Origin: Nesterenkonia pannonica
GTDB taxonomy: Bacteria > Actinomycetota > Actinomycetes > Actinomycetales > Micrococcaceae
DNA length: 64,000 bases
NCBI RefSeq assembly: GCF_019575955.1
Contig: NZ_CP080575.1
Coordinates: 682,001-746,000 of the forward strand
Direction: 5' to 3'
Shown here in pieces: positions 1 to 64,000 of the stretch. Every line of letters starts with the position of its first letter. The stretch's first letter is position 1. The notes below the pieces were generated by a model that searched no databases, was not told where the DNA came from, and worked only from the letters and a program-made list of their open reading frames with translations. A program made the translations under genes and the position numbers.

Positions 1-63
1 GCCGCCGCCCCGAGAGCCCCGCGCGCCACCAGCATGCGGGGTCCGATCCCACCCAGCAGATGA
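1..63 (+). CDS. 3' end of an upstream gene, possibly the partner FecCD permease
   Basis: An open frame enters the window and stops at a TGA at 61-63, overlapping the ATG of the next permease at 60 (ATGA overlap). Siderophore importers of this class usually have two FecCD permeases in tandem, so the position fits the first one. The last 20 residues are Arg- and Pro-rich and carry no recognisable motif, and a frameshift could lie here too. The identity is inferred from position only. Confidence 0.3.
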   Translation, partial: AAAPRAPRATSMRGPIPPSR

Positions 64-1116
64 CGGTCCCCGGGCTGCTCACGCTGCGCAGCGGCGGGCG
101 AAGCGCACGGCTGCACCTGCGCACCCTCGTCGTCCTCCTCATCGTCACGGCAGTCGCCGCCGGCGTCGGCTGGTGGAACCTCATCAGCGGATCCGCATCA
201 CTGGGCGCCGCCGAAGCGCTCGCCGCCTTCACCGGGCAGGCGGACGACGGCACCGCACGCGTCATCCTCGACTGGCGCGCCCCGCGAGTGGTCTTCACCC
301 TGGTCGGCGGGGCCGCGCTCGCCGTGGCCGGGGCAGTCTTCCAATCCCAGACCCGGAATCCCCTGGGCAGCCCGGACATCATCGGCTTCTCCACCGGCGC
401 CTACACCGGGGTGCTCGTGGCGGCCTCCATCGGCCTCGCTTAAGCATCTGGACCGCCCCCATCGCCGCCGTCGTCGGCGGACTCGGCACCGGCGTCGCCG
501 TCTATCTGCTGGCGGTCCGACGCAGCGCCGGCGGCATGGGTGCGACGGGCATGCGCCTGATCCTCGTGGGCATCGGCATCAGCATCTTCCTGGGTGCGCT
601 CAACACCTACCTCGTCACGGTGCTCGATCTTGAGACGGCTATGTCGGTCGCCAGCTGGGGAGCCGGGTCGGTCAACACAGTGGGCTGGGCGCACGCAGCG
701 CCTCTGCTGGCGCTCTGTGCGGTGACCTTCCCTGTGATGCTGGCGCATGCGCGCGACATGACCCTGATCGAGATGGGCGATGACACCGCCTCCGCTCTGG
801 GGATCCGCGCCGAGCGTGTGCGTCTGGTCCAATTCGTCTGCGGTGTGCTGCTGGTGGCGGCGGTGACGGCCGGGGCGGGACCGATCGCGTTCATCGCGCT
901 GGTGGCTCCCCAGGTGGCGCTTCGCCTGACCGGCGCAGGAGCGTCCAGCTCATCCCGGCCGCAGCGATGGGTGCGCTGCTGCTGACGGCCGCAGACGCCG
1001 TCGCGCGCACGGAGCCGATGCTTACCAACCTTCCCGTCGGCGTCGTGACGCTGATCCTCGGCGGGGCATACCTGGTCTGGCTTCTCATCAGCATGAGCAG
1101 AAGGAGGACGGCATGA
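60..1116 (+). CDS. FecCD-family siderophore ABC transporter permease
   Basis: Inner-membrane permease of a ferric-siderophore (B12-type) importer. After a basic N-terminus there is a long hydrophobic segment, then the family signature around [15 protein letters not shown] (about residues 100-115), the cytoplasmic GIRAERVR loop and the C-terminal LPVGVVT segment before the last helix. About 350 residues are expected, the normal family length. The frame breaks at 439-446, where GCTTAAGC replaces a 6-base GCCGGC-type string, and near 945, where one base is missing. Correcting both gives one continuous protein. The ATG is chosen because it overlaps the upstream stop; the 3' end overlaps the ATPase start by ATGA, so translation is probably coupled. 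Confidence 0.85.
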
Positions 1117-1932
1117 CAGCAGCCCACCACCGCCTGGAGACGGAGCAGCTCAGTGCCGGATACGACCAGCGGGCCGTGCTCGAGGATCTCAGCGTGCAGA
1201 TCCCGGAAGGCTCCTTCACCGTCATCATGGGGCCCAACGCCTGCGGCAAGTCGACTCTGCTGCGGAGCCTGGCTCGGCTCATCCGTCCCACCGCCGGGCA
1301 TGTGCTCCTGGACGGGCAGGCCATCCTCGCCCGGCCCGCCAAGGAGCTGGCGCGGACCATCGGCCTGCTGCCCCAGTCCTCCACGGCTCCCGACGGCATC
1401 GTCGTCGCCGACCTGGTCTCCCGGGGCGGCATCCGCACCAGAGCCTGCTGCGCCGGTGGAGCGCTGAGGACGAGCGGGCCGTGGCTGAGGCACTGGAGCT
1501 GACCGGCACCGCGGACCTGGCCTCACGCCCCGTCGACGAGCTCTCCGGGGCCAGCGCCAACGGGTATGGATCGCTATGGCGCTGGCTCAGCAGACCCCGC
1601 TTCTGCTGCTCGATGAGCCCACCACGTTCTTGGACATTGCGCACCAGATCGAAGTCCTGGAGCTGTGCACCCGCCTGCAGCAGCAGGGACGCACCATGGT
1701 CGCCGTGCTGCACGACCTGAACCAGGCGCTGCGGTACGCCACACACGTGGTGGCGATGCATGAGGGCCGCATCGTCGCCCAGGGACACCCTCACGAGGTG
1801 GCCACCTCGGAGCTGGTCAGCAGCGTCTTCGGGGTCGAGGCCCGCATCATCGAAGACCCTGAGACCGGCCGCCCGCTCGTCATCCCGCGTGCTCCCGCTG
1901 CGGTTCGCCCGGCCCCGCTGATCCTGTCCTGA
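1113..1932 (+). CDS. FecE-type siderophore ABC transporter ATP-binding protein
   Basis: Cytoplasmic ATPase that powers the adjacent permease. The Walker A is [11 protein letters not shown], with Ala where Gly is usual. The Walker B is [12 protein letters not shown], followed by a D-loop and the switch His in VLHDLNQA. The signature LSGGQRQRV appears only after restoring one G in a run near 1550; a second base is missing near 1426 (GGCCGG read as GGCGG). About 270 residues, normal for the family. The gene sits in an operon with the permease upstream and the binding protein 60 bases downstream. Confidence 0.88.
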
Positions 1933-1994
1933 AGCTTCGCACCCAGCATCACCCGGTCCGCGCACCACGGGCTGCCACCTTGAAGGAGAACCCC

Positions 1995-3012
1995 ATGAAG
2001 AATGCTCACCCGCTCATCGCCGGCGTCGCGGCCCTGGCCCTGACGCTGACGGCCTGCGGCGGCGGTGACACCGACGCTGCTGAGGAGACCGGCGACGAGG
2101 GCGCCGGCACAGGCACGGCGACGGCCGAGCACATGTACGGCACCACAGAGGTCGAGCTGCCGGAGGACGGCGAGCTGCGCGTCGTCGCCCTCGGCTGGTC
2201 CGACGCTGAGGTGGCGCTGGCACTGGCGTGGAGCCCATCGCTGTGCACGACTGGCTCGGCTTCGGCGAGGAGACCCACGGCGTGGGGCCCTGGGCCGCTG
2301 ACCTCATCGAAGGTGATCCGGAGGTGATCCCACGCTCTGACGAGGAGCTGGACTACGAGCAGATTCAGGCCATGGAGCCGGACCTGATCCTCAACGTGAA
2401 CTCCGGCTACGAGGAGGACGAGTACAACCGGCTCTCCGAGATCGCGCCGACGGTCTCCGGGCCTGAGGGGCGGAGAACTTCAACCCCGGCTGGGAGAGCC
2501 ACACTCAGCTGATCGCCGACGCCCTGGGCCTCTCGGAGGAGGGTGAGCAGCTCGTCGCCGACACTGAGGAGAGCTTCGCGGCCGCACGCGAGGAGCACCC
2601 GGAGTTCGACGGAGTGGAGGCGGTCACCGGGTCCAAGTTCGGCGAGGCCTACGGGCTGAGCTACAGCGGGGACATGCGCTGGGATGTCATGGAGGAGCTC
2701 GGCTTCCAGATGTACGGCCCTGCCGCGGACATGGAGCCCAACCAGGGCTTCTTCGCCGACGTCTCCGAGGAGCAGGTGGAGGTGCTCGACGCTGAGGTCG
2801 CCGTCCTCTTCCCCATCGGCTACACCCTTGAGGAGCTTGAGGAGGACCCGCTGCTGTCCTCCCTGGACGTCGTCGAGGAGGACCGTGCGGTGCTGCTGCC
2901 CGATGACGGGGATCTCGTCATGGCATTCTCCGCGGGTTCCCCGCTGAGCATCGACGTGGTGCTGGACGAGCTGCCGGAGCAGCTCGCCGAGGCCGTCGAG
3001 AACCTGGACTGA
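1995..3012 (+). CDS. Iron-siderophore substrate-binding lipoprotein
   Basis: Extracellular binding protein that delivers ferric siderophore to the permease. The start is fixed by an AAGGAG ribosome site at 1983-1988 just before the ATG. A signal peptide ends in the lipobox LTAC, so the protein is probably lipid-anchored. The mature N-terminus is Asp/Glu-rich. The FecB/PeripBP fold is visible in the pattern EPDLILNVNSGY followed by LSEIAPTV, and in a long linker helix. Frames change near 2230 and 2464, each where a G run is one base short. Third gene of the uptake operon. Confidence 0.87.
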
Positions 3013-4051
3013 TGCCCTCGCCCGCCGCCGTGGCTGCTGTGTTCGCGACCCGCGCCTACCTCACCACGGTGGCGCGGGTCTCCCGCCTGAGCGCCCACTT
3101 TGTGCGCGTCACCGTCACAGGGAGTCTCTTGTCGACTTCGGTCCCTCTGCCGTGAGCGGACTGGCAGCGGCGGCTCCGGCCGATCCGGTGCCCGCATGGG
3201 ACCAGCGGATCAAGCTGTTCCTGCCGTGTCCCGACGGCACCTACCCCGAGCTGGGCCTCTTCGATGAGCTAAGCCCGGCCGATGATGGAGTGGTACACCG
3301 TCTGGCGGCAGCTTCCGGAGGAGGAGCGCAACCCGATCCGCACCTATACGGTCCGGGCGGCTCGTCCCCTGAGCCGCGAAGTGGATATGGACTTCGTTCT
3401 CCATGAGGAGCCCGACGGCAGCATGGGTCCAGCGTCGTCCTGGGCGGCTTCCGCGGCGGTGGGCGATGAGCTGATCGTCATCGGCCCTGACCGCCGGTCG
3501 GAGCAGGTAAGCGGCGGCATCGAATGGAACCCCGGGACCGCTCGTGAGGTGATGCTCGCCGGGGACGAGACGGCCGCGCCCGCCATCTGCGCCATCTTGG
3601 AGTCCCTGGCGGCCTCGGATGAGGCCCGAGTGTTCTTCGGCGAGGCCTATATCGAGGTGCCCACGGCCGATGATGTGCTGGAGGTCAACCCGCCCTCGGG
3701 GGTGGTGGTGCGCTGGCTTCCGCGGGATGGTGCGCCCTTGGGCGAGCTGCTCGGCCCTGCGGTGCAGGACTGGGGCAGGCGCCGCAGCATCATCTTCGAG
3801 GCGCGCCGGGCTGCCTGGGCGCCGGGGCTGTCCCCGTCGGGGCGCCTGCTGCGTCGAAGGACTACCGGGAGCTGTCTCCTGAGGACCCCGTGTGGGAGGT
3901 CGCCGAGCCTGAGGGGTTCCGCGAGTACGCGTGGCTGGCCGGCGAGTCCGGCGTCATCACCGGACTGCGCGGCACCTGGTGAAGGAGATCGGCCTCTCCG
4001 GGGCAGGTCTCGTTCATGGGCTATTGGAAGCAGGGTCGCCCCAGCGCGTGA
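3012..4051 (+). CDS. Siderophore-interacting protein (flavin ferric-siderophore reductase)
   Basis: Cytoplasmic FAD-dependent reductase that releases iron from imported siderophores. It shows the flavin-binding motif NPIRTYTVR, the family nicotinamide-side motif LAGDETAAPAI and the C-terminal FMGYWKQG typical of SIP proteins. The start overlaps the binding-protein stop (TGATG). Breaks occur at 3270-3276 (GCTAAGC in place of six bases, after which the frame resumes as expected) and several G/C-run deletions near 3120, 3800 and 3950. The last codons and the stop lie inside the left 18-bp repeat of the downstream island, so the insertion left this gene complete. Confidence 0.87.
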
Positions 4052-4055
4052 CCGT
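4038..4055 (+). repeat. Left 18-bp direct repeat of the restriction island
   Basis: GCCCCAGCGCGTGACCGT, identical to 13689-13706 in the same orientation. It includes the stop codon of the siderophore-interacting protein gene. The hsdR stop lies only 11 bases further on. The arrangement resembles an attachment site at the 3' end of a gene. Confidence 0.85.
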
Positions 4056-4066
4056 ACATCAGGTGT

Positions 4067-7000
4067 TCAGGCGGCGAGGGCTCGGTCCCGGAAGTCCTCC
4101 AGGATCGTGACGACGGTGTCCACGCGATCTTCTCCGAGCACTTCGTCGGGCCCGTTCGGTGCGTAGTCCGTGAAGGGCGACTGGTAGAGGGAAGCCGCCT
4201 TCATTGCGCCGTTCACTGAGAGGTAGTCCACGATCAACTCGATGAACCGCAGCTGTTCAGCAGAGAAGTTTGCACCCTGGATGAACTGGGCGAAAGCCTC
4301 CCGGGCGACCTCCCTCTCTACGCCAACGATTCTGCGGATGAAGAGGCCGAGACCGTCAGCCTCTTGGGCAGCAGCTTCGACGTCTTCCCGAGTGCCGACG
4401 CCCGAATCCACCAGCATCTCCTCGAGGACCTGGATGTCCTGAGCAGTGAGCTGCCGGTTGAACCGAACACGCTGCAGCGCCACATGGTTGAGGTGCTTCT
4501 GAAGGAACTGCTCCGCTTTCTGGCGGAACCGGGCCAGGTCTGTTGCTTAGGCGTTGTATGCCTCAGGAAGGCCTCAGCGACCGTGACGTCGGTGTCCTCG
4601 AAGTTCGTGTGGACGGGCGTCCATGTTCGGGGCTCGACATAGTGGACGATGTTGCGCAGGGTTGTTCGTACCTTCTCCAGCCGTACGGAGTCTGCCCCAG
4701 CCCACCAGGCATCATCCTGAAGGTCCTGAAGGAGCGGTGTGTGCTGGTCGACCGCCGGGATGCTCCTGCGAGTCAGAAGGTCTTCGGCGATGTCTTGGAT
4801 CTTGTTCCGCTGGGCAGCGAACAGTTCGGCATCGCCTTCCACTTGCGCCGTTTGGGCCTGAAGGATCGTGTAGTCGAAGCTCTTTGCCTCCTCCTTCTCC
4901 TGGGCGGAGGTTGAGGGAAGCGGACCAAACGTCTGCGAGAGCTGCTGAACTTCCGCCGCATTGATGTGCCGCCACTTGCTGCGGGGGTGTACTGCACGAG
5001 CAGTTCTCGGTGGGGACGCACTTGGACAAAGTCCGGGTTCATGCCCCGCAGGTGCTGCAGTGTGCTCTCCAGGACATGTTCCCGGAGTGTTTTTCGGTGG
5101 TCGGCTAAGAGGGCTGCGCCGGGCCCCTCATCCAGGGAGTTCAGGAGGCGCAGACGTGACTCGAAAAGACGTTCGCTGAGAGACTTTGGGCGGGGACGCG
5201 GCTTCTCTTCTCGGTCTTCGTCGAAGAACGCGAGGTTGTCCCCGAAGTCGAGGATGAGGAAGTTCTCCTTGTCCTGGTCGGGACCGAAGAGGTTCTCACA
5301 GAGCCGTGTGCCACGGCCCACCATCTGCCAGAACTTGGCCTTGGAGTACACGGTCTTGAAGAACACCAGATTCACCACGGATGGGACGTCGATGCCGGTG
5401 TCGAGCATGTCGACGGTGATGGCGATCTGCGGTTCGGAGTCCTGCTTTGAGAAATCTCTGATGAGCTCTTGGACCCGCTCGACCTCATGCGTAATGACTC
5501 GTGCGAAGTTGCCGCCCAAATGCGGGTACTGCTCAGTGAAGCTCTCGTAGAGGGCGTAGGCGTGCTCCTGGTTCTGGGCGAAGATGATCGTCTTGCCCAG
5601 CACGTCCCCGCTTACCACATGGATGCCTTCCTCCATGAGGGTCGCCAGCACTTTGTTGTTCGTGTCCCTGTTGAGCACCTTGCGGTTCATGTCCTGCTTG
5701 CGGACCACCTCGGGGATCAGTCCCGCCTCGTCGGTGCCGGGATCCGTCCATTCCAGGGCCTCCCACTGTTCTCGGTCGTCCTCGGACATCTCGTCGTACC
5801 GCATCCCGTGGCTGAGGAACTGCGTTTCGGCGGCCCGAGGGATGTAGGGAACTAACCATCCTTTCGCGATGGCTTCCTCGAGGGGGTAGGTGTCGGTGGG
5901 CACGCCGTTCTCCTGGCCGAAGAACTCGAATGTGCTGCGGTGCACGTCTTCGACTGGCGTGGCTGTGAGTCCCACGAGGTGAGCGTCGAAGTAGTCGAAG
6001 AGGGACCTGTAGGAGGCATAGATGGAACGGTGTGCCTCGTCCACGATGACCAGGTCGAAGAACCCAGGCCCGAACATTCTCTCTTCGGGCTTCAGCAGGT
6101 TCATCATGGTCGGGTAGGTGCAGACGAAGACTCGACCGTCGGTGTTCTTCTCGGTGACGAGATTGATCGGGGAGCGTCGGGCAGGTTCTGCCGAAAGGCA
6201 TCGACTGCCTGGTTCACGAGGGCTACGCGGTCGGCCAGAAACAGCACTCGTTTAGCCCAGCTAAGCTCGCATCATTTGATCGGCCAGGGCGATCACGGTA
6301 CGGGTTTTGCCGGTGCCGGTGGCCATCACCAGCAGGGACCGGCGTCGCATCTGGGCGAACTGCTGGCCCACACTCCGAATCATCCTCTCTTGGTATGGCC
6401 GACCTGCGATGCTGTCATTGATGGCGGTCTCAGCCAGCGGCTTCCGGGCGGTGCGGGAACGGATGCGCCACTGCAGGTCGGTTTTGGTGAGGAACCCGTC
6501 GACTCGGCGCGGCGGGTATCCCTTGAGGCCGAAGGCGGTGTCATCCCACAGCATGGTCCGGTAGCCGTTGGTGTAGAAGATGAGGGGCGCTGACCGTAGT
6601 CGCGTTCGATCCCGTCGGCGTAGAGCTTGGCCTGTTCCTGGCCCACCTCTGCTTTGCGGAGGGTGCGTTTAGCCTCGACGACGGCTAGGGGCAGGCCGTC
6701 ATCTGACCACAGCACGTAGTCCACAAAGCCGGTAGCGGTGCATGCCCCGGTGGCGTCGGGCATGCCGGTGACCCGGTGTTCGCGGGTTGCGTCAGCGTCG
6801 GCGACATCGGGACCTTCGAGGCGCCACCCAGCAGCTTGAGGTCCACATCAATCTGGTAGAGACGGGTGCTGCGCTCGTCCGGGTCACGCTCGTCAAAGAC
6901 CGCAGTGGCCTGCTGGGCCTGTTCGCTCTGCGCTGCGGCGGCGTGGGCTGCACGGAGCGTTTCCAGCTCGGCTTCTAGCTCTGCGTTCTTGGCGGCGGAC

Positions 7001-7521
7001 TCTTCGAGCTGCGCCTTATAGCTCTGCTGCTCTTTCTGGATCTTGATTGCGAGCTTCTGGAGGTCTCCGTAGTGCATGGGCTGCCTTTTGGCAGCTATCT
7101 CAGTGTTGAAGCTCGCGGCGGTGGGCACTTGATGCGGGACGCTTGAGTAGTGCTGGGCGCCCCAGAGCATGACGTAGTGGAGGTCGCGAAGAACCTGCAG
7201 GGCGATGTCCGGGCGGATCTGGTTGTGGCTGTGTACGGCCTGGTTGCCGACCTTCCGAATGAGGTTCAACTTCTGGACGATGGCCTGGCCAGCGCGTTGG
7301 ACGAAGGCGTCGGCGTGGATTTGGGCGGCGAGGTCGTCGCGGTAGGGCTCGGGAAGGCGGGCCCAGTTGTAGATGTGCTGGATCAGCTGCTCGGTGGCAT
7401 AGCGGGCGTGGAAGCAGGCGGCACGCGGATCCGTGCGGATGTACTCCTCGGCGCGCAGGCTCGACTGGTAGATCTGCGGCCATTCCTGCTCGATGAACGC
7501 GAAGTTGCTGGGCCCCGCCAC
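4067..7521 (-). CDS. hsdR: Type I restriction enzyme subunit R (HsdR)
   Basis: ATP-dependent translocase and nuclease subunit of a type I restriction system. From the N-terminus: a DUF4145-like helical region (about 1-150), a coiled coil (about 170-215), a PD-(D/E)XK nuclease with VDYVLW and the catalytic AVVEAK, then an SF2 helicase with Walker A ATGTGKTRT, DEAH box VDEAHRS, LVGLTATP and motif VI QMVGRGTRL, and a helical C-terminus ending in ALAA. The frame is broken at GCTTAGC near 6254 and GCCTAAGC near 4546, both resolved by GCCGGC, plus run errors near 4900, 6190, 6590 and 6780. About 1,150 residues. Unlike most systems it is separated from hsdS and hsdM by other genes and is divergent from the TIR gene. 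Confidence 0.9.
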
Positions 7522-7720
7522 GCTTCCCTAAATGCCAGGTGTGATCCTCAGCTCACGCTATCTGATCGGCCCGACATGGTGTGAGCGTTGGCAGCCGCCT
7601 GGTTAGGCCATGTGTGGCGAACTGGAGTTGTGGTCTTCACTGCTAAAAGTCTGCATTGTGTGTTGATAACTCTTTGCATCAGGTGTTGACTTTCTTGGTG
7701 TTTGGCGGGATCCTCTACGC
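7522..7720. promoter_or_regulatory. Divergent promoter region between hsdR and the TIR gene
   Basis: This stretch is visibly AT-richer than the flanking genome. On the + strand TTGACT (7686-7691), 17 bases, then GATCCT (7709-7714) lies 6 bases before the ATG at 7721, which suggests a leaderless transcript. A second TTGATA-like box lies near 7662. The hsdR promoter should lie at the other end; I see no clear boxes for it. Confidence 0.5.
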
Positions 7721-10242
7721 ATGGCGTATGTGCATCGGTTCATCGAGCCTTTCGTTGTCGAGGCCCTTCGGGACCAGTCCTCGTGATTCTCGAGGGTGCT
7801 CGAGCCATTGGTAAGACGAGCTTGCTGTTGGCGCTCCGAGAGCGTGGCCACATCAATACGGTTCAGTCACTGACGAATCCTGAAGTGCGAAACGCCGCGG
7901 AGACCGACATCGACGGTTGGCTTCGTTCGCTCACGGAGCCCTTTGCGATTGATGAAGCGCAGCTCCTCCCGAGTTGCAGTTGGCGCTAAAGCGCCTCCTC
8001 GATGAACGACAGGACCAATTGAGCGGGCTTCTCACGGGATCAGCCGAAATCGGTCGGAAGGGATTCGGGGCAGTGATCCTCTGGCGAGGCGAGCACAGCG
8101 TATTCGCCTCGAACCTCTGACTGAGGCCGAGATCCATTCTCTTGAGGATTCTCAGTCCTCTGGTGCTGGGCCTTGGTCTGTAGTTGATGCGTTGATTACT
8201 CAAGAGCCCCAACTCAATGCGCTGGTCGAAGATCCGTCGTGGTGGAAAGCGGGCCTCTGGGAAGGTGGGATGCCCTACAACCGGCTCGATGAGAGCCGCA
8301 GTGCGCGTCGGCAGCGATCCAGCAGAATTCGGGCGGGTGTGGAGGCAATTCTCACGGATGATGTGCTCCCGGGGAGAGGTTTGACCTCACGAATGCGAAA
8401 CGGGTGCTGGATTACGTTCTCCGCAAGCCTGCCGAAGAGGTCAAAGCGAAGACCATTGCCGACATGCTTGGGATCGACCCCAGAAGCGTCAACCGCTACC
8501 TCGATGTATTGAGAGGCGGTTCTTGACTCATGAGCTTCCCAACTTTCTGCGCTCGTCCAAGACGTCATCTCGTGTGACGGCGAAACTCTATCCTGCTGAT
8601 ACGTCGCTCAGTGCTGAGTGGCTTGCTGCTCAGTCTTATGAACAGCTTGATGACGATCAGCGAGGGCACCTCTTCGAAGCATTCGTTGCTCAGCAATTGC
8701 GTGCGCATCTGACGTGGTCGACTCAGGGTGTGGCTCTTTACCACTGGCGCGATACGCGGAAGGGCAGAACGAAGGAAGTCGACCTTGTTATCGAGGCAAC
8801 GGACGGATCGCTCACAGCCATCGAGATGAAGTCCTCGTTGAAACCTCGCACACAGGATTTCAACGGGATTCGAAACTTCCGTGAGCAGTATCCTGACCGT
8901 TTCGCGCGCGGTTTCGTCATCTCTCCGGCAGGCTCTCCTGCGAAATTCGGTGAGGACTTGTGGTCGCTGCCTGTGGTAGCTCTCCGTGACGTGGATGCGT
9001 GGAAGAATCTCCGCCTGCCTACTTCTATGCCCGAGTCTCTTCACTCACAACGAACGAACACCGAACAAGTTGAAAAGGTTGGAATGAGCCCTAGCTCCTC
9101 ATTGTATTCAGAGAATGACCAACCAAGTTCAGACACCCAAATTTTCGTCAGCTATGCGCACCGGGACAACGAAGGACTCTATGAGGGCAAGGTCACCCAG
9201 TTTGTAGAGGACGTCCGTGAGGTGCTCGAGGTCGAGCACGAATGGTCAGCAAAAATCGTTTGGGATGCAACTTTTATGAATTGGGGTGACGATCTTGAGG
9301 CGCGGATCGAGAAGGAACTGGCGGATTCCGCGCTCTTCATTCCATTCATCTCGCCTTCCTACATCCGCAGTGAATGGTGCCGCCGAGAGTTCGTACAGTT
9401 CAGTGACGCTGCCGCTCGTGCCAATGTTCCACTTCGATCAGAGGCGACGAACCTTGTTCTGCCTGTGATCTGGACGCCTCCGAGGGCTTTCCGGGAGCAG
9501 TCGAGCGGTGACCCTGTCCTTGACCGCGTACGCAGCACGTTCTTCATCGAGGTGATGGAGGCGCGGGCAAAGCCCCGGGGCTCTCAGGAGTACCTCGCGG
9601 CCGTTACTACCGTCGCTGAGGGTCTGGCTCGGATTCTGGATGAACGGGCCCAAAGTGCTCTTGCCGACAACGGGGTGAGCCCCTGCCGGAGGATTCACGA
9701 GATTTAGCGGAGGTTCTGGAATCGATTGAAGAGCTTCAGTCCAACTTCGAGGCTGATCTCGTCAAGTTTGGTGAGTCTTTTGAGGAGCTAAGCCTCGGGT
9801 TCCAGATGACGACTACGCAGCAGCCGTTGTCGAAGACGGCCAACGCGCGCGAGCTGCTGAACTGGGCTGAGCGAGCTCGACATTCGTTGCAGGGGCCCTC
9901 GGAGAGGTTGGAGTCTGCTGCGGCGAAGGTTCAGCAGGGCTGGGACCAGATGACTCAGGATATTGCTGCTTTCGTTGCTATTGCGAATGATACGGGGCAG
10001 GACGTGCCCGCTGCGGAGTTGCGTACGCTTGCTGCGGACCTGGAACAATCGACCAGCGGGCTCCTGATTCAGATTTGGAGCAGATGGAGACGATCGCTCG
10101 AGCCCTGCCTCGTATGTCTCGCAGGCTGTCCCCGGTTTCGCAGGCGCTGCTGAAGGCCGTTGACACTATAAGAGGCGTAAGCGTCTCCGCAGATGGTTGG
10201 CTTAGTTCGATCTATCGCAGCGCGGGCCTCGAGGAGAGCTGA
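7721..10242 (+). CDS. AAA ATPase - DUF4143 - TIR domain fusion protein, candidate defence effector
   Basis: About 835 residues once run deletions are restored. Order: AAA ATPase with Walker A EGARAIGKTSLL, Walker B PFAIDEAQLLPE and sensor LLTGSAE; a winged helix (TIADMLGIDPRSVNRYLDVL); a PD-(D/E)XK-like DUF4143 region with EVDLVIE and AIEMKSS; a flexible linker near 9020-9130; a TIR domain from IFVSYAHRDN, with WGDDLEARI and SEWCRREF carrying the expected catalytic Glu; then a helical tail ending in GLEES. Breaks near 7770, 7973, 8072, 8376, 8508, 9675 and 10065 each fit one lost base, mostly in G or C runs. Family knowledge: bacterial TIR domains are often NAD-consuming effectors. Inference: a defence or guard protein. 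The gene sits inside a type I restriction locus. Confidence 0.8.
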
Positions 10243-10590
10243 TTCGAGGCGGGTCGGGGCAGACAGTCTCAGCTCTGAGGGTGAAGTCGGGCGGCCCGAT
10301 GCGGAGGTTTTGTTGTGGAGTACCAGGCGCCATTCCATGCGGCCTGCCGACACGGGGACAGCACCGTTGTTCGCGGCCGTTGGCTGCCTCGACTTCGCGC
10401 TGCAGTTCGTTGAACCAGAAGCTCATCACGTCACGGATCTCGTCGGGCAGAGGGAGCGATGAGAACTCTTCGGGTGGGGGTATGCGATGCTCGACTTGTC
10501 GCCTTCGGTGACTGGCCCGAGGTGCACCCCATCACGGTCACGGAGATCGAGGACGGCGTACAGAGGCCAGCTGCGGATTGTGTCACTCAT
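10202..10590 (-). CDS. Hypothetical protein between the TIR gene and the DUF3024 gene
   Basis: The frame begins MSDTIRSWPLYAVLDLRDRD and, after an apparent frame change near 10470, continues into a helical stretch with EIRDVMSFWFNELQREVEAA. A further change near 10370 leaves the C-terminus and stop uncertain; it may overlap the 3' end of the convergent TIR gene. I do not recognise a family. It follows the DUF3024 gene by about 25 bases on the same strand, so the two are probably cotranscribed with hsdS and hsdM. Confidence 0.4.
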
Positions 10591-10614
10591 GAGGCACTTC
10601 TTTCTTCGCCTGAC

Positions 10615-10953
10615 TCATCCCCAGAAGACGGCGCTGTCGGGTTCGTCGAGGAAGGCAAGGACTTCACGGGCGTTGAGGATGGGGCGGGAGGATCCGTGGA
10701 GGTGGAACATCAGGTTCCGGTCCCGCCAGTAGATGGTCCACAGCCCGGTGCGGGTGGTGTACCGCAGAGGGCGACGGGGAACCGCATGGTCGGGCGGTTC
10801 TGCGGGTCTATCCAGTCCGGCTTAAGCACCCCATGATGTCCACATCGCGTGGGTGACGTCGTAGTCGGTCCACACCTGGTCCCGAACATACTCAGGGGTG
10901 TGCTCTTCACACCAGGCGGCGATCAGCTTCAGGTCTGATTCAGGGACCGCCAT
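10615..10953 (-). CDS. DUF3024 family protein
   Basis: About 112 residues. It has the DUF3024 pattern: a short helical N-terminus, a beta-rich middle with GLWTIYWRDRNLMFHLH, and the C-terminal end DEPDSAVFWG. The function of the family is unknown. The frame is broken at 10823-10830 by GCTTAAGC, another GCCGGC-type site, and by a run error near 10770. Its ATG lies 4 bases after the hsdS stop, so it belongs to the hsdM-hsdS transcription unit and may be an accessory gene of the restriction system. Confidence 0.65.
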
Positions 10954-10956
10954 GGG

Positions 10957-12098
10957 TCAGAGTTCGCCGCGGAACGCGCGGGACTGTAGGGAGGCGCTTA
11001 CCGTGTTCAGGGCCGTTCGCTTGTGAACGTACAGTTCACGCTGTTGCTCCAGGGTGGAAAGCCAGTGGGCGTAATGCTGTTGCGCTTCCCGTGGAGGTAC
11101 TAACACTGGGAAGCTCTTGACGAGCTTGGCACTCAAGTTCGGTTGCGTTCCGCCTTGGCCTAGGGCGCGAAGCCGGTCATAGCCGATCTTGAGTTGCGCG
11201 TGAAGAAACTCGGGGACGAAATGGCCGTTAGGAGGAATGACTGCACAGGCCTGGTTCGTCGTTGAGGGATCGCCAGGAGCCCACTTTGGCCGCGTGTCTT
11301 TCCTTGTCCGTACATGGCGATGACCACAGATCCCGGAGGGAAAATCCGTAGGGATGAGGCCTCGATTCCAGCTTCAGTGACGTGTTCCTCCGTCTCACTA
11401 ATCACTCCACTCACCTCTCCGGTCTTGATCCAGGGAGTAGATCCGCCGTAATAGTGAGGCTGTTTGCGGCTGGGAGTAGAGCCGCTTTGAACTGTGACGA
11501 GATCTCCTAGGGGAGATCCTCTTTGTAGAGGCGAATCGTCTACGAAACTCCGCGACGATGAGCGCATCGAAAAGTTCCGGTGCCGAGTCAGCTCTTGAGC
11601 GGAGACTTGTGACCTTGTCGAGGATGGCGGCGATACGGCGTTGTTCGGGAGGGGTGGGACCGCCGGAAGCTGGAGATTCAGGAAGTCCTTGACGGATGAT
11701 CGCTTGCGCCGAGGAACCGATCCGAATGCGATGGTGTCGAACTTCTGAACCATTGAGGGGGACAGAAGGATGTGGCGCAGGTACGAGGAATCGAACCCGT
11801 CTCGCACGCGGAATGTCGGGTACAGCGGAGAGATCACCCCAACGTCGAAGCGATCATTCTGCGCGAGCGCACCAGCCCAGAGCAGGTATGGGTTGAAAGC
11901 GAAGTCTTCGTGGCGGATGACCTTGTACCTCGAAACGTCGGTGGTCGCGAGACGCTTGTTGAAGCGTTCTTCTTGAGGAACGAAGCCGTTGTGCTCCGTC
12001 AGGGTCAGGACGGGAGCATCGTCCGTGGAAGCGCCGAAAGTCTCCTTGAACTCCTCGAGTACGTCGCCAATGCGCAGCGTTTCGGCAGCACCGCTCAC
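10957..12098 (-). CDS. hsdS: Type I restriction-modification specificity subunit (HsdS)
   Basis: Sets the DNA target of the HsdM/HsdR complex. Two target-recognition domains are visible: the first around HNGFVPQEERF to SSVKDFLNLQLP, the second around GSTPSRKQPHYYGGSTPWIK to MYGQGKTRG. Each is followed by a conserved helix, and the C-terminus ends SLQSRAFRGEL as in many HsdS proteins. Frames change near 11650, 11270 and 11165. The start overlaps the hsdM stop by four bases. With two domains it should recognise a bipartite sequence, which cannot be read from the protein here. Confidence 0.88.
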
Positions 12099-13635
12099 TT
12101 CAGGGTCTCCTTGAGGTCGGCGAGGCCTTGTCGGATTTCCTCGTCGAGCTTCTCTAGCTCGGCGATAATCTCCAGCGGGTCCTCGTGCTCCTCCTCCTCG
12201 AAAGCGACCTCCTTGTAGCGGTTGATGGAGAGGTCGTAATCGTTCGAAGCGACCTCCTCACGCGGCACAGTGAAGGACTGATCTGTACGGGCGCGCTCAC
12301 GCTCGGCGTCGTCCTTCTCCCGCCACCTGCGGACCAGATCCGGCAGATTGTTCTTGGCGTGCTCGGCATCGTCGATCTCAGCGTGGGGTCCGAGCTTCTC
12401 CACATCCAGCAGCGGCTGACGCTTGTCATCCAGGCTCAGACCATCCGCCGCGACGTCGTAGAACCACACCTGGTCTGTGGAGGACTCGCTGCCAGCGGTA
12501 TCGGTCTTGGTGAAGAACAGGATCGCCGTGGACACACCGGCATACGGCTTGAACACCCCCGAAGGAAGCTTCACCACAGCCTCCAATTTCTGGTCCTCCA
12601 CCAAGGTTCGTCGCAGGTTCTTATGCGCCTTAGAGGAACTGAACAGCACACCGTCGGGCACAATCACCGCAGCCCGGCCACCTGGAGCCAGCAGGCGCAG
12701 GAACAATGCCATGAACAGCAGCTCAGTCTTCTTCGTCTTCACCACCGAGAGCAGATCTTGCGACGTCGACTCATAGTCCAGGCTGCTTAGGCGAACGGTG
12801 GATTCGCCAGCACCATCGTGAAGTCCTCAGACTCCCCAACAGCCCCCTCAGACAACGAATCCCGGTACCGGATATCCGGGGATTCCACCCCGTGCAGCAT
12901 CATGTTCATCGACCCGATCCGCAGCATCGTCGAATCAAAGTCGTAGCCATGGAACATCTGCGCATGGAACTGCTCACGGTTCTCCGGGCGCATCAGCTCC
13001 GCTGAGTAATGCTCACGAATGTGATCAGCCGCGCTCACCAAGAAACCAGCCGTACCGCACGCAGGGTCAATAATCCGGTCCCCAGGCTTCGGGTCCATCA
13101 TCGCCACCATCGTCTCGATGATGTGCCGCGGCGTCCGGAACTGCCCATTCGTGCCCGACGTCGCGATCTTCGACAGCATGTACTCATACAAGTCACCCGT
13201 CGCATCCCTGTTCTCCATAGGGATCCCATCCACCATGTCCACCACACGGCCCAGCAGCGCAGCCGTCGGCACCGTGAACCGGGCATCCCGCATATGGTCC
13301 GAATACGTGGAAGCCCCAGCCGACGACTGATTGTCACCCAAGGCACGAAGGAACGGGAAGACCTCCTCCGCCATCACCTGGTGCATCGTGCCTGGATCCA
13401 GCTCCTTCAGCTTCGACCAGCGCAGATGATCCTGGTCTGCGGAGAAGATCGGGTTCTCCACCGGTTCGCCAGTCCGTTGGGCCCGTTTGAGTCTCAAAGA
13501 ATGCAGTTCATCCAGCCTGCGGATGAACAGCAGATAGGTAATCTGCTCGATCACCTCTAGAGGGTTCGATATACCACCGGACCAAAACGCATCCCAGAGC
13601 CGGTCCACCTTGCTGCGCACGTCACCCGTAACCAT
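12095..13635 (-). CDS. hsdM: Type I restriction-modification methyltransferase subunit (HsdM)
   Basis: SAM-dependent N6-adenine methyltransferase. The HsdM N-terminal helical bundle begins MVTGDVRSKVDRLWDAFW; then motif I DPACGTAGFLVS, the catalytic NPPF in VLANPPFA, and AAVIVPDGVLF. The internal ATG at 13635 is preferred over the upstream one at 13656 because homologous proteins begin near VRSKVDRLWDAFW. The only break is at 12787, where GCCTAAGC (coding strand) inserts a stop straight after NPPFA; restoring GCCGGC gives NPPFAGSLDYE, the normal family sequence. About 510 residues. Confidence 0.92.
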
Positions 13636-13688
13636 TAGCGATACCTTAACCGGCAACGTCCACCGCGAAGGTCATCCGCCTGCGGGGA

Positions 13689-13706
13689 GCCCCAGCGCGT
13701 GACCGT
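13689..13706 (+). repeat. Right 18-bp direct repeat of the restriction island
   Basis: Second exact copy of the repeat at 4038-4055. It lies 54 bases upstream of the hsdM start and directly before the rlmN promoter, whose -10 box begins three bases later. Joining the sequence left of the first copy to the sequence right of this one gives a short, sensible junction between the siderophore-interacting protein gene and rlmN. Confidence 0.85.
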
Positions 13707-13708
13707 GG

Positions 13709-13714
13709 GACAAT
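13709..13714 (+). promoter_or_regulatory. -10 box of rlmN, leaderless start
   Basis: GACAAT followed by 7 bases and the ATG at 13722. The spacing predicts transcription starting at or next to the start codon. Any -35 box would fall inside or next to the right island repeat. Confidence 0.5.
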
Positions 13715-13721
13715 GGCGAGG

Positions 13722-15026
13722 ATGTCTGAGACTTCTGACGCCCGTCCCCAGGTCCGCCCCAAGCCGAGGGCTGGACCCAGGCCCTGGATGCCGAGGGCAG
13801 GCCCAAGCTGCAGTTTGCCCAGTCCAAGCGCATCAAGCAGCCGCCGACGCACTTGGCCGACCTCGGCCTGGATGAACGCATCGCCAAGGCCAAGGAGATG
13901 GGGCTGCCCGGATTTCGGGCCAAGCAGCTGAGCGTCCACTACTTCCAGCACTACACCGCAGATCCGGATGCGATGACGGACCTTCCGGCCGCTGACAGGG
14001 AGAAGCTCGTCGAGGAGTTCCTGCCGCCGCTGCTCACCGAGATTCGGCGGCTGAAGACCGACGACGGCGCCACCATCAAGTTCCTGTGGCGGCTCTTCGA
14101 CGGAGCGATGGTGGAATCGGTGCTGATGCGGTATCGCAACCGCATCACGCTGTGCATCTCATCCCAGTGCGGATGCGGCATGAACTGCCCTTCTGCGCCA
14201 CGGGCCAGAACGGGTTGACCCGCAACATGTCCGCAGCCGAGATCGTGGACCAGATTGTGCAGGCCAACCGGGTCATCGCCGCCGCGAGCTCGACGCTCCC
14301 AACGCGGCCGAGGTCGCAGAGGAGGTCGACCACGCCGGGCTGGGCGAGGAGACCGACTTCGCCGATTCCGAGATCTCGCCGCTGAAGCAGGGGCAGGCAG
14401 CCTCCGCAGACGGGGATCGGTCTGGTCCGCAGCGGGTCGGCAACATCGTCTTCATGGGCATGGGAGCCGCTGGCGAACTACAAGCGGGTGATGAACGCCG
14501 TCCGGCGCATGGTCTCTCCGGCCCCGACGGGCTGGGCATGTCCGCCCGCGGCATCACGATCTCCACCGTGGGCCTGGTGCCCGCGATCCGGAAGCTGGCC
14601 GCGGAGGATCTGCCCATCACGTTCGCCCTGAGCCTCCACGCTCCGGATGACGAGCTGCGGGACGAGCTGATCCCCGTGAACGACCGGTGGAAGGCCGATG
14701 AGGCGATCGACGCCGCTTATGAGTACTACGAGCGCACGGGCCGCCGCGTCAGCATCGAGTACGCCCTGATCAAAGACATGAACGACCACCCGTGGCGGGC
14801 CGATCTGCTGGCGAAGAAGCTCAACGCCCGCGGGCGGGGCTGGGTGCACGTGAACCCGATCCCGCTGAATCCGACGCCGAACTCCGTGTGGACCTCGTCC
14901 GAGCCCGCCGTCATGCGAGAGTTCATCCGCCGTCTCAACGCCGCCGGGGTCCCGACGACGCTGCGCGACACTCGCGGCAAGGAGATCGACGGCGCGTGCG
15001 GGCAGCTGGCCGCAGCCGAGGACTGA
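13722..15026 (+). CDS. rlmN: 23S rRNA / tRNA adenine-C2 methyltransferase RlmN
   Basis: Radical-SAM enzyme that methylates A2503 of 23S rRNA and A37 of some tRNAs. The cluster motif CGMNCPFC is present after restoring one base near 14193, as are GLPGFRAKQL near the N-terminus, MGMGEPLANY, and the C-terminal LRDTRGKEIDGACGQL with the catalytic Cys. A long acidic insert (about 14290-14430) lies between the cluster and the MGMGEPL motif. The ATG at 13722 is preferred to 13713 because it is placed 7 bases after a -10 box. Frames change near 13760, 14193, 14285 and 14465. Confidence 0.92.
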
Positions 15027-15114
15027 GCCTCTGCGGCACCCTGATGGGGTGACCGGAGGCGCCGGGAGCAGGCGGCGCCCCTCACCTTCGAGCCTCTGCG
15101 AATGACAAGGTCTC

Positions 15115-15144
15115 TTGACATGCGGTGTCAAAGAAGCTTTACAT
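15115..15144 (+). promoter_or_regulatory. Promoter with palindromic operator of the XRE gene
   Basis: TTGACA (15115-15120) is the left arm of TTGACA-TGCGG-TGTCAA (15115-15131), a perfect 6-bp inverted repeat. A -10-like TTACAT lies at 15139-15144, 6 bases before the ATG at 15151. A repressor bound to the palindrome would cover the -35 box, so autoregulation by the XRE protein is likely. Confidence 0.6.
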
Positions 15145-15150
15145 GGAGTC

Positions 15151-15390
15151 ATGGTTTCGCAGGTCGCTGAGAAAGCTGCCCCGCGAGTGCGGGCAGCGCG
15201 CAAGGCGTGCGGGCTGACTCAGGCTCAGCTGGCGAATGCGGCGGGTGTAAGCCGCCAAACCGTCATTGCCATGGAGCGCGGTGATTACGCGCCGTCGGTA
15301 TACCTCGCCCTGCGCATCGCAGCCGAGCTGGGATCCACAGTCGAAGAGCTCTTCGGCGGAGCGCCGTCCACTGAAGGGGATCACCCGTGA
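15151..15390 (+). CDS. XRE-family transcriptional regulator
   Basis: About 79 residues, almost entirely one Cro/C1 helix-turn-helix: LTQAQLANAAGVSRQTV forms helices 2 and 3, then MERGDYAPSVYLALRIA. This small type is often encoded next to a membrane protein, as here. The ATG at 15151 is chosen over an in-frame TTG at 15115 because that TTG is the -35 box. No good ribosome site precedes the ATG. The stop overlaps the next start by ATG-A type coupling at 15387. Confidence 0.85.
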   Translation: MVSQVAEKAAPRVRAARKACGLTQAQLANAAGVSRQTVIAMERGDYAPSVYLALRIAAELGSTVEELFGGAPSTEGDHP

Positions 15391-15907
15391 CCAAGCTGAA
15401 CGCGATCGACCGGGCCGCCGCCAGGCTGGCCGACACCCGTGAGGGGTCACGATTCGACGAGCGCGAGCGCGCCGTCTACAGCGAATCTGCCACCTTCGCC
15501 AACACTCTGGGCATCCTCGTCGCACTGGTGGTCAGTCTCGTGCTCGCGAGCGTCGGGCACTTTGTCGCCTCCTTCGCGGTGCTGCTCACCATGGCCATCC
15601 CGGAAGCAGCGGCGGCCTGGTACTCCATGCGCCGCGGAGTGGATCCCACGAAGCTGCGCGACAGCGCATGGGACAAGCTCATCGTGTGGAGCACCATCGT
15701 GATGATGGCTCTGCTGTTCGTGGCGTGGAGCGCCCCATCTTCGCTGACCGCCCGATCTTCGACGCAGGGATCGCCGCTGACGCGCGGCCCACTGACTCGA
15801 CGTTCGTCCTCTGGGCAGTGGTTCTTTCCTGTCTCGTGCTGACTCTGTGGATGCAGCTCCAGCGGCACAGGATTCGCAGGGCCGAGCGCTCTGATCAGGA
15901 CGAGTGA
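15387..15907 (+). CDS. Small membrane protein paired with the XRE regulator
   Basis: About 173 residues. The N-terminus carries FDERERAVYSESATFA, then four hydrophobic segments (about residues 35-55, 60-78, 98-116 and 143-160). Membrane proteins with an acidic DERE-type N-terminus next to a short XRE regulator are common in actinobacteria and Firmicutes; their function is unknown. One frame change near 15737. Translation is coupled to the regulator. Confidence 0.65.
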
Positions 15908-15919
15908 CGGTGCCAGGGC

Positions 15920-16207
15920 TCAGTCCTCTCTGGGCGCGCCCTGCTCGGTGGGGCTGTGCTGCGCTGAGCGCATGCGCTGCAGCCGCTGCTCCTCCCGCTC
16001 CTGCATAGGGATGAGCTCACTGGGCTTCTCATAGGCGACGATCAGAGTCAGCATAGGTCCGAGAAGGGGCAGCATCACACTGAGGACGCCCAGGGCGAAC
16101 TTGTTGGCGAAGCTGAGGTGCTTGGCTCGAAGGACCAGCGCGAGCAGAGCCCAGCCTGCTGCCGCGACCGCTGCGACGAGCATCAGGGTCTCCACAGCGG
16201 TGGGCAT
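15920..16207 (-). CDS. Small membrane protein of unknown function
   Basis: About 95 residues with two strong hydrophobic segments (residues 5-25 and 38-58) and a charged tail rich in Glu, Gln and Arg. It converges on the preceding gene with 12 bases between the stops. The ATG at 16207 is preferred to a longer start because the segment before it is not membrane-like. No family recognised. Confidence 0.6.
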   Translation of the reverse strand: MPTAVETLMLVAAVAAAGWALLALVLRAKHLSFANKFALGVLSVMLPLLGPMLTLIVAYEKPSELIPMQEREEQRLQRMRSAQHSPTEQGAPRED

Positions 16208-16303
16208 CAGGGGCTCGCAGCCAGCAGTGTCATGTCTGCACGCTATCGGATGCGGGGGCATGGGGTATTGAGGCCGAGGTGCTCGAGTGGGACGGTGGAA
16301 TGT

Positions 16304-17209
16304 ATGACGCGAAGCATCACCGCCGGGATCGGGGTCGTCAGTGTCGTGACGCTCGCCGCGTGCGCACCCGACGAGGAGGCCGCCCAGCCCGAAGAGCCCC
16401 AGGAGACCGTCACCGAGACAGCCGCACCGGCCCCGGAGACTCAGGAGCTAAGCCGAGACGGAGACGGTCACCGAGGAGCCGGAGGCCGAGCCGACCGAAG
16501 CCGAGGCAGAGGAGCCGCCGGACCGCAGTGACCTGCCGCCTGAGGAGCAGGGCTACCCGGAGGGCGGTGCGGAGCGGGTCCCCGACGAGGAGCTGCCCGG
16601 CGATGGAGAGCCGGAAACCCTGTTCTACGGGGAGGAGGGCGATGAGCTCGGCGTCGCGGGACTCGATCCGGAGGATGCGCCCCTGGAGGTCTACGCCGCG
16701 CCCGCACCCGACGGTGAGGCTGAGGTAGTCGGCGGGCTGCAGCCCACCGATGCGGTCATCATGGCTTACCGCGAACGTCATAGCCCTGGTGACGACGACT
16801 TCGGAACGTGGGCTGAGGTCGAACTCGCTGACGGATATGGCTGGGTCGAGGGGGACCTCAGCCACTTCGGGGAACTGACGATGTCACGTCGAACTACATC
16901 GACGACGTGCCGCTTACTGAAGACCCCCAGGTGATCGCGGAAAGCGTGGCCGAACGCTCCCTAGGGGCTGACATCCAGGATGTCGACGACGGAGAGCAGG
17001 CAGGACCTGACTGGACGGTCATCTCTGCCCCGGAGGACTATGGCGAGGACTTCTACCGCGTCGACACCACCGGCCTGCGGGACGACGCGCAGATGGGCGA
17101 TCGCCTGTTCATCTACGTTGAGGAGAGTGCGGACGGCTATGAGCTCACTCAGGTGGAGGCCACGAATCTCTGCCGCAGGGGTGTCACCGACGAGGGCCTC
17201 TGCCTCTGA
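16304..17209 (+). CDS. Lipoprotein with bacterial SH3-like domain
   Basis: Signal peptide ending in the lipobox LAAC, then a long Glu/Pro/Thr-rich tether (to about residue 110), then an SH3-like fold with LEVYAAPAPD, the loop near VIMA-RERHS, and DGYGWVEGDLSHF. Such domains often bind cell-wall peptides. The frame is lost at 16447 (GCTAAGC) and near 16880. GCTTAC at 16764 probably hides Ala-Gly in the position where the family has a small residue. Surface-exposed; no obvious operon partner. Confidence 0.7.
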
Positions 17210-17219
17210 CGGGTCACCT

Positions 17220-17262
17220 CCGCATATGCGGCTGATAGTCTTTATTCGTGCCGCATATACGG
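17220..17262 (+). promoter_or_regulatory. Twin CCGCATATRCGG operator and leaderless promoter
   Basis: CCGCATATGCGG (17220-17231) is a perfect 12-bp palindrome. CCGCATATACGG (17251-17262) differs by one base and directly follows the GTG start. Between them, TAGTCT (17236-17241) is a -10 box 6 bases before the GTG at 17248. The two sites are 31 bases apart, about three helical turns, so dimers could bind the same face and block the promoter. Confidence 0.6.
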
Positions 17263-17640
17263 ATCAGTGACGCCGCCCAGTTCCTCGGCGTCAGCGACGA
17301 CACCCTCAGGCGTTGGATCTCATCAGGGGACCTGAGTGCGCTGACCGACGATGCCGGCAGGAAGGTGGTCGACGGAGCGGAGCTCGCGCGCTTCTCACGC
17401 TTAAGGCGCAGCGCCCAGCTTCCTCACCCTGAGGGCGCCTCCTCGGCCCGCAACCGGTTCGTAGGGCTGGTCACCCAGGTGACCTCCGACGCCGTCATGT
17501 CCCAGGTGGAGCTGCAGTGCGGGCCCTACCGCGTCGTCTCGCTCATCAGCACGGAGGCCGTCCGAGACCTGGGCCTGGAACCCGGAGTCGTGGCGACCGC
17601 GTCGATGAAGGCCACGAATGTCAGCGTCGAAAGGTCCTGA
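17248..17640 (+). CDS. Helix-turn-helix plus TOBE molybdate-type regulator
   Basis: About 130 residues. The N-terminus is a MerR/excisionase-like helix-turn-helix (ISDAAQFLGVSDDTLRRWI). The C-terminus is a TOBE (molybdate-binding) domain from NRFVGLVTQVTSDAVMSQV to SMKATNVSVE. This architecture is known from actinobacterial mop-like regulators next to mod genes. GCTTAAGGC near 17400 keeps the frame and may be a corrupted GCCGGC site. The modA gene starts 8 bases after the stop, so it is probably the local molybdate regulator. Confidence 0.85.
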   Translation: MPHIRISDAAQFLGVSDDTLRRWISSGDLSALTDDAGRKVVDGAELARFSRLRRSAQLPHPEGASSARNRFVGLVTQVTSDAVMSQVELQCGPYRVVSLISTEAVRDLGLEPGVVATASMKATNVSVERS

Positions 17641-17647
17641 GGCGCGG

Positions 17648-18393
17648 ATGAGGCGGCGAACTGCTCTGCTGCCTCTGGCCGCCCTGGCTCTGACGGGCTG
17701 CGCCCAGGCCTCGGATGAGGACACGGTGACGGTGTTCGCGGCTGCGAGTCTCAACGAAGCGTTCGAAGAGATCGGGAGCCTGTACACGCAGGAGACCGGC
17801 ACCGAGGTCGAGCTGAGCGTCGCGGGGTCCTCCGGCCTGGTCGAGCAGCTGGAGCACGGTGCGCCCGCCGATGTGTTCGCGACTGCAGACGAGCAGAGCA
17901 TGGAACGGGCCGCCGAAAGCGGCCTCCTCGCCGGGAACGCCGAGCTCTTCGCGTCCAACACTTTGGTGATCGCAGTCCCTGCCGGAAACCCCGCCGAGGT
18001 GGAGACCTTTGAAGACCTTGCGGACGCGACGGTGGATACAGTCCTCTGCGCGGAGGCGGTGCCCTGCGGCTCAGCATCCCTGCGTCTCGCCGCAGAGCAT
18101 GGTGTGAGCATCTCCCGGTCTCGGAGGAGATGTCCGTGACGGATGTGCTCGGCCGGGTGCGCAGCGCAGAAGCCGCAGCCTACCTCGTCTACACCACGGA
18201 CGTCCTGCAGGCCGGGGACGAGGTGGAGGGCATCGAGATCGAAGGCGCCGACGCCCACCCGAACCAGTATCCGATCGCACTGCTGCAGGATGCTCAGAGC
18301 CCGGAGGCGGGCGATGAGTTCGTGGACTTCGTCCTCGGCAGCGACGCTGCGCAGCAGGTCCTTCACGATGCTGGGTTCGGCGAGCCCCGGTGA
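17648..18393 (+). CDS. modA: Molybdate ABC transporter substrate-binding lipoprotein
   Basis: About 248 residues. Lipobox LTGC, then the ModA pattern VFAAASLNEAFEEIG, VAGSSGLVEQLEHGAPADVF (oxyanion-binding Ser residues) and VYTTDVL. One frame change near 18113. The 3' end overlaps modB by GTGA. Imports molybdate or tungstate together with modB. Confidence 0.9.
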
Positions 18394-19184
18394 CTGCGCT
18401 GAGCATCAGCCGCCCGCCCGCCTGGGTCCTGGTGCCCGGTCTGCTGGGCGCTGCGCTGATCCTGCTGCCGGTCACCGGCATGCTGACCCGGATCAGCTGG
18501 GCGGAGCTGCCTGCCCTGCTGACCTCCGAGTCCTCCCTGGCCGCACTGCGTCTGTCCGTCTGGACAGCATCGGCGGCCACCGTGCTCTGCATCATTCTCG
18601 GACTGCCTCTGGCGCTGATGCTCGCTCACGCCCGGTTCCGGGGACTGACGATCGTCCGTTCCCTGGTGCTGCTGCCGCTGGTGCTGCCTCCGGTGGTGGG
18701 CGGCCTCGCGCTTCTCTACACCTTCGGCAGCCAAGGGCTGCTCTCGGGTGCCCTGGATCTTTTCGGAGTGCAGATCGCATACACGTCCATCGCTGTGGTG
18801 CTCGCCATGACGTTCGTATCGATGCCCTTCCTCGTCATCAGCGTCGAGACCGCCGTGCGGGGCATGGACCGCCAGGTCATTGAGGCGGCCGCGGTGGACG
18901 GCACCGGCCGGACCGGGATCCTGCGCCACATCATCCTGCCGCTCATTGGCCCCGGCCTGGCCACTGGGGCGGTGCTCGCCTTCGCCCGCAGCCTGGGCGA
19001 GTTCGGCGCGACCCTCGCCTTCGCGGGCAATCGGGAGGGGGTCACGCGCACGCTGCCCCTGGAGGTCTACCTGCAGCGGGAGACGGACCCCGACGCCGCC
19101 GTCGCGCTCTCCCTGCTGCTGATCGGGGTCGCAGTCATCGTGATCAGTGCCGCCTACTCCCGTCGGCCGCAGTCGCAGCAGTGA
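18390..19184 (+). CDS. modB: Molybdate ABC transporter permease
   Basis: About 264 residues with six hydrophobic segments, the ABC permease EAA loop EAAAVDGTGRTGILRHIILP and ARSLGEFGATL, typical of ModB. Intact in one frame. Starts with GTG overlapping the modA stop. No ATPase (modC) follows; the next gene is convergent, so the ATPase must be encoded elsewhere or shared. Confidence 0.92.
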   Translation: MTALSISRPPAWVLVPGLLGAALILLPVTGMLTRISWAELPALLTSESSLAALRLSVWTASAATVLCIILGLPLALMLAHARFRGLTIVRSLVLLPLVLPPVVGGLALLYTFGSQGLLSGALDLFGVQIAYTSIAVVLAMTFVSMPFLVISVETAVRGMDRQVIEAAAVDGTGRTGILRHIILPLIGPGLATGAVLAFARSLGEFGATLAFAGNREGVTRTLPLEVYLQRETDPDAAVALSLLLIGVAVIVISAAYSRRPQSQQ

Positions 19185-19188
19185 GCGC

Positions 19189-20387
19189 TCAGCCGCGGGC
19201 GTGGAAGCTGAGGATGCGTTCCAGGCCCTCAGCGACCTTCGCCGGGCCGGGTGCCAGCGAGACTCGGATCCACTCGTGACCGTTGACGCGGTCGAAGTCG
19301 GTCCCTGGGACCACCGCCACCCCGCCGTGCTCCAGGAGCGCCTCAGCGTAGGCCGTGGCATCGCGGTGCTGTCCGGGACCCTCGCCCAGGTGCCTGCCCA
19401 GGTGCGCATACACGTAGAACGCGCCGTCGGCGGGAGCCAGCTCTCCCCATCCCAGCTCGGGCAGGGCTTCCAGCACATGCTGACGCGCCTGGGCGTACCC
19501 CGCCGCCTGGGCCCTGCAGAACTCCATCGACTCCGCGCTGAAGGCCTCCGTCGCAGCGAGCTGCGAGCCGTGAGGGGCCGAGAGGGTGACGTTGCTTACC
19601 AGCCGCTCCACCGCATCCACCAAGTGCTCAGGAGGACGGCCCACCCCAGCCGCCAGCCCGGCATGCCCCAGAACTTGGAGAACGAGGACACGACGATGGC
19701 GTCCTCGGACGTCTCGAGCGCACTGACTGAGGGCTGGGTGTAGCTGATGCCGTGATAGATCTCGTCGCTGATCAGCTGGACCCCGTTCTGCGTGCACCAG
19801 CTGCTGAGTCGGCTGAGCTGCTCGCGGTCCAGCATGGTGCCCGTGGGGTTCGCGGGGAGGCGACGACAAGGCCCTTCAGCGGCCTTTCGCGGTGGACCGC
19901 GCTCAGCTGCTCCACCGTGGGCTGGAAGCGTGCCTCCGGGCCGCAGTCGAGGTCTTCGACGATGATTCCCAGGCTGCTCAGGATGTTCCGGTACGCCGGG
20001 TAGCCCGGCCGGGCCAGGGCCACGCGGTCCCCGTGGTCGAACGCGGCCAGGAAGCTCAGCACGAAGGCGCCTGAGGAGCCGGTGGTCACCGCAACCCGCT
20101 CCGCAGGCACATCGACTCCGTACCAGTCCCGGCAGTGGGCGGCGATGGAGTCGCGCAGCGGCCTCAGGCCGAGCGCGGGGGCGTAGTTCAGCACAGTCTG
20201 GGCGGAGTGGACCCGGGCTGCCGCCTCGTTGACGCCCGGAGGGCGCCGCCGCCGGGCTCGCGGCGGTGAGGAGACGATGTCCCTGCTTAGGCGGCGCGAA
20301 GCTCCTCAATGCGCCCCACGATCCGCATCACCTCGAAGCCGGGTATGCCGGAACGCTCAGAGGACTGACGCGGGGGTGGGGATGCAT
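19189..20387 (-). CDS. Pyridoxal-phosphate aminotransferase, class I/II
   Basis: About 395 residues. Fold-type I signatures: NYAPALGLRPLRDSI, TTGSSGAFVL, the aspartate in SDEIYHGISY, the PLP lysine in SSFSKFWGMPGWRLGW, and the C-terminal Arg in EWIRVSLAP. Probably acts on an amino acid such as aspartate or alanine; the substrate is not clear. Breaks at 20285 (GCCTAAGC on the coding strand; GCCGGC gives AAGRDIV), in the Gly-rich run near 20250, near 19855 and near 19630. TAGGCT (coding strand, 20395-20400) lies 7 bases before the ATG, a leaderless promoter. Confidence 0.85.
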
Positions 20388-20406
20388 AGAGGCAAGCCTA
20401 GCGGTA

Positions 20407-20431
20407 AGCCCTGCGGGTGCTCCGCAGGGCT
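20407..20431. other. Hairpin between divergent genes
   Basis: Two perfect 10-base arms (AGCCCTGCGG and CCGCAGGGCT) around a 5-base loop. It has no T-tract and lies upstream of both neighbours, so it is not a normal terminator; it may be an operator. Confidence 0.5.
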
Positions 20432-20510
20432 GAACATCGGCTGATCAGTGCGTTGTGGTGTCAGTGCTAACGTGCCCGTTCAACCACACGCTTTAAGGAG
20501 CACTTTCGTC

Positions 20511-21292
20511 ATGAAGAAAGCACCGCTGACCAGTCTTGCCCTGGCGTGCCTTCTCTTCGGTCTCGCAGCATGCGGCAACGGCGACGCCGAAGGTGACGCC
20601 GACGAGGCCCAGCAGGACCAGGGCCAGGAGGAGACCCAGCCCGAGGGTGCCGAGGGCGCCGAAGGTGACGCCCAGATGCCGGAGCCTCAGCTGGATGATG
20701 TGCCGGACGTCGTGGCCGAGGTCAACGGCGAGGACATCTCCGGGGAGGACTTCGAGGCCGCCTACGAGTCGCAGTTCATGAATGCCCAGATGCAGTCGCA
20801 GATGACGGGCGAGGAGCCGGACGAGGAGGCGCTCCAGGAGCAGACCCTGGAGCAGCTCATCGGAAACCAGCTGCTGATCCAGGACGCTGAGGACCAGGGC
20901 TACGAGGCCTCCGAGGAGGACGTTGAGGAGCAGCTGGAGCAGACGGCTGAGAACAACGGCCTCTCCTCGGTGGAGGAGTTTACGAGCTCGCTGACGAGCA
21001 GGGCGTCAGCGAGGATGAGCTCCGCGACGACGTGGAGCAGCAGGTGCGCGTCCAGCAGCTGATCGAGGACCTCGACTATGACGAGCCCACGGACGAAGAG
21101 GTCGAGGACGCCTATGACGAGGCCGTCGCCGCTCAGCCCGAGGCTGAGGGCGGGGACGATGCCGAGACCCCTGAGTTCGACGACGTCCGCGCGGAGCTCG
21201 AGGAGCAGCTCGTGAACGAGCGCCAGAACGAGGCGGCTCAGGACCACGTTGAGCAGCTGCGCGACGAGGCCGACGTCGAGACCCACCTCTGA
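20511..21292 (+). CDS. SurA N-terminal domain lipoprotein (peptidyl-prolyl isomerase-like)
   Basis: About 260 residues. Signal peptide with lipobox LAAC, an acidic Gln/Glu/Asp tether of about 50 residues, then a SurA-like chaperone domain: VAEVNGEDISGEDFEAAY, LIGNQLLIQDAEDQGYEAS and a C-terminal helix. No parvulin catalytic core is evident. Start fixed by AAGGAG at 20495-20500. One frame change near 20985. Strongly acidic, as are other exported proteins here. Confidence 0.8.
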
Positions 21293-21320
21293 GCCGCACG
21301 CACAGCGGTAGCCTGAGCGC

Positions 21321-22019
21321 ATGCTGTGGCAGCGCTCCTCACTGTTCGTATCCTGCACGCGCTGACAGCGCTGCTGACCCTCACCGGGCTGGTCACATCT
21401 CTGCACCTGGGCTGGACCCGGGACAGCGACCTCCCGGTGGGGGTCGGATACGGGCACAGCTTCTCGGCTTACTGGGAGCACATGCTCAACCAGCTGGCAT
21501 ACTTCACGTTCATCTCGGCGCTGATGGTCTTCGTCAGCTCGGTATGGACGGCTCTGCGGCTTACTTCGACGTCCGCGGTTCTGCGGACCGTCCGGCTCTC
21601 GGGACTGGTCTGCGTCATCATCACCGGGCTGGTGTTCAACGTGCTTCTGCGCGAGCTCCCTGACCGGGGTCATGCTGTTCAACGACACGGTGCTCCACGT
21701 CGCAGTGCCCGTGCTCGTGCCGCTCATCTGGGCGGCCGTAGGCCCCCACGGCACACTCAGCGCACGCATCGTCCTCGCCTCGACGGCGATTCCCGTGGCC
21801 TGGCTGGCGGCGACGCTCCTGAGAGGTCCGCAGTTGGACTGGTACCCCTACACGATCCTCGACGTGCCGACCCTCGGCTACAGCGGGATCAGCGTCTATG
21901 TAGTGTCGATCCTGGCTCTCTATCTCATGCTGGCACTGGGATTCCTAGGCCTGGACCGCCTGCTGCTGCGTGCTCACAGCGGATCGGAGGCCAGCGCGCT
22001 GCGCAGCGGGACGCGCTGA
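21321..22019 (+). CDS. Pr6Pr-family membrane protein
   Basis: About 232 residues with six hydrophobic segments. The family pattern is visible as AYFTFISALMVFVSSVW and DWYPYTILDVPTLGYSGI. The function is unknown. TAGCCT (21309-21314) lies 6 bases before the ATG at 21321, so that start is preferred, although it needs one frame correction before TVRILHALTALL. Another break near 21665. GCTTAC at 21470 and 21564 are in-frame candidates for corrupted GCCGGC. The 3' end overlaps the convergent permease gene by 46 bases. Confidence 0.7.
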
Positions 22020-23117
22020 CCGGTGCGCAGCAGCGAGCGGCTGTAGATCCTGGCCGCCAGCATCATGACCAGGCCCGCACAGGCGATGAGTCCTACCATC
22101 GCCGCGACGGGCTCGAACCATGCCACCTCATCGAAGTAGAGCCGGACCGGCATCGCCACCGGTGCGGTGAAGGGGACGTAGGAGGCCACGCGCATCACCA
22201 GCTCGTTCTGCGAGAAGAACAGCACGAGGAAGTAGGGCAGCATCACGACCATCATGGTCGGGAGCATGACTGGGCCTGAATCCTCCTGCCGCGACACCAG
22301 GGAGGCGCCTGCGGCGTACATCGCCGCGACGAGGACGAAGCCGGGCAGGAAGAACAGGACGAACCAGAGCATGGGCGCCGAAAGCACGCCGAGAAGGTCC
22401 GTCTGCCCGGTGAGGGTGAGTCCCAGCGCCGTTGCACCGGCGATGACGGCAGCCTGGCCGATGGCCATCGCCGTGTTCCCGAGCACTTTGCCGACCAGCA
22501 GAGAGCGTGCCGAGATGGCGGAGAGCAGGATCTCGACCACGCGGGACTGCTTCTCCTGGATGGTGTTCTGCTGAATTATCGTTCCGGATCCGATCGCGAG
22601 CATGATGAAGACCAGGCCGAAGCCGAAGGGAATCAGGAATCTCATGGCCCCTGATCCTCGGAGTCCCGGAGCGTCTCCGTGGTGGGCTGCTCGGAGAGCA
22701 TGGTCACGATGCCGATCGGCACCGAGTCGCGGCCGATGACATGCAGGCCGGTCGGCGACTCCCGTGTGAGGTGATGACTGCCTCCACCGAGCCCCCGTCG
22801 AGCTGGTCGAGGGCCTGGCTGCGCGTGTCGGCGGGCTCTGCGCTGAGGGGCAGATCGTCCAGGCTCTCCAGCTGCGGCTCGGAGAGTCCCACCACGGCGA
22901 CGCGAGAATCCTCGGCCTCGCTGCTGCCCGCCGCGGACATCAGCAGGATCCCGCCGAGCACGACGGTCACGATCACGCCCAGGCTGATGAGGAAGGCTTT
23001 CGACCTCAGCTGGCTGGTGAGCTCACGTTCGGCGACCAGCAGCGAGGCCCTCCACGGGGTCAGTGCTCGGCCGGGCCGGGATGCGGGCGGCGGCTCCGGG
23101 GCGGAACGGGTGCTCAC
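21974..23117 (-). CDS. ABC-2 type transporter permease (Na+ or drug efflux type)
   Basis: About 380 residues. The first hydrophobic segment follows ERELTSQLRSKAFLISL; a large extracellular domain comes next, then five hydrophobic segments with the ABC-2 motif QEKQSRVVEILLSAI. This NatB-like layout suggests efflux. Frames change near 22780 and 22650. GTG start overlaps the ATPase stop by GTGA. The 3' end overlaps the convergent Pr6Pr-like gene. Confidence 0.82.
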
Positions 23118-24018
23118 GCGTGCACCTCCTGAGCGTCGTCGGCGGCCACGTCTTTGAAGATCTCGGCCAGGGTGGGCAGGACAGGGCGGAAGCTGCGGAC
23201 CGGACCCCGCTGGGAGGCAGCGGAGAGCACATGCTGCGCCGCCTCGTCGGATGCGCGGAAGAGCGCACCACCGTCCTCCATGGTGTCCACCGAGATGTCC
23301 GGCATCCCGGACAGCCACGTCGGAGTCTCGTCCATCACCAGCTCGAAACGTCGGGTGCCGTGCTGACGCCGAAGCTCCTCGCGGGGCCCTGCGGCCAGCA
23401 CCTTGCCGGAGCCGATGATCACCAGGTCGTCGCAGAGCCTCTCCACCACATCCAGCTGGTGGGAGGAGAACAGCACCACCGCACCCTGGGCGGCCTGCTC
23501 CTGAAGGACGCCGCGCACCACATCCACCGCGAGGGGATCCAGTCCGGAGAAGGGCTCGTCGAGCACCAGAACGTCCGGCTCGTGCACCAGCGCCGCCGCG
23601 ATCTGGACGCGCTGCTGATTGCCCAGGGACAGCGCCTCAAGCGGGTCCTTCATCCGCGAATCCAGGCCGAGCCGCTCAAGCAGGGCCTCGGCGCGTCCGC
23701 GCGCATGCGCCCGGGAGTACCCGTGAAGACGCGCGAGGTAGGAGAGCTGGTCGCCCAGGCGCATCTTCGGGTAAAGGCCGCGCTCCTCGGGCATGTACCC
23801 GAACCGGGTGCGCGCGCTGGGCGAGAGCTCCTCCCCGTCGAGCAGCACTCGCCCCGAATCCGCGTGCAGGACCCCAGGATGATGCGCATCGCTGTGGTCT
23901 TTCCGGCACCGTTGCCGCCCACGAAGCCTGTCAGCTGACCCCGGCCTGCGCTGAAGGACACGTCGTGGAGCACCTGCCGCCCGGAATATGACCGGCACAT
24001 GCCCTGCAGCTCGAGCAT
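23114..24018 (-). CDS. ABC-2 type transporter ATP-binding protein
   Basis: About 302 residues. Walker A GGNGAGKTTAM, Q-loop region FGYMPEERGLYPKM, signature LSLGNQQRVQ, Walker B VLVLDEPFSGLDPL and switch His in SSHQLD. The C-terminal 80 residues after the ATPase core are the usual DUF4162-like tail of this exporter class. One break near 23871. First gene of a two-gene exporter operon. Confidence 0.9.
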
Positions 24019-24023
24019 GCGAC

Positions 24024-25443
24024 TCAGCCGAACCGGCGTGCCAAGTGGGCGGCCAGGCCGGTGTACTCGGCGGGGTGAGGCTCTTCAGACGGGCCTCGGC
24101 GCCGGGGAGAGACCCAGCCCCGACGAACTCTTGGAGCTTCTCGGCGTCCACACGGCGTCCGCGGGTGAGCTCCTTGAGCCGCTCGTACGGGTCCTCCATG
24201 CCGGGGTGCCTGCGATCGCCTCAGCCCGCATCACCGTCTGGATCGCCTCACCGAGCACCTCCCAGTTGGCGTCGAGGTCGGCGGCGATCGTCTGCTCCGC
24301 CACGTCGAGCTGCTTGAGGCCCTTGGTGACGTTGGAGAGTGCGAGCACGGAGTGGCCCAGGGCGGTTCCGATATTGCGCTGGCCGGACGAATCGGTGAGG
24401 TCCCGCTGCCACCGCGATTCCACGAGGGTGGCGCCCAGGGCGTCCAGCAGGGCGTTGGAGATCTCCAGGTTCGCCTCGGCATTCTCGAAGCGGATGGGGT
24501 TGACCTTGTGCGGCATCGTGGATGACCCGGTGGCGCCTGCGACGGGGATCTGCTTGAAGAATCCGATGCTGATGTAGCTCCACACGTCGACGCAGAGCCC
24601 ATGCAGAATGCGGTTGAAGCGGGCGATGTCGGCGTAGATCTCCGCCTGGAAGTCGTGCGACTCGATCTGTGTGGTCAGCGGGTTGAAGCTCAGGCCCAGC
24701 TTTTCGACGAAGCTCTCCGCGATGCTCGGCCAGTCGGCGTCGGGAGCGGCGGCGAGGTGGGCCGCATAGGTGCCGGTGGCGCCGTTGATCTTGCCCAGGT
24801 ACTCCTGCTGCTCGATGCGCCGCACCTGGCGCCCCAGTCGGTGCACGAAGACTGCAATCTCCTTGCCCAGGGTGCTCGGCGTGGTACTGGCCATGGGTGC
24901 GGGAGAGCATCGGCACGTCGGCGGCGTGCTCGGCGAGTGCGCTGAGGCCCTCGAGCATCGCGGCGGCGGGCAGCCAGACCTGCTGCACGGCGTCTCTGAT
25001 GCCCACGGCGTAGGACAGGTTGTTGATGTCTTCCGAGGTGCAGGCGAAGTGCACCAAGGGCTTGAGCTCGCCGAGCCCCAATCCGTCCAGGCGCCGGGCG
25101 ATGAAGTACTCGACGGCTTTGACGTCGTGGACGGTCTGCGCCTCGATAGCACCCAGCTCGGCGATCTCCTCCGGCCCGAAGGCGGTGACGATGCCGCGCA
25201 GGCCCTCGATGTCCTCGTCGGTGAGGCGGGGAGGCCCGGCAGCACCTGCTGCTGGCACAGGTGGATGAACCATTCGACCTCGATGTGGATCCGGTTGCGG
25301 TTCAGCGCAGCCTCGGAGAGGTGGTCCACCAGCGGAGCGACGGCTGGACGGTACCGGCCGTCGAGGGCTCCGAGCGCGATGGTCGGCTCGGCGTCGGCCA
25401 GGGAGACGCGGTTCTGTGCAGCGGAGTGAGCGGAGGTCAGCAT
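24024..25443 (-). CDS. purB: Adenylosuccinate lyase
   Basis: Purine biosynthesis enzyme acting on SAICAR and adenylosuccinate. Signature GSSTMPHKVNPIRFENAEAN; also TSEDINNLSY and SRTHGQ. About 475 residues. ATG at 25443 is favoured: on the coding strand AAGAAT lies 7 bases before it, as in other leaderless genes here; an ATG at 25452 is the alternative. Breaks near 25240, 24885, 24200 and 24080. Single gene, 5 bases from the end of the ABC-2 operon start. Confidence 0.92.
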
Positions 25444-25628
25444 GAGCGCCATTCTTTCATCACCCCGGGCGAGCGGGCCGTTCAGTCCGGCCTTCCACAC
25501 CTTGAAGAGGGCCGAGCAGACACGCACTCTTCTCCCCAGGCCCGGACGAGGCCCGATTCTCCAGCGCTGATCGCATCGAGACTGGCACCGCACGATGATC
25601 GCGGTTCGAGGAGCTCGGGAGGGCAGGC

Positions 25629-26117
25629 ATGGTGGCAGGAGCGGCGGTCCAGCAGCTGGAGCAGCTGTCGCAGAACTACGCCACGGCCGCGCAGAAGCTG
25701 CTGGAGGCAGCGGGTCTCTATGAGAAGCAGCAGGGCCATGTGGTCCAGGCCTTCACCGTCGAGTGGGAGTCTCAGGCCGCAGGCCTGTTCCGCAATGCCC
25801 TCGTCCCGCTGGCGGCGGGCAGCAAGCACGCCAGGGACGAGGCGGAGGCCCTGGCCGCGGAGGCGCTCCTCATCTCCCAGGAGCTCACAGGCCTGGCCGA
25901 CCAGGCCAGGCACTGGCAGGCAGTCCTCGGCGCGCTAGGCGGCGTCGACATCAGCGGGCTCCTCGGTACGGCCGCGGAGGAGCTGAGGGCCCGCGCCGCT
26001 CGGACCGCACTGGAGGGCGCGATGAGCTCATCCGAAGCCTTCGTGGAGTTCGTTCAGGGCGATGCCTCCGCCTCGTTTCGTCTGACTCTGCAGCGCCTCG
26101 GCGCCCAAATTCTCTGA
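25629..26117 (+). CDS. WXG100-like helical protein
   Basis: 163 residues, nearly all helical, with the pattern VEWESQAAGLFRNAL about 40 residues in. That resembles the W-x-x-AA-x-x-F-R hairpin of WXG100-like proteins fused to longer helices. No signal peptide. First of three same-strand genes that end with a lipase-like protein. A type VII secretion substrate or partner is possible; no secretion machinery is in the window. Confidence 0.55.
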   Translation: MVAGAAVQQLEQLSQNYATAAQKLLEAAGLYEKQQGHVVQAFTVEWESQAAGLFRNALVPLAAGSKHARDEAEALAAEALLISQELTGLADQARHWQAVLGALGGVDISGLLGTAAEELRARAARTALEGAMSSSEAFVEFVQGDASASFRLTLQRLGAQIL

Positions 26118-26131
26118 GAGAAGGGTCCTCC

Positions 26132-26716
26132 ATGTCTTCGCCGTCCGCATGGCAGCCGTCGTCCTCGACGAATGAGGAGGGAGGCTTCAGCGTCACCGCC
26201 CGCGGCGGCCCCAGCCGGATCAACCTCAACTGGGAGTCGCTCATCAGCGCCTCGGTGCATCTCGGCGAAGCAGTCACGGTGATGAACGAGCAGCGCACCC
26301 ACCTCATCGACGCAGACCGAGCCTCCCTGCCAGCACCGGTGTGGCGATGCGTCGGCTTTCAGGCGAGGCTCCTGCTGCTGTGCAGCGCGGTGACCACGGG
26401 GCAGTGGAGCATGGAGCAGACGCTCATCGGTGTCGAGGCCGCGCACGAGGCCTATCGCGAGGCGGAGAGCTCAGCGCAGCGCTGGATCGATCAGCTGACT
26501 CGCGGCAGCCTTCCGGCGCAGCTCTGGGGTCGGCTTCAGGGCGACGGCTCGGACGAGTACGACTCAGATCGGCTCGCCTCGTCCGTGATCCAGGAGACCT
26601 ATGGGGTTCGAGAGGCTGCGGCCCTGTTCGGAGGATTCGTCCCCATGGGACGCCAGGCCCACACCGCAGCGATGCAGGCGGAGGGGACTCTTCGCATCGC
26701 CGGTGCCGGAGCCTAA
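26132..26716 (+). CDS. Hypothetical protein, possibly WXG-like
   Basis: 194 residues, intact. After a Ser-rich N-terminus it has NLNWESLISASVHLGEAV and several amphipathic helices; the middle carries a Cys pair in WRCVGFQARLLLLCS. No known family recognised. Starts 14 bases after the previous stop with a GAGAAGGG site; the next gene starts 19 bases downstream. Confidence 0.55.
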   Translation: MSSPSAWQPSSSTNEEGGFSVTARGGPSRINLNWESLISASVHLGEAVTVMNEQRTHLIDADRASLPAPVWRCVGFQARLLLLCSAVTTGQWSMEQTLIGVEAAHEAYREAESSAQRWIDQLTRGSLPAQLWGRLQGDGSDEYDSDRLASSVIQETYGVREAAALFGGFVPMGRQAHTAAMQAEGTLRIAGAGA

Positions 26717-26735
26717 CCGGTGGACAGAGGACCTG

Positions 26736-27518
26736 ATGCGTCGGAACCGGCTGGTGGTCCAAGGCGCCGAGGAGCTGCCGCAGGTTGCCTACACCGGGCC
26801 CCTGTCGAACTACCTGGAGAGCGTCGAGGGGGCCGCTGAGAGCGGAAACATCGTCATCAGCACAGTGGACAAGGGTCAGGAGGACGATGTCTATGTCGTC
26901 CACCTGCCCGGACTGGACCCTGAGGCGGTGACGCCCGGCAGCGCTGATCGCTCATCCGGACGAGGGGCGCTGACCACCACCGACGCGTTCTTCAACGATG
27001 CGGAGCGCCTGGGCGACGCTGTTCTCGAGGCGCTCAGACAGCAGGGTGCGCCCGCCGGAGCCTCTGTGGTCCTCACCGGGCACAGTCAAGGAGGGCTGGC
27101 GGCGGTGAAGCTGGCGGACGGCTCCTCCGCCGTGTCGCAGAAGTACTCCGTGAAGCACACGGCCACCGCCCGCCGTCGCGGCCACATCAGCCCTCAGCCC
27201 CATCAGCCACATCAGCGGCCACATCAGCATCCCGTGCCCAAGCTCGGAGGCGGGTTCAACGGGGTCTCATCCGACCGGCACGAGTACCGCTACGACTACA
27301 GGCGCCCGGAGGAAGCGGCCGAGGACTCGGACTCCGGACCGCTGGACTTCCTCTCCCACGACTACGGCCACAACGTGGAAGGCATCCGGTCCACAGAGTC
27401 TGACCCGCACGGGGAGCTGAGCGATGAGGACCGCATGAACCTCGACGAGCTCGAAGCGCTGCTGCGAGGCTCAGCCTCCGTCACCGCCTACGACACCGGC
27501 TGGGAGCCCGTGCCGTGA
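26736..27518 (+). CDS. Alpha/beta-hydrolase (lipase-like) protein
   Basis: About 260 residues. The nucleophile elbow is VVLTGHSQGGLAAVKLA; upstream strands include VYVVHLPGLDP and helix FFNDAERLGDAVLEALRQ. The acid/His part is unclear because the frame is uncertain from about 27170; a likely His lies in SHDYGHNVEGI. Start at 26736 has AGAGG five bases upstream. With two helical WXG-like neighbours it may be an exported enzyme, but no signal peptide is seen. Confidence 0.6.
   Translation: MRRNRLVVQGAEELPQVAYTGPLSNYLESVEGAAESGNIVISTVDKGQEDDVYVVHLPGLDPEAVTPGSADRSSGRGALTTTDAFFNDAERLGDAVLEALRQQGAPAGASVVLTGHSQGGLAAVKLADGSSAVSQKYSVKHTATARRRGHISPQPHQPHQRPHQHPVPKLGGGFNGVSSDRHEYRYDYRRPEEAAEDSDSGPLDFLSHDYGHNVEGIRSTESDPHGELSDEDRMNLDELEALLRGSASVTAYDTGWEPVP
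27181..27228 (+). repeat. Three copies of GCCACATCAGC
   Basis: Exact 11-base copies begin at 27181, 27206 and 27218; the last two are 12 bases apart. They lie inside the hydrolase gene where the frame becomes doubtful and encode a His/Gln/Pro-rich or Ser/Ile-rich stretch depending on the frame. Confidence 0.6.
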
Positions 27519-27523
27519 ACCCC

Positions 27524-27917
27524 TCAGGCGCGCTCGGGCTGCAGGAACCGGCCCAGGAGCGCGGAGACCAGCGCAACAACGATCGCCCCGAGGACGCCTA
27601 CCAGAGGAAGCCGTCGATCACGAACTCGACCCCGGAATGAACTCCGTGACAAGCCACCCGGTGAGCATCAGCATGGCGGCATTGATGACGATCGCGAACA
27701 GGCCGAGCGTCAGGCACGTGATCGGCAGGGCCAGCAGGGACAGGACAGGCTTGATGACAGCGTTGATCACGCCGAAGACGGCCCCCACGACCAAGTAGGC
27801 CAGGACCACCATCAGCGGATCCTGACTCCACCCGCTCACCCAGATGCCGGGTACCAGCGTGGCGGCCCAGACGGCCAAGGCATTCAGAAGGATCACCAGT
27901 AGGATTCTCACAGCCAC
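27524..27917 (-). CDS. Phage-holin-4-like family membrane protein
   Basis: About 130 residues with four hydrophobic segments: VRILLVILLNALAVWAA, then VVLAYLVVGAVFGVINAVIK, then LALPITCLTLGLFAIVINAAMLML, then a short C-terminal one. This is the widespread holin-like family of actinobacteria, not evidence of a prophage. A TAGGC string near 27597 interrupts the last segment and is best explained by GCCGGC. Start uncertain (GTG at 27917 or 27911). Confidence 0.7.
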
Positions 27918-28013
27918 GATCCTAATGGTTTGTACCTTGTCAGCACCTGGAAGCCGCGATCGGCTATGAGAGGGTGAGCGGGACCGCCGTCGTCGCCGAG
28001 AGGAGCCCCACCT

Positions 28014-29121
28014 GTGCAGCCAATCCAGCTGCTCGCCGAAGACGGCACGCTGAAGGAGCACGAGACGTACACGCCCTACCTCGAAGGGCTCGACGACGCC
28101 TTCCTGCGGGACCTCTACCGGCACATGGCCGTAGAGCGTCGCTTCGACGCCGAAGCCACGAGCCTCCAACGCCAGGGGCAGCTCGCCCTATGGGCCCCGC
28201 GACCGGCCAGGAGGCCGCGCAGATCGGGACCATCGCGGCGCTGAAGAGCACCGACATGGTGTTCCCGACCTACCGCGAGCACGCCATGGCGCTCTACCGC
28301 GGCATCAGCGCCGAAGAGATGATGACTCTCTTCCGCGCCACCGCCCACTCCGGGTGGGACCCCAACGCTTACAACTTCAACCTCTACGCCATCGTCCTCG
28401 CCTCCCAGGCGCTGCACGCCACGGGCTGGGCCATGGGGATCCAGCAGGACCTCAGGCTCGATGCGGTGCCCCGAGACCGGGCAGCCGACGAGATCGTCCT
28501 CGCCTGCCTCGGCGACGGAGCCTCGTCCCAAGGAGACATCCACGAGTCCATGGTGTTCGCCTCGTCCTACGAGCTGCCGCTGCTCTACCTGATCCAGAAC
28601 AACCACTGGGCCATCTCAGTCCCCAGCCGCACCCAGTCGCGCGCACCCTTGGCGCACCGGGCCGCCGGCTACGGATTCGAAGGCATCCGGGTCGACGGCA
28701 ACGACGTGCTGGCCAGCTACGCGGCGGCTGCGGCCTGTGCCGACAGCATCCGTGCAGGCAGCGGGCCCAAACTCATCGAATCTGTGACCTACCGGATCGG
28801 CGCCCACACCACAGCAGACGACCCCACCAAGTACCGGCCCGCCTCAGAGGTCGAGGAATGGTCCGCCAAAGACCCCTGGTCAGGTACCGCACCTGGCTGA
28901 CCGCATCGGACAAAGCCGACCAGAGCTTCTTCGACGAGATCGACTCCGAGGCGGAGGAGCTCGCCTCCGAGCTGCGCCGGATCGTTCCAGCCATGCGCCC
29001 CATAGACATCGAACGCGTCTTCGACACCGTCTACTCCGAGCCGCACAGGCAGGTCGAGACGGAGAAGGCCTGGCTCAAAGACTACGAGGCAGGCTTCGCA
29101 GACGAGGAGGAAGGCCGATGA
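28014..29121 (+). CDS. 2-oxoacid dehydrogenase E1 alpha subunit (branched-chain type)
   Basis: Thiamine-diphosphate subunit of a pyruvate or branched-chain 2-oxoacid dehydrogenase. ThDP motif GDGASSQGDIHES...NNHW, phosphorylation-loop-like YRIGAHTTADDPTKYR, and TGQEAAQIG. About 368 residues. GTG start with GAGAGGAGCC upstream. Breaks near 28200 and 28890; GCTTAC at 28366 is in frame. First of three coupled genes; the layout and the short E1 alpha favour a Bkd-type complex used in branched fatty-acid and valine/leucine/isoleucine metabolism. Confidence 0.9.
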
Positions 29122-30191
29122 GCCCCAGCAGTCGTCCGCCGTTCAGGCCGAAGCCCCCGCCGAGAAGCGTCGGGCAGCTCCCCAGCCCCGACACCGCCGT
29201 ACGGACCATGCCGCTGGCCAAGGCGATCAATGCCGCCCTGCGCGACGAGCTCGCCGCCGACGAGAAGACCCTCCTCATCGGGGAGGACATCGGAGCCCTC
29301 GGCGGCGTATTCCGGGTGACGGACGGGCTCCAGGCAGACTTCGGCGAGCACCGCGTGATCGACTCGCCCCTGGCCGAGTCCGGAATCATCGGAGCATGCA
29401 TCGGCATGGCCATGCGGGGATACCGGCCCGTCGCCGAGATGCAGTTCGACGGATTCGTCTTCCCCGCCTACAACCAGATCACCACCCAGCTGGCCAAGAT
29501 CCACAACCGCACCGATGGTGCGGTGCGAGTGCCGGTGACCGTGCGCATACCGTACGGCGGGCACATCGGCTCCATCGAGCACCACTCAGAGTCGCCCGAG
29601 GCACTCTTCGCCCATACCGCAGGGCTGCGCATCATCACCCCCTCCTCCGCCCAGGACGCCTACTGGATGACCCGTCAGGCCATCGTCTCGGACGACCCCG
29701 TCATCATCTTCGAGCCCAAGCGCCGCTACTGGCTCAAAGGCGAGGTCGACACCGCCAACCCGGCCCCCGACGCATTCAGCGCCCAGATCCTGCGCGAAGG
29801 CCGCGACGCCACCATAGCCGTCTACGGGCCGCTGGTCCCCGTGGCGCTCGCCGCCGCCGAAGCGGCCGCAGCGCAGGGCCGAAGCATCGAGGTGGTGGAC
29901 GTCCGCTCCATCAGCCCGCTCGACGACGAGACCATCGCCCGCTCAGCGGCCAAGACCACGCGCCTGATCGTCGCCCACGAGGCGCCGACCTTCGGCGGCT
30001 TCGGCGCAGAGATCGCAGCCCGCGTCACCGAACGCGCCTACCACCGGCTCACCGCCCCGGTGCTGCGCGTGGGCGGCTTCCACATGCCATACCCGCCCTC
30101 AGGGCAGGAGCACCGCTACCTGCCTGACATCGACAGGATGCTCGAAGCCGTCGAACGGGCCTTCGCGTACCAGAAGGGAGCCGCGCGATGA
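29118..30191 (+). CDS. 2-oxoacid dehydrogenase E1 beta subunit
   Basis: 357 residues, intact in one frame. GEDIGALGGVFRVTDGL, PLAESGIIG, EMQFDGFVFPAYNQI and the C-terminal transketolase domain (SIEVVDVRSISPLDDETI, FGGFGAEIAARV). A Pro-rich N-terminal extension of about 25 residues precedes the fold. Start and stop overlap both neighbours by ATGA. Pairs with E1 alpha to decarboxylate the oxoacid. Confidence 0.94.
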   Translation: MSPSSRPPFRPKPPPRSVGQLPSPDTAVRTMPLAKAINAALRDELAADEKTLLIGEDIGALGGVFRVTDGLQADFGEHRVIDSPLAESGIIGACIGMAMRGYRPVAEMQFDGFVFPAYNQITTQLAKIHNRTDGAVRVPVTVRIPYGGHIGSIEHHSESPEALFAHTAGLRIITPSSAQDAYWMTRQAIVSDDPVIIFEPKRRYWLKGEVDTANPAPDAFSAQILREGRDATIAVYGPLVPVALAAAEAAAAQGRSIEVVDVRSISPLDDETIARSAAKTTRLIVAHEAPTFGGFGAEIAARVTERAYHRLTAPVLRVGGFHMPYPPSGQEHRYLPDIDRMLEAVERAFAYQKGAAR

Positions 30192-31576
30192 CGCAGACCT
30201 TCATGCTGCCCGACGTCGGAGAGGGCCTCACTGAAGCTGAGGTCACCTCCTGGAAGGTCGCCCCGGCGAGACCGTCGAAGTCAACCAGATCATCTGCGAG
30301 ATCGAAACGGCCAAGTCTCTGGTCGAGCTCCCGGTGCCGTTCGTGCGGCGAAGTCGCGGAGCTCCTCGCAGAAGAAGGGGAGACCGTCGAAGTCGGCAAG
30401 CCCCTCATCCGCATCGCAGGGAGGGCGACGACAGCAGCGAGCCCACCTCGGACCGCAGCGTCGAGACGGGCTCAGAGGCCGCAGACTCCAGCGAGGGGAG
30501 CAGGCCCTCGTCGGCTCAGGCCCCAAGGCAGACCCCGCCAAGCACCATGCGCGGCTGCGCCCCACGTCCCCGACGTCATCGACGCCGCGGCGCTGGGGCT
30601 GGAGGAGCAGGCCCCGGCATCCCGGGCCCCGGTCTGCACACCACCGACCTGGCGGAGATCGTCTCCCGGGCAAGCCCGCCCGTCCGCGCCCTGGCCAAAG
30701 GCTGGGCGTCGCCGTCTGGGAGCTGGTCGGCTCCGGGCGCAACGGTCAGATCACCCGGGATGACGTCGAACGGCAGGCTCGCGCCAAGAAGGCTCAGCAG
30801 GACCAGGGCCAGACGCCCCGTGCTTAAGCGCCCCCACACCCCAAGGCAGGCCGCCGACGCCGCAGGAGGTGGGCCTTCTCTACGACGGGCCTCGCGAGGA
30901 GAACGTGCAGGTGCGCGGCGTGCGCAAGGCTACGGCGCTCAATGTCGCCGCCTCGGCGCAGAACGTGCCCCACGTCTCGGTGTTCAAAGAGGTGGACGTC
31001 ACACGCACCATGGAGCTGCGGGCAGCCCTGAAGCAGGACCCCTCCTACCAGGGCCTGAGCGTGTCACCGATGCTCTTCGCCGCGAAGGCGATCATCTGGG
31101 CCGCACGCCGCAACCCCCAAGTCAACGCCACCTGGCACGAGACGCACTACACGCTGCGGAACTATGTGAACCTCGGCGTCGCAGCAGCGACGCCTCGCGG
31201 ACTGGTGGTCCCGGTCATCCACGAGGCCCACACCTACAACACGCAGGGCCTCGCGGCCGCCATCACCCAGCTGACCGTCGACGCGCGGGATGGCCGCACC
31301 ACGCCCGGCGAAATGCAGGGCGGGACCATCTCCATCACCAACATCGGAACCCTGGGCCTGGACTCAGGGACCCCATCCTTCCGCCCGGCCAGGCCAGCAT
31401 CATCGCCCTCGGTGCGGTGCGCAAGAAGCCGTGGGTCGTCGACGGCCAAATTGTTCCGCGCGATGTGATGGTCATCGGGGATCCTTCGACCACCGCCTCA
31501 TCGACGGCGACAAGGCGGGGCCTTCATCTCCGATGTGGCCTCCGTGATGGAGCAGCCCGGCCTGCTCATCAACTGA
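30188..31576 (+). CDS. 2-oxoacid dehydrogenase E2 acyltransferase
   Basis: Lipoyl domain at the N-terminus (VGEGLTEAEV; lipoyl Lys in EIETAKSLVEL), an Asp/Ser/Pro-rich linker, a peripheral-subunit-binding domain (VRALAKG, NGQITRDDVE in the corrected frame) and the catalytic domain with VPHVSVFKEVDVTRTMELR, TNIGTLG and the active-site DHRLIDGDKAG. At least six frame changes; GCTTAAGC near 30826 is one, the rest are run errors. About 460 residues. No E3 gene follows here. Confidence 0.9.
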
Positions 31577-31622
31577 GGTCACTGCCCAGAAGCCATGCTC
31601 CTGTCAGGGGCGAAGCTCCCGG

Positions 31623-32468
31623 TCAGGCGTTCCACAGACCGTAGCTGTCACCCAGGCTTGCGATCTTCTGCGCCCGAGCCAGGCGGGGAAGGTATGAGCC
31701 GTCCCCGATCGCCGCACCAGACTCATGAGCCTGGATGACCTCCCTGGCCCACTGCAGCTCCTCGTCCGAAGGGGCCAGCCCTCGATTCACCTGCTCGACC
31801 TGGGTGCGGTTCAGCGAAAGCTTGCCGGTCATTCCCATCTCGGCGGTGACTCGGCAGGCCTCTGCGACGGCCTCAGCAGAGGCATTGGCCTCCGCGGGTC
31901 CGTCGATGGCCCCGGGCAGGCCGCCCACACGAGAGGCGATGACCAGGCGCGAGCGTGCATACGCCAGTGCCATGGGGTCGGATGAGACGCCGACGTCCTT
32001 GCGGAAGTCGTTGGTTCCGAATGCCAAACGGAACGTACCCGGCGAAGAGGCGATCTGAACGGCGTTCTCGACACCGAGAGCGGATTCGATGAGCGCGATG
32101 ACTGGGGTGCCCGCCCTGAGGCGCATCGCTGTGTAGGCCACCTGGTCAGGCCGCTCGGTCTCGGCGAGCATCACGCCCCGGAGGCCGTCCGCCTTCGACA
32201 GGGCCTTGACATCATCCTCCCAGTGCTCGGAGGTCGTCGGGCTGATCCGAACCCATGCAGTCATCCCGCCGTTCAGCGCACCGAGCACCGACTCCCGCGC
32301 CGCCGCCTTGCCGTCAGCGGGAACGGACGCCTCCAGATCAAAGATCACCGAGTCCGCCTCCGATGCCAGCCCCGGTGCGAAATCGTCCTCCCTCGAGGCG
32401 TTGATCAGCAGCCACGAACGCGACAGTTTGGCGGGCAGAGCGGCAGCTCGGCGGTTTCGGATCGGCAT
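31623..32468 (-). CDS. HpcH/HpaI aldolase / CitE-like CoA ester lyase
   Basis: 281 residues, intact. TIM-barrel lyase of the CitE group: SWLLINASREDDF, SVIFDLEASVPADGK (metal-binding acidic residue), VIALIESALGV, RLAFGTNDF and KLSLNRTQVEQVN. These enzymes cleave citryl-, malyl- or methylmalyl-CoA. On the coding strand TAGGCT lies 6 bases before the ATG, with GGAGG inside the spacer. Convergent with the E2 gene. Confidence 0.85.
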   Translation of the reverse strand: MPIRNRRAAALPAKLSRSWLLINASREDDFAPGLASEADSVIFDLEASVPADGKAAARESVLGALNGGMTAWVRISPTTSEHWEDDVKALSKADGLRGVMLAETERPDQVAYTAMRLRAGTPVIALIESALGVENAVQIASSPGTFRLAFGTNDFRKDVGVSSDPMALAYARSRLVIASRVGGLPGAIDGPAEANASAEAVAEACRVTAEMGMTGKLSLNRTQVEQVNRGLAPSDEELQWAREVIQAHESGAAIGDGSYLPRLARAQKIASLGDSYGLWNA

Positions 32469-32862
32469 GCCTCCAGCCTAGCCTGAGGGGAGCTCGTGGA
32501 GCGGCACCTTCTGCTTGACACACCCCTTCCCAGCGCCGCACACTTAGTCCACAGCGGGTGCTTCAGACTCTGAAGAAATCCGCGGGAATGACTTCTACGT
32601 TGTTCTCGTTACCCCTGGATACAGACGTGACTCAGAGCATCCGTTCCCTCTGTGTCACACTCTGAATAGTTGAGAAGTTGAGGCTGGGTGCCAACCATCC
32701 CACCCCTCCGTGCGGCATCCGGACTCCTTCTCAACAGAGGTGGGGCGGCCCCGTTCACCGCCCCCACCTCGCCCGCCCTTCTTCGCGCAGACCACCCGCA
32801 TCAGGCTGCACCTGCACCGCGGCGGTTTCCTGCCCCAGGGCCCTCTGACGTACTCTTTTCCG
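32469..32862. other. Intergenic region with a 15-base palindrome
   Basis: About 390 bases between a divergent pair. It contains CTTCAGA-C-TCTGAAG (32561-32575), a perfect inverted repeat, and related CTCTGAA and GACTCAGAG strings downstream. A TTGACA lies at 32515-32520 with no clear -10 box at the right distance. I see no convincing gene here. Confidence 0.5.
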
Positions 32863-33596
32863 GTGCTTACCTGCTGGCTCTCATCCATTCTCGGTGCTGC
32901 TCTCGGCCTCACGCTGACCCTCAGCGCATGCGGAGGAGGTCAGGACGACGGAAGCAGCTCGCAGGGCAGCGGAGACCAGGGCGCCCAGGAGCAGGAGTAC
33001 GACAACCCGGTGCCTGCCCCGGAGTACGAGGACGACGACTCAGTGCGTCTGCCTCTGGGCTTCATCAGCCCGGTGGGGCAGAACGAGGCAGCACCGCTGG
33101 AGGACGGCGGCATCGGCGAGGCTGATGACGCTCCCGGCGATCCCTTTCAGGCCCAGCCTGAGCAGTCGGAGCCGCACCTGACGGAGATCGCCAGAACAGA
33201 CGCCTTCGGATGTGAGGACCGCATCTCGGTCATCCAGACGGTGCCGATGGTGGTGGATGACCCCGCCGGAGCGGCCCTTGAGTTTCTGCTGGAGGATCAG
33301 TACGGCCAGCACGGCAGCCCTGAGTTCGTGAATGCCCTGGCTGTCACTGATCTCAGCATCGAGAGCGTCGAGCATTCGGGAGGCACCGTGACGGTGGAGC
33401 TTTCGGGCCAGCCCCGGCAGCAGGCGGCTGCCAGGCGTGGCAGGTGCTGAAGCAGATCGAGACCACAGCCCGGATGGCCACGGGCGCGGATGAGGCAGAG
33501 GTCCTCCTCGAGGGCGCGAGCCTGGCCGAGCAGCTGGGCATCAGCGAGGACTCGCCGCTGCAGATCAACGAGATCGAACCCGAAGTGGAGTACTGA
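32863..33596 (+). CDS. GerMN-domain-like lipoprotein
   Basis: About 245 residues. Hydrophobic signal ending in the lipobox LSAC, a Gln/Ser/Glu-rich tether, then a domain with VTDLSIESVEHSGGTVTVEL and a helix-strand end LKQIETTARMATGADEAEVL, resembling GerMN sporulation-type domains found in actinobacterial lipoproteins. The GTG start is approximate because GCTTAC lies within it. One break near 33418. Surface-anchored; role unknown. Confidence 0.6.
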
Positions 33597-33644
33597 GCGG
33601 CCTGAGCGCACCGGCTGAGGACGCACGTGCCTCAAGCCGGGTCC

Positions 33645-35433
33645 TCAGCTCCTCCTGAGATCGAGGTCAGCTTCGGCGAACTCCGCACCGGGCTCGGCAG
33701 GCTCCTCGCCGGAAGCCCGCCGGATCTCGAGATCACGCAGCTCCACCCGCCGGATCTTTCCGGAGATGGTCTTGGGCAGCTCTGCCTGCTCGATCCTGCG
33801 CACCCTCTTGAATCCGGGCACAGAGTCCCGGCAGTGCTGAAGGATGGAGGCGGCCGTCTCCCTGCTCCACTGCGCATCCCGGGTCAGAGACACGAAAGCT
33901 TTGGGGACGGAGAGCCGCAGGGCGTCAGGAGAGGGAACGACGGCGGCCTCGGCGACCGCAGGATGCTCCACCAGCACCGACTCCAGCTCGAAGGGGAGAT
34001 GCGGTAGTCGGAGGACTTGAACACGTCGTCGGAGCGCCCGACGTAGGTCAGCACGCCCGACTCCTCCCGTCGGACCACATCGCCAGTGTGGTAAACACCG
34101 TCGCGGAAGGCCTCCGAGGTGCGCTCCTCGTCTCCGAAGTAGGCCTTGAAGAGGCCCGCAGGCCGATCCGGGCTCTGCTCCCGCGTCGCCCGCAGACAGA
34201 GCTCACCCTCATCGGAGGCCTCGCCGGTCTGGGGGTCCACGATGACGACCTCGTAGCCCGGCAGGGGACGCCCCATGGAGCCGGGCACGACGTCCTGCCC
34301 CGGAGTGTTGGCCACCTGCAGAGTGGTCTCCGTCTGGCCGTAGCCGTCGCGGATGGTGGTTCCCCATGCTCGCTCCACCTGCGCGATCACTTCGGCGTTG
34401 AGCGGCTCGTAAGCGGAGACGGTCACCCTGGGCGGACTGGTCAGCTGGGCGAGATCGGCCTGGATGAGCATGCGCCACACGGTGGGCGGTGCGCAGAAGC
34501 TGGTGACGCCGTGCTTCTCCATGGTCTGCATGAGAGCGACCGGGTCGAAGCGGCCGTAGTTGTAGACGAAGATCGTGGCTTCGGCGATCCACGGCGCGAA
34601 GAAGCTGGACCATGCGTGCTTGCCCCACCCGGGGCCTGCGACGTTGAGGTGCACATCGCCCGGCCGGATGCCGATCCAGTACATGGTGGTCAGATGCCCC
34701 ACGGGGTACGAGGTGTGCGTGTGCTCCACCAGCTTGGGCAGGCTCGTGGTCCCGGAGGTGAAGTACAGCAGGAGGGTCTCGTCGGCTGCGGTGGCCCGAT
34801 CGGGGCGAACTCCGGGGATGCCTCGTATGCCTGCGGAAACGAGAGGATGCGCCGGGCCCCGCTCTGAGGGGAGTCCGCCGCCGGGAGCGAGGCATCCGGG
34901 GTGTATTGCCCGGGCACGTGGATGAGCGTGAGGTCGCCCTCAACCGCGGAGAACTTCTCGCAGTCTGCCGCACCGGCGACGGCCCACTGAGCTCTGCCGC
35001 GCGCGACGCGGTCCTGCAGGTCGGCCGGTCCCATCTGGGTGGCGGTGGGGATCAGCACGGCGCCGAGCTTGATGCCGGCGAGCATGATCTCCCACAGCTC
35101 CACCTGGTTGCCGAGCATCAGGATGATTCGGTCCCCGCGCCGGACTCCGGCTGCGCGCAGCCAGGTGGCCGTCCGGTTCGATCTGTCGGCCAGCTCGGCG
35201 AAGGTGCGCCGCAGGACTGAGCCGTCTGCTTCGGCGATCACCAGGGCATCCTGGTCGCGGCGCTCGGGGCTTGCAGCGATCACGTCGAACCAGTCGAGGC
35301 CGAAGTTGAAGTGCGGGATCTCGGGCCAGCGGAACTCTGCGCGAGCCCGGTCGTAGTCCGTTCGGCAGTCCACCAGCTGGTCGCGTGCGGTGCGGAATGC
35401 GTCAGCTGCGGGGTTCTGGCTGGTGTGTGTCAC
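33645..35433 (-). CDS. AMP-binding acyl-CoA synthetase
   Basis: About 590 residues. Adenylation motifs: the P-loop YFTSGTTSLPKLVEHTH, AYEPLNAEV, DGYGQTET, and the hinge and C-terminal lysine motif KTISGKIRR; VYHTGDVVRREE is the phosphate-binding segment. Resembles acetyl-CoA or medium-chain acyl-CoA ligases of actinobacteria. GTG start at 35433 assumed. Breaks near 34990, 34790 and 33995. Probably feeds acyl-CoA metabolism together with the nearby CitE-like lyase, though it is on its own transcript. Confidence 0.85.
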
Positions 35434-35581
35434 GACGCGGGTACGTCCTTCGATTCGGCGGACAGTGCGGCTTCCGTGACAGCCTAGGACTGTATGCGAG
35501 CCCCGCACTGGTGCGGTGCCCATGAGTCCGCATAGTGATCCTTATATGATCGGGACAATATTTCTACTGGTGGGAGGCTGA

Positions 35582-36297
35582 ATGCAGAGCATTGAGGAGG
35601 GCTTCAGCGTCGGGCTGCGCATCTCCTCACCGGTGCTCATTCTGGCCGGACCATCCCCGCCTCGAGTGAGCTGACGGCGCGGCTTCGGAGCCTCGACGTC
35701 AAGGTGCTCACGGCATCTGCCGCTGACGCGGCGGTGCAGCTCGCCGAGGAGGAGGACGTGCATCTGGTGGTGGCCGACGCCCGCGCGTCACGTCGGATCG
35801 CGGAGCTCGACGACGCGGTCGCTCGTCTGCGCGAGGGGCGCGCCGAGATGGCGGGTCTGCTGTGGTTCGATTCGGATGCCCCCGACGCCGAGATCCTCAG
35901 CCTGTGCACCTCCGCAGATGATCACATGGCTGCTCATATCGGTGTCGACGAGTCGCTGCGGAGGCTGCACCTGCTCACAGGGCGCATACCTGAGAGCAGG
36001 GACGGCGAGCGCCTGGTGATCGGAGATCTTGAGCTTGACGCCCACAGCCGGACGGTCACGCGCGCTGGTGTGGACATCGACTTGTCGGACACGGAGTTCC
36101 GGCTTCTGCGCCTGCTGATGCGCCACGCGCGCACAGTGCTTCCCAAGTCTCAGATCCTTCAGGAGGTGTGGGAGTACGAGTTCGCTGGCCAGGCCAACCT
36201 GGTGGAGCTGTACATCTCGTACGTGCGCAAGAAGATCGAGAACGGCATGCCCCGAATGATCCACACCGTTCGGGGCGCCGGCTACGTGCTGCGGTAG
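35582..36297 (+). CDS. OmpR/PhoB-type DNA-binding response regulator, atypical receiver
   Basis: About 238 residues. The C-terminal winged helix is clear: IDLSDTEFRLLRLLMRHA, QILQEVWEYE, VELYISYVRKKIENG and IHTVRGAGYVLR. The N-terminal receiver is degenerate: the usual acidic pair near the start is missing, though a possible phosphorylated Asp remains in HLVVADARA. No histidine kinase is next to it. One break near 35660. GGGAGG precedes the ATG. The 3' end overlaps the convergent surface-protein gene by 16 bases. Confidence 0.8.
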
Positions 36298-37436
36298 GCC
36301 TCGGACTGAGCGCGCCGTGAGGCCCTGACGGCCCCGAGTCCCAGCGAGAGGGCGAGCAGGGCGAGTATGGCTGCCCACAGGGTGGCGCCGGTCTGGGCCA
36401 GACCGATCTCCTCGCTGGCCTGCGTGCCCTCCGTCTCGAACGGCCCCTCAGCAGCGTCCTCGCTACCCGCGCGCCCTGCTGGAGTCCGGTGAAGGGGTTC
36501 AGTGTGCCGGTCATCCCCGGCATGGTCAGCGAGTAGCTGCCCTCCGGGACTTCGAGGCTGTCCTCAGGTGCGGGGTTGGGCGCTCCGGGAAGCGAAAGTC
36601 CTGCGGCCGGGGACGAAGGAGTGCCCTGCGGCCCCTCCTCTGTGGGCGTCGGAGCCGCGACCGCGTCGTCGGTGGTGTCGGTCTCGTCGTCCTCACCGTC
36701 CTCCGGGACGGTGGCGTCCGGCTCGTCAGTGTCGGGGGTCTGGGCGTCTTCGTCGGGCTGGGTCTGTGTGGGAGTGGACTCCGGCTCCGTCTCCGTCTCC
36801 GGCGTTGGGCTGGCTGCGGCGTCGCCGTTGACGGTGATGACGGCGGAGCACCCGAACGTCTCCCCGTCCGCGGAGGTCCCGTTGATCGTCAGAGTGTCCT
36901 GTTGGGTGCCGGTGACTGATTCAGGGGCCGTGTATGTGAGCTGGCTGCCGCTGAGCGAGACGGATGCGCCCAGGGAGGAGCCGCCGGGGCCTAGGCTCAG
37001 CTGCGTTCCGCTTGGCGCGTTGATCGTCAGAGTGGCCTGCTCGCTAAGCATTGATGCTGGTGCGAGGGCATTCAAAGCTGAACGCCTCAGGCTCCTCCGG
37101 CTCGGTCTCATCCGGCACATCAGTGTCTTCCGCCGGGTCGGTCTCGAGCTCCGGCTCCGGCTCCGAATCTGTCTCCTCGGGCTCAGGCTCCAGAGGCTCT
37201 TCCGGCGTAGGCGTCGGAGTAGGTGTGGGCGTCGGGGAGGCGTCGACGGTGGGCTCAGGAGCCCCCTCATCGTCCTGCGTCACGGAATCGTCCTCTTCGT
37301 CCTCTGACACACCGTCCTCAGTGCCTTCGGCGGTCTGAGCGGGCGTCGGCTCCGCAGTCTCGGAGGCATGCGAAACCGCTGCCCCGGGGATCAGGAGGAG
37401 GGCGGCGAGGAGGAGCTGCCGCAGCTGGACGTGCAC
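36282..37436 (-). CDS. Sortase-anchored surface protein with LAQTG motif
   Basis: About 385 residues. Signal peptide, long Thr/Pro/Glu/Asp-rich stretches with repeated TP dipeptides, a beta-rich domain around QATLTINAPSGTQLSLG, more low-complexity sequence, then GLAQTGATLWAA, a hydrophobic helix and a positive tail, the layout of a cell-wall-anchored protein. LAxTG is the motif used by class E sortases. GCTTAGC at 37043 resolves to a 6-base string; another break near 36470. No sortase gene is in the window. Confidence 0.78.
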
Positions 37437-37473
37437 GCACGCCGAGGAGTCTACAGGCCAGTAACAGCTGGTA

Positions 37474-38474
37474 TCACGCGAGACGCTCCGGAGGGGACGC
37501 AGTCAGCGACGGGTCGGTCTGGGCCAGGTGCCCCACGGCTTCCTCGATCGCTGAGATGGTCTCTGCGGGCAGCGTCACACCTGCGGCGGCCGCGTTCGAG
37601 GCGATCTGCTCGGGCCGCGAGGCGCCGACGAGCGCTGAGGCCACGTTGGGCCGGTTCAGGACCCACGCGATGGCCAGCTGGGCCATCGTCAGACCCTGGT
37701 CCTCGGCGATGGGGCGCAGCTGCTGGACGGCGCGCAGGACCTCGTCGTTGAGGTACTTCTCGACGAAGTGTCCGGATTCCTCGTGGGCTGCCCTGGACCC
37801 CTCCGGATACGGCTCCCCGGGCTTGTACTTGCCGGTGAGGACGCCCTGGGCAATGGGAGACCAGACGATCTGGCTGACCCCCAGCTCCTCGGAGGCTGGA
37901 ACGACCTCCTCCTCGATCACCCTCCAGAGCATGTTGTACTGCGGCTGGCTGCTGATGAGCTGGATGCCCAGATCCTCGGCCAGTGCATGGTAGCCTGATC
38001 TGCTCCGCAGTCCACTCGCTGACGCCGATGTAGAGCGCCTTGCCCTGGCGCACCACGTCGGCGAAGGCCTGCATGGTCTCCTCCAGCGGTGTGGCGTAGT
38101 CGAACCGGTGCGCCTGATAGAGGTCCACGTAGTCGGTGCCGAGCCGCTTCAGCGAACCGCTGATCGACTCCATGATGTGCTTTCGGCTCAGGCCGGTGTC
38201 GTTCGGGCCCTTGGGGCCGGTGGGGAAGTAGACCTTGGTGAGGATCTCCAGGGATTCCCGCCGCTGGCCCTTCAGAGCATCGCCGAGAACCTGTTCGGCG
38301 ATGGTGTTGGCATACACGTCCGCCGTGTCGAAGGTGGTGATCCCTGCGTCGAGGGCGGCGTGCACGCACTGCGCGGCCACTTCGTTCTCCACCTGGGACC
38401 CGTGGGTCAGCCAGTTGCCGTAGGTGATCTCTGAGATCTTCAGGCCGGAATTGCCGAGGTGTCTGAACTCCATG
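37474..38474 (-). CDS. Aldo/keto reductase
   Basis: About 333 residues. (beta/alpha)8 NADPH oxidoreductase: [18 protein letters not shown], the Asp/Tyr pair in FDTADVYAN, Lys in EILTKVYF and His in LYQAHRFD, with [17 protein letters not shown]. Closest in pattern to the voltage-gated potassium-channel beta-subunit group. TACGCT lies 7 bases before the ATG on the coding strand. One break near 37995. Confidence 0.88.
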
Positions 38475-38569
38475 ATCGCCAGCGTAGGCCACGCCCTCGG
38501 CAAAGTCTCCCCCTTCTGGGCCGCCCCGGGCCCCTCGGGTCCGCACCGGGTCGCTGGTAGGTTGCTTTC

Positions 38570-39557
38570 ATGGCAGAGCTTCCTGTGATCACAGTCCTGC
38601 ACCCCGCCGACGCCTCAGGGCCGATGGCTGTGCCCCTGGTCTGGAGCGCCTCGAGGGGCGGGCCGACATCCGGCTCACCGGCCCCGAGGGCCTGTCTGAG
38701 GCAGTCCGCGGCGCAGATGCGCTCTTCCTCTGGGACTTCTTCTCGGAGGCTGTGCAGGACGCATGGCCGCAGGCGGACCGACTGTCCTGGATCCACGTGG
38801 CGGCAGCAGGAGTGGACAAGCTGATCTTCGACGAGCTCGCCGCATCCGAGGTGACGGTCACCAACGCTCAGGGCACGTTCGACCGGCCCATCGCAGAGTG
38901 GGTGCTCGGGGCAGTTCTGGCCGAGGCCAAGGACTTCGCCGCGGCTACGAGTACAAGTCGCAGAAGGTCTGGAAGCACCGTGAGACGCGTCGGGTGCAGG
39001 GGCTCTCAGCGATCGTGGTCGGCACCGGCGCGATCGGACGCGAGACGGCTCGTCTGCTGAAGGCTGTGGGCATCGAGGTGCGCGGCGCAGGCCGGAGAGC
39101 CCGCCAGGGCGACCCGGACTTCGGCGAGGTGGTGCTCTCAGAGAGCCTCGAGGAGCACGTCGGCGACGCGGACATCCTCGTCAACGCTGCGCCTCTGACC
39201 CCGCAGACGCACGGGCTGATCGGCCGCGGCGTCCTGAGCGCCATGAAGCCTGGGGCCCACTTTGTGAACATCGGCCGCGGCCAGTCGGTGGATGAGGCCG
39301 CACTGGCTGACGCGCTGCGGCAGGGGCCTGTGGGCTTCGCCTCGCTCGACGTGTTCGAGACCGAGCCGCTGCCTGAGTCCTCGCCGCTCTGGGAGATGGA
39401 GAACGTGCTCATCAGCGCGCACATGTCAGGCGACGTGGTGGGGTGGCAGGAGACCCTCGCAGAGCAGTTCCTCGACAACGCCGAAAGGTGGCTCGAGGGT
39501 CAGTCGCTGAACAACGTGGTGGACAAGGAGAAGGGCTACGTGCCCCAGCCCCGGTGA
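38570..39557 (+). CDS. D-isomer 2-hydroxyacid dehydrogenase
   Basis: About 330 residues. NAD-binding [15 protein letters not shown], the catalytic Arg in [13 protein letters not shown], Glu in [15 protein letters not shown] and His in LISAHMSG. Substrate uncertain (glyoxylate/hydroxypyruvate-type). TAGGTT lies 6 bases before the ATG. Breaks near 38635 and 38945. Confidence 0.88.
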
Positions 39558-39647
39558 CTGGTCTGTGTCCGTGGCGGGGCACAGGCGCGCCGCGTGGCAC
39601 ACTGACCGCAGAACGTGTTCGGCGACACCGTGATCGAGGAGGCCCCA

Positions 39648-41040
39648 TGACCGATTTGGCAGACCTGACCGCAGCGGAGCTGCTCGACGGCTATGCGTCG
39701 GGACAGTTCACACCTGTCGACGCAGCGGAGGCGGCCCTGACCCGCATCGAGGAGCGGGACGACGACCTCAACGCCTTCGTCCTGGTGGACAGGGAGTCCG
39801 CACTGGCCTCGGCGCAGGAGTCCGCCGCCCGATGGCGATCGGGGAGACGCTCGGCCCCGGCGACGGGGTGCCCACCAGCATCAAAGACATCTTCGGCACC
39901 AAAGGGTGGCCCACCCTGCGCGGCACCACCCTCATCGATGAGGCAGGTCCCTGGGAGTGGGACGCTCCCTGCGTGGCGCGCCTGCGTGAGACCGGCGCGG
40001 TCCTCCTGGGGAAGACCGCCACCCCGGAATTCGCGTGGAAGGGCGTGACGGACTGCAGTCGGTTCGGCGCCACATCCAACCCCTGGGACGCGTCCACCCA
40101 CGCAGGCGGCTCCTCCGGCGGGTCGGCGGCAGCGGTGGGCGTAAGCATGGGTCCGTGGTCGGTGGGCACCGACGGCGGCGGCTCCGTCCGAATCCCGGCC
40201 TCCTTCACCGGGACGGTGGCGCTCAAGCCCACCTACGGCCTCATCCCGATGTACCCGTCCTCGCCCTTCGGCACCCTCGCGCACGCCGGTCCGATGACCC
40301 GGACCGTCACCGACACTGCGCTCCTTCTCGATGTCATCTCGGGTACGACCCTCGGGACTGGTCCTCGCTGCCGACGCCGCACACCTCGTTCGTGCAGAGC
40401 CTCGAGGGCGATCTGAAGGGGCTGCGCATCGCCTTCAGCGCTGACCTCGGGTTCGGCACCAACGACCCTGAGGTGGACCGCCTGGTCCGGGATGCCGTGA
40501 AGACACTGGAGGAGGGCGGTGCGATCGTCGAGGAGGTGGACCCCGGCTTCGAGGACCCGGTGGAGCCGTTCCACGTGCTCTGGTTCACCGGTGCCAGCAA
40601 GGTCCTCGAGGCCTATGACGACGACGCCATGGAGAAGATCGATCCGGGCCTGCGGGAAGGAATCGAAAAGTATCAGGACGCCACCGCCCGCGACTACCTG
40701 CAGGCGGTGCAGGTGCGCATGAACATGGGCGTGCAGATGGGCGCCTTTCACCAGAAGTACGACCTGCTCGTGACTCCCACCATGCCGATCACCTCCTTCG
40801 ACTGCAGTAAGCAGTCCCCCAGGGCTGGTCCTCGGACCTGTGGACCTCCTGGACCCCTACACCTACCCGTTCAACATGACGCAGCAGCCCGCCGTCTCGG
40901 TGCCCTGCGGAGTGGCCGACAACGGCCTGCCGGTGGGACTGCAGTTCGTCGGCGCGCGCAACCAGGACGCCGCAGTGCTGCGGGCCGCAGCCGCCTACGA
41001 GCAGCTGGAGGGCAGCAGCTTCGCCCGGCCCAGAGCCTGA
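39648..41040 (+). CDS. Amidase signature enzyme
   Basis: About 465 residues. The Ser-cisSer-Lys triad is visible: Lys in TSIKDIFGT, cis-Ser in HAGGSSGGSAAA and nucleophile Ser in GTDGGGSVRIPASF. AVSVPCGVADNGLPVGLQFVG near the C-terminus is also typical. The motif around GVSMGPWSVG may read AGMGPW in truth (GTAAGC site at 40143). ATG preceded by GAGGAGG. Breaks near 39835, 40350 and 40810. Hydrolyses an amide of unknown nature. Confidence 0.88.
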
Positions 41041-41088
41041 CCCCATGGGCAGGCTCCCAGGAGCCGGGCAGACGGCAGGCGGGGCTCC

Positions 41089-42292
41089 GTGCGCCCTTCG
41101 CTGAGGGCGGTCCTCACCGGCCTGTGCATCACACAGATCACCGCGTGGGGCACGCTCTACTACGCCTTCCCCGTGCTCTCGGCGCGCATCGCAGAGGACA
41201 CCGGATGGACTGTGGCGCAGACGACCGCCGCATACTCCGCCGGGCTCGTCGTGTCGGCTCTGCTGGGGATCCCCGCAGGCAGGCTGCTGGACCGGCGCGG
41301 ACCGCGCCTTGTGATGACTGCGGGCTCCGTCGCGGGAACCGCTGCTCTGGTCATCATCGCCGCGGCCCCCAACTACCCCGTCTTCGTGGTCGGCTGGCTG
41401 CTCGCCGGGGTCGGCATGGCAGGCACTCTCTATCCTCCGGCGTTTGCGGCCGTGACGAGGTGGTACGGACATCGGCGGGTGTTCGCCCTGACCGTCATCA
41501 CGCTCATCGGCGGGCTGGCCTCCACGGTCTTCGCTCCGGTGACGGAGGCGCTCGCGGAAGCCTTCCCTGGCAGCACGTCTATCTGGTGCTCGCCGGAATC
41601 TACGCCCTGATCACCCTGCCGCTGCACGCCGTCGTCCTGAACCGCGCGTGGCCCTCGGACCAGAGCGCATCATCGGCCGAGGGAGCGGACGAGACCGACC
41701 AGCAGTACGCGCGGGCCGTGATGCGCTCCCCGTCGTACGTGCTGATGACCGTCGGCATGACGCTGGGGCGCTGTCGATGTTCGCGGCGATGATCAATCTC
41801 GTGCCCATGCTCATCGACCGAGGGGTCTCCTCGACGCTCGCCGCGTGGGTGCTGGGGCTGGGAGGCGCCTACCAGGTGCTGGGGCGGCTGTTCTACTGGG
41901 CGATGGAGCGAGGCATGAGCGTGCGCGCCCGGACCGTGCTGATCTACGGCGTCACGGCAGTGGCCACGGGGCTTCTTGCCCTCGATGCCTCGAATGCGGT
42001 GTGGCTGGTGATCGTCTCAGTCGGGGCAGGCGTGGGTCGGGGGCTGTCCACCCTGCTGAAGGCGACGGCTGTGACGGATCGCTGGGGGCCGCGGGCCTAC
42101 GGACGGCTCTCCGGGGTGTTCAACGCCCCGGTCATGCTGGCCATCGCGGTCGCGCCCGCCGCCGGTGCGTGGGGAGCTCAGCTGCTGGGAAGCTGGGAGC
42201 TGATGTACGTGGTGCTGGCTGCGGTGGGCGCTGCGGCCGTGGCGTCGCTGGCGCTCAGCGTGCCCCGCCCTCCTCGTGAGGGCGGCGCGTAG
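41089..42292 (+). CDS. Major facilitator superfamily transporter
   Basis: About 400 residues with twelve hydrophobic segments split by a cytoplasmic loop near [16 protein letters not shown]. The loop 2-3 motif [13 protein letters not shown] is present. Substrate unknown. GTG start 48 bases after the amidase, so it may take up the amidase substrate. Breaks near 41570 and 41770. Confidence 0.85.
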
Positions 42293-42297
42293 CGGCT

Positions 42298-42326
42298 TTG
42301 CAGCCGGTCGGCTTCCCGCGTAGTAT
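42298..42326 (+). promoter_or_regulatory. Promoter of the rpmB-rpmG-rpsN operon
   Basis: TTGCAG (42298-42303), a 17-base spacer, and TAGTAT (42321-42326), a near-consensus sigma-70 promoter. It gives a leader of about 215 bases before rpmB. Confidence 0.65.
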
Positions 42327-42395
42327 GAGTCGTTGTCCGCTTGGCTGTGCTGTGCCCCTTCGCGGGGTTCAGCGCCCGGAAAGCAGCTCAGGCGC

Positions 42396-42405
42396 CAAAA
42401 TTTTG
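42396..42405. promoter_or_regulatory. CAAAATTTTG palindrome in the rpmB leader
   Basis: A perfect 10-base AT palindrome inside an otherwise GC-rich leader, about 70 bases downstream of the -10 box. Could bind a repressor (Zur controls such operons in some actinobacteria) or be part of a leader structure. The match to any known site is not established. Confidence 0.35.
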
Positions 42406-42549
42406 CACCGTCCGCGTGGTCTCCGCGCGTCCGCAGGCAGCTTCGGTTGGATCTCACCCAGCCTGGTCGCTCGTACCGGTGCCAGTGAAGCGGTTCGCAC
42501 CGCGGACCGAAAAACAGCATCTACGTACTCATCAGCTCAAGGAGTGATC

Positions 42550-42786
42550 ATGGCAGCACGTTGCCAGGTGACGGGAGTGGTGCCGCAGTTCGGCAACCAG
42601 ATCTCGCACTCGCACCGCCGCACCAAGCGCCGGTTCGACCCGAATATCCAGAAGAAGACCTACTGGGTCCCCTCCCTCGGACGGAAGGTGACTCTGAACA
42701 TCTCCACCAAGGGGATCAAGACCATCGACGTGCGCGGGATCGACGCCGTCGTCGCCGACCTGCTTGCGAAGGGTGAGAAGCTCTAA
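42550..42786 (+). CDS. rpmB: 50S ribosomal protein L28
   Basis: 78 residues, intact. Starts MAARCQVTG and carries [16 protein letters not shown] and the [12 protein letters not shown] end of L28. AAGGAGTG precedes the ATG. Overlaps rpmG by TAATG. Confidence 0.95.
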
Positions 42787-42954
42787 TGGCAAAGGACAAG
42801 GACGTACGTCCGATCATCAAGCTGAAGTCGACGGTAGGCACAGGGTTCACCTACGTGACCCGCAAAAACCGCCGCAACAACCCTGACCGCATTGTGCTCA
42901 AGAAGTATGACCCGGTCGTCCGCAAGCACGTCGACTTCCGAGAGGAGCGCTGAT
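42786..42954 (+). CDS. rpmG: 50S ribosomal protein L33
   Basis: 55 residues: [20 protein letters not shown] and the [12 protein letters not shown] end. It has no Cys pair, so it is the zinc-free form of L33. Its linkage to L28 and a zinc-free S14 is the set often controlled by Zur in actinobacteria. Confidence 0.95.
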
Positions 42955-42956
42955 CA

Positions 42957-43259
42957 TGGCCAAGAAGTCCAAGATCGCAAAGAACGAACAGCGCAAGGTC
43001 ATCGTTGAGCGCTATGCCGAGAAGCGCGCCCAGCTGAAGAAGACCCTGATTGACCCCAACGCCTCCGACGAAGAGCGTGAGGCCGCACGCGTGGGTCTGC
43101 AGAAGCTTCCCGCGACTCAAGCCCCGTCCGCGTCCGCGACCGCGACAGCATCGACGGCCGCCCCGCGGCACGTTCCGGAAGTTCGGCATCAGCCGCATCC
43201 GCTTCCGCAACATGGCTCACAACGGCGAGCTCCCCGGCATCACCAAGTCCTCCTGGTGA
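42957..43259 (+). CDS. rpsN: 30S ribosomal protein S14, long zinc-free form
   Basis: 101 residues. [21 protein letters not shown] start and [20 protein letters not shown] end. The long form lacks the zinc ribbon of S14-type Z. One frame change near 43118 and a compensating change near 43170; both lie in CG-rich repeats. Last gene of the operon. Confidence 0.92.
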
Positions 43260-43282
43260 CCGCTTAGGCGAGCAGCCGTTCA

Positions 43283-43318
43283 GAAGGGATCCTCCCGAGG
43301 GAGGGTCCCTTCTTCTTT
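43283..43318 (+). terminator. Rho-independent terminator after rpsN
   Basis: GAAGGG-arm and CCCTTC-arm hairpin with an inner CCTCCC/GGGAGG stem, followed by TTCTTT. Ends the ribosomal protein operon. Confidence 0.8.
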
Positions 43319-43518
43319 GCCCTGAAAGTGTCGGAATCACTCAGCTCGGAGCGGAAAAGCCCGCCGAATCGCCGCACCAGCGCGTTTCGGGCTTGCAGGC
43401 TCAGGCGGTGGTGGTAAGTTGCCGTTCTGACAGCCCGCTGGGCCGAGATCCGCGGAATCATGCGGAATTCGGCGGTCCACAGGACCTATTGAGGAACAAG
43501 TCCAGGAGGACAATCACC

Positions 43519-43801
43519 ATGGCACTTAACCGCAGCGAGCTCGTCGCCGCCGTCGCTGAGAAGTCCGGCAACTCCCAGGCCGCCGTCAACGGTGTGCTCG
43601 ACGCCGTCTTCGAGGTCTTCTCCGAAGAGGTCTCCAACGGCTCCAAGGTCTCCGTCCCCGGCTGGCTGTCCGTGGAGCGCACTGAGCGCGCCGCCCGCAC
43701 CGGCCGCAACCCCAGACCGGTGAGAGCATCGAGATCCCGGCCGGATACTCCGTCAAGCTCTCCATGGCTCCAAGCTGAAGGCTGCCGCCTCCGGCAAGTG
43801 A
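43519..43801 (+). CDS. hup: DNA-binding protein HU
   Basis: 93 residues, short actinobacterial HU without the Lys-rich tail. MALNRSELVAAVAEKSG, GVLDAVFEVFSEEV and VPGWLSVERTERAARTGRNP are all diagnostic. AGGAGG lies 9 bases upstream. Frame changes near 43715 and 43766 are run errors; a nucleoid protein of this kind is unlikely to be lost. Confidence 0.93.
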
Positions 43802-43839
43802 TCCGCCCGAGCGTGCCCCTCAGCCGTGCTGAGGAGGGT

Positions 43840-43882
43840 GCAGAAGAGCCCGTGACGTGAAGATCGTCACGGGCTCTTCTGC
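43840..43882 (+). terminator. Strong hairpin terminator after hup
   Basis: Perfect 18-base arms (GCAGAAGAGCCCGTGACG and its complement) around a 7-base loop. There is no long T-tract. The right arm ends 13 bases before the -10 box of the next gene. Confidence 0.75.
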
Positions 43883-43894
43883 GTCCGGGGCCGG

Positions 43895-43900
43895 TAGAAT
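43895..43900 (+). promoter_or_regulatory. -10 box TAGAAT with leaderless start
   Basis: TAGAAT, then 7 bases, then the ATG at 43908. Part of a repeated pattern in this window in which the -10 box is 6-7 bases from the start codon. Confidence 0.6.
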
Positions 43901-43907
43901 TCTCACC

Positions 43908-44123
43908 ATGCACCTCGCAGCTCTTCACGCCTCCGCGGCAGCGAACGCACAGCCGGACAGCCCCACGTGGGCGCCCATCCTCTTCGCTGCGGGTGCATTC
44001 GCGTTCATGGTGGTCGTGCTGCTGACCATGTGGAAGAAGATTCGGACCAACGAGCAGTGGCACCAGGCCGAAGAGGACACCGAGGGGAACGACCACGGCA
44101 CCGGACATGACCGCGAGGACTGA
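43908..44123 (+). CDS. Small single-pass membrane protein
   Basis: 71 residues: one hydrophobic segment (PILFAAGAFAFMVVVLLTMW) and an acidic, His-rich C-terminus (EEDTEGNDHGTGHDRED). Overlaps the CopD-CtaG gene by 17 bases. Linked to oxidase assembly by position only. Confidence 0.7.
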   Translation: MHLAALHASAAANAQPDSPTWAPILFAAGAFAFMVVVLLTMWKKIRTNEQWHQAEEDTEGNDHGTGHDRED

Positions 44124-46235
44124 GCCGAAGCTCTGGGCAGCCCCGCTGCCCCTCACCGCGGCGGCCCTCTGCCTCGGCCTGCTCGTCCTTGCTGCGACCG
44201 GAATGCTCACAGGCCTCGGCGAGGCCTACCGCATCCAGGACCCCGGTGCCGCTACGCGCTGGGGTCTTCCCATCGCGCGGTACGTCCACCACATCGCAAT
44301 GGCCGCGGCAGTCTCCGCAGCCCTCCTCGCCGCCGTGGCCGTGCCGCCTCGCACCGGGCCCCGCAGCCGCCAGCAGCGCAGATCCCGCGGCCCGGAGGGC
44401 GCCGGAGCACCCGCTCTACTCCAGAACTCTGCAGATAGCGACCGTCGCCTCGATCGTCTGGACGGTCGCGGCGATCGCGGTGCTCGTGCTCTCCTTCTCC
44501 TCGCTGGTAAGCATGGCCGTCACCGCCGAGGATGAGTTCTCCGCAGGCTTCTTCGACTACGCCACCAACATCGCCACCGGCCAGGCGTGGCTGGGCATCG
44601 TCATCCTGGCGGGGCTCTTCTCCACACTGGTCACGGCGGTGCGCCAACCGGCAGGCCTGGGCTTCGTCGCACTGCTGGGACTGTGCGCTCTGATCCCCAT
44701 GGCGATGGTGGGCCACTCGGCCTCCGGCGATGATCACATCGCCGCGGTGAACTCGCTGCTGCTGCACCTTGTGGGTGTGGTGATCTGGGTCGGGGAGTCG
44801 TGGTCCTCGCGCTGCTGGCTCCTGAGCTGCGCAGAAGCGCCCTCACGCTGTCCGCCCGGGATCAGGGCGGTGCCGAGCTGCTGGGCACTGTCCTGCGCCG
44901 GTACTCGGGGCTGGTAAGCATCGCTCTGGTGCTGGTGGCGGTCTCCGGGGTCATCAACGCCGATCTGCGCGTCTTCGGGCTGGCGGACCTCTTCAGCACC
45001 CCTACGGCCTGATGCTGGTGGCCAAGACGGTGCTCACCCTCGCTCTTGCGCTCATCGGCTGGGCCCACAGGTCCTGGATCATCCCGCGGCTGGCCGGGGA
45101 CTCCCGAGGAGCGGGTGCCGGCGGAAGCGGGCAGCCTGTCACCTCCTACGGCACCAGCCGCCTGCTGTGGCAGCTCATCCTCGTCGAGGTCGCCCTGATG
45201 GCCGCGGTCGTGGCCGTCTCTGCAGTGCTGGGCCGCACCTCCCCGCCGGTGCCCGAGGAGCTGCCGGACGACGCCTCAGCGGCTCGCACGCTGACCGGCT
45301 ACGACCTGCCTCCGGAGCCCGGACTGGCCGAGTACTTCACCCTGTGGCGCATCGACTGGCTCTGGACCGCCGTCGTTCTGCTCCTCGCCGTCTGGTATGT
45401 GCGGGCCTTCCTGCGCGTGCGCCGACGCGGCATCGCCTGGCCTGTGATGCGGACCGTGTCCTGGCTGACAGGCTTGGGGGTGCTGCTCTGGGTCACCTCC
45501 GGAGGGCCCGCGGTGTACGGAATGGTGCTGTTCTCCGGGCACATGATCCAGCACATGACGCTGACCATGGTGGTGCCCATCTTCCTGGTCCTCGGCTCAC
45601 CGGTGACGCTTGCGATGCGTGCGCTGACCTCCCGCACGGACGGCTCCCGCGGCCCCAGGGAATGGATCCTGTGGCTCGTGCACTCGCGGTGGTCCCGGTT
45701 CGTGACGCACCCGATCGTCGCCTGCGTGAACTTCGCTTACTCCATCATCGTCTTCTACTACACGCCGATCTTCGGCTTCGCCCTCGAATACCACCTGGGG
45801 CACGTCCTGATGGTGGCGCACTTCCTGATCACCGGGTACATCTTCGCGCTCGTCCTCATCGGGCGGGACCCGCTGCCCCAGCGGCCGCCCCACTTCGTCC
45901 GGGTCATCATTCTGCTGGCCACCATGGTGTTCCACGCGTTCTTCGCCATCGCCCTGATGCAGGCCGAGCAGCTCATCGAGGCCAGCTGGTTCGGCAATAT
46001 GGGCCACGGCTGGTTCCCCGCCATCCAGGACCAGCACAACGGCGCGGAGCTGATGTGGGGACTGGGTGAGATTCCTGCCGTGGTCCTGGGCGTCATCGCC
46101 TGCATCCAATGGGCCAAGGACGACACCCGCGAAATGAAGCGCGTCGACCGGGAGGCCGACCGCACGGGCGACGCCGACCTTGAGGCGTACAACCGAGTCT
46201 TCGAAGAGATGGCCGAGCACGACGCGCGCCGATGA
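44107..46235 (+). CDS. CopD - CtaG fusion protein (copper / cytochrome oxidase assembly)
   Basis: About 705 residues. N-terminal half: CopD-like copper-resistance membrane domain (VGHSASGDDHIAAVNSLLLHLVGVVIWVG). C-terminal half: CtaG/caa3 assembly domain with SGHMIQHMTLTMVVPIFLVLGSP, EYHLGHVLMVAHFLITGY and FHAFFAIALM, His residues placed to carry copper. About thirteen membrane segments. Breaks near 44400, 44790 and 45000; GTAAGC at 44510 and 44917 and GCTTAC at 45734 are in-frame and fit Ala-Gly. Helps insert copper into aa3-type oxidase. Confidence 0.88.
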
Positions 46236-46238
46236 GGA

Positions 46239-48229
46239 ATGCGCACCGCACCACCGGAGTTGGGAACGACTATGACTGAGACTGCAGCAGAGCGCACCAT
46301 GCCGCGCACCCGTATCCGCGCCTCGGAGCTGGTCGGCCGAGGCTGGCTGAACACCGGCGGGGAGCAGGTCTCCCTGGAGGACCTGCGTGGGAAGATCGTC
46401 ATCCTCGACTTCTGGACCTTCTGCTGCATCAACTGCCTCCACGTCCTCGACGAGCTGCGGCCGCTGGAGGAGGCCTTCCACGACGTCCTCGTCACGGTCG
46501 GCGTGCACTCGCCCAAGTTCGAGCATGAGGCTGACCCCGACGCGCTCGCCGCCGCGGTGGAGCGCTACGAGATCGAGCACCCGGTGCTCGACGACCCCGA
46601 GCTGACCACCTGGCAGGCCTACTCGGCGCGCGCATGGCCCACCCTCGTCGTCATCGACCCCGAGGGCTACATCGCCGCGAACCTCGCGGGCGAGGGCCAC
46701 GTGGCCGGTCTGACGTCCCTGGTGGAGGAGCTGGTCGCCGAGCACGAGGCCAAGGGCACCCTGCACCGGGGACAGGGGTCTATGTGCCCCCGAGCCGGTT
46801 TCGCGCACCCTCCGCTTCCCGAGCAAGGCGGTGGAGTCCCCGGGGGCGAGGGACGCTTCCTGGTCGCGGACACCGGCCACCACAGAATCGTCGAGCTCGA
46901 GGATGATCTCCAGACCGTGGTTCGAGCCTGGGGCTCGGGCGAGCGCGGCCACCTGGACGGACCTGCCGAGAGTGCCCGCCTGAACGAGCCTCAGGGGCTT
47001 GCCGTACTGCCCGCCGCGGTGGCGGAGCAGGTCGGATACGACGTGCTGGTCGCCGACACCGTCAACCATCGTCTGCGAGCCCTGAGCACAGCCACCGGTG
47101 AGATCCTCACGCTGGTAAACGGCGGTGTGCAGCGTCTGATCGACGGCGACCGGGCCAAGGAGAACCAGGCTGAGTCGGTCGGCCCGCTGGTTTACGGCGA
47201 GACGGGCACTGCCCCGGCGCACGTGTCGCTGTCCTCACCCTGGGACGTGGTGTGGTCCGAGAAGCTCCAGCGAGTGGTCGTCGCGATGGCGGGCACCCAT
47301 CAGATCTTCACCTACGAGCCGATCTCCGGCGAGCTGTCCTCTGGGCGGGCACCGGTCTGGAGGGCCTGACGGACGGCGCCCCCGAGGAGGCCTGGTTCGC
47401 CCAGACCTCCGGGCTGGCGGTCGATGCCGCGGGCGACATCTGGCTCGCGGACTCCGAGACCTCCAGCCTGCGGGTGATGCGCGCGGCAGCCAGCCCCGAT
47501 GAACCCATCACCGAGACGCTGGTGGGGAGGGGCTCTTCGACTTCGGCTTCCGCGACGGGGATCCCTCGCAGGCGCGCCTGCAGCACCCTCGGAGTCACCG
47601 CCCTGCCGGATGGGTCCGTGCTGATCGCAGACACGTACAACGGTGCCATCAGGCGCTACGCCCCGGCCCGCACCGCCGCCGATGGTCAGCAGCTGCCCGC
47701 AGAGGTCTCCACGGTGGCGCGGGGCCTGAAGGAGCCCAGCGACGTGATGGTCGACGCTGACGGGACGAGCCTGCTGGTTGTCGAGACGAATGCCCACCAG
47801 CTGGTGCGGGTGGCCGTGCCGGAGCACTACCTCACGGTCGATGAGGGGCTGCGCAGACTCAGCGGCCCGCGACGCAGGTCGCAGCCAGCGAGTTCGACCT
47901 CCAGATCGGGTTCAGCGCGCCGGCGGGACAGAAGCTGGATGACCGGTGGGGGACCCCACGCAGCTGAAGATCTCATCGACGCCGCCTGAGCTCATCACCG
48001 ACGGCGGCGGCAATTCGGAGGGCTCCGCCGCACGCTGCGGCTGAACCCGGAGGTCGTCGAAGGCGTCCTGCACATCACAGCGCGCGCCGCCGCATGCGAC
48101 GGCGCGCCCGGCGAGGACATCCCGATGCATGCCGCCTGCCACCTGTACCAGCAGGACTGGGGCATCCCCGTCGTCCTGGGCGAAGGCGGGGAGTCGCACC
48201 TGGAGCTTGACCTGCGCGGAGTCAAGTGA
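46239..48229 (+). CDS. Thioredoxin domain - NHL repeat protein
   Basis: About 660 residues. N-terminal TlpA/AhpC-like thioredoxin fold with FWTFCCINCLHVLDEL (redox Cys pair), then NHL beta-propeller repeats: FLVADTGHHRIVELE, VLVADTVNHRLRAL, IWLADSETSSLRVM, VLIADTYNGAIRRY. The C-terminal part (after 47890) is a beta domain. ATG at 46239 or 46272; the first overlaps no RBS, so the choice is open. Breaks near 46780, 47340, 47530, 47870, 47930 and 48015. Follows the oxidase-assembly gene, perhaps a redox partner. Confidence 0.82.
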
Positions 48230-48295
48230 GCCGGGCGCGCCCGCGTCGATTAGGCTGGGTTCAGCACCCGGACCCGGCGAAAGGCTGAGAAGACG

Positions 48296-48770
48296 ATGAC
48301 GACTATGGTCGTGGTGGCGAGCAAGCATGGCTCGACGGCTGAGATCGGCGAGCGCATCGCCTCGACGCTTTCTGCCCGGGCGTGGCCGCCCACGTGAAGG
48401 ACGTGGGCGAGGCCGGAGCGTGGCTCTACGAGTCCGACAACGTGATCGTCGGCTTCCCCGTGTACCGGCAGAAGTTCCTCAGCGAGGGCCGCTGTTCCTG
48501 GACGCGCATCGGACGGAGCTGCAGGGCAAGCCTCTGTTCATCTTCGCGGTGGGCGGCGGTCCGCGGCTCGCCCCGGAGCTCACTGCCGAGCTGCGCCGCT
48601 TTCCCACGCGGGAGGTGACCTACTTCCGCGGCGCGATCACCGAGGAGACCCTGTCGTTCTTCGAGAAGCTCCAGCTGAAGGTGGCCAAGCAGCCCTCCGA
48701 CGCGGATTATCGGGATTGGTAAGCGATCGAGGAGTGGGCAGACGGCCTGCTCGCCTACGGAGTCGCATAG
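48296..48770 (+). CDS. Flavodoxin domain protein
   Basis: About 158 residues. FMN-binding N-terminus VVVASKHGSTAEIGERIAS, then IVGFPVYRQKFL and FIFAVGGGPR. GTAAGC at 48718 makes a stop after DADYRDW; with GCCGGC the frame reads DWPAIEEWADGLLAYGVA, as in related proteins. Breaks near 48370 and 48490. Similar to flavodoxin-like menaquinone-linked oxidases; function not certain. Confidence 0.82.
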
Positions 48771-48801
48771 GCCTGGCTGCTCCCGCGCGCCGTCGGGGTG
48801 A

Positions 48802-51986
<3,185 letters not shown>

Positions 51987-51992
51987 TCCGGC

Positions 51993-52763
51993 ATGAGCTT
52001 CACCAAGAGCGCTGAGCCGCCTGAGGCCGCACATGTGGAGGCAGCCGGCCTGCGCTGGCTGAAGGAGGCGGAGGCCCAGGGCGGGCCCCGCATCGCGGAG
52101 GTGATCGCAGCGGAGCACGGCCGCCTGGTCATAGAGACCGTTTCGGCGGACGGGCCCTCCTCACAGGCTGCCGCAGCGTTCGGGCAGGCGCTGGCCCGCA
52201 TGCATGGGTCCCTGTTAGCGGAGGCCGAATTCGGCGAGCTTCCGACGGAGCACCCGGGGCGTGCCTCCGCTGTTCGGTCCGGCTGACGCCCTGTTCGAAG
52301 TGGGTGCCGATGCGTACGAATCCTGGGGCGTCTTCCACGCCAGGGAGCGGCTCGATCCGGTGCTGGAGCGGCTGAGCGCCAGCATCAGCATGGAGGACGC
52401 TGCCTTTCTGGCCAAGGCGCGGAACCGGATCGCCTCAGGCGAGCTGGACTTCGAGGAGCCTCACGGATTCATGGTGACCTGTGGGCTGGAAACGTCATCT
52501 GGAGCGCAGAGGGAGTCGTACTCATCGACCCCGCCGCGCATGCGGGACACCGGGAGGCGGACCTCGCGATGCTGTCGCTGTTCGGGCTTCCGCACCTGGA
52601 CACGGTGCTCGAGTCCTACCAGGATGCCTGGCCGCTCACCGACGGCTGGCAGGAGCGGGTCCCCGCGCACCAGCTGTTCTACCTGGCCACGCATTGGCTG
52701 CTGTTCGGCGGGAGCTACGGCCCGTCGACCGTGGAGGCGGCTCGGAGAACCGTGGAGCTCTGA
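51993..52763 (+). CDS. Fructosamine / ketosamine-3-kinase
   Basis: About 257 residues. N-terminal EAAGLRWLKEAEAQGGPRI, the catalytic loop HGDLWAGNVIWSAEG, the metal-binding ID-PAAHAGHREADLAML, and a helical C-terminus. Phosphorylates glycated lysines as a repair step. Breaks near 52225 and 52480. Operon with the inositol phosphatase (6 bases apart). Confidence 0.88.
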
Positions 52764-52816
52764 CAGACGCAGAGAGCGGGACCGGCCATTGGGACCGGTC
52801 CCGCTCTCTGCGTCTG
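52764..52816. terminator. 22-base perfect hairpin, bidirectional terminator
   Basis: Perfect 22-base arms starting directly after the kinase stop and a 9-base loop, between two convergent genes. The stem is very GC-rich and could stop transcription from both sides. Confidence 0.85.
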
Positions 52817-52838
52817 CTCTATCAGGCGTGCGTGCGAA

Positions 52839-53893
52839 TCAGTCGATCTGGTCGGTCGGTGCCTGGTAGCGGAGGATGGCAGCGACGTTGTCCGTCACGC
52901 TGGCCCCCACCAGGGCGGCCGAGGCGTCCACACTGGCCGCTGCGGCCAGCAGAGTGTCCTCGTTCTCGGCCGGTGCGTCGTAGCGCAGCAGGATGGTGTC
53001 GACTGCTCCCAGCTGCACGGCCTTCATGATCTCGTCGTATCCTTCGACGGCCTGACCGTTGCCCTTGTTCTCCTTGTAGCGCTCCGTGACCTCACGGGCA
53101 CGCTCCAGGGTGATCTCACGGGCCATGCGGCCGAGGCTCTCGTACAGCGAGTTCTCAACGCCCTCATCCGCGGAGTCCGACGGGATGCCGCCTCCAGCTT
53201 CGACCTCGCGGGCGATGGACTGAAGGTCGTTCGGGAGCTCATCCAGCAGGAGCTTGCGGCCTTGGACCTCGCCTACCACGACGACGACGTCGGGGTTCCA
53301 GGCCGAGGCGGCCTTGGCGACCCGCTCGGTGATGTCGCGGATGTTCAGCGCGGCTGCCTCTTCGGCCCGCTGCTGCATTCTGCGGTGGTGCTCAGCACCC
53401 TCGCGGGGCTTGTTGACGCTCTCGGTGGCTGAGCCCTCGACCTGCGTCTCGGGAGCGGCGGCAAGGACTTCCTCGGAGGTGAAGACCTCGCGGCGAAGCA
53501 CTGCCTTCTCCTGGTCGGTGATGACGACCAGTGCGCGCACGGAGCGGGCCCGCTGGCGGATGTAGTCGCCCAGGGCGGCGGGTTCGCCGAGGATGGCGTA
53601 GTCGCCGCCGTCGCGGGTGGAGTCGAAGTCCCGCTCCAGCAGCAGGCCGTCGCGGTTGGCGACCAGCACACGGCCTTCGGTCTGAACGGCCGTGATGTTC
53701 TCGGTCATGATGGCGTCGTCGAGGGCCTCGATCGCCTCGTCATGGGCGCCGGCATCCTCGAGCTGTCCGCGCAGCGAGTCCCAGCGCAGGCGCACCTCGT
53801 GCTCGGCCTCTGCGGATGCGGGCTGAGCCTGCAGGTAGACGGTGGCGAAGGGGCCTTCGGCCTCGTAGATGCCGCGAATCTCGGAGAGCTGCA
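52839..53893 (-). CDS. Rv2629-like Vms1/eRF1-family protein
   Basis: 351 residues, intact. MQLSEIRGIYEAEGPFATVYL, AREVTERYKENKGNGQAVEGYDE and the C-terminal eRF1-like domain (GAVDTILLRYDAP) match the mycobacterial Rv2629 group. These proteins resemble peptidyl-tRNA release or ribosome-associated quality control factors (baeRF families). ATG at 53893 has AAAGG upstream. Convergent with the fructosamine kinase. Confidence 0.85.
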
Positions 53894-54059
53894 TGCGATC
53901 CACCTTTCGTTGTGACGTATGTGAACTGTGGGGAACGCTAGGAGACCGAGGTCGGCACCGGGTGAAAGAATCCTGGATGCTTGCTGGATGCAGAGGCCGG
54001 TGTGAGGAAGCTCGCGGACGCCGGCGGCTGGGGCGCCCGGAAGACCAGGGCCCAGCGGG

Positions 54060-55535
54060 TCAGGCTGTGCGGCGCAGCAGGCCGAGCTCAGGCAGGCGGT
54101 CCACGGAGAACTCTCCGGGCCTGTGGAATCGGCAGAAGCCGCCCTCGGGGACCTGCTGCAGGTAGGAGGCCATCTGGGCGAGCTCGGCCGCGGAGAAGTC
54201 CTCCACGCGGCGACGCCTGGCGGGCGCTGTGCGCTGGGACTCCTCCGGGGTCCACCGCGAGGCCGAAGAGTGCTTCGAGGGCGGCGACGTATTCGTTCGT
54301 CCGCCCCTCGGAGGCCAGCTCGCGGGCGCGCACTGTGGGGGTGTGCAGGAGCTTCCGCACGATCCGTCGGGCGGCGAACTCCACCTCTTCGGCGGCGGCC
54401 GTGCAGCCGTGCTGCTTGCGCACCTTCTCCATCTCGTCGTCGAAGAGGGACTGTGTGTGCTTGCGCAGAGCGACGATGGCCTGGTCTGCGGTGCGCTCCT
54501 GCGGGCGGCGAGGTACTGCTGCACCGAGTCCGCCACCACCGCACGGGCCTGCTCCACCGAGGCGGAGGTCTCGTCGGGGGCTGCGAGCTTCACCGACTCC
54601 AGGGTGACGAGCTCCACTCCGGGCAGCTCGGCCACGTCCGGGGTGAAGTCGTGCGAGAGGGCAAGGTCGATGACGATCAGCGGGGGCGGCCCTCGGCCTG
54701 GCGGCGCTCCAGCTGAGCCAGGCTGCGGATCTCGCCTGCCGTGATCCGTCGGTTTCCGCCGGACGCTCCGATGACGACGTCAGCGCTTACCAGGGTGGGG
54801 CCAGCTCGTGCATCTGCAGGTGACGGGCGGAGCCTCCTCGGGCGGCAAGGTGCACCGCGCGCTCCGCGAGGAAGGCCTCGGCCCGTCCGGAGCCGGAGAA
54901 CACGGAGATGTCCTGGACGCCGCGCTCGGCGAGCTGGGCCAGCGTCGTCCCTGCGTAGGCGCCGGTGCCGATGAGCAGTGCGTTGGCGCCGGGATAGAAC
55001 GCGTCCGATCCGCCGCGGATGTCCCCGGCGATGTCCAGTGCCACGGAGACGATGGAGCGGCCGCGCGCTCCGAGCGCCGTGCGGGCGCCCACGTCCTTGG
55101 CCGTGCGGGTGGCGGTTTCGAAGAGCTTGGTCAGATTGGCCGAGACCGTGCCGGCCTCCTGCGCCTCCGTCAGTGAGCGCCTGACCTGCCCGGCGATCTC
55201 ACGCTCCCCGATGACGGCGGAGTCGAGGCCCGCTCCCACTTCGAAGAGGTGGCTGACGGCGTCGTCGTCCACGAGCACTTTGAAGCTTCGGGCGACGGTC
55301 TCCGTGTCCAGCTGGGAGGACTCCGCGACCGCCTCGATGAGGGTGCGGCAGGATGCGTCGATGCCTTCGGGGTGTCCGACTGGGACTCCGCGTAGATCTC
55401 AAGACGATTGCACGTGGCCAGGGTGACGGCAGGCAGAGATACAGAAGCGGCGACATCGGCCGCTCCTGACGAGAGGGTTCCGACGGTCTCGAGGTCGAGG
55501 TCGGAGTGGGTTGCGACAAGTGAGAACAGAACCAC
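54060..55535 (-). CDS. hemA: Glutamyl-tRNA reductase
   Basis: First enzyme of heme synthesis by the C5 route. Catalytic Cys in [30 protein letters not shown]-binding [17 protein letters not shown] and ASGGNRRI, and dimerisation helix [21 protein letters not shown]-terminal part of about 60 residues follows LFGLAVDP and ends LGLLRRTA, longer than the usual 430 residues. Breaks near 55375, 54790 (GTAAGC on the coding strand), 54695, 54505 and 54240. GTG start at 55535, divergent from hemE. Confidence 0.9.
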
Positions 55536-55612
55536 GGCGTCCTACAGTCTAACTCCTCGATCTCCCGGGGCACTTCAGGGGCGCACGCGCGCCGGGGGCC
55601 AGCGTGCACTGG

Positions 55613-55618
55613 CAGAAT
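55613..55618 (+). promoter_or_regulatory. -10 box of hemE, leaderless start
   Basis: CAGAAT followed by 7 bases and the ATG at 55626, in the divergent hemA/hemE gap. Confidence 0.5.
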
Positions 55619-55625
55619 GGGCGCC

Positions 55626-56709
55626 ATGACTCTGACCGGCCTCCCTGAGAACCACCCGCTCGCCTCCGGTGCCACCGCAGACTCCCGCTCCTCAACCAGT
55701 ACCGCGGCGGTCGCAGCGCAGCCGGTGAGACGGCGGCTCCGCATCGCCGCCCGGTGTGGTTCATGCGGCAGGCGGGACGTTCGCTCCCGGAGTACCGCAG
55801 GCTCCGCGAGAACACCACCATGCTGGGTGCGTGCCTCGACCCTGAGATGGCCTCAGAGATTACGATGCAGCCGGTCCGGCGGCACGACGTCGACGCGGCG
55901 ATCTTCTTCTCCGACATCGTGATCCCGCTGCGCCTGGCAGGCATCGACGTGGAGATCCAGCCGGGCGTGGGCCCTGTCCTGGGGAGCCCGGTGCGCACAG
56001 CCGCAGATGTGGCGAAGCTGCCGGAGCTGGATGAGGACGCGTTCGCTCCCATCGTCGAGGCCGTGCAGCTCACCACAGCCCAGCTGGGCTCCACTCCGCT
56101 GATCGGATTCGCAGGGGCCCCGTTCACCCTCGCCGCCTACATGGTGGAGGGCCCTCACGGGACCACCTGGGGCCGCGCACCATGATGCACGCCGACCCGG
56201 ACACCTGGAGGGCGCTCGCCGAGTGGGCTGCAGCCGCCTCCGGCGCGTTCCTGCGCGCCCAGGTGAAGGCCGGAGCCTCCGCGGCTCAGCTCTTCGACTC
56301 CTGGGCAGGCTCGCTGGGCCGAGCCGACTACGCCGAACATGTCATGCCGCATTCGACGGCTGCCCTCTCGCAGGTCAGGGACCTGGGTGTGCCCCTGGTG
56401 CACTTCGGCACCGGCACCGGCGAGATCCTGGATCTGATGAAGGAGGCGGGAGCTGACGTGGTCGGCGTGGACTATCGCCTGAACCTGGCGGAGGCCACTC
56501 GTCGCCTCGGGGCCCAGACCCCGCTGCAGGGGAACATCGACCCGGCGCTGCTGACGGCGCCCTGGGAGGTCCTCGAGGCCCATGTGCGTGCGGTCGCCGA
56601 AGCAGGGTCCGGCGCAGCCGGGCACGTGCTGAACCTGGGGCACGGTGTGCCTCCCGAGACTGACCCCGAGGTCCTCACCCGCGTCGTAGAGCTGATCCAC
56701 TCCCTGTGA
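55626..56709 (+). CDS. hemE: Uroporphyrinogen decarboxylase
   Basis: About 360 residues. Substrate-binding Arg in [56 protein letters not shown] and [13 protein letters not shown] near the end. Makes coproporphyrinogen III. Breaks near 55690 and 56155. Stop overlaps hemY by GTGA. Confidence 0.93.
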
Positions 56710-58192
56710 CCGTCGCCGTCGTCGGGGGCGGGGTCGCCGGAATGGTGGCCGCCTGGGAGCTTGCGCGCACCTCCGAGCGCGACGTCGTGATCTTCGAAGC
56801 ATCTGACCGGCTGGGCGGGGCTCTGGCGCCTCTGCGGTTCGGCTCCGTGACCCTGGACGCCGGGGCCGAGGCGTTCGCCACCCGCGGGCCCGAGGTGCGG
56901 GACTTCGTCGAGCAGCTCGGCCTGGAGAGCCTGCTGACCGACCCCCACCCCGTCGGCGCGTGGCTGCAGCTCCCGCACGCCGCCGGGCCTCTGCCGCTCG
57001 CCGGAATCCTCGGCATCCCCGCGGATCCTGAGGCTGAGGATGTGCGTGCCCTCATCGGAGACGCAGCCGCCGAGCGTGCGGCGCAGGACCTGCACGCACC
57101 GATGAGGTGGACCGCACAGGACCGCCCCTCGGTCGGAGCCGTGGTGAGGGATCGCATGGGCGATGCGCTCGCCGACACCCTGGTGGCCCCCATCACTGCT
57201 GGGGTCTACTCCGCGGGCCCGGACGCCCTGGATCTGAGGACGGTCGCACCCGGGCTGTTCGAGACGATGCTCACGGAGGGCTCGCTGGCGCGTGCCGTGG
57301 GCGCGCAGAAGGGGCGGCAGGAGGCTGCGGCGAAGGCCGGGTCCGCTGTGCAGTCCCTCAGGGAGGGCTCTGGGGCCTGGTCGACGTGCTGGAGCGGCAG
57401 CTGCTCGCCGCAGGGGTCAGGATCGAGCGCGGTCGGCGCATCGAGGATCTTGCTGAGATCTCCGACTGCGAAGACATCGTCATCGCCCTCGACGCACCGG
57501 AGGCCTCGGACCTGCTGTCGAGGGCGCTGAGCTTCCCTCCCCTGCCGTCCGCGTTCGGCGGCCTCGGCACGACGATCCCGCGGTCCAGCGGAAGCGGACT
57601 CCCTCCGTGGCTCATCGATGACGCTACGCGAGGAGTCGCCCTGGTCACGCTGCTGCTGAACGCGCCTCAGCTCGATGCCAGGCCCCGCGGCACAGGCATG
57701 CTCGTCTCGCCCAAGGCGGAGGGCATCACGGCGAAGGCCATGACGCACATCTCCGCCAAGTGGGGGTGGGCGAAGGAGGAGCTCGACGCGCAGCTCGGAG
57801 CTGGTCATCACGCCGTGCGACTGTCCTACGGCCGCATCGAGGATCCGCACGGCCCCGGTCGGGGCTCCTCCGACGAGGAGCTGATCGCACTGGCGCGACG
57901 GGACGTGGTGACCCTCTTCGGCCAGGATCTTGTGGGAGGCCCGATCTCTGGGGAGCAGATCCTTGATGCCCGAGTGGCGCGATGGCAGAGGGCGCTGCCG
58001 GGCACAAGCGCCGTCCAGGCGGCCCGGCTCCGTGAGGTGCAGGCCGCGCTGCGGCGCAGCGGCAGGATGTCCGGGAGCGGCCGTCCTCGGCTGCATCTGG
58101 CGGGAACGTGGTTTGCCGGAACAGGCCTGGCGCGCGTCGTCCCTCACGCGCGTAGAGTGGCGACGGACATCGCGCGGATCTCTTCTACGTGA
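56706..58192 (+). CDS. hemY: Protoporphyrinogen / coproporphyrinogen III oxidase
   Basis: About 495 residues. FAD-binding VAVVGGGVAGMVAAWELA at the N-terminus and the C-terminal LHLAGTWFAGTGLARVVPHA motif. With HemQ next door, it most likely oxidises coproporphyrinogen III (CgoX role). One break near 57360. GTG start. Confidence 0.9.
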
Positions 58193-58212
58193 CGTAGAAG
58201 AGCCGCTAGAAT
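58182..58212 (+). promoter_or_regulatory. Palindromic operator and promoter of hemQ
   Basis: CTTCTACGT-G-ACGTAGAAG (58182-58200) is a perfect 9-base inverted repeat that contains the hemY stop. TAGAAT (58207-58212) is the -10 box, and the -35 position falls inside the palindrome. A repressor there would block initiation. Confidence 0.6.
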
Positions 58213-58261
58213 GACGAATTGCGAATAACTCAGAAAAGCCTGTGCCGAAGGAGGCGCCCCT

Positions 58262-59033
58262 ATGAGCTACGGACGCAATGCGCAGCGGACTCCCGAAGAG
58301 GTCAACTCGTCCGGCAAGGATTGGTTCACGCTCTATGCCGTGTTCAAGCGCGCCTCCTGGCGCGGCTCCCTGGCAGGGCAGGGACGGCTGCCGTCTCAGC
58401 TCCTGCCCCGGAAGAAGCACGTCAAGGAGTTCGACGCGGAGGTCGGCTCCTTTGCGGGCAAGGGATTGGGCCGCGACGAGGACGCTGTGGAGCTTCAGGG
58501 CGTCTACGACGTCTCCGGGATGCGCGCCGACGCGGACGTGATGGTCTGGCTGGTGGGGCACAAGGCGGAGAACATCCAGGCCGCCCTGCGCGCTCTGCAC
58601 CGAACCCACCTGCTCGCGCGCACCGAGATCGCGTTCTCGGCGATGGGCGTGCACCGCACTGCCGAGTTCGCTCGCGGCCATGTGCTTAACCTTCGCGCGC
58701 GGCGTCGAGGCTGAGGAGTGGCTGTGCGTCTACCCGTTCAACCGCTCATACGACTGGTATCTCATGGACCCGGCCAAGCGCGGCGCGCTGCTGCGTGAGC
58801 ACGGCGAGCTGGGCCAGGAGTTCCCCTCTGTCCTGGCGAACACCACGAGCGCCTTCGCCCTCAACGACTGGGAGTGGCTCCTGGCGCTCGAGGCCCCGGA
58901 GCTTCGCGATCTGGTGGACATGATGCGCTTACTCCGGGAGTCGGAGACCCGCTATCACGTGCGCGACGAGACCCCGTTCTACACCGGGCGTCGGCTGGGC
59001 TCCGCTGCAGAGCTGCTGGAGGTGCTCCGGTGA
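58262..59033 (+). CDS. hemQ: Coproheme decarboxylase (HemQ / ChdC)
   Basis: About 258 residues. Final step of the coproporphyrin-dependent heme route. NSSGKDWFTLYAVFK start, YPFNRSYDWYLM with the catalytic Tyr, and ETRYHVRDETPFYTG. GCTTAAC at 58684 breaks the frame; GCCGGC restores HVPAFARG. GCTTAC at 58930 is probably Arg-Arg as MMRRLRESE. Good GAAGGAGG ribosome site before the ATG. Confidence 0.92.
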
Positions 59034-59067
59034 TCATCCTGCTCGCTGCGTCTTCCGAAGGGGCCGC

Positions 59068-60099
59068 ATGAGCCCCAGCGGTGCCGCACTGCGCGTGGGA
59101 ACCCGCGCGTCGAGGCTTGCCCTGAAGCAGACGGGCACGACCGCTGACGCACTGTCGGATCTGGCCGGTCAGGAGTACGAGCTCGTCACCATCAGGTCCG
59201 AGGGCGATGTGCTCACCGGTCCGCTCTCGCAGATGGGCGGGACCGGAGTCTTCGCGACGGCCCTGCGGCAGGCCCTCTTCGATGAGCGCGTCGACGTGGC
59301 CGTCCACTCCATGAAGGACCTCCCGTCCAAGGACCTCGAGGGCCTCTCCATCGCGGCGGTTCCGGTGCGCGAAGAGGTGCGCGACGCCCTGTGCGCAGCA
59401 GAGGGCATGATGCTGGAGGAGCTTCCCGAGGGCGCGACGATCGGGACCGGCTCCCCGCGCCGGGCTGCGCAGCTCCGGGCCGCGCGTCCGGACCTGAATG
59501 TGGTGGACATCCGAGGCAATGTGGGCACCCGGCTTGCACGGGTCCGCGGCTTCGAAGAGGCGGCGGAGGCGTCCTCGCAGGCTCCCGATGCTGCACGCGG
59601 CGACCTGGATGCCGTGGTGCTGGCTTAGCGCCGGTCTGGGCCGACTCGGCCTGGAGGACTACATCTCTGAGCTCATCGACCCGGAGGTCATGACCCCGCG
59701 CCAGGGCAGGGCGCCCTGGCTGTGGAGGTGCGGGCCCCTGATGCCGGCGGCATGACTGGTCTGAGCATGGCGCTGGCGCAGCTGGAGGACATCCCGTCGC
59801 GCCTGGAGGTCACAGCGGAGCGGGCTCTGCTCGCCCGGCTGAACGCTGGGTGCTCCGCCCCTATTGGTGGGCTGAGCCGCTGCGTCGATGAGCCTGACGG
59901 TGGGGTGCGCCTGCGCCTGGACACTGTGGTCTGCGCACCGGACGGCTCGGACGTCCAGCGCGCGGGTGAGGAGATCACCATGGAGGCGGGGCTGACCCGG
60001 GAGGCCGGGATGGACGCCGCTGCGAAGCTCGGCACGCGCGTCGCAGAGACGCTCCTCGCCGAGGACAGAGGCCTGCTGAAGCACGTCATCGACACCTGA
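59068..60099 (+). CDS. hemC: Porphobilinogen deaminase
   Basis: About 345 residues. RVGTRASRLALKQT, VDVAVHSMKDLP, GTGSPRRAAQL, and the dipyrromethane cofactor Cys in LNAGCSAPIGG. GCTTAGC at 59628 makes a stop; GCCGGC gives VLAGAGLGRLGLED. One more break near 59698. Builds hydroxymethylbilane. Confidence 0.94.
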
Positions 60100-60109
60100 G
60101 GAGCAGCGC

Positions 60110-60175
60110 ATGGGTGATGCGGCGCCGCACGCTGCGGACATTCTGCAGAGACGACATGTCGACGAGGCTTACTGA
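60110..60175 (+). CDS. Possible 21-residue leader ORF before hemD
   Basis: ATG-initiated ORF with GAGGAGC upstream, ending TGATG into the hemD start. Could couple translation from hemC to hemD. No family; coding not certain. Confidence 0.3.
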   Translation: MGDAAPHAADILQRRHVDEAY

Positions 60176-60888
60176 TGGGCAGTCTCCGGATCGTCCTGAC
60201 GCGACCGGCGTCCGGTGCTGGGCCGTTGGAGGACGGGCTCGAACAGGCGGGCCTCGTGCCTACCCACCTGCCGCTCACGCGCCAAGCGCCCCTGAGGACG
60301 GGAGTCGGCTCACCGAGGGCATCGATCGCCTGGCCGCGGCGAATGTGACTGGCTGCTGCTGACCTCAGGCAATACTGTTCGGTTCCTCCTCGAGGCCGGG
60401 TGGGCGGGCGCCGTCCCCGGGCACCCGAGTGGGTGCGGTGGGTCCCGGCACTGCCCAGGCGCTGGCCCGGCTCACGGAGATCGACCGCCCATGGGTGCCC
60501 GCGCTCCACAGCGCACAAGGAATCCTCGACGAGTTCGGGCAGGCTAGGCGCAGCGAATCGGATCTTCCTTCCGCAGTCGGCCCAGGCCCGGCCGCTGCTT
60601 GCGGATGGTCTTCTGAGCATGGGCTGGCAGGTTGTCTCGGCCCCCGCCTACGAGACGGTCCCCGTACAGGGACCTCTGCCCTGGCGGCCCGAAGCCGAGG
60701 ACGTCGTTCTGGTCACGGCCTCATCGGCGGCTCACGAGTGGGTCCGCCGTGGTCTCAGCGCCCGGGCGGTCCTGGCTATCGGTGAGCCCACCGCCCGGAG
60801 TCTGCGCGAGCTGGGCGCACCGGCGGATGCTGTTCTCGCAGAGCCGACCGCCGCAGGCGTGCTCGCGGCGGTCGAATCGTTAGGCTGA
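60175..60888 (+). CDS. hemD: Uroporphyrinogen-III synthase
   Basis: About 240 residues. [14 protein letters not shown] start, [39 protein letters not shown] and [14 protein letters not shown]. Low sequence conservation is normal for HemD; position between hemC and hemB supports the call. Breaks near 60295, 60345, 60420 and 60545. Confidence 0.85.
60881..60886 (+). promoter_or_regulatory. -10 box of hemB, leaderless start
   Basis: TAGGCT, 6 bases, then the ATG at 60893; it overlaps the end of hemD. Gives hemB-hemL a possible promoter of their own. Confidence 0.45.
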
Positions 60889-60892
60889 GCCC

Positions 60893-61875
60893 ATGCCTTT
60901 CCCCGCTGATCGTCCCCGCCGTCTGCGCCGGACGCCTGCCCTTCGCCGGCTTGTCGCCGAGACGCGCCTGCACCCCGCTGACCTCATTCTTCCGATGTTC
61001 GTGCGGGAGGGCCTCTCGGAGCCGTCGCCGATCATTTCGATGCCCGGCGTCGTCCAGCACACTGAGGCGACCCTCCTGGATGCTGCGCGGGAGGCCCGTG
61101 ACCTGGGCCTGGGCGGCATCATGCTCTTCGGCATTCCCTCCGCGCGGGACCCGCAGGGCAGCGCTTGGCGCCGATCCCGACGGCATCCTCAACCGCTCGA
61201 TCCGCGCTGTGAAGAATGCCGTGGGGAGGAGCTGCCGGTGATGAGCGACCTGTGCCTGGATGAGTTCACCGACCACGGGCACTGCGGCATCGTGGATGAG
61301 ACTGGGTATGTGGACAACGACGCCACCCTGGAGATCTACGCGCTGATGGGCGTGGAGCAGGCCAGGGCGGGTGCTGACGTCGTGGCGCCGTCAGGGATGA
61401 TGGACGGCCAGGTGGCAGTGATCCGGGAGGCTCTCGACGACGCCGGCTTCCAGCACGTGCCGATCCTCGCCTACGCCGCGAAGTACGCGTCCGGCTTCTA
61501 CGGACCTTTCCGGGAAGCAGTGGATTCCCAGCTCAAGGGAGATCGCAGGCAGTATCAGATGGATGCCCCGAACCGCCGGGAGGCGCTCAAGGAGGTCGAA
61601 CTGGACCTTGCCGAGGGCGCGGACATGGTGATGGTCAAGCCTGCCTCCGCCTACCTGGACATACTGGCCGATGTCGCTGCGACGTCCGATGTGCCCGTTG
61701 CTGCCTATCAGGTGTCGGGGAGTACGCGATGATCGAGGCCGCCTCCGCCCAAGGGTGGATCGACCGGAAGCAGGTGGCGATGGAGTCGCTGATGGCCATC
61801 CGCCGTGCAGGAGCCGACGCTGTGCTGACCTACTACGCCGCTGAGGCGGCTCGATGGATCAAGGAGACACCATGA
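60893..61875 (+). CDS. hemB: Delta-aminolevulinic acid dehydratase
   Basis: About 325 residues. [13 protein letters not shown], the metal/Cys region [14 protein letters not shown], Schiff-base lysines in [16 protein letters not shown] and [12 protein letters not shown]. Breaks near 61165, 61225 and 61722. Stop overlaps hemL by ATGA. Confidence 0.93.
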
Positions 61876-63170
61876 CGACCAACGCTGAGCTGTTCGAGAC
61901 CGCGCAGACGCTGATGCCCGGCGGGGTGAGCTCCCGGTGCGGGCCCACGGGTCCGTGGGAGGCACCCCGGTGTCCATGGTCGCGGGCGATGGCGCCTGGC
62001 TGACCGACGCCGAGGGCAGCTCCTATGTGGACCTGGTGGGGTCGTGGGGCCCTGCCCTTCTGGGGCACAGGCACCCTGCGGTGATCGAGGCGGTGCGGTC
62101 GGCGGTCGACTCCGGCCTGGGCTTCGGCACGTCGCACCCTGGTGAGGCCCGGCTGGCCTCATTGGTGCGGGACAGGGTGCCGGGCGCAGAGCGGGTGCGG
62201 TTCGTCTCCACGGGCACGGAGGCCACAATGACGGCGGTCCGGCTGGCCCGTGGCGCCACCGGCAGAAACATCGTGGTCAAGTTTGCTTACTGCTACCACG
62301 GGCACTCTGACGGGCTGCTCGCCGCGGCAGGTTCGGGCGTGGCCACCATGGGCCTGCCGGGATCTGCGGGAGTGACCTCGGCGCAGGCCTCCGAGACGAT
62401 CGTCATCGAGTACAACGACCGGGGAGCCCTCGAGCAGGTCTTCGCTGAGCACGGCGAGAGCATCGCTGCGGTGATCACGGAGGCGACCCCGCGAACATGG
62501 GCGTGGTGCCCCCGATGAGGGCTTCAACGCGTTCATCCGTGAGGTCACGCAGGAGCACGGCGCCCTCATGATCTTCGATGAGGTCATGACCGGCTTCCGC
62601 ATCACGGAGGTAAGCTATTGGGAGCCTCCGGCCGTGTCGAGGGGTGGGTCCCGACCTGTTCACCTTCGGGAAGGTCATCGGCGGAGGTCTTCCGACGGCG
62701 GCGCTGGCAGGCCGCGCCGAGCTGATGGAGCACCTGGCGCCCACCGGGCCGTCTATCACGCGGGCACCCTGTCCGGTAACCCAGTGGCGATGGCTGCCGG
62801 GGCGGCCACGCTGGAGAACGCCGATGCTGCGGTCTATGCGCATCTCGACGAGACGGCTCGGACTGTCGCTGACGCACTCACTGCGTCCCTGACCGCGGCC
62901 GGGGTGGACCACTCGCTGCAGAAGGTGGGCAATCTGTTCTCGGTGGCTTTCGGGACCTCGGAGAGCGGTGTGAGCAACTACGCACAGGCTGGGGCGCAGG
63001 AGGCCTTCCGCTACGGCCCGTTCTTCCACGCGATGCTGGATGCTGGGGTGTACCTGCCGCCCAGTGTCTTCGAGGCATGGTTCGTGTCCGCGGCCCACGA
63101 TGAGGCCGCTGTCGATCGGATCCTGGAAGCGCTGCCCACGGCGGCAAAGGCTGCCGCACAGGCTTACTAG
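61872..63170 (+). CDS. hemL: Glutamate-1-semialdehyde aminomutase
   Basis: About 430 residues. [31 protein letters not shown] lysine in [12 protein letters not shown] and [20 protein letters not shown] at 62285 reads KFAY where the family has KFAG; GTAAGC at 62612 and GCTTAC at 63162 are similar. Breaks near 61935, 62495, 62640 and 62745. Supplies ALA for the cluster. Confidence 0.93.
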
Positions 63171-63370
63171 CGAAGGGCCGGGAGGCTGAGCTGTTCGGAG
63201 GCTGCGCCGAGCAGGCCGTAGTCGACGCGGTCGCCGAGCCAGCCGCTGACCAGCAGGTAGAGGCCGATGAATGCCAGAACGGCGAGGATGATGATTCTCA
63301 CCGGCAGCCCTTTGCCCGTGTCCTCCTCGGGGCGCTCATCGTCGTCGTTGAGGTGCGGGTAGTTGCTCAT
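63167..63370 (-). CDS. Small membrane protein
   Basis: 67 residues, intact. Acidic N-terminus, one hydrophobic segment (IIILAVLAFIGLYLLVSGWL) and a short polar tail. Its stop overlaps the convergent hemL stop by four bases and its start overlaps the exonuclease stop. Unknown function. Confidence 0.6.
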   Translation of the reverse strand: MSNYPHLNDDDERPEEDTGKGLPVRIIILAVLAFIGLYLLVSGWLGDRVDYGLLGAASEQLSLPALR

Positions 63371-64000
63371 GCGGCTGACACCTCCTGCTGCACGGGCCAG
63401 GCAGGGTCCACGACTGCTTCCGGCTTGGCCCGCCTCAGCCATTCCTGAAAGTCGGCGGCCTGCTCCGCCTTCCAGCTGACCTGCATCTGGTGGAGCTGAG
63501 CAGCTGGGACCTGAAGCTGCGGGTACTGCTTCGCCAGGCACATGGCCACCTCCACGGCGGCTGCGGCGTCGGCGGCCGCTGAGTGGGCGGCGTCGAGAAC
63601 CACTTTGTACACCCCGCACAGGTCTCCGAGGGTGCGCTTGCCGCGGCGGAACTTGTCCACCTGCTTATCGATCACCAGCGGATCGATGACGGGGAAGGGC
63701 AGCGGAAAGCCCACGCCGTGCCGAGCGGCCTCGTGCTTGAGGACGGTGAAGTCGTAGGGGCGTTCATCGCCACCACAGCGGCCCCGGCATCGAACTCTTT
63801 GGCCAGCTCCACGACGAGCTGTCGGACAGCTTCGTAAGCAGGCATGCCCTCTGCCTGGGCGTATTCGGTGCTGATTCCGTGAATCTCGGTGGTCTCGGCG
63901 GGGATCTCGACCCCTGGGTCCACCAGCCATTCGCGGATCTTGACGGCCTCAGCGCCGGGCTCGAGCTCAGCCAGGGCAGCGGAGACGATGCGCGCTTGGG
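63367..64000 (-). CDS. DnaQ-like 3'-5' exonuclease, 5' end outside the window
   Basis: About 210 residues seen. DEDDh exonuclease: IHGISTEYAQAEGMPA, NAPYDFTVLKHEAARHG, and the His motif AAHSAAADA. The C-terminal 60 residues include a helical tail. GCTTAC (coding strand) at 63833 is in frame. The N-terminal catalytic Asp-Glu lies beyond the window end. One break near 63757. Confidence 0.85.

Follow-up and report, generated by a model that had tools for sequence, protein, structure and literature searches.

A conserved palindrome upstream of hemQ is a probable BlaI-family operator and may link heme synthesis to aerobic respiration genes

The inverted repeat upstream of hemQ is very probably a functional operator for a winged-helix repressor of the BlaI/MecI/CopY family (PF03965), encoded elsewhere in the genome. 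Across the source organism's family, a BlaI-type repressor seems to couple the final step of heme synthesis to aerobic respiration genes. Through the site, a group of repressors familiar from antibiotic resistance would be joined, family-wide, to heme synthesis and to much of the aerobic respiratory chain. The conserved site, its co-occurrence with blaI and its neighbours come directly from comparisons between genome sequences.

The window, meaning the whole 64-kb stretch of DNA that was analysed, contains the following features around the repeat.

57107..58192, plus strand: hemY, 3' part, frame broken upstream, stop within the palindrome (reading frame and NCBIfam)
58180..58202, no strand assigned: perfect 11+1+11 inverted repeat, proposed BlaI-family operator of hemQ (repeat analysis and core conservation)
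58183..58199, no strand assigned: conserved core TTCTAC-N5-GTAGAA (12/12 match)
58207..58212, plus strand: TAGAAT, possible -10 of a hemQ promoter (by eye; unsupported by the promoter scan)
58250..58254, plus strand: GGAGG, likely hemQ ribosome-binding site (by eye)
58262..58714, plus strand: hemQ, N-terminal part, frame broken (NCBIfam HemQ_actino positions 21-107 of 220, E 1.1e-24)
58680..59033, plus strand: hemQ, C-terminal part (NCBIfam HemQ_actino positions 108-219 of 220, E 2.7e-52)
59068..59628, plus strand: hemC, first part, 34 bases 3' of hemQ (NCBIfam hemC)

The repeat at 58180-58202 is a 23-bp sequence, CTCTTCTACGT-G-ACGTAGAAGAG, with 11-base arms that are 100% complementary around a 1-base spacer, and it ends 59 bases before the hemQ ATG (58262). 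The first-pass annotation had described a 19-base palindrome with 9-base arms; its sequence and place were right, the 19-mer being the inner part of the 23-bp repeat, but the arms are in truth 11 bases long. The overlap it reported with the hemY stop is there, since the hemY-frame TGA at 58190-58192 sits within the repeat. Its placement of the palindrome over the hemQ -35 region was not borne out in the source genome: no sigma-70-like promoter passed in a scan of 58050-58400, so any overlap with a -35 element is presumed. The same annotation proposed that the last heme step is controlled separately from the cluster, which is only partly right, because hemC starts 34 bases after hemQ, with which it may be transcribed, and because certain genera carry the site at the hemA/hemE end instead. 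The frames of hemE, hemY, hemQ, hemC and hemL are split here (window 55500-63200), and the NCBIfam scores of hemY and hemQ fall under the full-length cut-offs because their frames are broken in this assembly. As the estimated completeness of the genome is 62% despite a single 2.7 Mb contig, the split heme frames look like many sequencing indels rather than decay.

Perfect repeats of this kind (arms of at least 11 bases, spacer of at most 3) are expected 0.23 times per 64 kb in first-order Markov simulations, and at least one occurred in 5 of 30 windows simulated in this way. One such repeat per window is compatible with chance, so the palindrome counts for little by itself and draws its weight from conservation. 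Searched at up to 3 mismatches, the 19-mer finds only itself in the 64-kb window, and hence there is no copy at a siderophore operon within it. The 12-base core, at up to 2 mismatches, finds itself and one 10/12 place at 5908, and shuffles average 0.27.

A regulatory site, according to the first-pass annotation, should recur in the genome and be kept upstream of hemQ in relatives. We compared 70 hemQ regions (30 loci from a homology search and 40 picked to cover all 32 genera) out of a family set of 149 genomes; the nearest named HemQ relatives come from 24 contigs, 23 of Nesterenkonia and 1 of Garicola, at 82-88% identity. Conservation in relatives is indeed observed, with the core present at 11 or 12 of 12 positions upstream of hemQ in 37 of the 70 family genomes and 21 of the 32 genera. 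None of 59 control palindromes, built from every other ordering of TTCTAC, reaches the level of the hemQ site in these 70 regions. The count includes the site of G027, which is far upstream and probably in coding sequence; the 10/12 matches in G022 and G023 lie inside hemQ coding sequence and were excluded.

With GTDB contigs added, 60 distinct hemQ sites could be aligned. Information content in the 12 core columns is 1.39 to 2.0 bits, in part by construction as rows were chosen for 11-12/12, and the pyrimidine before GTAGAA, a column outside the row choice, carries 1.11 bits; most flanking columns stay below 0.3. Around 59 distinct sites, the -10-like hexamer TA[AG][GA][CG]T is found 35 times from -60 to about +117, always in one of two zones: 24 copies lie 30-49 bases past the start of the site and 11 lie 11-30 bases ahead of it. 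This indirect evidence, from sites that are related to one another, would suit an operator that covers either the -35 flank of a promoter or its start region; the TAGAAT of the source genome does not fit the pattern counted in its relatives. The position of the site relative to the promoter differs among genera, and for that reason we speak of repression conditionally.

Five genomes without a hemQ-proximal site carry a core at 11-12/12 at the hemA/hemE end, whose genes were named by eye: G010, G064 (g11), G017, G046 (g17) and G022 (g22). G008 has cores at both hemQ and the hemA/hemE end. The site therefore appears to move within the heme cluster while its putative target stays. No core at 11/12 was found in the heme-cluster stretch read in G016, G020, G023 and G030, none at hemQ within the 1 kb read in G061, G103, G044 and G090, and none in the 1.8-kb cluster stretch of G087.

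The first search with the core pattern gave two sites between cydAB and a small gene that is followed by a membrane protease gene. The small gene encodes a BlaI/MecI/CopY-family repressor (PF03965), and homologues are present in 131 of the 149 family genomes. The source genome has a single one (G000:C1:1568480-1568815, PF03965 E 5.9e-24); its PF03965 score is 85.1 bits, with 89.0 in G012, 73.4 in G063 and 70.5 in G001, at a gathering cut-off of 22.6. Fifty blaI loci were compared, 30 from the homology search and 20 picked. A palindromic site at the repressor's own promoter, a mark of the BlaI family, is found in 49 of the 50, with the core at 11-12/12 within 500 bases upstream of blaI and the best control at 3; the lone exception, L194, is a distant blaI homologue whose core reaches 10/12. 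The source genome has the core at 11/12 upstream of blaI, and the core also stands at blaI in Nesterenkonia-type loci where cydAB does not adjoin it. Two or three cores occur in 28 of 30 blaI upstream regions (L115-L144), one pair being 21-26 bases apart; paired cores would suit cooperative binding.

Outside the family, we took the best 30 of 81 genomes' blaI loci, which leaves 28 without the source genome and G009. Within this best 30 of 81, 23 of the 28 upstream regions carry the core at 10/12 or better, and the best control reaches 6. Two loci from another family of the class (L293 and L303) have the half-sites TACTAC-N5-GTAGTA before blaI, with the same 5-base spacing; here the site and the repressor may have changed together.

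An M48/M56 membrane protease adjoins blaI in the intact relatives G012, G063 and G001, and its frame beside blaI is broken in the source genome. A penicillin-binding sensor domain was looked for in the three intact partners (321-340 residues) and only M48/M56 matches were found, which makes a beta-lactam bound by the partner itself an improbable signal. The best NCBIfam match of the repressor is CopY_TcrY at 37.7 bits, below the cut-off of 121.95, and the curated scores of BlaI_of_BCL (26 bits against 180) and MecI (22.3 against 250) are not reached either.

The site and the repressor occur together. Genomes with a clear BlaI have the hemQ site in 37 of 48 cases, against 0 of 18 genomes without BlaI (Fisher p = 5e-9, optimistic because the genomes are kin). 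The 48 leave out four g12 genomes that have only distant homologues (E 8e-9 to 3e-10); including them gives 37/52 against 0/18 (p = 4e-8). The 18 are all the family genomes without a match in the BlaI homology search, and 11 of the 48 lack a hemQ-proximal site. Genome-wide, a picked set of 32 BlaI-bearing genomes holds 167 perfect cores (62 + 15 + 90) against 11 for the reversed-pattern control (2 + 1 + 8), and the 18 BlaI-lacking genomes hold 2 in all against 3 for the control; the genomes are related, which makes these counts optimistic as well. The same association is seen inside g6, where BlaI is present in G061 and G103, each with a single core that lies at blaI, and G005, G036, G083, G120 and G134 have neither BlaI nor core. 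In g14, BlaI is present in G044, whose one core is at blaI, and in G090, which has no perfect core but an 11/12 match at blaI; five genomes without BlaI have no cores.

Elsewhere in these genomes, sites lie at cydAB, ctaC, ctaB, an ABC transporter-ctaA operon, resA/ccs genes, sdhC, SURF1 and copper-delivery genes (target genes were named by Pfam in part, otherwise by eye from translations). The source genome has 13 perfect cores and none of the reversed pattern, which supplies the further copies that the first-pass annotation asked for; together with the conservation upstream of hemQ, these copies support its view that the palindrome is a regulator's DNA site at the hemQ promoter. Seven of the 13 are respiratory or heme-related: five at hemQ, ctaC, ABC-ctaA, sdhC and resA, a sixth at a place aligning with the SURF1 spacer of G012, and a seventh in the spacer before trpD, with QcrA 1.7 kb behind and, as we assume from the usual gene order, ctaE and qcrC in between. 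Three others lie in a carD-lipoprotein spacer, at a stress-protein gene and at a small membrane protein, and three have no clear target. At one mismatch there are 6 further sites, against 9 for the reversed control, including blaI, a second ctaC site and one near atpB. We take the blaI and second ctaC sites as real because relatives have sites there; the atpB site (11/12) was dropped, one-mismatch matches being no commoner than in the control.

The relatives give a similar picture. G107 and G089 share nine sites at matching places in pairwise DNA alignments, namely SURF1, sdhC, a universal stress protein, isocitrate lyase with a small membrane protein, resA, a CopD-domain protein, ctaC, ctaB and an ABC transporter opposite a SufR-like gene, the transporter being followed by ctaA, ResB and CcsA type genes; seven of the nine concern respiration or its assembly. 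Among the 15 cores of G012, nine are clear (hemQ, blaI, ABC, CopD, SURF1, sdhC, resA, ctaC and ctaB), one is about 700 bases from a CopC gene, and the remaining five fall at two small membrane proteins, a PPOx/VIT1 pair, a carD-lipoprotein spacer and a place without clear target. G034 has 6 cores, at resA/ccs-type genes, an ABC transporter opposite a sufB-like gene, blaI-cydAB (2), hemQ and a CopC-like region. G049 has only 3 perfect cores, one at hemQ and the other two between blaI and cydA. The cores of G043 lie at blaI-cydAB, hemQ, a flavohemoglobin and a polyphosphate-kinase-like gene, and those of G001 at cydA-blaI and a small membrane protein. G063 and G137 (g10) have 7 and 6 cores; in each genome the blaI-cydAB spacer holds three of them and hemQ has one, a further core in G063 is at a flavohemoglobin gene, and the rest are less clear.

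From these patterns we infer binding by BlaI, repression, a protease step and a signal. A BlaI dimer on the TTCTAC-N5-GTAGAA core would keep RNA polymerase off the hemQ promoter, and it would also sit on its own promoter and on those of aerobic respiratory chain genes, placing heme completion and heme-using enzymes under common control. By analogy with staphylococcal BlaR1-BlaI, the neighbouring membrane protease would cleave BlaI on a signal, and heme completion, the oxidases and their assembly factors would then be released together. Judging from the targets, our guess is that the signal concerns respiration, heme or copper. More tentatively, and with rather less than even confidence, we propose that the BlaI-protease pair in these Actinomycetes fundamentally monitors the condition of the respiratory membrane and not beta-lactams. 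A failure of the aerobic chain, whether for want of copper, heme a or electron flow, would set off the protease, which has no recognisable sensor domain; cleavage of BlaI would then relieve heme completion, cytochrome bd and oxidase assembly all at once. Beta-lactamase control, as in M. tuberculosis, would be a later use of the pair.

The first-pass annotation named an iron- or heme-responsive repressor, and a regulator of that kind (IdeR/DtxR, Fur family or an HrrA-like response regulator) might be suspected at a heme gene, the more so as HrrA of Corynebacterium binds and represses hemQ according to part of one report (PMC7337898). The data argue otherwise: the window has no IdeR-like box at up to 3 mismatches from the consensus, the best IdeR match in the hemQ promoter is 10/19, and the sites track a BlaI/MecI/CopY-family gene and respiratory genes, the core being gone from hemQ in all 18 BlaI-lacking genomes and adjoining blaI in 49 of 50 loci. 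We consider this explanation very unlikely. The best IdeR-like match upstream of blaI, over 37 regions, is 13/19. An indirect iron link is possible, since the M. tuberculosis blaI is said, in an excerpt of PMC7924339, to be in the IdeR regulon. Alternatively, another regulator could recognise the core and control blaI as well, making BlaI a target instead of the reader. The evidence for BlaI is co-occurrence, and a regulator vanishing together with it would give the same pattern; but the core follows blaI into different neighbourhoods and other families, no other gene was seen to track the site in the loci inspected, and the half-sites resemble the MecI/BlaI operator halves. We hold such a regulator to be improbable.

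Two explanations that dispense with a DNA-binding protein deserve next to no credence. If the repeat acted as an RNA hairpin, either a hemY terminator or a hemQ attenuator, stable folding would be expected, and the RNA of 58160-58230 does fold more stably than 200 shuffled versions (z -3.59), a result to be expected of every perfect palindrome; yet 58050-58400 holds 0 terminator-like sites (a G+C-rich stem and a T run), and the same letters stand at unrelated promoters and on both sides of divergent genes, which a hairpin would not demand. A functionless chance palindrome could be drawn from the simulations, where 5 of 30 windows held a repeat as good, but it would not be kept before hemQ at a level that 0 of the 59 control palindromes attain. 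A BlaI-family repressor remains the preferred reader of the site.

By sequence, the closest solved structure to the repressor is 2g9w (E 6.7e-16), which we take to be BlaI of M. tuberculosis (Rv1846c); with BlaR (Rv1845c) it forms a known system whose repressor is of the same family as our candidate. In the excerpts of the relevant papers, M. tuberculosis BlaI binds the cytochrome bd and ATP synthase promoters and BlaR lacks an extracellular beta-lactam sensor (PMC5473688), BlaI regulates the atp operon (PMC5874750), and its regulon includes atpH and sigC (PMC8265638). The target named in the parts of these sources at hand is the beta-lactamase gene blaC, whereas hemQ, ctaC, ctaB, sdhC and cytochrome c assembly go unmentioned there.

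The BlaI and MecI of S. aureus belong to the same family (MecI 1okr, E 2.6e-4; BlaI 1sd4, E 2.7e-4) and are alike in forming a gene pair with a membrane metalloprotease (BlaR1/MecR1) and in having a palindromic operator; the staphylococcal operator has one base less between its halves than the site described here. Staphylococcus aureus BlaR1 senses beta-lactams by an extracellular domain, according to part of PMC5473688, whereas the three intact partners here show no such sensor. CopY/TcrY gives the best NCBIfam match and copper-delivery genes are among the targets, but the repressor scores far under the 121.95-bit cut-off and its putative targets are mainly respiratory. In Corynebacterium glutamicum a comparable coordinating part is played by HrrSA, which binds hemQ, other heme genes and both terminal-oxidase branches in the excerpt of PMC7337898, but HrrSA is a heme-responsive two-component system and not a BlaI repressor. 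No core above background was found in four Corynebacterium-type or distant hemQ loci, L099, L100 and L102 being Corynebacterium, in a scan that took minus-strand loci without reorienting them.

The repressor family and its tie to respiration are already known, and the hemQ target and the breadth of the regulon appear to be new. In the open-licence PMC literature we found no report of a BlaI regulon with hemQ or the aa3/bc1 chain; by term search, BlaI does not occur in a review on the regulation of heme synthesis (PMC10991733), nor do binding motif, palindrome, respiration, cytochrome, hemQ or heme in PMC12565901. The site gives hemQ a candidate regulator outside Corynebacterium, and the question of what a BlaR-like protease without a beta-lactam sensor responds to becomes testable, the targets pointing at respiration, heme and copper supply.

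Some further neighbours of the core recur. A small membrane protein has an upstream core in five genomes (L230:1074-1487, L236:1569-1967, L257:1566-1991, L269:1530-2003 and L309:1561-1941) and is adjoined by isocitrate lyase in 3 of the 5 loci; the L236 protein matches no Pfam or NCBIfam family. Both G012 and the source genome have a core in the spacer that separates carD from a divergent gene for a small lipoprotein (L108:6298, L215:1501), the G012 lipoprotein again matching neither Pfam nor NCBIfam. Flavohemoglobin genes with an upstream core occur in two genera (G063 and G043; L249:1501, L316:1501), and on the opposite side of the G063 site lies an Rrf2-like regulator gene, named by eye.
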